This document shows, in pieces, positions 1-22,450 of a stretch of 22,450 nt of DNA; position 1 is the first letter of the stretch; every line of letters begins with the position of its first letter. The translations under genes and the position numbers were made by a program. The DNA lies in the IMG/VR virus record IMGVR_UViG_3300021090_000112, positions 1-22,450 of that record. One strand, 5' to 3'. Origin of the DNA: a virus. Under the pieces are notes generated by a model. It made no database searches. It was not told where the DNA came from and worked only from the letters and a program-made list of their open reading frames with translations.

Positions 1-16
1 GCCGCCAATTGGCGGC
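1..16. repeat. 16-bp perfect palindrome at the window edge
   Basis: The first 16 bases, GCCGCCAATTGGCGGC, form a 6-bp GC stem around AATT. The same outer arms reappear at 6762-6777 in a hairpin that does have a T-run. Here the following bases are GGGGG and TTT rather than a clean T tract. It may be the end of a terminator for an upstream gene, or a protein site. The sequence to its left is not visible, so the role is open. Confidence 0.35.
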
Positions 17-68
17 CGGGGGTTTCAGTGGGGGGGTATCTCCAGCGGGGAGTATAGCGAGGTGACGT

Positions 69-593
69 ATGGCCGGTGAACGAGGACCACTTCCGCAGCC
101 GGCGCAGCTGCATTTGCTGCGCGGCAACCCGAGCAAGAAGCCGATGGCGGCTCTGCTCGACGAGAAGGTGCGGCCGAAGGTTGAAATCCCGGCGCCGCCG
201 GCACACCTAATACCCGAGGCTCGCGCCGAATGGGACCGCATCACCGTGCACCTCGAGCAGCTCGGACTGATTTCGCAGATAGACCGTGCGGCCCTGGCGG
301 CGTACTGCCAATCATGGGGTCGATGGGTCATGGTCGAGAAGCGGATTGCCGGGGAAAATCACGTCGATAAGAAGCACCTGGCGGGGCTGGTCGGCGACAC
401 GCCCTCCGGCTACAAGCAGATCTCGGTGCTGCTGCAGATATCGAACCGCTGTGTCGAGCAGATGGAGAAATTTCTGTCGCACTTCGGCATGTCGCCGGCG
501 GCACGCTCGCGCGTGACGGCATCGGACCCGCAGATGGCGCTGCCAGGCATCGACAAACCGCAGGAAGGCGGATGGGGAACATTCAAGCGATAG
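69..593 (+). CDS. terS: P27-family phage terminase small subunit
   Basis: A 174-residue protein that should bind the packaging site on phage DNA and recruit the large subunit. Its P27-family character shows in the N-terminal stretch with LLRGNPSKKP (about 17-26), followed by proline-rich PAPPAHLIPEARAEWDRI and then LISQIDRAALAAYCQSWGRW (about 67-86), the usual helical core. The C-terminal part contains SPAARSRV, also typical. The ATG at 69 is preceded by GAGGTGA at 59-65, a plausible ribosome site, and the length is normal for the family. The 3' end overlaps the large terminase by 22 bases in another frame, the standard TerS-TerL arrangement. Assignment rests on recognised family motifs, not on a database search. 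Confidence 0.9.
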   Translation: MAGERGPLPQPAQLHLLRGNPSKKPMAALLDEKVRPKVEIPAPPAHLIPEARAEWDRITVHLEQLGLISQIDRAALAAYCQSWGRWVMVEKRIAGENHVDKKHLAGLVGDTPSGYKQISVLLQISNRCVEQMEKFLSHFGMSPAARSRVTASDPQMALPGIDKPQEGGWGTFKR

Positions 594-2359
594 ACCATGT
601 CGCCGAGTCGATCGAATACGCGCAGGAGGTGGTGGCCGGGCTGATCCCGGCATGCAAATGGGTCAAGGCGGCATGCCGCCGACAGCTCGACGATCTCGAG
701 CGCTGTGAGAACGACGAAGCGTGGGCTTACGACTGGCGGCCCGAGCTTGCGGACCGGGTGATCCGGTTCATCGAGCTGCTGCCGCACGTCAAGGGTCCGC
801 TCGCGGGCGAGCCGATCCGGCTCGAGCGCTGGCAGAAGTTCATCCTCGCCTGCGTGTTCGGATGGATCCGCAAAGCCGACGGGCGGCGGCGATTCCGCAC
901 GGTGTACGAGGAAATTCCGCGCAAGAACGCGAAGACGACCAAGCTCGCCGGCATCGGGCTCTACATGCTCACCGCCGATGGCGAGCTCGGCGCCGAGGTT
1001 TATTCCGCCGCGACGAAGGAAGAGCAAGCGCGGATCGTGTTCGAGATCGCGCAGCAACAGGCGCGAATGGAGCCGGAATTCCGCTCGACCCTCGGCGTGG
1101 AGATATTCCGCAAGGCGCTGGTGGTGCGCGACACCGGATCCAAGTTCGTGCCGCTTGCCGCGGAGGCCGACAGCATGGACGGGCTCAACGTCAGCTGCGC
1201 GCTGATCGACGAACTGCACGCCCACAAGACGCGCGCGGTGCACGACGTGCTTGATTCGGGCACGGGCTCGCGCGCGCAGCCGCTGCTGTGGAAGATCACC
1301 ACCGCGGGGTCGAATCGCGCCGGCGTGTGCTACGACCAGCGCACCTACGGCACCAAGGTCCTCAACGCGGTGCTGAAGAGGCACGGCGGCATGGGTTACC
1401 GGGTCGAGGGCGAAGCGGTCGACGACGAGTCGTTCTTCGCGATCATCTACACGATCGACGAGGGCGACGACTATTTCGCCGAGGAGACCTGGCGCAAGGC
1501 GAACCCGAATTACGGGATATCCGTCGATCCCGAGGACCTGCAGCGCATGGCAACCGTCGCCCAGGTCCAGGCGCAGGCGCTGAACGAGTTTCTGACCAAG
1601 CGGCTCGACGTCTGGGTCAACGCAGACTCGGCGTGGATGAACATGCTCGCGTGGGAGGCCTGCGCCGACCGCGATCTCAAGGAAGAGCGCTTCGCCGGCA
1701 AGCGCTGCGTGATCGCACTCGATGCCGCGTTCAAGAAGGACCTCTTCGCGAAGGTGAAGGTGTTCCGCGAGGACGGGCACTACTACGCATTCGGCCGCTA
1801 CTACACGAACCAGGAGCAGACCGAGCAGAAGGGCAACGAGCACCTGGCGGCCTGGGTGCGTGAGGGCTGGCTTCGCACGACACCGGGCAACGTCCTCGAC
1901 ATCGAGGCGGTACGCGAGGAGATCACCGGCCGCAAGAAGCCTGACGGCAGGATCGATCTCCCCGGCGACCTGCAGCGCTTCGAGATTGCGGAGTGCTGCT
2001 TCGACCCCGCGCAGCTCACGCAGTTTTCCACCGAACTCGGCGAGCAGGGCCTGAAGATGGTCGAGATCCGGCCGACGGTGCTCAATTTCTCGCCGGCGAT
2101 GAAGGAGCTCGAGGCGCTGGTGGTGTCGAAGAGGCTCCACCACAACGGCGATCCGGTCATGGCGTGGGCGATCTCGAACGTGGTGTGCCACTTCGACGCG
2201 AAGGACAACATCTACCCGCGCAAGGACGATCCGTCGAAGAAGGACCGCACCAAGAAGATAGACCCCGCGATCGCGCTAATCATGGCGATCGCCCGAATGA
2301 TGACCGCGCCTGACGAAGGGAACATCGAGGGATGGCTCAAAAATCCGGTGACGGCCTGA
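572..2359 (+). CDS. terL: Phage terminase large subunit (ATPase and nuclease)
   Basis: A 595-residue packaging motor that translocates DNA into the prohead and cuts concatemers. The ATPase domain has a terminase-style Walker A at residues 116-123 (PRKNAKTT) and a Walker B, ALIDEL, with Asp213-Glu214. The C-terminal RNase H-like nuclease has VIALDAAFKKD, with Asp384 as the likely first metal ligand. Near the C terminus KIDPAIALIMAIARMM carries the final conserved acidic residue and helix. Length is usual for Terminase_1-type proteins. It starts inside terS (22-base overlap) and overlaps portal by 28 bases, so the three genes are almost certainly co-translated. All catalytic landmarks that can be recognised by eye are present and there is no sign of truncation. 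Confidence 0.95.
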   Translation: MGNIQAIDHVAESIEYAQEVVAGLIPACKWVKAACRRQLDDLERCENDEAWAYDWRPELADRVIRFIELLPHVKGPLAGEPIRLERWQKFILACVFGWIRKADGRRRFRTVYEEIPRKNAKTTKLAGIGLYMLTADGELGAEVYSAATKEEQARIVFEIAQQQARMEPEFRSTLGVEIFRKALVVRDTGSKFVPLAAEADSMDGLNVSCALIDELHAHKTRAVHDVLDSGTGSRAQPLLWKITTAGSNRAGVCYDQRTYGTKVLNAVLKRHGGMGYRVEGEAVDDESFFAIIYTIDEGDDYFAEETWRKANPNYGISVDPEDLQRMATVAQVQAQALNEFLTKRLDVWVNADSAWMNMLAWEACADRDLKEERFAGKRCVIALDAAFKKDLFAKVKVFREDGHYYAFGRYYTNQEQTEQKGNEHLAAWVREGWLRTTPGNVLDIEAVREEITGRKKPDGRIDLPGDLQRFEIAECCFDPAQLTQFSTELGEQGLKMVEIRPTVLNFSPAMKELEALVVSKRLHHNGDPVMAWAISNVVCHFDAKDNIYPRKDDPSKKDRTKKIDPAIALIMAIARMMTAPDEGNIEGWLKNPVTA

Positions 2360-3897
2360 GCTGGTGGCGCAATGCGCTGGTCGGGATCGGCCTGAAGGCG
2401 GCGAGCTACGGCGCGGGGCAGTCACTCACGCTCAAGGACGCAGCGCTCGGGCGGTTCTTCGGCATGCCGTCGGCGACCGGCAAGACGGTCACCGACGAGG
2501 CGGCGATCGGCATCAGCACGGTGTGGGCGTGCGTGCGGCTGCTGGCCGAGACGGTCGGCGCGATGCCGCTCGCGGTTTTCGAGCGCCAGAAGGACGGCAA
2601 CTCGAAAAAGATCGACCACCCCCTGTCGGACGTGCTGATCGGGTCGCCGAATTCCGACATGACCAGCCAGGAGTTCCGGGAAGCCAAGACGGCGAACCTG
2701 GCCATGCGGGGCAATGCCTATTCGCTCAAGGAAGTGGCGGGGAACGGCGATGTCAGCTCGCTCTACCCCATTCCGGCCGCCGACGTCGAGCCTAAACGCG
2801 AACGCGACGGCTCGATTGTCTTCCGCGTCAACGACCGCGGCCGCTGGGAGACCCTGCCGCAGGAGAAGATCTGGCACTGGAAGGGATTCGGCTTCAACGG
2901 GGTGACCGGCCTCTCGCCGCTCGCCTATGCACGGGAATCGATGGGGCTTGCGCTCGCAAGCGAGGAATTCGGCGCGCGCCTGTTCGCGAACGGCGCATCG
3001 GTTTCGGCGATTCTCAGCATCCCGGGATGGTTGAAGCCCGACCAGCGCGAGATTGCCAAGAAAAATCTCGACGAACTCGCCAGCGGCATGCGCACCCACA
3101 AGCCGACGCTGCTCGAGGGCGGCATGGAACTGAAAGGGGGGATTTTCCCGCCCGAGGACCTGCAATTCCTGCAATTGAGGCAGTTCAGCGTGCGCGATTT
3201 GTGCCGGTTCTACCGCATTGACCCGCACATGGTCGGCGACCTCGAGCGGGCGACGCACAACAACATCGAGCAGCTCTCGCTCGAGTTCGTGATGTACACG
3301 ATCATGCCCTACCTCACGCGGGTGGAGGCCTCGGCCGCGAAATGGCTGCTGAAGCCGGGCGATCGCAGCCGGTTTTTCCTCCGCTTCAATTTTGAAGGCC
3401 TGCTGCGCGCGGACTCAGTCGCGCGGGCCCAGCTCTACTCGATCCTGCTGCAGAACGGGGTCTTCAACCGCAACGATGTGCGGGCGCTGGAGAATCGCAA
3501 CCGCAGCGACGCCGCGGGCATGGACGACTACACCGTGCAGTCGAACATGGCGCTGATCCAGATGCTCGAGGCGCTGGTGGCGTCAAAAAACACGGGAGCC
3601 AAAGGCGACCAACCGACCAATATCTCGGTGAATCCGATGCTCGGCGTGACCCTGCCGGATTCGATGCGCCACAACGTCAAGCACGACGTGGAAATATCGG
3701 GGCTCAAGGACCTGGCCGGCCAGGTCGCGGCCTCGGTGAGGCAGGCCGAACGGTTGTTCCAGTCGCTGGTCTCGGCGCAGGAACGCTTCGACCTGGGCTT
3801 CACGGACCTCGCCAAGCGGGCGGACCGGCCGCGCCGCGCCGTTTTCGACCGAGACGGAAACCCCATCGGCACGGAGCCGGTGGAAAGCCTGCATTGA
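2332..3897 (+). CDS. HK97-family portal protein
   Basis: A 521-residue portal subunit that would form the ring at one head vertex through which DNA passes and to which the tail connects. Family hallmarks are AIGISTVWACVRLLAETVGAMPL in the N-terminal third, HPLSDVLIGSPNSDMTSQEF, and the clip-region signature FYRIDPHMVGDL at residues 293-304 followed by THNNIEQLSLEFV and TIMPYLTRVE. The C-terminal about 100 residues are more variable and end in a basic segment, slightly longer than many HK97 portals. The ATG lies inside the 3' end of the large terminase. The adjacent order TerS, TerL, portal supports the call. It then leads, unusually, into five accessory genes before the protease. Confidence 0.95.
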   Translation: MAQKSGDGLSWWRNALVGIGLKAASYGAGQSLTLKDAALGRFFGMPSATGKTVTDEAAIGISTVWACVRLLAETVGAMPLAVFERQKDGNSKKIDHPLSDVLIGSPNSDMTSQEFREAKTANLAMRGNAYSLKEVAGNGDVSSLYPIPAADVEPKRERDGSIVFRVNDRGRWETLPQEKIWHWKGFGFNGVTGLSPLAYARESMGLALASEEFGARLFANGASVSAILSIPGWLKPDQREIAKKNLDELASGMRTHKPTLLEGGMELKGGIFPPEDLQFLQLRQFSVRDLCRFYRIDPHMVGDLERATHNNIEQLSLEFVMYTIMPYLTRVEASAAKWLLKPGDRSRFFLRFNFEGLLRADSVARAQLYSILLQNGVFNRNDVRALENRNRSDAAGMDDYTVQSNMALIQMLEALVASKNTGAKGDQPTNISVNPMLGVTLPDSMRHNVKHDVEISGLKDLAGQVAASVRQAERLFQSLVSAQERFDLGFTDLAKRADRPRRAVFDRDGNPIGTEPVESLH

Positions 3898-3911
3898 AAA
3901 GGAACTGACAC

Positions 3912-4319
3912 ATGGCCATTCAGCTATCGGTGAGGGTGCGCAACGCCCGGCTTGACGTAATCGAGTCGGACATGGGGGCGACGCCCATCGTGGAGCTCCG
4001 CAGCGGCGCCCAGCCCGCCAATTGCGCCGCCGCGGGCAGCGGCACGCTGCTCGCGCAGTCCGCGCTGCCCGCGGACTGGCTCGCGGCGGCGAGCGGCGGC
4101 ACCAAGGCCAAGGCCGGCACCTGGACGCTCACCGGGCTCGCGGGCGGGGACATCGGGCACTTCCGCATCTATCGCCCCGGCAGCCCCTCGGAATGCGACA
4201 TGCAGGGCAGCGTGACCGCCACCGGCGGCGGCGGCGACATGACGGTGGACAACATCACGATCGCCCTGGCGCAGATCTGCACGGTCAATACGTTCGTGCT
4301 GACGGACGGCAACGCGTAA
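3912..4319 (+). CDS. Phage protein of unknown function, 135 aa (possible virion accessory)
   Basis: A 135-residue protein starting at an ATG preceded by AAAAGGAACT, a fair ribosome site. It begins MAIQLSVRVRNARLDVIE, has the segment GATPIVELRSG, is rich in Ala, Gly and Thr, and is predicted by eye to be mostly beta strand. There is no signal peptide, membrane segment or catalytic motif. Proteins with this general opening are common beside head genes in phages of Proteobacteria but have no firm role that I know of. Position between portal and protease, together with beta-rich low-complexity sequence, is consistent with a head decoration or virion accessory protein; that is inference only. A 35-base gap separates it from the next gene. 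Confidence 0.65.
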   Translation: MAIQLSVRVRNARLDVIESDMGATPIVELRSGAQPANCAAAGSGTLLAQSALPADWLAAASGGTKAKAGTWTLTGLAGGDIGHFRIYRPGSPSECDMQGSVTATGGGGDMTVDNITIALAQICTVNTFVLTDGNA

Positions 4320-4354
4320 ACAGCGGCTGACGCGTTGATTCTCCGCGCCCACCA

Positions 4355-5293
4355 ATGAGACTATTCACACGTAAACCCCGGCTCTTGTTGCCGCAGTTCC
4401 GGCCGCTGCCCCCGCGTCGGGAGCGCGGCCTGCTGTCCCCCTTCGCCTGCGGTTTCGGCAAGGTCGTCACGAACTACAGCGCGCCCTCCACCACGCCCGG
4501 CACCTCGATCACGCCGGGGACCAGCGACGCGATGGGGAGCTTTACGGAATTCATCAGCGACACGCTGGTGACGGATGACTGCTACGGCATCTGGCTCAAC
4601 TTCCACACAAGCAATGCCAGCGCACAAGCCCGGCCGATACTGGTTGATATCGGGGCTGATCCTGCCGGCGGCACTTCGTACGGCGTCATCATCCCGAATC
4701 TGAACGCGGCGTGCGCGTGGACGTGGAGCAACGCGGCGGCGCCTGCTGGTCACTTTTATTATTTTCCGCTGTTCATCAAAGCGGGAACCGCGCTGGCGGC
4801 GCGGGCGCAGGTGGGGAACACGACGGCGCTCACGTTGCGCGTGGTTGCCCGGCTGTTCGCCAAGCCCAAGCGCCCCGAACTGCTGCGGTGCGGGGCTTAC
4901 GTCGACGCCATCGGGATCGACGCCGCGAACTCGCGCGGCACGGCGATCACCCCGGGGGCGTCCTCCGGGGAAGGCGCGGCGTGGGTATCGCTCGGCACCC
5001 TGCCGCGCCCCGCCTGGTGGTTTCAGGCCGGATTTTCGGTGGACGACAGCACGATGACAGCGGGGGCGATGAATCTCGACATATACACCGGGGACGCATC
5101 CAACAAGGTGCCAATCATCTCCGATATGGCTTTCTTCACCGGCGGCTCGGAGATCATTTCCGGTGAGATCTACAACTCGATGGACGCTCACCAGGAATTA
5201 GCGAGCGGGGCCGAGTTGTTTGCCCGCGCCAGCTTCAGCGGCTCACCGGTGGACAGCAACAACAGCGCGATGGCCTACGCGCTCGGAGGCTGA
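4355..5293 (+). CDS. Phage virion-like protein with duplicated halves, 312 aa
   Basis: A 312-residue protein with a basic Pro/Arg-rich first 30 residues and then two similar halves. The first contains TTPGTSITPGTSDAMGSFTEF and the second SRGTAITPGASSGEGAAWVSLG, each followed by a beta-rich block with an aromatic-rich strand (YGIWLNFH and WWFQAGFS). This suggests two copies of one beta-sandwich-like domain. No enzyme motif is seen. The start is uncertain: no good ribosome site precedes ATG 4355, although the reading frame is clearly used. A GGAGG at 5285-5289, within its own 3' end, serves the next gene. The context favours a structural or decoration protein. Function is not known to me. Confidence 0.65.
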   Translation: MRLFTRKPRLLLPQFRPLPPRRERGLLSPFACGFGKVVTNYSAPSTTPGTSITPGTSDAMGSFTEFISDTLVTDDCYGIWLNFHTSNASAQARPILVDIGADPAGGTSYGVIIPNLNAACAWTWSNAAAPAGHFYYFPLFIKAGTALAARAQVGNTTALTLRVVARLFAKPKRPELLRCGAYVDAIGIDAANSRGTAITPGASSGEGAAWVSLGTLPRPAWWFQAGFSVDDSTMTAGAMNLDIYTGDASNKVPIISDMAFFTGGSEIISGEIYNSMDAHQELASGAELFARASFSGSPVDSNNSAMAYALGG

Positions 5294-5295
5294 TC

Positions 5296-5643
5296 GTGGC
5301 GATTACGGCAGCGTTCGAAAGCTCCGAGACCGTCGGAACCACCGAGCATTCGCTGGTGACAGACACCGCCGGGCCGGACGCGGAAACGTCCGATGGCGTG
5401 TTCCAGGCGTTCCTCGACCTGATGGCGCTCGCGGCGGGTGATGAGTATCAATTCCGCGTCTACGAAAAAGTGCTCGCCGCCGGGACGCAGCGAGTCGTTT
5501 ATGAGGCGCGCTTCCTGGGGGCGCAATCGCCCCCGGTGTATGTCACTCCCTGCCTCATCCTGATGCACGGCTGGGACATGACGATGGACAAGATCGCGGG
5601 CACTGACCGCAACATCGACTGGTCAATCCGCAAGATTTCCTGA
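5296..5643 (+). CDS. Small phage protein of unknown function, 115 aa
   Basis: A 115-residue protein with a GTG start at 5296, set by GGAGG at 5285-5289 with a 6-base spacer. It opens MAITAAFESSETVGTTEHSL and reads as a small soluble beta-rich protein with EYQFRVYEKVLAAGTQRVVYEARF in the centre. Its stop TGA shares bases with the next ATG (TGATG), so translation is coupled. I recognise no catalytic motif. Proteins of this size in this position occur in many phages of Proteobacteria and are usually annotated as hypothetical. Confidence 0.7.
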   Translation: MAITAAFESSETVGTTEHSLVTDTAGPDAETSDGVFQAFLDLMALAAGDEYQFRVYEKVLAAGTQRVVYEARFLGAQSPPVYVTPCLILMHGWDMTMDKIAGTDRNIDWSIRKIS

Positions 5644-5858
5644 TGGCGATCACCGTCTACACGCGCACGCTGCCGAACCTGCTCCCGGCGACGCGCAGGG
5701 CAACGTATCGTCGCCTCATATTGCTGCTCGACCACATCGAAGGCTTCGGCATCGACCTGATTGGTTTCAGCATAGACATTCCGACGCGGGTGGTGACGAT
5801 CACGCTCACCGATCCGATCCCGGCGGATAATGTCGCGCACCTGGACCTCGGCCCGTGA
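5643..5858 (+). CDS. Small phage protein of unknown function, 71 aa
   Basis: A 71-residue protein starting at ATG 5643, which overlaps the stop of the previous gene by one base. It ends in a GTGA overlap with the next gene. A basic N-terminal half (RTLPNLLPATRRATYRRL) is followed by a short beta-rich tail. Codon use matches the neighbours, and the double overlap makes it a credible gene despite its length. No function can be read from the sequence. It may form part of the accessory virion set that runs from 3912 to 6736. Confidence 0.6.
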   Translation: MAITVYTRTLPNLLPATRRATYRRLILLLDHIEGFGIDLIGFSIDIPTRVVTITLTDPIPADNVAHLDLGP

Positions 5859-6736
5859 GCTCGTGGGTATGGCAGCCGCTGCTGCCGGCGGCGGCGCAGA
5901 GTCAGGCGGATTCCGGCGGCATCAACGCCGACCTGGCAGCGACGCTCGGCGCGCTGACGAGCTCGGCGGCAGGCACGCTGGCGATCCAGGCGGATCTCGC
6001 GAAAACGCTCGGCGCCGTCACCCTGTCGTCGGCGACGGTGCTGGCGATCCGGACGGACCTCGCGAAGACATTCGGGGCCGTCACGCTGTCGTCGGCGACG
6101 GTGCTGGCGATCCGGGCGGACCTCGCGAAGACGCTCGGAGAGCTGACGCTCTCCGCCACCGGCACGATCGCGGATCCCGGCGCCATCAACGCCGACATGG
6201 CAGCGACGCTCGGCGCGCTGACGAGCTCGGCGGCGGGCACGCTGGCGATCCGGGCGGACCTCGCGAAAACGCTCGGCGCCGTCACGCTGTCCTCGGCGAC
6301 GGTGCTGGCGATCCAGGCGGACCTCGCGAAAACGCTAGGGGCCGTCACCCTGTCCTCGGCGACGGTGCTGGCGATCCGGGCGGACCTCGCGAAGACGCTC
6401 GGCGCGCTGACGCTGTCCGCGACCGGCAATACCGGCGCGCCGCGCACGGCGAATCTCGCGGTCACGCTGGGGGCGTTGACGCTCGCGGCGGCCGCGAGCG
6501 TTCCCGCGGCGGAAGCGGCGGCCGTGGCGGGTGTGAGCGGCGGGGTGGTTTCCAAGAAGCGGCGCCGCAGGCGGCAGCCGATGTTCAGCATGCAGGACGC
6601 GATCATCCTGCCGCGGATCACCGCGAATCTCGCGGCCACGCTGGACGACATGAAGCTCGTGGCCGAATGCACGATAGCCGAATCGCTGAAGCAGACGCGG
6701 CGCCGCCGCACGATCACCCTGCTGATGATGGACTGA
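5855..6736 (+). CDS. Repeat protein with 21-residue units (possible virion fibre or decoration)
   Basis: A 293-residue protein starting at GTG 5855, in a GTGA overlap with the gene before it. From about residue 25 to 220 it consists of tandem 21-residue units of the form xDLAKTLGAVTLSSATVLAI, about nine copies. A last divergent copy, ANLAATLDDMKL, sits near the C terminus after a basic linker (KKRRRRRQP). Units alternate with longer ones ending LSATGTIADPGAIN and LSATGNTGAPRT, so that four units make an 88-residue (264-bp) higher-order repeat present twice, from residues 26 and 114. Similar LxATLxxLTLSATG repeats are familiar in uncharacterised phage structural proteins. The strand-like repeats suggest an elongated beta-solenoid or fibre; that is inference. 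Confidence 0.7.
   Translation: MSSWVWQPLLPAAAQSQADSGGINADLAATLGALTSSAAGTLAIQADLAKTLGAVTLSSATVLAIRTDLAKTFGAVTLSSATVLAIRADLAKTLGELTLSATGTIADPGAINADMAATLGALTSSAAGTLAIRADLAKTLGAVTLSSATVLAIQADLAKTLGAVTLSSATVLAIRADLAKTLGALTLSATGNTGAPRTANLAVTLGALTLAAAASVPAAEAAAVAGVSGGVVSKKRRRRRQPMFSMQDAIILPRITANLAATLDDMKLVAECTIAESLKQTRRRRTITLLMMD
5930..6457 (+). repeat. Tandem 63-bp repeats with a duplicated 264-bp higher-order unit
   Basis: The coding repeat is also strong at DNA level. The block beginning GACCTGGCAGCGACGCTC at 5930 recurs, almost unchanged, 264 bases later at 6194. Inside each block are three 63-bp units and one 75-bp unit. The near identity of third codon positions points to recent duplication by recombination or slippage rather than protein-level selection alone. 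All unit lengths are multiples of three, so copy-number change keeps the frame. Confidence 0.9.
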
Positions 6737-6738
6737 AA

Positions 6739-6760
6739 TACTGAGTGCTCAGTGCCGAGT
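6739..6760 (+). repeat. Degenerate GTGCTGA-type heptamer copies
   Basis: Immediately after the stop of the repeat protein lie about three imperfect heptamers (ACTGAGT, GCTCAGT, GCCGAGT). They match the 7-bp family found at gene junctions between 11232 and 16933. This is the only member before the cargo block and it abuts a terminator hairpin. Confidence 0.6.
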
Positions 6761-6761
6761 G

Positions 6762-6783
6762 GCCGCCACGTGGCGGCTTTTTT
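6762..6783 (+). terminator. Rho-independent terminator after the accessory genes
   Basis: GCCGCC-ACGT-GGCGGC (6762-6777) folds into a 6-bp all-GC stem with a four-base loop and is followed by six T (6778-6783). It lies between the stop at 6736 and the protease start at 6798, so it could reduce read-through into the head maturation genes or separate two transcripts. Confidence 0.75.
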
Positions 6784-6797
6784 ATGGGGATTCCACG

Positions 6798-7445
6798 ATG
6801 AAAACACGCGACCTGAAGCTGGAGATCAAGGCGCTCGACGAGCGCGGCGAATTCGAGGGCTATGCCTCGGTGTTCGGCAACGTGGACGAAGGCCAGGACG
6901 TGATCCTGCCCGGCGCGTTCAAGGAATTCGTCAAGACGCGCGACGGCAAGACGCTGGTGCTCTACCAGCACCGCCTGGGCGAGCCGATCGGCAAGGCGGA
7001 CGTGGACCAGGACGAGAAGGGCCTGAGCTTCCACGGGCAGCTCGTCATGGAGGACCCGGTCGCGCGCAAGGCGCACACGCACATGAAGGCGGGGACGCTG
7101 GACGGCATGTCGATCGGGTTCGACGTGCTGCGGGGCGGCGCCGAGTTCACGGATGACGGCACCCGCGTGCTGAAGGCTCTCAAGCTGTGGGAGATCAGCG
7201 TGGTGACCTTCGGCATGAACCCGCTCGCCCGGATCGAGGCCGTGAAGCGCGCCGGCCAGATCTCGACGATCAGAGAATATGAGGACCTGCTTCGGGACGA
7301 ATGCGGGTTTTCAAACGCCCAGGCGAAGCTGCTCGCCGCGGGCGGATGGAAGGCGTTGCAAGCCGCTCGGGACGAGCCAGGCGAAGCCGGCGCCGCGCAG
7401 TCGTTGCTGGACTACCTCCGCAACGTGGCCAATCCCAAAACCTGA
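6798..7445 (+). CDS. HK97-family prohead protease (peptidase U35)
   Basis: A 215-residue maturation serine protease that cleaves scaffold and capsid N-terminal domains inside the prohead. The opening LKLEIKALDERGEFEGYASVFGNVDEGQDVILPGAF is the standard family N terminus. The catalytic residues are visible: His58 in LVLYQHRLGEPIG, Ser105 in LDGMSIGF, and the conserved LWEISVVTFGMNPLA block with Glu132. ATG 6798 was chosen over an in-frame upstream start at 6759 because homologous proteins begin at this point and the upstream codons would read through the terminator hairpin. GGGGAT at 6785-6790 can act as ribosome site. The gene is directly upstream of the capsid gene, as expected. The C-terminal 50 residues are less conserved. 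Confidence 0.93.
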   Translation: MKTRDLKLEIKALDERGEFEGYASVFGNVDEGQDVILPGAFKEFVKTRDGKTLVLYQHRLGEPIGKADVDQDEKGLSFHGQLVMEDPVARKAHTHMKAGTLDGMSIGFDVLRGGAEFTDDGTRVLKALKLWEISVVTFGMNPLARIEAVKRAGQISTIREYEDLLRDECGFSNAQAKLLAAGGWKALQAARDEPGEAGAAQSLLDYLRNVANPKT

Positions 7446-7458
7446 CAAGGAATCCATC

Positions 7459-8832
7459 ATGAGTAACCTCACGCAATACCCGCGCGCGCTCGGCTTTGCC
7501 GTGCTCGCCGCGGTTGTCATGGTCGCGCTGCTGGCATTGGGCGTGATCGACTTCCCCACCGCATCGGCGGGCATGCTGCTCGCGGATACGGTGGCGGTGG
7601 ATATGAAGACCCTGGAGGCGGCCGTCAAGAAGGCGATGGACGCCATGCAGGAAAACATCCACAAGGTGCAGGACACGGCGATGAAGGCCCTCGAGGAGAT
7701 CCGCACCGAGGGCACGCTGCACGCGGCGACCAACAAGAAGCTGACCGAAGTGGGCGAGGCCGGCAACCAGCTCGCGGCCGATTACAAGTCGCTCAAGGAC
7801 CGCATGCAGGACGTCGAGCAGAAAATGGCGAAAAAGCCCACGGGCGGCGACGATTCCCAGGGCAAGACCGCCGGGCAGGCGTTCACCGAGTCCCAGGAGT
7901 ACAAGGACATGCTGGCGCGGAAGGAATTCAAGTCCTATCCCGTCACCATCCAGAGAAAGACGATCGCCAACGCCACCGGCCAGAACCAGCCGCTGGTGCC
8001 GGCCGACCGTCTCGCCGGCATCAACATGCCGGCGCTCCGCCGCATGACGATCCGGGACCTGCTGCCGCAGATCCGCACCAGCGGCAACCTGGTCGAGTTC
8101 TGCCGCGAACTGGTGTTCACCAACGCGGCCGCGCCGCAGTACGACACTTCGTCGCCCACGCCGCACGCTGAAGGCGCGCCGAAGGCCGAGTCGAACATCA
8201 CGTTCGAGCTCGACAGCGAGGCGGTCATCACGCTCGCCCACTGGATCGGGGCGTCGCGCCAGGTACTGTCCGATGCCCCGATGCTCTCGGGCTACATCGA
8301 CAGCCGGTTGTCCTACGGATTGAAACTGGAAGAAGAAGACGAGCTGCTGAACAGCACCGGCGCGAACGGCGAGCTCAACGGGCTGGTGGGGCAGGCGACG
8401 GCTTTTACCGGCGGCGCGACCAACCAGACCACGCTCGACACCATCGCCAAGGCGTTCCTGCAGGTGACGCTGTCGGAGTACGAGGCGAGCGCGCTCGTGC
8501 TGAACCCGGGAGACTGGGTGACGCGCGTGCAACTCGCGAAGGACACGACCGGCCGCTACCTCTTCAGCGATCCGCATTCGATGGAACAGCCCCGCGTCTG
8601 GGGCAAGCCGGTCGTCCCCACCCAGGCCATGACGCTGGGCAGCTTCCTCACCGGGGCGTTCGATCTCGGCGCGGCCATCTACGACCGCGAGGACATCACC
8701 ATCCGCGTGTCCGATCAGCATTCGGACTTCTTCATCAAGAACCTGGTGGCCATCCTGTGCGAGGAGCGCCTCGCGCTGGTGGTCTACCGGAGCGCGGCGC
8801 TGGTGACCGGCTCGGTCGTGTTCGCGGGCTGA
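7459..8832 (+). CDS. HK97-fold major capsid protein with N-terminal delta domain
   Basis: A 457-residue capsid precursor. Residues 49-128 form a Lys/Glu-rich helical stretch resembling the cleavable delta (scaffolding) domain of HK97 gp5. From about residue 150 the HK97 fold begins, with RRMTIRDLLPQIRTSGNLVEFCRE, HAEGAPKAESNITFELDSEAV, ALVLNPGDWVTRVQLAKDTTGRYLF and a C-terminal IRVSDQHSDFFIKNLVAILCEERLALVVYRSAALV, all typical. The ATG at 7459 is set by AAGGAA (7447-7452). Unusual: before the delta domain, residues 10-30 form a strongly hydrophobic segment after one Arg, followed by an ASA-G site (35-38) resembling a signal peptidase I site. A strong terminator follows the gene. Confidence 0.95.
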   Translation: MSNLTQYPRALGFAVLAAVVMVALLALGVIDFPTASAGMLLADTVAVDMKTLEAAVKKAMDAMQENIHKVQDTAMKALEEIRTEGTLHAATNKKLTEVGEAGNQLAADYKSLKDRMQDVEQKMAKKPTGGDDSQGKTAGQAFTESQEYKDMLARKEFKSYPVTIQRKTIANATGQNQPLVPADRLAGINMPALRRMTIRDLLPQIRTSGNLVEFCRELVFTNAAAPQYDTSSPTPHAEGAPKAESNITFELDSEAVITLAHWIGASRQVLSDAPMLSGYIDSRLSYGLKLEEEDELLNSTGANGELNGLVGQATAFTGGATNQTTLDTIAKAFLQVTLSEYEASALVLNPGDWVTRVQLAKDTTGRYLFSDPHSMEQPRVWGKPVVPTQAMTLGSFLTGAFDLGAAIYDREDITIRVSDQHSDFFIKNLVAILCEERLALVVYRSAALVTGSVVFAG

Positions 8833-8853
8833 TTCACCGTCGTGGTCATCACC

Positions 8854-8884
8854 AACCGGGGGCTTGCGGGCCCCCGGTTTTTTT
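8854..8884 (+). terminator. Strong terminator after the major capsid gene
   Basis: AACCGGGGGC (8854-8863) pairs with GCCCCCGGTT (8870-8879) as a 10-bp stem around a six-base loop, and seven T run from 8878 to 8884. It lies 21 bases after the capsid stop codon. A terminator directly after the capsid gene is a common way to give it its own abundant transcript. Confidence 0.9.
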
Positions 8885-8895
8885 CAGGAGGTCCC

Positions 8896-9249
8896 GTGGA
8901 ACCGAAGACGTGCCAGATGAGGTCGCTCATCCGCGGCATCATCGACGATGCCGGCGTGAAGCGCGGCACCGTATTCTGGACGAGCGAGCGCCGCGCGCGG
9001 ATGTTCATCGCGCAGCGCGTGGCCGAGTTGATCGGCGCCGGCCCGTCCGAGACCAAGCCCGCGGGACCTGCTGAAAAAAAGTCTGCCGCCGCCGCCCCGG
9101 CTGGCCCCTCGACCGATTCGCCGAAGTCGAACGCGCCTGGGACGGGGGCTGCGCCGTCTGCATCGCAACCGGCCCCAGCCTCACCCCGGGCCAAGTCGCG
9201 CTTGCGCAAGGCCGCCGGGATGGTGAAGGACGGGCTGTTCGGGTCGTAG
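8896..9249 (+). CDS. Small capsid-adjacent phage protein, 117 aa; likely N-terminal part of a frameshift product
   Basis: A 117-residue ORF with GTG start at 8896, set by AGGAGG at 8886-8891. An in-frame upstream GTG at 8842 lies in the terminator and was not used. Residues 4-50 (KTCQMRSLIRGII to VAELIGAG) look like a small ordered domain of the kind found after capsid genes in many phages. From residue 60 the sequence is an Ala/Pro/Ser-rich tail. The tail half occupies the same DNA as a DUF115-like frame shifted by -1, which has conserved motifs. In-frame codons AAA AAG at 9076-9081 sit in an A AAA AAG heptamer. The full-length 117-residue form would be the unshifted product, and a 289-residue fusion the shifted one. 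Function unknown. Confidence 0.6.
   Translation: MEPKTCQMRSLIRGIIDDAGVKRGTVFWTSERRARMFIAQRVAELIGAGPSETKPAGPAEKKSAAAAPAGPSTDSPKSNAPGTGAAPSASQPAPASPRAKSRLRKAAGMVKDGLFGS
9075..9081 (+). promoter_or_regulatory. Candidate -1 ribosomal frameshift site (A AAA AAG)
   Basis: A9075-G9081 reads A AAA AAG with zero-frame codons AAA (9076) and AAG (9079) of the gene starting at 8896. This is the heptamer used for programmed -1 frameshifting in E. coli dnaX. The -1 frame has a TGA at 9072-9074, directly before the heptamer, and is then open to 9764. Downstream DNA is very GC-rich and includes an imperfect hairpin (9109-9113 with 9126-9130, plus an inner TTC/GAA pairing), although it begins 28 bases away. 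GGGA at 9063-9066 is a weak upstream Shine-Dalgarno-like element. A one-base sequencing error in the A-run would give the same picture. Confidence 0.55.
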
Positions 9250-9764
9250 CGGTCAACGACGCCTATCGGCTCGCGCCGTGGGCGGACGTGCTGTATTTCG
9301 CCGACGTGAAGTGGTGGCGCTGGCACAAGGACAAGCCGGAATTCAAGGCCTTCGCCGGGGACAAGGTGACGATCCAGAACACGGCGGCGGAAGTCGACGA
9401 TCCGGGGATCTACATGCTGCGAAACGGCGGACAGGACGGCCTCTCGGACCAGGCCGAAGCCCTGCGCACCGGGACCAACAGCGGCTACCAGGCGCTCAAC
9501 CTGGCGATCCTCGCGGGGGCGAAGCGGATCGTGCTGCTCGGCTACGACATGCGGGCGGAGGACGCGCGGCGGTCGCATTTTTTCGGCGATCACCCGGACC
9601 CGACGCCGGTCGGCGTGTTCCCGACGATGGCCGCGCATTATCGAAAGGTGGCGCCGCTGATCGCGAAGAAGGGCATCGAAGTCATCAACTGCACGCCGGG
9701 GTCGGCGCTGACGTGCTTCCGCGCCTCCACGTTACAGGAGGCGCTGGCGGGGGATGAGGGATGA
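9075..9764 (+). CDS. DUF115/MptE-like protein, entered without a normal start codon
   Basis: This frame encodes a Rossmann-like domain related to DUF115 (6-hydroxymethylpterin diphosphokinase MptE-like), with GT42-like motif spacing. It shows AVCIATGPSLTPGQ (codons from 9153), VVAVNDAYRLAPWADVLYFADVKWW (from 9243), TNSGYQALNLAILAGAKRIVLLGYDM (from about 9474) and a C-terminal EVINCTPGSALTCF. It clearly matches the second copy at 16934-17536 over its whole length. The first ATG or GTG in frame is GTG 9288, which lies after the GPSLT and VNDAYRLAPWAD motifs, so a protein starting there would lack the N-terminal nucleotide-binding strand. No ATG, GTG, TTG or CTG occurs between the TGA at 9072 and 9288. 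Entry by -1 frameshift at 9075-9081 would give a 289-residue fusion. Biochemical activity is unknown. Confidence 0.7.
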   Translation, partial: KKVCRRRPGWPLDRFAEVERAWDGGCAVCIATGPSLTPGQVALAQGRRDGEGRAVRVVAVNDAYRLAPWADVLYFADVKWWRWHKDKPEFKAFAGDKVTIQNTAAEVDDPGIYMLRNGGQDGLSDQAEALRTGTNSGYQALNLAILAGAKRIVLLGYDMRAEDARRSHFFGDHPDPTPVGVFPTMAAHYRKVAPLIAKKGIEVINCTPGSALTCFRASTLQEALAGDEG

Positions 9765-9769
9765 GGGGA

Positions 9770-9797
9770 TTGACGCCCTATGCCATAATGGCATAGT
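9770..9797 (+). promoter_or_regulatory. Sigma70-like promoter
   Basis: TTGACG (9770-9775, five of six matches to the -35 consensus) is followed after 16 bases by CATAGT (9792-9797, four of six matches to -10). It sits in the 81-base gap between the DUF115-like gene and the ATG at 9846. It would start an independent transcript for the cassette that ends at 11202. Confidence 0.5.
9778..9796. promoter_or_regulatory. 19-bp palindromic operator candidate
   Basis: CTATGCCATAATGGCATAG has perfect 9-bp arms around one central A. It fills the spacer and most of the -10 element of the promoter at 9770-9797, the classic position for a repressor. The 59-residue XRE-like protein encoded at the end of the same cassette (10967-11146) is the obvious candidate ligand; that link is inference. 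Confidence 0.65.
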
Positions 9798-9845
9798 CTA
9801 TACGCAGAGCCGTGGCATGGTGCCGTGGCAGTTGTGGAGGGTGTC

Positions 9846-10469
9846 ATGAAGAAAGTCCAGTCAGCACAGGTGCGTCAAGAGGGTATCCGTTTCATCGAAG
9901 TGGTTCTGCGCGGCAAACCGGGGTCGTTGCTGGTGGTTCATTCATTCAACGAGAAGGCGAAGCAGGAGATTCGCGACAAGCAGCAGAAGAAGGCGAAGAA
10001 GGCGAAAAGCGAGCGGGTGCCGACGGAGGAATTCAAGGCGTCCCGTTATCTTGATGCCGAGGGGCGGGAGTGCGTCCCGGTCACTGCCCTAAAGAAGGCG
10101 ATCATTTCGGCGGCAACCGCGTTCGACGATCTGACCAAGGTGGCGCTGCGGCAGGCGCTGTTCGTCGACCCGAGCGAGAACCCGGGCGGGTCGTTGGTGC
10201 CGATCGAGAAGCATAGCGGGAAGCCTGCCGTCGGCGTGATGCGCGAAGATGCCGTGACCATTGGTATCAACACCCGTGGCCTCGCGTATCGTCCCGCCTA
10301 CGATGAATGGCAGCTTCGGGTGAAGGTGGAATTCAATCCTCGGCTTGTGAGCGAGGAGCAGTTGCTTGCCCTGATCGACCAGGCGGGATGGGGCGTCGGC
10401 ATCTGCGAAGGCCGCCCGGAACGCAGCAGTGCGCTCGGTTGGGGGAGGTTTGAAAGGATCGCCGCATAG
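9846..10469 (+). CDS. Phage protein of unknown function, 207 aa, with conserved G-x-RP...GxF C terminus
   Basis: A 207-residue protein starting at ATG 9846 with GGAGG at 9836-9840. An upstream in-frame GTG at 9825 precedes that ribosome site and was rejected. The N-terminal third is Lys-rich (KAKQEIRDKQQKKAKKAKSE) and suggests nucleic-acid contact. The C-terminal half reads GLAYRPAYDEWQLRVKVEFN, SEEQLLALIDQAGWGVGICEGRP and SALGWGRFE. This RPxxxxW, VGxxxxRP and GxGxFE pattern resembles a widespread family of uncharacterised phage proteins often found near recombination genes, with a possible ferredoxin-like (RAMP-like) fold; that family memory is unverified. It has its own promoter and operator and is followed by a G-rich pentamer array, so it may act on that array or its transcript (inference). 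Confidence 0.75.
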   Translation: MKKVQSAQVRQEGIRFIEVVLRGKPGSLLVVHSFNEKAKQEIRDKQQKKAKKAKSERVPTEEFKASRYLDAEGRECVPVTALKKAIISAATAFDDLTKVALRQALFVDPSENPGGSLVPIEKHSGKPAVGVMREDAVTIGINTRGLAYRPAYDEWQLRVKVEFNPRLVSEEQLLALIDQAGWGVGICEGRPERSSALGWGRFERIAA

Positions 10470-10966
10470 TTCGGCAAGACCGGTTAGGCGGGGTCGGGTC
10501 AGGCGCGATATAGCGAGGCTTGGCCCGGTTCGGCACGGCAGGAGTGGCGAGGCAAGGCGTGACGAGGCACTGTGCAGCTTGGCGGGGCGGAGCTCAGCAA
10601 GGCAGGCAAGGCCAGGCATAGTCAGGATTGGCCAGGAAGGCTCAGCGCGGCAGGCTCGGCATGGCGCTGCAAGGCGCGGTGTGGCGGGGTCAAGCTCGGT
10701 AAGGGTGGGGATCGGCAAGGCAGGTATGGCTAGGCTAGGCCGGGCGGGGTGAGGTATGGTCTGGTGTGGTAAGGCAGGCGAGGCGAGGCATGGTCTAGCC
10801 TGGCACGGTGAGGCGCAGCTCGGTAAGACAGGCGAGGTATTGTGAGGCCCGGTGTGGCGAGGCGCTCCATAGTAGAGCGCTGCTCGGTCCGGTAAGGTAA
10901 GGCAGGATTGGCATGGCCGGGTGGTGTGAGGCTGTGTTTTGCGAGGTTTGATCTGGCAAGGCAGGC
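10470..10966 (+). repeat. Degenerate YNNGG pentamer array, about 500 bp, strongly G-skewed
   Basis: Between the stop at 10469 and the ATG at 10967 the + strand is a continuous series of five-base units ending in GG and usually starting with C or T. Units from 10720 to 10774 are in perfect register for 11 copies (for example tatgg, ctagg, cgggg, taagg). Elsewhere the register slips by one base. The minus strand reads CCNNR. In 10741-10800 I count 30 G against 10 C. Units differ from each other, so this is not a simple microsatellite. Five is not a multiple of three, and long ORFs on either strand here translate to junk periodic peptides. The array supplies AAGG before the downstream ATG. Regular GG tracts every five bases could stack as two-layer G-quadruplexes in RNA or single-stranded DNA. 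Confidence 0.9.
10862..10880. other. Hairpin inside the pentamer array
   Basis: GCGCTC (10862-10867) and GAGCGC (10875-10880) form a 6-bp stem with a seven-base loop CATAGTA. It is the one place where the G-rich pentamer rhythm is clearly broken. No T-run follows, so it is not a standard terminator. It could be a structural landmark of an RNA made from the array. Confidence 0.5.
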
Positions 10967-11146
10967 ATGGAAGGGGCAGAACTCAAAGCGCTGCGCAAGA
11001 AACTCGGCCTGTCTCTCGCCCAAGCGGCGCGACAGGTCGAGGTGTCGCCGCGCACGTGGGCGCGCTGGGAGGCTGGAGATCAACCTATACCGGAAGGTGC
11101 GATGAAGCTGTTCCGGATTTTGAACAAGCTCGAAAAAGTCAAGTAA
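10967..11146 (+). CDS. XRE-type helix-turn-helix protein, 59 aa
   Basis: A 59-residue ORF starting at ATG 10967 and ending TAA at 11144-11146. It reads ELKALRKKLGLSLAQAARQVEVSPRTWARWEAGDQPIP, a complete Cro/CI-type five-helix HTH core: LGLSLAQAARQVEVSPRTWARWE covers the turn and recognition helix, and EAGDxxIP is the usual boundary before helix 5. The ribosome site AAGG is provided by the last pentamers of the preceding array. It lies alone between the array and a terminator, at the 3' end of a cassette whose promoter carries a 19-bp palindrome. It is therefore a likely autoregulatory repressor (inference). Its small size is normal for single-domain XRE regulators. Confidence 0.85.
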   Translation: MEGAELKALRKKLGLSLAQAARQVEVSPRTWARWEAGDQPIPEGAMKLFRILNKLEKVK

Positions 11147-11171
11147 CCGGTTAAGTTCACACGATCACTCG

Positions 11172-11202
11172 AACGGCGCTCGATTGGGCGCCGTTTTCTT
11201 TT
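11172..11202 (+). terminator. Rho-independent terminator after the HTH gene
   Basis: AACGGCGC (11172-11179) pairs with GCGCCGTT (11188-11195) around an eight-base loop, and a T-rich tail (TTTTCTTTT, 11194-11202) follows. It closes the transcription unit that starts at the promoter at 9770 and separates it from the cargo genes. Confidence 0.85.
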
Positions 11203-11231
11203 GAAACAGACTACTGAACCAGAACAAGCGG

Positions 11232-11246
11232 GGCCGAGCGCTGAGT
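11232..11246 (+). repeat. Heptamer-like copies at the start of the cargo block
   Basis: GCCGAGC GCTGAGT G precedes and includes the GTG start at 11245. It is a degenerate pair of the GTGCTGA/GTGCCGA units seen at later junctions, so the first cargo gene starts within the repeat. Confidence 0.5.
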
Positions 11247-12081
11247 GGAAAGAGCGTTTTGTCTCATCCGGAGCCAGCCCTGGTACCGGCGGGAGGCGTT
11301 CGAGCTCGGGCTGAAGCGCGCGGGTTTCGAGGTCCACGGCCATCGGGCGGCGTCGTTCGCGGCGGGCGATGTGCTGGTGATCTGGAACCGCTACGGCGAG
11401 ATGCACGATCTCGCCCGGGCGGCGGAGCGCGCCGGCGCGCGGGTGATCGTCGCCGAGAACGGCTACCTGGGCTGCGGCGGCGGGGTGCCGAAGTTCCAGG
11501 TGCACCCGAGGGGCCCCGAGGCCGGGCATTACTACGCCGTGGCGCTCGGCGGGCACAACGGCAGCGGCACCTGGCCCGAGGGCGGGCCGGAGCGCTTCGA
11601 GCGGCTCGGTGTCGAGCTCAAGCCCTGGCGCGAAGTGAACCACGAATCACGAATCACGAATCACGTTCTGGTTTGCCCGAGCCGCAGCTTCGGGCGGCCG
11701 GACCTGATCATGCGCCATACCTGGGCGGAAGAGACGGCCAGGCGGCTGCGGGAGCTGACGCGGCGCGAAGTGAGGATACGGGCGCACCCCGGCAACGATG
11801 CGCCCAAGCGGCCCCTGGCGGCGGACCTGGCGGGGGCGTGGGTGGTGGTGATATGGGCCTCGAGCGCCGGGGTGCACGCGCTGGCGGCGGGGATCCCGGT
11901 GATCTGCGCCGCGCCGCGCTGGATTCTCAAGGGCGCGGCGGGGGGGCGGCTGGAAGAGGTCGAGAATCCGCCGCTGCCCGAGCGCCTGCCGCACTTTCAG
12001 CGGCTGGCGTGGGCGCAGTGGACTCTCTCGGAAATCGAGAGCGGAGAGGCGTTTAGGAAGCTGCTGAGTGCCGAGTGCTGA
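11245..12081 (+). CDS. Glycosyltransferase-like phage protein, copy A, with an in-frame heptamer linker
   Basis: A 278-residue protein with GTG start at 11245. The N-terminal half has NRYGEMHDLARAAERAGARVIVAENGYLG and HYYAVALGGHNGSGTWP. The C-terminal half has WVVVIWASSAGVHALAAGIPVICAAPRW and FQRLAWAQWTLSEIESG, a GT-B-like nucleotide-sugar fold pattern. It is related to the protein at 15485-16291 (CWCVITGHSNVAVEALLAGIPAFV and ASLAYGQFTLEEI). Between the halves, residues 132-140 (NHESRITNH) are encoded by three tandem CACGAAT heptamers, exactly where the paralog has an unrelated linker (STCPGQADRR). The last residues LSAEC come from GTGCTGA-type repeats that also supply the stop. Gain or loss of one 7-bp unit would shift the frame. 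Precise donor and acceptor are unknown. Confidence 0.65.
   Translation: MERAFCLIRSQPWYRREAFELGLKRAGFEVHGHRAASFAAGDVLVIWNRYGEMHDLARAAERAGARVIVAENGYLGCGGGVPKFQVHPRGPEAGHYYAVALGGHNGSGTWPEGGPERFERLGVELKPWREVNHESRITNHVLVCPSRSFGRPDLIMRHTWAEETARRLRELTRREVRIRAHPGNDAPKRPLAADLAGAWVVVIWASSAGVHALAAGIPVICAAPRWILKGAAGGRLEEVENPPLPERLPHFQRLAWAQWTLSEIESGEAFRKLLSAEC
11641..11665 (+). repeat. CACGAAT tandem heptamers inside a coding gene
   Basis: Three perfect CACGAAT units (11641-11661) plus a partial CACG lie in frame in the glycosyltransferase-like gene at 11245. Three units (21 bases) encode the seven-residue period NHESRIT. The same heptamer recurs at 13450-13484. Confidence 0.9.
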
Positions 12082-12082
12082 G
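12062..12082 (+). repeat. GTGCTGA heptamers at a gene junction
   Basis: TGCTGA, GTGCCGA and GTGCTGA follow one another and provide the SAEC codons and TGA stop of the gene ending at 12081. One base then separates the array from the ATG of the next gene at 12083. Confidence 0.85.
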
Positions 12083-12667
12083 ATGGCCGACCGCTGGTTC
12101 AAGATCAAGGGGCAGGCGAAGGGCGACCGCACGCTGGAGGAGCAGATGACGGGTCTGCAACCGGCGCTGGCCGGGACGCCCGGCCGCAGCGTGCTCGACC
12201 TGGGCTGCGCGGAGGGGCTGATCGGGCGCGAGTTCGCGCGCGCGGGCGCGGCGGCGGTGCACGGAGTGGAAATGCAGGAGCGCCACCTCATCATCGCGCG
12301 CGAGCTGTGCGCGGGGCTTCCCATGACGTTTCAGTGCGCGGACCTGGACGAGATGGCGGCGCGGGACAGCGCGCTGCCGCCGCGCTACGACATCGTGCTG
12401 GCGCTGGCCGTGCTGCACAAGCTCTTTGCCCCGGAGAACGGAGCCCGGTTCTGCGCCCGCGCGAGCCGCAGCCTGGTGGTGGTCCGCCTGCCGGCCAACA
12501 GCGAGGCGAACCGCGGCATCCTGCGCAGCAAGCACAACCCGGCGGTCAGCTGCGACCTGACCGCGGTGATGACGAAGAATGGCTTCGCCCTCGAGCGCAC
12601 GCTGCCGGGCCCGCGGCAGGAGCCGGTGCAGTACTGGCGCAGATCAGTGCTGAGTGCTGAGTGCTGA
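12083..12667 (+). CDS. Class I SAM-dependent methyltransferase-like protein
   Basis: A 194-residue protein with ATG at 12083; an in-frame GTG at 12068 lies inside the heptamer repeat and was rejected. The Rossmann methyltransferase signature is clear. Motif I is VLDLGCAEGLIG (37-48), the acidic end of strand 2 is in VHGVEMQERH, motif III is in FQCADLDEM, and motif IV is YDIVLALAVLHKL. The C-terminal substrate part (about 60 residues) is short. It ends LSAEC, encoded by the GTGCTGA array. It resembles small-molecule or sugar methyltransferases more than DNA methylases, since no DPPY or PCQ motif is seen. Sitting among glycosyltransferase-like genes, it may O-methylate a glycan (inference). Confidence 0.8.
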   Translation: MADRWFKIKGQAKGDRTLEEQMTGLQPALAGTPGRSVLDLGCAEGLIGREFARAGAAAVHGVEMQERHLIIARELCAGLPMTFQCADLDEMAARDSALPPRYDIVLALAVLHKLFAPENGARFCARASRSLVVVRLPANSEANRGILRSKHNPAVSCDLTAVMTKNGFALERTLPGPRQEPVQYWRRSVLSAEC

Positions 12668-12700
12668 GTGCTGAGAGCTGAGAGCTGAGTGCTGAGTGCG
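12647..12700 (+). repeat. GTGCTGA tandem heptamer array, nearly eight copies
   Basis: Units run GTGCTGA four times (12647-12674), GAGCTGA twice (12675-12688), GTGCTGA (12689-12695) and a partial GTGCG. The array spans the stop of the methyltransferase gene (12665-12667) and ends directly before ATG 12701. Seven bases per unit means a TGA is met within 21 bases in any frame. Confidence 0.95.
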
Positions 12701-13492
12701 ATGGGTATCGGGGACGAGTTGATGCTCGCGGGCGAAGCGAAGCGCCGGGCCGCCGGGACCGCGCGCCGCTACCGGATGCTCGACAAGTTCGGGCAACCGC
12801 GCTGGCATTTCGTCTGGGACCGCTGCGCCCACGTCGCGAAGCCCGGCGAGCCGTGCGACGGCGAGATCGGATTTTCCGCCGGCAAGCGGCCCTACATGGT
12901 GGACGTCAAGCTCGACCGCTACAGCTTCAGGGAATACGCGCCGGCGCCCGCCGAATTTCAACTGGGGCCGCAAGCGCAGAGTTTCTCGAAGCTGACGAAG
13001 GGTTGCATCGTCTTCAACCCGACGATCAAGCACAAGGCGAGCCCCAACAAGCAGTGGGGGCTGGAGAACTGGAAGCGGCTGATCGCGCTGGGGCGCGAAT
13101 TCCGCTGGGTGCAGATCGGCGCCGCCGCGCTGCTGCGGATCCGGGGCGCGGAGGAGATCCCGACGTTCAACTTCTGGGATGCGTGCGGCGCGCTGGCCGG
13201 CGCGCGGGCGGCGGTGCTGCACGAAGGCGCGCTGCATCACGCCGCGGCGTCGACCGGCACGCTCTGCGTGGTGATCTACGGCGGCTTCATTTCGCCGCGC
13301 GTCACGGGCTATGCGGGCCAGGCGCCGCTCTACGTGGAATCGGAGCGCTGGCCCTTCGGCTGCGGGATGCGGGTGCCGTGCGGGCATTGCCGGGACGCGA
13401 TGGATCAAATCACGCCGGAGACGGTTTTGGGCGCGCTGCGGAGCCTTTTAATCACGAATCACGAATCACGAATCACGAATCACGCCGCATGA
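12701..13492 (+). CDS. GT9/heptosyltransferase-like phage protein
   Basis: A 263-residue protein starting at ATG 12701; GTG 12689 upstream lies in the heptamer array. It opens MGIGDELMLAGEAKRR, like the GxGD opening of family 9 glycosyltransferases. Later come IVFNPTIKHKASPNKQWGLENWKRLI, VLHEGALHHAAASTGTLCVVIYGG (172 onwards) and SPRVTGY, which match the GT9 pattern of a nucleotide-sugar site with an EGALHHAAA-type helix. Three cysteines (221, 227, 230) in CGMRVPCGHC may bind metal or form a local motif typical of these phage versions. The C-terminal tail ITNHESRITNHAA is encoded by CACGAAT heptamers. The stop overlaps the next start (ATGA). Likely transfers or modifies sugars; substrate unknown. 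Confidence 0.7.
   Translation: MGIGDELMLAGEAKRRAAGTARRYRMLDKFGQPRWHFVWDRCAHVAKPGEPCDGEIGFSAGKRPYMVDVKLDRYSFREYAPAPAEFQLGPQAQSFSKLTKGCIVFNPTIKHKASPNKQWGLENWKRLIALGREFRWVQIGAAALLRIRGAEEIPTFNFWDACGALAGARAAVLHEGALHHAAASTGTLCVVIYGGFISPRVTGYAGQAPLYVESERWPFGCGMRVPCGHCRDAMDQITPETVLGALRSLLITNHESRITNHAA
13450..13484 (+). repeat. CACGAAT tandem heptamer array at a gene end
   Basis: Four perfect CACGAAT units (13453-13480) flanked by partial units encode the C-terminal tail of the GT9-like protein. Its ATGA junction with the next gene comes five bases later. Confidence 0.95.
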
Positions 13493-14211
13493 AGATCGCA
13501 TTGATCTGCCCCTCCCGTGGGCGGCCGCACCGCTTCAAGGCGATGGTGGAAAGCGCGCAGCGGCTGGCCGCGCAGCCCGGTTTGATGATGGTCTATCTCG
13601 GACTCGACCGCGCGGACCCGTGTTTCGACGAGTACCTGCTCGAGATGCCACACGGGGTGACGGTGATCGTGAACGAGGTCGAGCGCCCGGTGCCGCACCT
13701 GATGGACTGGCTGGCCAGGCAATCGCGCGGCGAGCTGGTGATGGCGGCGGCGGACGATCTGCTGTTCAGGACGCCGAACTGGGACGATCTCATCCGCGCC
13801 GAGTTCGCCGCCTGCCCGGACGGCATGCTGGTGGCCAACACCAACGATCTCTCGGGATCGGACAAGGTCACCCACTTCGTGGTGACGCGCGCGTGGATCG
13901 CGGCGGTCGGCGTGTTCATGTCCCACGAGTTCGAGCACTTCGGCGGCGACGAGTACGTGGAGCGCATCGGGCGCAGCGTCGGGCGCGTGAAGTTCATGCG
14001 GCACGTCCACGTCGAGCACATGCACAAGAAATACCGCAACCCGGACGGAACGCCGAAGGGCGAGAACGACGAAACCTATCAATCCAAGCGGCGGCCGGAT
14101 GCCAACGGCGAGGGCATGTCCGACCGGGACAAGCGGGTGATGCAGCGCCTGCTGCCGGAGATCGAGCGCGCCGCGGAACGGGTGAGGCTGGCGATGAAGG
14201 CGGCGGCGTGA
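13489..14211 (+). CDS. GT-A (GT2-like) glycosyltransferase-like protein
   Basis: A 240-residue protein starting at ATG 13489, in a 4-base overlap with the gene before. It begins MKIALICPSRGRPHRF, the usual GT2-like phage opening. It has AAADDLLF with Asp89-Asp90 in the position of the metal-binding DxD motif, and HFGGDEYVERI and HVHVEHMHKKY in the acceptor half. Length is short but complete for a single GT-A domain, and no membrane segment is present. It shares a GTGA overlap with the next gene. In the cargo block it would act with the GT9- and GT8-like proteins on one glycan (inference). Confidence 0.75.
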   Translation: MKIALICPSRGRPHRFKAMVESAQRLAAQPGLMMVYLGLDRADPCFDEYLLEMPHGVTVIVNEVERPVPHLMDWLARQSRGELVMAAADDLLFRTPNWDDLIRAEFAACPDGMLVANTNDLSGSDKVTHFVVTRAWIAAVGVFMSHEFEHFGGDEYVERIGRSVGRVKFMRHVHVEHMHKKYRNPDGTPKGENDETYQSKRRPDANGEGMSDRDKRVMQRLLPEIERAAERVRLAMKAAA

Positions 14212-14714
14212 GAATACTGGTCGTCGGTGCGACCGGCTTCATCGGCGCGGAGCTGCTGCGCCAGGCGCGCGAGCGCAATCACGAAGCCGTCGGCACGACG
14301 CGGCGCAGGGATGTCCCCGGGCTGTGGCATTACGATCTGCTGCAGCCCGTGGGCGGCTTGCCACCGCAGCCGCCCGACGCGGCCTTCCTCTGTGCCGGGG
14401 TGGCGGACTATCGCCGCTGCGAGGGCAACGCCGAGGCGTGGCGGGTGAACGTGGACGGCAACATCGCCGCAGGCAAGAGTCTCATGCGCGCGGGGGCGTT
14501 CGTGGTCTACCTGTCGAGCGTGGCGGCGGAGTGGGCCGGGCACAGCGCCTACGGGCGCGGCAAGGAGGCGGTCGAGCTCGCGCTGCAGTGCATCGGCGAT
14601 CCGGCAATCATCCGGTGCGAGCGCGTCACGCCGGCGAAGCTCACTGAGGTTTGCGAGATTCTGCTCGGCATCGGCATCGCGAAGGTTCCGGGCATCTACC
14701 GGATCGCGCCGTGA
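14208..14714 (+). CDS. Mini NAD(P)-dependent epimerase/dehydratase-like protein, 168 aa
   Basis: A 168-residue protein with GTG start at 14208 in a GTGA overlap. It has the extended-SDR nucleotide motif GATGFIG (7-13), LCAGVADYRRCEGN followed by VNVDGNIAAGKSL as in RmlD/GalE-type enzymes, Ser103-Ser104 in YLSSVAAE, and the catalytic pair Tyr115 and Lys119 in SAYGRGK. Normal extended SDRs have about 300 residues; here the C-terminal substrate domain is reduced to about 45 residues, ending KVPGIYRIAP. The frame is intact and joins the next gene by GTGA, so the short form is probably functional rather than broken. Role: sugar-nucleotide modification (inference). Confidence 0.75.
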   Translation: MRILVVGATGFIGAELLRQARERNHEAVGTTRRRDVPGLWHYDLLQPVGGLPPQPPDAAFLCAGVADYRRCEGNAEAWRVNVDGNIAAGKSLMRAGAFVVYLSSVAAEWAGHSAYGRGKEAVELALQCIGDPAIIRCERVTPAKLTEVCEILLGIGIAKVPGIYRIAP

Positions 14715-15280
14715 TAACGGTGGCGTGCGTCGAGTGGGACAACTATCTCGGGCGCGCTGACGAATATATCCGCAAGCTGCAGGCGATGGTGCGGCGGCAC
14801 CTGGCACAGCCGCACCAGTTCTGCATCCTGCTGCCGGACGACAGCCTGCAGGGGTGGTGGAAGAAGCTGGCGCTGTTCAAGCCCGGCCGCTTCACCGGCC
14901 GGGTGGTCTATTTCGACCTCGATACTTTGATCGTCGGGCCGCTCGACGAACTGGTGAGCCACAAGGGCGCCGTGCACCTGTCCGATTGGGGTTGGGTGCG
15001 CAACGTGCATGCCGGCGGGACGTTGGTGTGGGACGCCGGCGAACGCGACCACCTGTGGAACGACTTCACGCCCGCCGTGACGCGGGCGTTTGCGAACGAC
15101 CAGGAATGGATGACGACGCTGAACTGCTGGGAGCGGCTGCCGCCGCATATCGTGCGCTCCTACCGCTATCACTGCAAGGCGGGGCCGCCGCCGGGGTGCA
15201 GCGTGGTGGCGTTTCACGGATCGCCCAAGATGCACGAACTGCCGGCGAATCATTGGGTGCATGAACACTGGCTTTTTTGA
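14711..15280 (+). CDS. GT8-like glycosyltransferase, 189 aa
   Basis: A 189-residue protein with GTG start at 14711, overlapping the previous stop. It has CVEWDNYLGRADEYIRKLQAM, then VVYFDLDTLIVGPLDEL with Asp69-x-Asp71, the DxD metal site of GT-A enzymes of the GT8 type, and WVRNVHAGGTLVWDAG and VAFHGSPKMHEL near the C terminus, where GT8 enzymes have HxxGxxKPW. An upstream in-frame start at 14651 lies within the epimerase gene and was rejected. Its TGA stop merges with heptamer repeats. Likely a small sugar transferase. Confidence 0.75.
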   Translation: MITVACVEWDNYLGRADEYIRKLQAMVRRHLAQPHQFCILLPDDSLQGWWKKLALFKPGRFTGRVVYFDLDTLIVGPLDELVSHKGAVHLSDWGWVRNVHAGGTLVWDAGERDHLWNDFTPAVTRAFANDQEWMTTLNCWERLPPHIVRSYRYHCKAGPPPGCSVVAFHGSPKMHELPANHWVHEHWLF

Positions 15281-15301
15281 GTGCTGAGTGCTGAGTGCCG
15301 A
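15278..15301 (+). repeat. GTGCTGA heptamers after the GT8-like gene
   Basis: The stop TGA is continued by GTGCTGA, GTGCTGA and GTGCCGA. The next plausible start is ATG 15311. The frame through the repeat would read MLSAEC, the same residues that end two neighbouring proteins. Confidence 0.9.
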
Positions 15302-15310
15302 GCGATATTA

Positions 15311-15469
15311 ATGTTTGACCTGCTTCTGATTCTCATGGGCGTGTTTCTGGGCATCGGCATCGAGCGAGACATCCTTCGCCCGCGAAGCATCCGTAATTCA
15401 CTGCTTCCAGACACCAAGGAAGATGGCGATGGCGGCACCCCACAACCACGGCCAGCTGCTGAGTGCTGA
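15311..15469 (+). CDS. Small membrane peptide, 52 aa (tentative)
   Basis: A 52-residue ORF starting at ATG 15311. It opens MFDLLLILMGVFLGIGIERD, a plausible single membrane helix of about 16 residues, and continues with a polar tail containing PDTKEDGDGGTPQPRPAAEC. The last residues and stop are made by GTGCTGA repeats. No clear ribosome site is seen (only GCGATATTA upstream), so translation is uncertain. It fits a general pattern of tiny phage membrane proteins but no function can be read. Confidence 0.4.
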   Translation: MFDLLLILMGVFLGIGIERDILRPRSIRNSLLPDTKEDGDGGTPQPRPAAEC

Positions 15470-15474
15470 GTGCC
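15456..15474 (+). repeat. GTGCTGA heptamers at a gene junction
   Basis: CTGCTGA, GTGCTGA and GTGCC follow one another. They give the stop of the small membrane ORF and lie about ten bases before the start of the next gene at 15485. Confidence 0.85.
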
Positions 15475-15484
15475 AAAGGTGAAA

Positions 15485-16291
15485 ATGATGGAACTCGTCC
15501 ATTATCACGTCGCGCAGAAAAACCCGCACCACGGCGAGGCCATCCTGAAGGGCTTCGGCGCGAGGCGCGTCCAGGCCGGGGAGCGCAAGCTCGTCCGCGG
15601 CGCGCTGCATTTGATCGGGGGCCTGCAATACGGATCGCTCGAACTGATGCAGGAAGTCCGGGCCGCGGGCGAGCCCTACATTTTCTTCGACCGCGCCTAT
15701 TTCGGCGGCGGGCCCGGCAGCGACCGGCTGCGGGTGGTGCCGAACGCCTACCAGAAGCACTGGCTCGAGCGCTGGCCGGGCGATCGCATGAAGGCGTTCG
15801 GCGTGGAAGTGAAGCCCTGGCGTCCTTCGACTTGCCCAGGCCAGGCTGACCGGAGGCACATCCTGGTGGTGCCGCCGGGCAATCTTCTGCGAAAGCTGAT
15901 CGATCCGGGGCCGCTCTGGGAGCAGATGCCGGAGCGGCTCGCGCGCATCACCGGACGCCCGGTGCGCGTGAGCATGAAGGGCGACCCGGTGCCGCTCGCC
16001 GAACGGCTGCGGGATTGCTGGTGCGTCATCACCGGCCACTCGAACGTCGCGGTGGAAGCGCTCCTCGCCGGGATACCGGCATTCGTGTCGCGCGAGTCCG
16101 CCGCCGCGCCGATGGCCGGGATGATCGAGACGATCGAGCACAGCATCGAGCGCCCCTCCACGCCGGAAGGGCGCGAGGGATGGGCGGCGAGCCTCGCCTA
16201 CGGGCAATTCACGCTGGAGGAAATCCGGCAGGGCATGGCGCGCGACACCATCATGGCGGCGTTTCAGGACGTTGAAAGGGCAACCGCATGA
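15485..16291 (+). CDS. Glycosyltransferase-like phage protein, copy B
   Basis: A 268-residue protein; ATG 15485 is preferred because AAAGGTG at 15475-15481 lies just upstream (ATG 15488 is also possible). It is a paralog of the protein at 11245-12081, with the same two-part layout. MMELVHYHVAQKNPHHGEAILKGF matches MERAFCLIRSQPWYRREAFELGLKRAGF, GVEVKPWR matches GVELKPWR, and the C-terminal half has VITGHSNVAVEALLAGIPAFVSRE and ASLAYGQFTLEEIRQG. It lacks the CACGAAT-encoded linker of copy A. The stop overlaps the connector gene (ATGA), so the last cargo gene is translationally coupled to the structural genes. Probable GT-B-like fold; substrate unknown. Confidence 0.65.
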   Translation: MMELVHYHVAQKNPHHGEAILKGFGARRVQAGERKLVRGALHLIGGLQYGSLELMQEVRAAGEPYIFFDRAYFGGGPGSDRLRVVPNAYQKHWLERWPGDRMKAFGVEVKPWRPSTCPGQADRRHILVVPPGNLLRKLIDPGPLWEQMPERLARITGRPVRVSMKGDPVPLAERLRDCWCVITGHSNVAVEALLAGIPAFVSRESAAAPMAGMIETIEHSIERPSTPEGREGWAASLAYGQFTLEEIRQGMARDTIMAAFQDVERATA

Positions 16292-16923
16292 CCGTGAGAG
16301 TGGTCACACCGCCTGCTTTTTATCCCGTTACGCGGGCGCAGGCGAGACTCTGGTGCAAGATCGATGGCGCCCTTACAGCGGAGGACGCGGTGGTTGATCG
16401 ATTGATCGCCGCGATGACGGATTTCGCCGAGAACCTGACCGGGCGCGCGTTCATCCAGCGCGGGCTGCAGATGATCGTTCCGTGGTGGCCGGTGATCCGC
16501 GTGGAGGGGGTCATGCGCGACGGCTTCGAGCTGCCGCAGGCGCCCCTGGTGTCCGTGGAAAGCATCACCTATCTCGACAGCGACGGCGTGCAGCAGACGC
16601 TCGCCGCGGAGACTTACGCCGTCCACACCTGGCGCGAGCCGGGCATCGTGGTCCGGGCCTATGGAGAGACGTGGCCGGTCGTGCGCTCGGACGCGGATGC
16701 GATCCGGGTCAATTACACGGCGGGTTATGTCTACGGCTCGCCGAACGGAGAGGCCGACCAGCAGGCGGTGCTGCCGCCGGCCCTCAAGGTCTGGATCGAG
16801 GCGCGGCTCACGACCCTCTACGACTACCGGAGCCAGTTGATGAGGGACGGCCGGGCGGCCATTCCGCGCGACTTCTGCGACGGGCTTCTCGACAGCCTGG
16901 TGCTCGGCGACCGGGTCATCTGA
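16288..16923 (+). CDS. Head-tail connector protein (gp6-like, phiE125 gp8 family)
   Basis: A 211-residue adaptor that would sit below the portal ring. PAFYPVTRAQARLWCKIDGALTAEDAVVDRLIAAMTDFAENLTGRAFIQRGLQM is the standard helical opening of the phiE125 gp8/gp6-like connector family. IRVNYTAGY and PPALKVWIEARLTTLYDYRSQL in the second half also match. The ATG at 16288 overlaps the preceding stop. It marks the return to structural genes after the cargo block. The stop TGA begins a short GTGCTGA repeat. Confidence 0.88.
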   Translation: MTVRVVTPPAFYPVTRAQARLWCKIDGALTAEDAVVDRLIAAMTDFAENLTGRAFIQRGLQMIVPWWPVIRVEGVMRDGFELPQAPLVSVESITYLDSDGVQQTLAAETYAVHTWREPGIVVRAYGETWPVVRSDADAIRVNYTAGYVYGSPNGEADQQAVLPPALKVWIEARLTTLYDYRSQLMRDGRAAIPRDFCDGLLDSLVLGDRVI

Positions 16924-16933
16924 GTGCTGAGTA
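16921..16933 (+). repeat. Short GTGCTGA repeat at the connector/DUF115 junction
   Basis: The connector stop TGA is followed by one GTGCTGA and GTA, then ATG 16934. It is the last member of the heptamer family in the window. Confidence 0.6.
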
Positions 16934-17536
16934 ATGCGCGCAGCGATCATGGCCAGCGGGCCGAGCATGACCGCGGAGGACGCCGCGGCCGTGCGCGCGT
17001 GGCGCGACGAGGACCGCCAGTCGAGGCTGGCGATCGCCGTCAACGACACGTTCCGGCTCGCGCCGTGGGCGGACATTCTGTATGCCTGCGACATCAGGTG
17101 GTGGAATCTGCACATGACGGACGTCCGGGCGGTGTTTACCGGAGAGATGTGGACGCAGGACCGTGACGCGGCGAGCCGCCACGGCCTGAAATACATCGCG
17201 GCCGAGCTCAACGCGGCGGGCTTGAGCCGGACGAAGGGGCTGATTCACGGCGGCGGCAATTCGGGCTACCAGGCCATCGGGCTCGCCTCCGAGCTGGGCG
17301 CGGGGTACATCGCCCTGATCGGGTTCGACATGCAGAACACGAACGGCCGGTCGCATTGGCACGGCGATCATCCCGGAGAGCTGAAGAAACACATGCCGTT
17401 CGAGACCTGGCGCGGCCGTTTCGCCGCTCTTGCGGCTGATGCGAAAAAGGCGGGCGTGGAGATCGTGAACGCTTCCCGCTCGACGTCGATGCTCTGTTTC
17501 CCGCGGGTTGAGTTGTCGCAAGCGCTGAAAGGCTGA
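16934..17536 (+). CDS. DUF115/MptE-like protein, second copy
   Basis: A 200-residue protein starting at ATG 16934. It has MASGPSMTAEDAAAVRAWR (GPSMT at 9-13), LAIAVNDTFRLAPWADILYACDIRWW, GGGNSGYQAIGLASELGAGYIALIGFDMQ (from 106) and a C-terminal EIVNASRSTSMLCF. These match, in order, the frame at 9075-9764. The fold is the Rossmann-like DUF115/MptE type, with motif spacing also reminiscent of GT42 sialyltransferases. Here the N terminus is intact with its own ATG. It is inserted between the connector and head-closure genes, an unusual place for an enzyme, and is flanked upstream by a heptamer. Activity unknown; nucleotide-sugar chemistry is a reasonable guess. Confidence 0.72.
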   Translation: MRAAIMASGPSMTAEDAAAVRAWRDEDRQSRLAIAVNDTFRLAPWADILYACDIRWWNLHMTDVRAVFTGEMWTQDRDAASRHGLKYIAAELNAAGLSRTKGLIHGGGNSGYQAIGLASELGAGYIALIGFDMQNTNGRSHWHGDHPGELKKHMPFETWRGRFAALAADAKKAGVEIVNASRSTSMLCFPRVELSQALKG

Positions 17537-17538
17537 CG

Positions 17539-17880
17539 ATGCCGAGGCCGGTGGTCGACGCAGGCGAACTGGATCAACAGGTGACCCTGCGCAGCAGGAC
17601 CCTGACCTCCGACGGCATGGGCGGCTCGACGCCGGCCAACAACGACTACGCCACGGGCGTGTGGGCGCGGATCCTGCCCATGACCGGGGCCGAGCGGCAG
17701 GCGGCGCAGCGGGTGGAAGCCACCGGCGTGTTCGAGGTCGCGATCCGGAACCGGACGGGCGTCCAGGAGAACCACGTCGTGGTGTGGGGGACGCGGGAGT
17801 TGAACGTGCGCTTCGTGAGGATGGCCGGGAACCGGGAGCCGTTTCTCTATCTGGAGTGCGAGGCCGGGGCGGTGTCCTGA
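17539..17880 (+). CDS. Phage head closure (head-tail joining) protein
   Basis: A 113-residue protein of the SPP1 gp16/HK97 gp7-like head closure family. DAGELDQQVTLRSRTLTSDGMGGSTPANNDYATGVWARILPMTGAE is the characteristic opening, and NHVVVWGTRELNVRFV belongs to the following beta barrel. Start ATG 17539 lies two bases after the previous stop. It should plug the connector after packaging. Next to gp10-like and DUF3168-like genes, it fits the conserved neck order. Confidence 0.88.
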   Translation: MPRPVVDAGELDQQVTLRSRTLTSDGMGGSTPANNDYATGVWARILPMTGAERQAAQRVEATGVFEVAIRNRTGVQENHVVVWGTRELNVRFVRMAGNREPFLYLECEAGAVS

Positions 17881-18324
17881 ATGGCCGCCCCCAAGATTGC
17901 CTTTCGCACCTCTATGCAGATCGAGGGTCTCGAAGAACTGCGCGAGACGCTGACGAAGATTGCTCCGAACGAGGCAAAGAACATCCTGCGCGCCGCCGTG
18001 CACGGGCTGGCCGGACGGGTTGCGGGAGAGATGAAGCAGAGGGTGACGGTGCTGACCGGCGAAGTGAAAACCGGCATCTATACCTTGCGCCGGCGCGGGA
18101 AGCCGAATTTCCCCGTGTCCGATGTGAGGCTGCGCCGCACCGATCACGGGCTGATGCTCGAGTTCGGTACCTCGAAAACCAAGGCACAGCCCTATATCGT
18201 GCCCGCGGTCGAGCAGATGCGCCCTCAAGTTCCCGGGTATTACCGGGAAGAATTCGGTTCTAAGTTCGAGAAGGCGATGGCGCGCAAGGCCAAGCGGGCC
18301 GCAAAAGCCGGAGGCAAGCCGTGA
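17881..18324 (+). CDS. HK97 gp10-like neck/tail protein
   Basis: A 147-residue protein starting directly after the head closure stop. IEGLEELRETLTKIAPNEAKNILRAAVHGLAGRVAGEMKQRV followed by VLTGEVKTGIYTLRR and LEFGTSKTKAQPYIVPA is the HK97 gp10 family pattern; the LEFGTxxxxAxPFxxPA block is diagnostic. The C terminus is basic (ARKAKRAAKAGGK). The gene ends in a GTGA overlap with the next. Role in neck assembly is known for the family. Confidence 0.9.
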   Translation: MAAPKIAFRTSMQIEGLEELRETLTKIAPNEAKNILRAAVHGLAGRVAGEMKQRVTVLTGEVKTGIYTLRRRGKPNFPVSDVRLRRTDHGLMLEFGTSKTKAQPYIVPAVEQMRPQVPGYYREEFGSKFEKAMARKAKRAAKAGGKP

Positions 18325-18764
18325 GCGCCGCCGTCGCCATCCAGCAGGCCATCTTCACCAAGCTGGACGGGACCTCCGGCGTGACGACGCTCCTCGCCGC
18401 CCATGCTTTCGCGGCAGGCAAGAAGGCGATCTACGACCGCACGCCGCAGGCCGCCGCGCCGGAGGACAACAGCGCGTTCCCGTACATCGTGATCGGTGAC
18501 GACACGGCCGCGGAGTGGGACACCGATGATTCCGCGGGACAGGAAACCACGATCACGCTGCACGTCTGGAGCCGCTACCGGGGAAAACGGGAAACGAAGC
18601 AGATTCTGGACGCCCTCTACGCCGCCCTGCACAACGCGACGCTGACGGTGACGGGGCACCTGGCGCTCTACTGCTATTGGGAGTTCCACGAATCCCTGGA
18701 AGACCCCGACGGCGTGACGCAGCACGGCGTGACGCGCTACCGGATCGTGACCCAGCAGAATTGA
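18321..18764 (+). CDS. Tail completion protein, DUF3168 family
   Basis: A 147-residue protein with GTG start at 18321. It reads AAVAIQQAIFTKLDGTSGVTTLLA, AIYDRTPQAAAPEDNSAFPYIVIGDDTAAEWDTDD, ETTITLHVWSRYRGKRETKQILDALYAAL and QHGVTRYRIVT, the standard DUF3168 sequence of tail terminator-like proteins. Such proteins cap the tail tube at the neck end. It lies just before the tube gene, as usual. Confidence 0.9.
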   Translation: MSAAVAIQQAIFTKLDGTSGVTTLLAAHAFAAGKKAIYDRTPQAAAPEDNSAFPYIVIGDDTAAEWDTDDSAGQETTITLHVWSRYRGKRETKQILDALYAALHNATLTVTGHLALYCYWEFHESLEDPDGVTQHGVTRYRIVTQQN

Positions 18765-18773
18765 TTCAACCCG

Positions 18774-18788
18774 CCCCGAGAGGGGTTT
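18774..18788 (+). terminator. Weak hairpin before the tail tube gene
   Basis: CCCC-GAGA-GGGG followed by TTT (18774-18788) forms a four-pair stem with a GNRA-type loop. It may be a leaky terminator or transcript-processing point ahead of the highly expressed tube gene. The stem is short, so confidence is low. Confidence 0.3.
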
Positions 18789-18806
18789 ACCCAGAGGAGC
18801 ATTGAA

Positions 18807-19223
18807 ATGGCAGCAACCCTTCCCACCAAAGGCCGCTCTGTCCAGGTGAAGCGCGGCGCATCCCCGGCCACGCTCGTCGCCGGGGTCCGCACCAAGGGCA
18901 TCACGATCAACGGCACGCCGATCGACATCACCAACGACGACGACACCGGGATCCGCAAGCTCCTCGATGAGCCGGGCCAGCTCGAGGTGTCCATTTCCGT
19001 GGCCGGCATCCTGAAGAACGAGGCGCTGCTGACGGAATCGCTGCAGACCAGCGATCGCGTGCAGCCGACCGAATTCCTGTGGCCCGGCGCCGTATCGGCC
19101 GGGAGCCTGTCGGGCGACTTCTTCCTGGCGTCCTTCGGCATCACCGGGGAATATCAGGGCGGCGCGACGTTCGAGGCGGCATTCGAGAGCGCCGGGGCGG
19201 TGACGCTGGTCGCCGCGGTGTAA
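18807..19223 (+). CDS. Major tail tube protein (TP901-1/Phage_tail_2-like)
   Basis: A 138-residue protein with ATG 18807 and a strong ribosome site GAGGAG at 18794-18799, stronger than in neighbouring genes, as expected for an abundant protein. RSVQVKRGASPATLVAGVRTKGITINGTPIDITNDDDTGIRKLLDEPG and the closing GEYQGGATFEAAFESAGAVTLV are typical of this tube family. The fold is a beta sandwich that stacks as hexamers. Position between tail completion and chaperone genes agrees. Confidence 0.9.
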   Translation: MAATLPTKGRSVQVKRGASPATLVAGVRTKGITINGTPIDITNDDDTGIRKLLDEPGQLEVSISVAGILKNEALLTESLQTSDRVQPTEFLWPGAVSAGSLSGDFFLASFGITGEYQGGATFEAAFESAGAVTLVAAV

Positions 19224-19227
19224 GCCG

Positions 19228-19635
19228 GTGGCGATATTCGAGCCGGTCACGCTGACCTGGTCGGGGAAGGATTACCTCATCCCCGCCGATGAGGTGTTGC
19301 GCTGCATCGCGCAGGTCGAGGACGTCATCACGCTCGGCACGCTGCACACCTTTATCTCCAAGGGCAACCTGCCGCTCGCCAAGATCGCCGGCGCGTTCGG
19401 GGTGGCGTTGCGGGCGGCGGGGTGCCGGGTGACGGATGACGAGGTCTACAGCGGGATGTTCACGGCCAAGGGGGCCGAGCTGCAGCGCCGTGCATTCGAG
19501 GCGGTCGCCGTGCTGCAGCAGTTGATGATCCCCCCGGAGCACCTGAGGGTCGACGAGGCAAAAACACCAGCGGCGGGCGGGCGGGCGGTCTCGTCGCGGA
19601 AGTCTACAAGCTCGCGGTCGGGCAGTCGTGGGTGA
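19228..19635 (+). CDS. Tail assembly chaperone, first frame (G-like)
   Basis: A 135-residue protein, GTG start at 19228. FEPVTLTWSGKDYLIPADEVLRCIAQVEDVITL and LAKIAGAFGVALRAAGCRVTDDEVYSGMF, then RRAFEAVAVLQQLMIPPE, fit GTA/HK97-like tail chaperones. From residue 112 the zero frame turns into a low-complexity basic tail (GGRAVSSRKSTSSRSGSRG). The -1 frame of the same DNA reads the N-terminal part of the second chaperone domain. This is the usual G/GT arrangement with a frameshift near the AAAAA run at 19560-19564. It ends in a GTGA overlap with GTG 19632. Confidence 0.8.
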   Translation: MAIFEPVTLTWSGKDYLIPADEVLRCIAQVEDVITLGTLHTFISKGNLPLAKIAGAFGVALRAAGCRVTDDEVYSGMFTAKGAELQRRAFEAVAVLQQLMIPPEHLRVDEAKTPAAGGRAVSSRKSTSSRSGSRG

Positions 19636-19784
19636 CGCCGGACCAGTTCTGGAGAATGCATCCGCGCGAGCTGTGGTGGCTGATCGAGGCGAAGCGGCCG
19701 CCTAAACGCTATGGATCGCTGACCGAGGACGAAATGGAATCTCTGCGCGACGACCTGGAAGAACAGGGGTTTTTCAATGGCTGA
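19632..19784 (+). CDS. Tail assembly chaperone, second frame (T-like), 50 aa or frameshift fusion
   Basis: This frame reads MTPDQFWRMHPRELWWLIEAKRPPKRYG from GTG 19632, then a short acidic C terminus ending at TGA 19782-19784. FWRxxPxELWWLIEA is the hallmark of second-frame tail chaperones. The same frame continues open upstream as SGGRAGGLVAEVYKLAVGQSW, which also looks like this domain, so the true product may be a -1 frameshift fusion. Slipping by one base at about 19561-19563 would join VDEAK to NTSGGRAGGL and give about 185 residues. The GTGA start is the alternative. The stop overlaps the tape measure start at 19777 by 8 bases. Confidence 0.7.
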   Translation: MTPDQFWRMHPRELWWLIEAKRPPKRYGSLTEDEMESLRDDLEEQGFFNG

Positions 19785-21615
19785 AGGCGCCGGAATCGGG
19801 GCGCTTGCGGTCCGCATCGGGGCTGATGCGACAGGCCTGATCGCCGGTTTCGGCCAGGCCGAAAAAGCGGCTTCCAAATTCAGCAGGAGCGTCAACAAGC
19901 ATGCCGAGAGCCTGGCGAAGATGGGCGCTGCCGCGTTTGCGGCGGGTGCGGCGGTGCTCGCTTTCACCAAGCACGCCACCAACACGATGGATCAGTTGGG
20001 GAAGCTCTCGCAGAAGATCGGGGTGTCGGTGGAGGGGCTGTCCGCGCTGAAGCACGCGGCGAGCATTTCGGATGTCTCGCTGGAGCAGCTCGGCGTCGGC
20101 CTGCGCTTTCTGTCGAAGGGCATGGCGGAGACGCAAGCCAATACCGGCGAGGCGAGAGAGGCTTTCCGGGCGCTCGGGATATCCGTTACCGATGCCAGCG
20201 GGGCGCTGAAGCCCACCGAGGAGCAGTTCCTCCAGCTCGCGGAGAAGTTCGAGGGCATGGAGGACGGTGCCGGCAAGACCGCGCTGGCGATGAAAATCTT
20301 CGGCAGGTCTGGTTCCGACCTGATCCCGATGCTCAATATGGGCCGCGCCGGGCTGGAGGCGGCGCGGAAGGAAGCGGAGCGGCTGGGCATCGTGTTCTCG
20401 ACCCAGGCCGCGAAGGACGCCGAGGAATTCAACGACAACCTGACGCGGCTCACTTCCGCGGCTGACGGGCTGGCGATCAAGTTGGCCGGCCCGCTGGTGA
20501 AGGCTTTGGGTGATGCAAGCAAGGCCATGCTCGAAGCCAACCGGCAGGGGCAGGGCTTCTTCGCCACCTTGCTGGAAGGCTGGCGCAATCTCGCCACCGG
20601 CAACGACGCCCACAAGCTCAACGTGCAGATCGTCGAGGCGACGGATCTGCTGATCGCCGAGCAGAACCGCCTCGACGCGATGCGCTCCGGCCGGAAGGGC
20701 ATGCGCCCCGCCAACCAGGAGGAGATCGACGCCCAGGTGAGAGCGGTCAAAGAGGCGCGGGCCGAAGTGGAGCGCCTGGTCGCGATCAAGCCGATCCTGG
20801 CCCCCGAGGAAACGCCCGGCGCGCCCGGCAAGAAGGGCGCGGCGCCGAGGCTCGAGGACAGCGCCGCGGTCAAGGCCGCCGAGGCCGAGGCCACGTTTCT
20901 CGGGAATGCCCTGCAGGCCGGACAGGACGAAGAAACAAGGATCGCGTCCGAGACCGCTCAACTGTCGGACGATCTCAGGGCGAGGGAGCGCAAGGAATTG
21001 CAGGCTCACGTCGACGAGCGGAACCGGATCCTGATCGAGGCCTACGATCGCGAGCAGGAAGAAGCGATTGCGCACGGGGCGGAGCAGATCGAGATCGACG
21101 AAGCGATAGCCGAGAACAAGAAGAAGGTCCAGCAGGCACAGATCGCGGGAGCCCAGACGTTCCTCGGCAACATGGCCTCCCTCATGAATACCCACTCGAG
21201 GAAGGCGTTCGAGGTCGGCAAGGCGGCGGCAATGGCCCAGGCTGCGGTATCGGGCGGGCTCGCGGTGATGGATGCCTGGAAGGCGGGGATGTCGGTCGGC
21301 GGCCCGTGGGCGCCGGTGGTCGCGGCTGCGTATGCCGCCGCTGCAGCGGCGAATGCGATCAACCTGATCAACAACATCCGCAAGCAGACCTTCGGCGGCA
21401 GCGGAGTGACGCCGACCGCGCCGACGCAAGGCTCGAGCAACATCGCCCCCGGCGACGTGCAGGGCTCCGCGCCCGGCAGCGGCGGCGGCGGCAAGCAGAC
21501 CACCATCGTGAATTTCCAGGGCACGATGGACGAGCAGAAACTGATCCGCCGCTTCGTCACCATGCTGAACGAGAACAACCGGGACGGCGGGCGTTTCGTG
21601 CTGGGCGGCGCATGA
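19777..21615 (+). CDS. Tail tape measure protein
   Basis: A 612-residue, mostly helical protein. Hydrophobic segments lie near residues 49-63 (MGAAAFAAGAAVLAF) and 509-535 (around WAPVVAAAYAAAAAANAINL). Between them run long charged helices likely to form coiled coils (EEIDAQVRAVKEARAEVERL, ELQAHVDERNRILIEAYDREQEEA). MDQLGKLSQKIGVSVEGLSALKHAASISDVSLEQLG is typical of phage tape measures. The C terminus is a Gly/Ser-rich linker and a small domain (QTTIVNFQGTMDEQKLIRRFV). By the rule of about 0.15 nm per residue, it predicts a tail near 90 nm (estimate). It overlaps both flanking genes. Confidence 0.93.
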   Translation: MAEGAGIGALAVRIGADATGLIAGFGQAEKAASKFSRSVNKHAESLAKMGAAAFAAGAAVLAFTKHATNTMDQLGKLSQKIGVSVEGLSALKHAASISDVSLEQLGVGLRFLSKGMAETQANTGEAREAFRALGISVTDASGALKPTEEQFLQLAEKFEGMEDGAGKTALAMKIFGRSGSDLIPMLNMGRAGLEAARKEAERLGIVFSTQAAKDAEEFNDNLTRLTSAADGLAIKLAGPLVKALGDASKAMLEANRQGQGFFATLLEGWRNLATGNDAHKLNVQIVEATDLLIAEQNRLDAMRSGRKGMRPANQEEIDAQVRAVKEARAEVERLVAIKPILAPEETPGAPGKKGAAPRLEDSAAVKAAEAEATFLGNALQAGQDEETRIASETAQLSDDLRARERKELQAHVDERNRILIEAYDREQEEAIAHGAEQIEIDEAIAENKKKVQQAQIAGAQTFLGNMASLMNTHSRKAFEVGKAAAMAQAAVSGGLAVMDAWKAGMSVGGPWAPVVAAAYAAAAAANAINLINNIRKQTFGGSGVTPTAPTQGSSNIAPGDVQGSAPGSGGGGKQTTIVNFQGTMDEQKLIRRFVTMLNENNRDGGRFVLGGA

Positions 21616-22450
21616 TCATCTATCCCGCGGCGCTCGTGCTTTCCGCCGCCGCGACGGCCACGCCCTTGACTCACGCGCGGATCGGCTGGCAGACGTTCAC
21701 GCGCGATCTCGCCGCCGCCGATGTGACGGTCAGCACGGAGGATGCGGATTTCCCGCGGGATGCGCCGCTGCGACCCGACACGGCGGAAGCGTGGGCCCCT
21801 ACCGCGCTGCCGGCCACCTGGACGGTGGATCTGGGGGGCTTGCAGGACATCGACTACGTCGGGGTGGTCGGCGGCATCGGCTCGGCCGGGTGCGCGCTGG
21901 AGGTCCACACCAGCACCGGCGACCTGTTGGGCTCGCCGCCCGAGCAGGTGTGGGATTTGTTCGCGGCCGGGATCGCGCCGGCCGACGACGCGCCGCTGCT
22001 GTTTCTCGATGATGCTGTGAGCGCGCGCTACGTGCGCCTGACGCTGACCGGCGGGGCGCTGATGCCGAAGGTTGCCGTGGTCTACGCGGGCGCGGTGCTG
22101 GCGATGCAGCGGGCGATCTACGGCGGGCATTCCCCGATTCCGTTGAGCCGGAACACGGTGTTGAGCAATGCCCTGTCCAAAGGCGGGCAGTTTCTGGGGC
22201 AGGGATTCAGGCGGCACGGCGTATCCGGCGGCATGGCCTACCGGTATCTCACCGCCGCATGGTATCGCTCGGATTTTGACCCGTTCGTCAAGGCTGCGCG
22301 GCAGTATCCGGCTTTCTTCGGCTGGCGGCCCGAGACCTTCCCGCTGGAATGCGTGTACGGCTGGGTGACGGAGAACATCGTTCCGCAGAACCAGGGCGTC
22401 CGCGACTTCATGAGCGTTTCGTTCGGCGTGCAGGGGATCGGGCATGAGTA
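21612..22450 (+). CDS. Distal tail protein with sugar-binding-like domain (runs to the window end)
   Basis: ATG 21612 overlaps the tape measure stop. At least 279 residues are visible and no stop occurs before the window end; the last two bases TA could begin the stop codon. The N-terminal part includes WTVDLGGLQDIDYVGVVGGIGSAGCALEVHTSTGDLL and ARYVRLTLTG, a jelly-roll (F5/8 discoidin-like) carbohydrate-binding pattern. The C-terminal half reads YRYLTAAWYRSDFDPFVKAARQYPAFFGWRPETFPLE and SVSFGVQGI, as in distal tail or baseplate hub proteins found after tape measures. It could contact host surface sugars at the tail tip (inference). An ATGAGTA at 22444 probably starts the next gene. Confidence 0.7.
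   Translation, partial: MIIYPAALVLSAAATATPLTHARIGWQTFTRDLAAADVTVSTEDADFPRDAPLRPDTAEAWAPTALPATWTVDLGGLQDIDYVGVVGGIGSAGCALEVHTSTGDLLGSPPEQVWDLFAAGIAPADDAPLLFLDDAVSARYVRLTLTGGALMPKVAVVYAGAVLAMQRAIYGGHSPIPLSRNTVLSNALSKGGQFLGQGFRRHGVSGGMAYRYLTAAWYRSDFDPFVKAARQYPAFFGWRPETFPLECVYGWVTENIVPQNQGVRDFMSVSFGVQGIGHE

What the first reader, a model, noticed from the sequence alone, without database searches (positions are those of the whole stretch)
10470..10966. Five-base-periodic YNNGG array of about 100 units with extreme G skew between two genes
A 497-bp stretch, in a genome where other genes nearly touch, is filled with non-identical pentamers ending in GG (complement CCNNR). Eleven consecutive units keep register at 10720-10774; 10741-10800 has 30 G and 10 C. 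Units vary in sequence but keep the GG spacing, so spacing and not sequence seems to be what is conserved. Possible roles, all inference: a noncoding RNA or ssDNA made of stacked two-layer G-quadruplexes (G2N3 repeats); a dense array of half-helical-turn protein sites for the adjacent Lys-rich 207-residue protein or the HTH protein; an RNA decoy rich in AGG-type anti-SD matches; or, on the minus strand, a C-rich Rho-loading track.
Basis: partly seen in the sequence, partly recalled or inferred. Interest (0 to 1): 0.85.

Follow-up and report, generated by a model that had tools for sequence, protein, structure and literature searches.

The report
Phage VIPR guide-RNA array and protein
The odd five-base rhythm is an array of about eight RNA guides that sits beside the CRISPR-like protein expected to carry them, a phage weapon of the newly described VIPR type that is thought to let one virus switch off genes of rival viruses.

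Summary
GG pairs spaced 5 nt apart number 57 against 17.8 expected (z = 11), nowhere else in the window. The array is not a standalone curiosity. Its upstream 207-aa gene encodes a RAMP protein with the Csm3/Cas7 fold (pLDDT 93.8, Z 12), homologous to the gene of phage SUSP1 that fits the published Vipr locus (E = 3e-43). All 10 relatives first found by protein search carry a same-strand GGNNN array beside the gene. This is a VIPR locus (preprint PMC13142463, 2026): vrRNAs of YNNGG repeats whose NN bases recognise DNA with a 1-nt skip. New here: the array is punctuated by a 4-nt unit, CAGG, which cuts it into about eight modules; this grammar marks a Vipr clade. Near-identical mycobacteriophages differ by whole CAGG-to-CAGG modules. 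One such module matches phage Che8's gene 14 at 19/20 NN bases, with every skipped base checked at codon position 3. No target of the window's own guides was found, and the clade's usual accessory gene is missing; an HTH gene completes the apparent operon. Member of a known kind; the punctuation may be undescribed.

The parts
9770..9797 (+). promoter-like TTGACG-16 nt-CATAGT upstream of vipr
   Evidence: consensus scan, 1 found against 0.4 expected; weak evidence by itself
9778..9796 (.). perfect 9+1+9 palindrome CTATGCCATAATGGCATAG overlapping the -10 hexamer: candidate operator
   Evidence: inverted repeat, 100%; occurs once in the window
9846..10469 (+). vipr: 207-aa RAMP protein, Csm3/Cas7 fold (phrog_4652); a GTG start at 9825 is also possible
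   Evidence: family profile hits the SUSP1 gene, E = 3e-43
10470..10966 (+). vrRNA array, about 105 YNNGG units in about eight modules
10480..10483 (+). tetramer CCGG, start of the first module
10484..10538 (+). guide module 1 (11 units): TA GG CG CA GC AT GA TT CC TC AC
10539..10542 (+). CAGG punctuation
10543..10602 (+). guide module 2 (12 units), ends YAAGG
10603..10606 (+). CAGG punctuation
10607..10650 (+). module 3 (6 pentamers + tetramer AAGG + 2 pentamers), irregular
10651..10654 (+). CAGG punctuation
10655..10720 (+). guide module 4 (9 units, a 6-nt unit, then 3 regular units), ends CAAGG
10721..10724 (+). CAGG punctuation
10725..10774 (+). guide module 5 (10 units): AT TA TA CG GG GA AT CT GT (AA)
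10775..10778 (+). CAGG punctuation
10779..10828 (+). guide module 6 (10 units): GA GA AT CT CT AC GA GC TC (AA)
10829..10832 (+). CAGG punctuation
10833..10902 (+). guide module 7 (14 units); holds a hairpin GCGCTC-CATAGTA-GAGCGC at 10862-10880 where GG is lost
   Evidence: hairpin z = -1.5, not decisive
10903..10906 (+). CAGG punctuation
10907..10961 (+). guide module 8 (11 units), 3' half partly degenerate and able to form a hairpin
10962..10965 (+). last CAGG, abutting the HTH start codon
10967..11146 (+). 59-aa HTH (XRE-type) gene: candidate autoregulator or accessory DNA-binding protein
11171..11196 (+). intrinsic terminator (11-pair stem, T run)

Best explanation
This is a phage-encoded VIPR locus. 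Promoter, vipr, guide array, HTH gene and terminator appear to form one transcription unit (9770-11196; inferred from sequence, not from RNA data). The transcript's GGY triplets are bound by Vipr subunits, one per pentamer. The two variable bases of each unit are left to pair with DNA, and one target base is skipped per unit. The 4-nt unit CAGG, always after a full pentamer, breaks the register; it marks where one guide ends and the next begins, giving about eight guides of roughly 9-14 units. Each guide-Vipr complex would sit on a gene of a competing phage or other mobile element and block its transcription. Shown here: the array, its modular punctuation, the RAMP fold, homology to the SUSP1 gene, the protein-array association, module turnover in relatives, one skip-rule match in the same clade. 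Known from the preprint for other family members: guide expression, RNP formation, skip-rule binding, repression. Inferred for this locus: expression, processing at CAGG, targets, regulation by the HTH protein.
For: GG lag-5 z = 11. AlphaFold model pLDDT 93.8; the best PDB matches are all Csm3/Cas7-type RAMPs, Z up to 12.0 over 153 residues. Family profile hits the SUSP1 gene at 28474-29061, E = 3e-43, flanked by one upstream and three downstream YNNGG arrays as the preprint describes. All 10 relatives first found by protein search have a same-strand array; 84 of 120 contigs fetched by the DNA pattern alone carry the gene. In 186 complete CAGG-bounded modules from 44 loci the NN bases are nearly information-free, while GG and Y are conserved; most modules have 7-12 pentamers, mode 10. 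CAGG punctuation clusters on the Vipr tree: 32 of 35 punctuated loci lie in one 41-row clade, SH-aLRT 96. Sister mycobacteriophages gain or lose whole modules. Quico module g2 matches Che8 gene 14 at 19/20 with a 1-nt skip; 0 of 1500 unit-order shuffles exceed 17; the skip base is codon position 3 at every position checked; the site is absent from Quico and sisters.
Against: No target was found for the window's own guides: exact 8-unit searches of five guides in IMG/VR (one gave no hit; extension of the other hits was at or near chance, 25-38% where pooled) and one 9-unit guide in GTDB genomes. The CAGG clade's usual accessory gene is absent from the window's subclade. No common 3' tail after each module, unlike SUSP1. 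GG fidelity is lower than in some relatives (0.73 against 0.83-0.96 in L127, L126, L118, L076 and L003, but the same as L125 and L066), so some modules may be decayed. The skip-rule match in the clade is a single case, and Che8 was one of few genomes tested.
Confidence: 0.92

Rival explanations
1. The locus is a decaying VIPR remnant: an inherited guide array and Vipr that no longer act, since the accessory gene is gone and several units have lost GG.
For: Accessory family absent from the window's subclade; GG fidelity 0.73; irregular modules 3, 4, 7 and 8.
Against: Vipr is intact with the conserved residues (R149, W155, G185, G200) and an excellent model. The whole unit, promoter-like site to terminator, is in place. 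Close relatives without the accessory gene still hold long arrays, 1.2 kb in L127. SUSP1-type repression needs only Vipr and guide; vap1 only enhances it (PMC13142463).
Confidence: 0.1
2. The array is a VIPR guide set used for the phage's own gene control (lysis/lysogeny or late-gene timing), not against competitors.
For: The unit carries a regulator gene and a candidate operator; it sits in the structural-gene region.
Against: No window guide matches its own contig outside the array at better than chance. In the clade the one match lies in another phage and not in the carrier or its sisters. The contig is a fragment, so self-targets elsewhere in the genome are not excluded.
Confidence: 0.06
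3. A structural nucleic acid: stacked two-layer G-quadruplexes or a protein-sequestering decoy, unrelated to targeting.
For: GG every 5 nt is compatible with two-layer quadruplexes.
Against: RNA fold not better than shuffles. The strict Csm3-fold partner, conserved Y, CAGG punctuation, module turnover and the skip-rule match are unexplained by it.
Confidence: 0.02
4. A degraded gene or low-complexity expansion.
For: It lies between genes and has no good ORF.
Against: Relatives show the same grammar, not an intact gene. A simple expansion would give near-identical units; here the NN positions are free while GG is kept.
Confidence: 0.01

Closest known systems
VIPR type II, Escherichia phage SUSP1 (PMC13142463)
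   Same: Homologous RAMP protein; YNNGG repeats with free NN; array beside the gene on the same strand; compact phage locus.
   Different: SUSP1 has separate vrRNAs each with a structured 3' tail plus vap1; the window has contiguous guides punctuated by CAGG, no common tail, no such accessory gene, and an HTH gene in the unit. On the tree SUSP1 lies outside the CAGG clade.
VIPR loci of Mycobacterium (Cheoctovirus) and Gordonia phages, phrog_4652
   Same: Same Vipr clade and same CAGG-punctuated arrays.
   Different: They carry the accessory family PLHxxFEWDD (phrog_15946 in Quico), and in the mycobacteriophages the array lies upstream of vipr and ends in a hairpin with a GCAA loop.
Class 1 CRISPR backbone proteins Csm3 / Cas7
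   Same: Same fold over the whole chain, glycine-rich loop.
   Different: About 12% identity; no CRISPR repeats or cas genes beside it; 5-nt guide period where CRISPR RAMPs disrupt pairing at every sixth position (preprint).
TRAP, trp RNA-binding attenuation protein (own knowledge)
   Same: RNA read in roughly 5-nt steps, one short motif per subunit.
   Different: Different fold and motif; considered before the structure was known and dropped.

Membership tests
VIPR | RAMP protein with RRM core and glycine-rich loop, homologous to Vipr | tested here: met
   Csm3-like fold, Z 12; family profile hits the SUSP1 gene at E = 3e-43. That this gene is the published Vipr is inferred from the locus layout.
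VIPR | adjacent RNA-coding array of alternating GGY / NN | tested here: met
VIPR | vrRNAs of 9-16 repeats | tested here: met
   Modules of 9-14 units, except irregular module 3; clade mode 10, range 7-16
VIPR | invariable structured 3' tail on each vrRNA | tested here: inconclusive
   No common tail after each module; CAGG and a preceding YAAGG recur; hairpins in modules 7 and 8 are not better than chance. The preprint says array architecture varies between types.
VIPR | vap accessory gene | tested here: inconclusive
   The clade's PLHxxFEWDD gene is absent; the HTH gene could serve, since some vaps are predicted DNA-binding proteins (PMC13142463)
VIPR | NN bases match targets with a 1-nt skip | tested here: inconclusive
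   Not found for the window's guides; found once in the same clade, Quico to Che8
VIPR | expressed small RNA co-purifying with Vipr | not testable with these tools
   needs RNA-seq and pull-down
CRISPR-Cas class 1 | CRISPR array with identical repeats, and cas genes | tested here: not met
   No identical repeats in the region; no cas family among the window proteins scanned (not every gene was scanned)
G-quadruplex / structural RNA element | fold more stable than shuffled sequence, or known RNA family | tested here: inconclusive
   Ordinary fold z = -1.2, but quadruplexes are not modelled by it; no Rfam family at its gathering score

The most novel reading that the evidence does not exclude
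VIPR arrays have a punctuation grammar of their own. In one Vipr clade a single 4-nt unit, CAGG, both ends one guide and starts the next by breaking the 5-nt register. Dozens of guides can then sit head to tail without tails or repeats and be gained or lost as cassettes. The window's subclade has shed the usual accessory gene and uses a minimal, probably self-regulated operon. The preprint's main text does not mention CAGG; its 'staggered arrays with overlapping vrRNAs' may or may not be this, and its supplement could not be read.
Probability: 0.45. Interest if true: 0.75.

Novelty: new member of a known kind. Interest (0 to 1): 0.62.

Why it matters
VIPR was reported only in 2026 as a possible forerunner of CRISPR, with the guide code worked out in one type. 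This locus and its relatives show how guides can be packed, separated and swapped in a different branch. They also give the CAGG branch a natural guide-target pair to test in named laboratory phages (Quico or Florinda against Che8 in M. smegmatis mc2 155). Module turnover between near-identical phages makes the open question of how new guides arise directly approachable.

Tried and rejected
Rfam scan: nothing at a family's gathering score. RNA fold of the whole array: not special. Target search for the window's guides: exact 8-unit skip-rule patterns for modules 2, 5, 6, 7 and 8 in IMG/VR, one 9-unit pattern (module 1) in GTDB contigs; module 5 had no hit, and extension of the other hits into the unused units was at or near chance. 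Module 2's extension was 38%, but several of its best hits are copies of one site. All-against-all test of 476 guides on 1.3 Mb of fetched loci: no excess for any skip length, as expected with unrelated phages. In the larger re-run the zero-mismatch hits at skip 3 are the Florinda array itself, which was left unmasked. NN composition against codon positions 1-2: only weakly best (r = 0.33), not used as evidence. Host identity: vipr has no close relative in GTDB contigs and terminase/capsid hits are spread over many hosts, so the host is unknown. The HTH gene as a conserved partner: only one other vipr locus (L022) has a similar gene. TRAP-like wrapping: dropped after the Csm3 fold was found. 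Literature: early searches found nothing relevant; the VIPR preprint came.

Full report
Observation. The stretch 10466-10980 holds 97 GG dinucleotides. Pairs 5 nt apart number 57 against 17.8 +/- 3.6 in dinucleotide-preserving shuffles (z = 11), with harmonics at 10, 15 and 20; no other part of the window is comparable. A chain parse gives about 105-109 units of consensus Y-N-N-G-G. The register is not uniform. At nine points a 4-nt unit replaces a pentamer, and seven of these are CAGG. In the window CAGG is preceded by YAAGG at six of the eight places listed (counting one TAAGA). The array is therefore about eight modules of mostly 9-14 pentamers, at 10484, 10543, 10607 (irregular), 10655, 10725, 10779, 10833 and 10907.

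Partner gene. The gene just upstream (ATG at 9846, 207 aa) belongs to phrog_4652, function unknown, and has no Pfam match. A 68-sequence alignment from window and fetched loci gave a model with mean pLDDT 93.8. Foldseek and VIA-align 2 return Csm3 and related Cas7-type RAMP subunits of CRISPR complexes (Z up to 12.0, 153 residues, 3.5 A). The invariant residues R149, W155, G185 and G200 include glycines of the C-terminal G-rich loop.

Association. Relatives were first sought by protein alone. All ten found that way and examined (phages LESphi2, Cy-LDV1, Quico and ODay, and six viral contigs), only about 30-35% identical in the named phages, carry a GGNNN array on the gene's strand beside it. 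The reverse search, by the DNA pattern alone, brought 120 viral contigs; 84 carry the gene. Over the combined set, 93 of 95 genes have a same-strand array, against 8 with one on the opposite strand.

What is known. A 2026 preprint (PMC13142463) describes VIPR: a phage RAMP protein, Vipr, and vrRNAs of 9-16 YNNGG repeats whose NN bases recognise double-stranded DNA with one target base skipped per unit, used against competing phages. That locus shows one upstream and three downstream arrays, as the preprint describes for the published Vipr; that the gene is the published one is inferred from this layout. The window locus is therefore a VIPR system.

Array grammar. Across 186 complete CAGG-to-CAGG modules from 44 loci, NN positions carry 0.01-0.29 bit, the GG positions 1.3-1.95 and the Y position 1.0-1.6; most modules have 7-12 pentamers, with a mode of 10. 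Of 350 clean 4-nt steps 236 are CAGG. On the Vipr tree 32 of 35 punctuated loci fall in one clade of 41 rows (SH-aLRT 96); SUSP1 lies outside it; the label needs 10 changes against 27.8 in shuffles. The tree is a quick one without bootstraps. The preprint's main text mentions 'staggered arrays with overlapping vrRNAs' but not CAGG, and its supplement could not be read, so priority for the punctuation is open.

Modules are units of change. Thirteen closely related mycobacteriophages share the locus. Their arrays differ by whole CAGG-bounded modules: ByChance lacks one that James and BobaPhett have, and Donkeykong has two more than Clifton and Pippy. The array ends in a conserved segment that folds as a hairpin with a GCAA loop.

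One target in the clade. Decoded with a 1-nt skip, module g2 of Quico and Florinda matches Che8 gene 14 (annotated hypothetical; it occupies the place of the tape-measure gene of Fruitloop), minus strand 10431-10460, at 19 of 20 bases. It is perfect over the first nine units, and the one miss lies in the last unit before CAGG. The skipped base is codon position 3 at every position checked. The other skip rules reach 13-17, and none of 1500 unit-order shuffles exceeds 17. The site is absent from Quico and the sister phages searched. It was the only such match among 17 guides tested on 0.77 Mb, so it supports the published code in this clade but is one case.

The window's unit. A promoter-like site (9770-9797) overlaps a perfect palindrome (9778-9796); vipr, the array, a 59-aa HTH gene whose start codon abuts the last CAGG, and an intrinsic terminator (11171-11196) follow. 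The accessory family common in the CAGG clade (23 of 35 loci) is absent from the window and its closest relatives. Autoregulation by the HTH protein is inference.

What failed. None of the window's guides gave a convincing target: five were searched exactly over eight units in IMG/VR and one over nine units in GTDB; one had no hit, and extension of the other hits was at or near chance. Exact search cannot see mismatched targets, and the host is unknown. GG fidelity is 0.73, about the same as L066 and L125 but below several relatives, so partial decay remains possible.

Verdict. It is a new member of a very recently described kind; the CAGG punctuation and the minimal operon are what may be new.

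Noticed in passing
window 11637-11665, 12062-12082, 12646-12699, 13450-13484, 15278-15302, 15457-15473: Two heptamer tandem repeats, rotations of TGAGTGC and of GAATCAC, recur in the stretch downstream of the VIPR unit, mostly near ORF ends and starts; TGAGTG joins a stop and a start codon.
   Followed up: partly
window 5906-6428: A 264-bp direct repeat (92%) with a 63-bp inner period inside the gene at 5830-6744. A 100% identical contig (L131) ends in it at base 6320.
   Followed up: no
L001 3125-4701 (LESphi2, P. aeruginosa LESB58): The phage LESphi2 carries a vipr homologue (P21_9), a following conserved gene (P21_8, phrog_5926) and arrays upstream, annotated only as hypothetical.
   Followed up: partly
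L003, L273-L284: At least thirteen mycobacteriophages annotated with hypothetical proteins at this place carry VIPR; in Quico the second gene is phrog_15946, and the arrays end in a GCAA hairpin.
   Followed up: yes
L127 3504-4750: A near relative of the window's vipr with a 1.2-kb array of about 25 CAGG-bounded guides on a 102-kb viral contig.
   Followed up: partly
L005, L009, L015, L028, L029, L033, L064, L080 and others: 36 of 120 contigs with GGC arrays show no vipr by my profile; many are short or cut, but some may hold more distant Vipr types or arrays acting without a nearby gene.
   Followed up: no
L098, L077, L116: A second, separate small group of CAGG-punctuated loci within the SUSP1-side half of the Vipr tree: a possible independent origin or transfer of the punctuation.
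   Followed up: no
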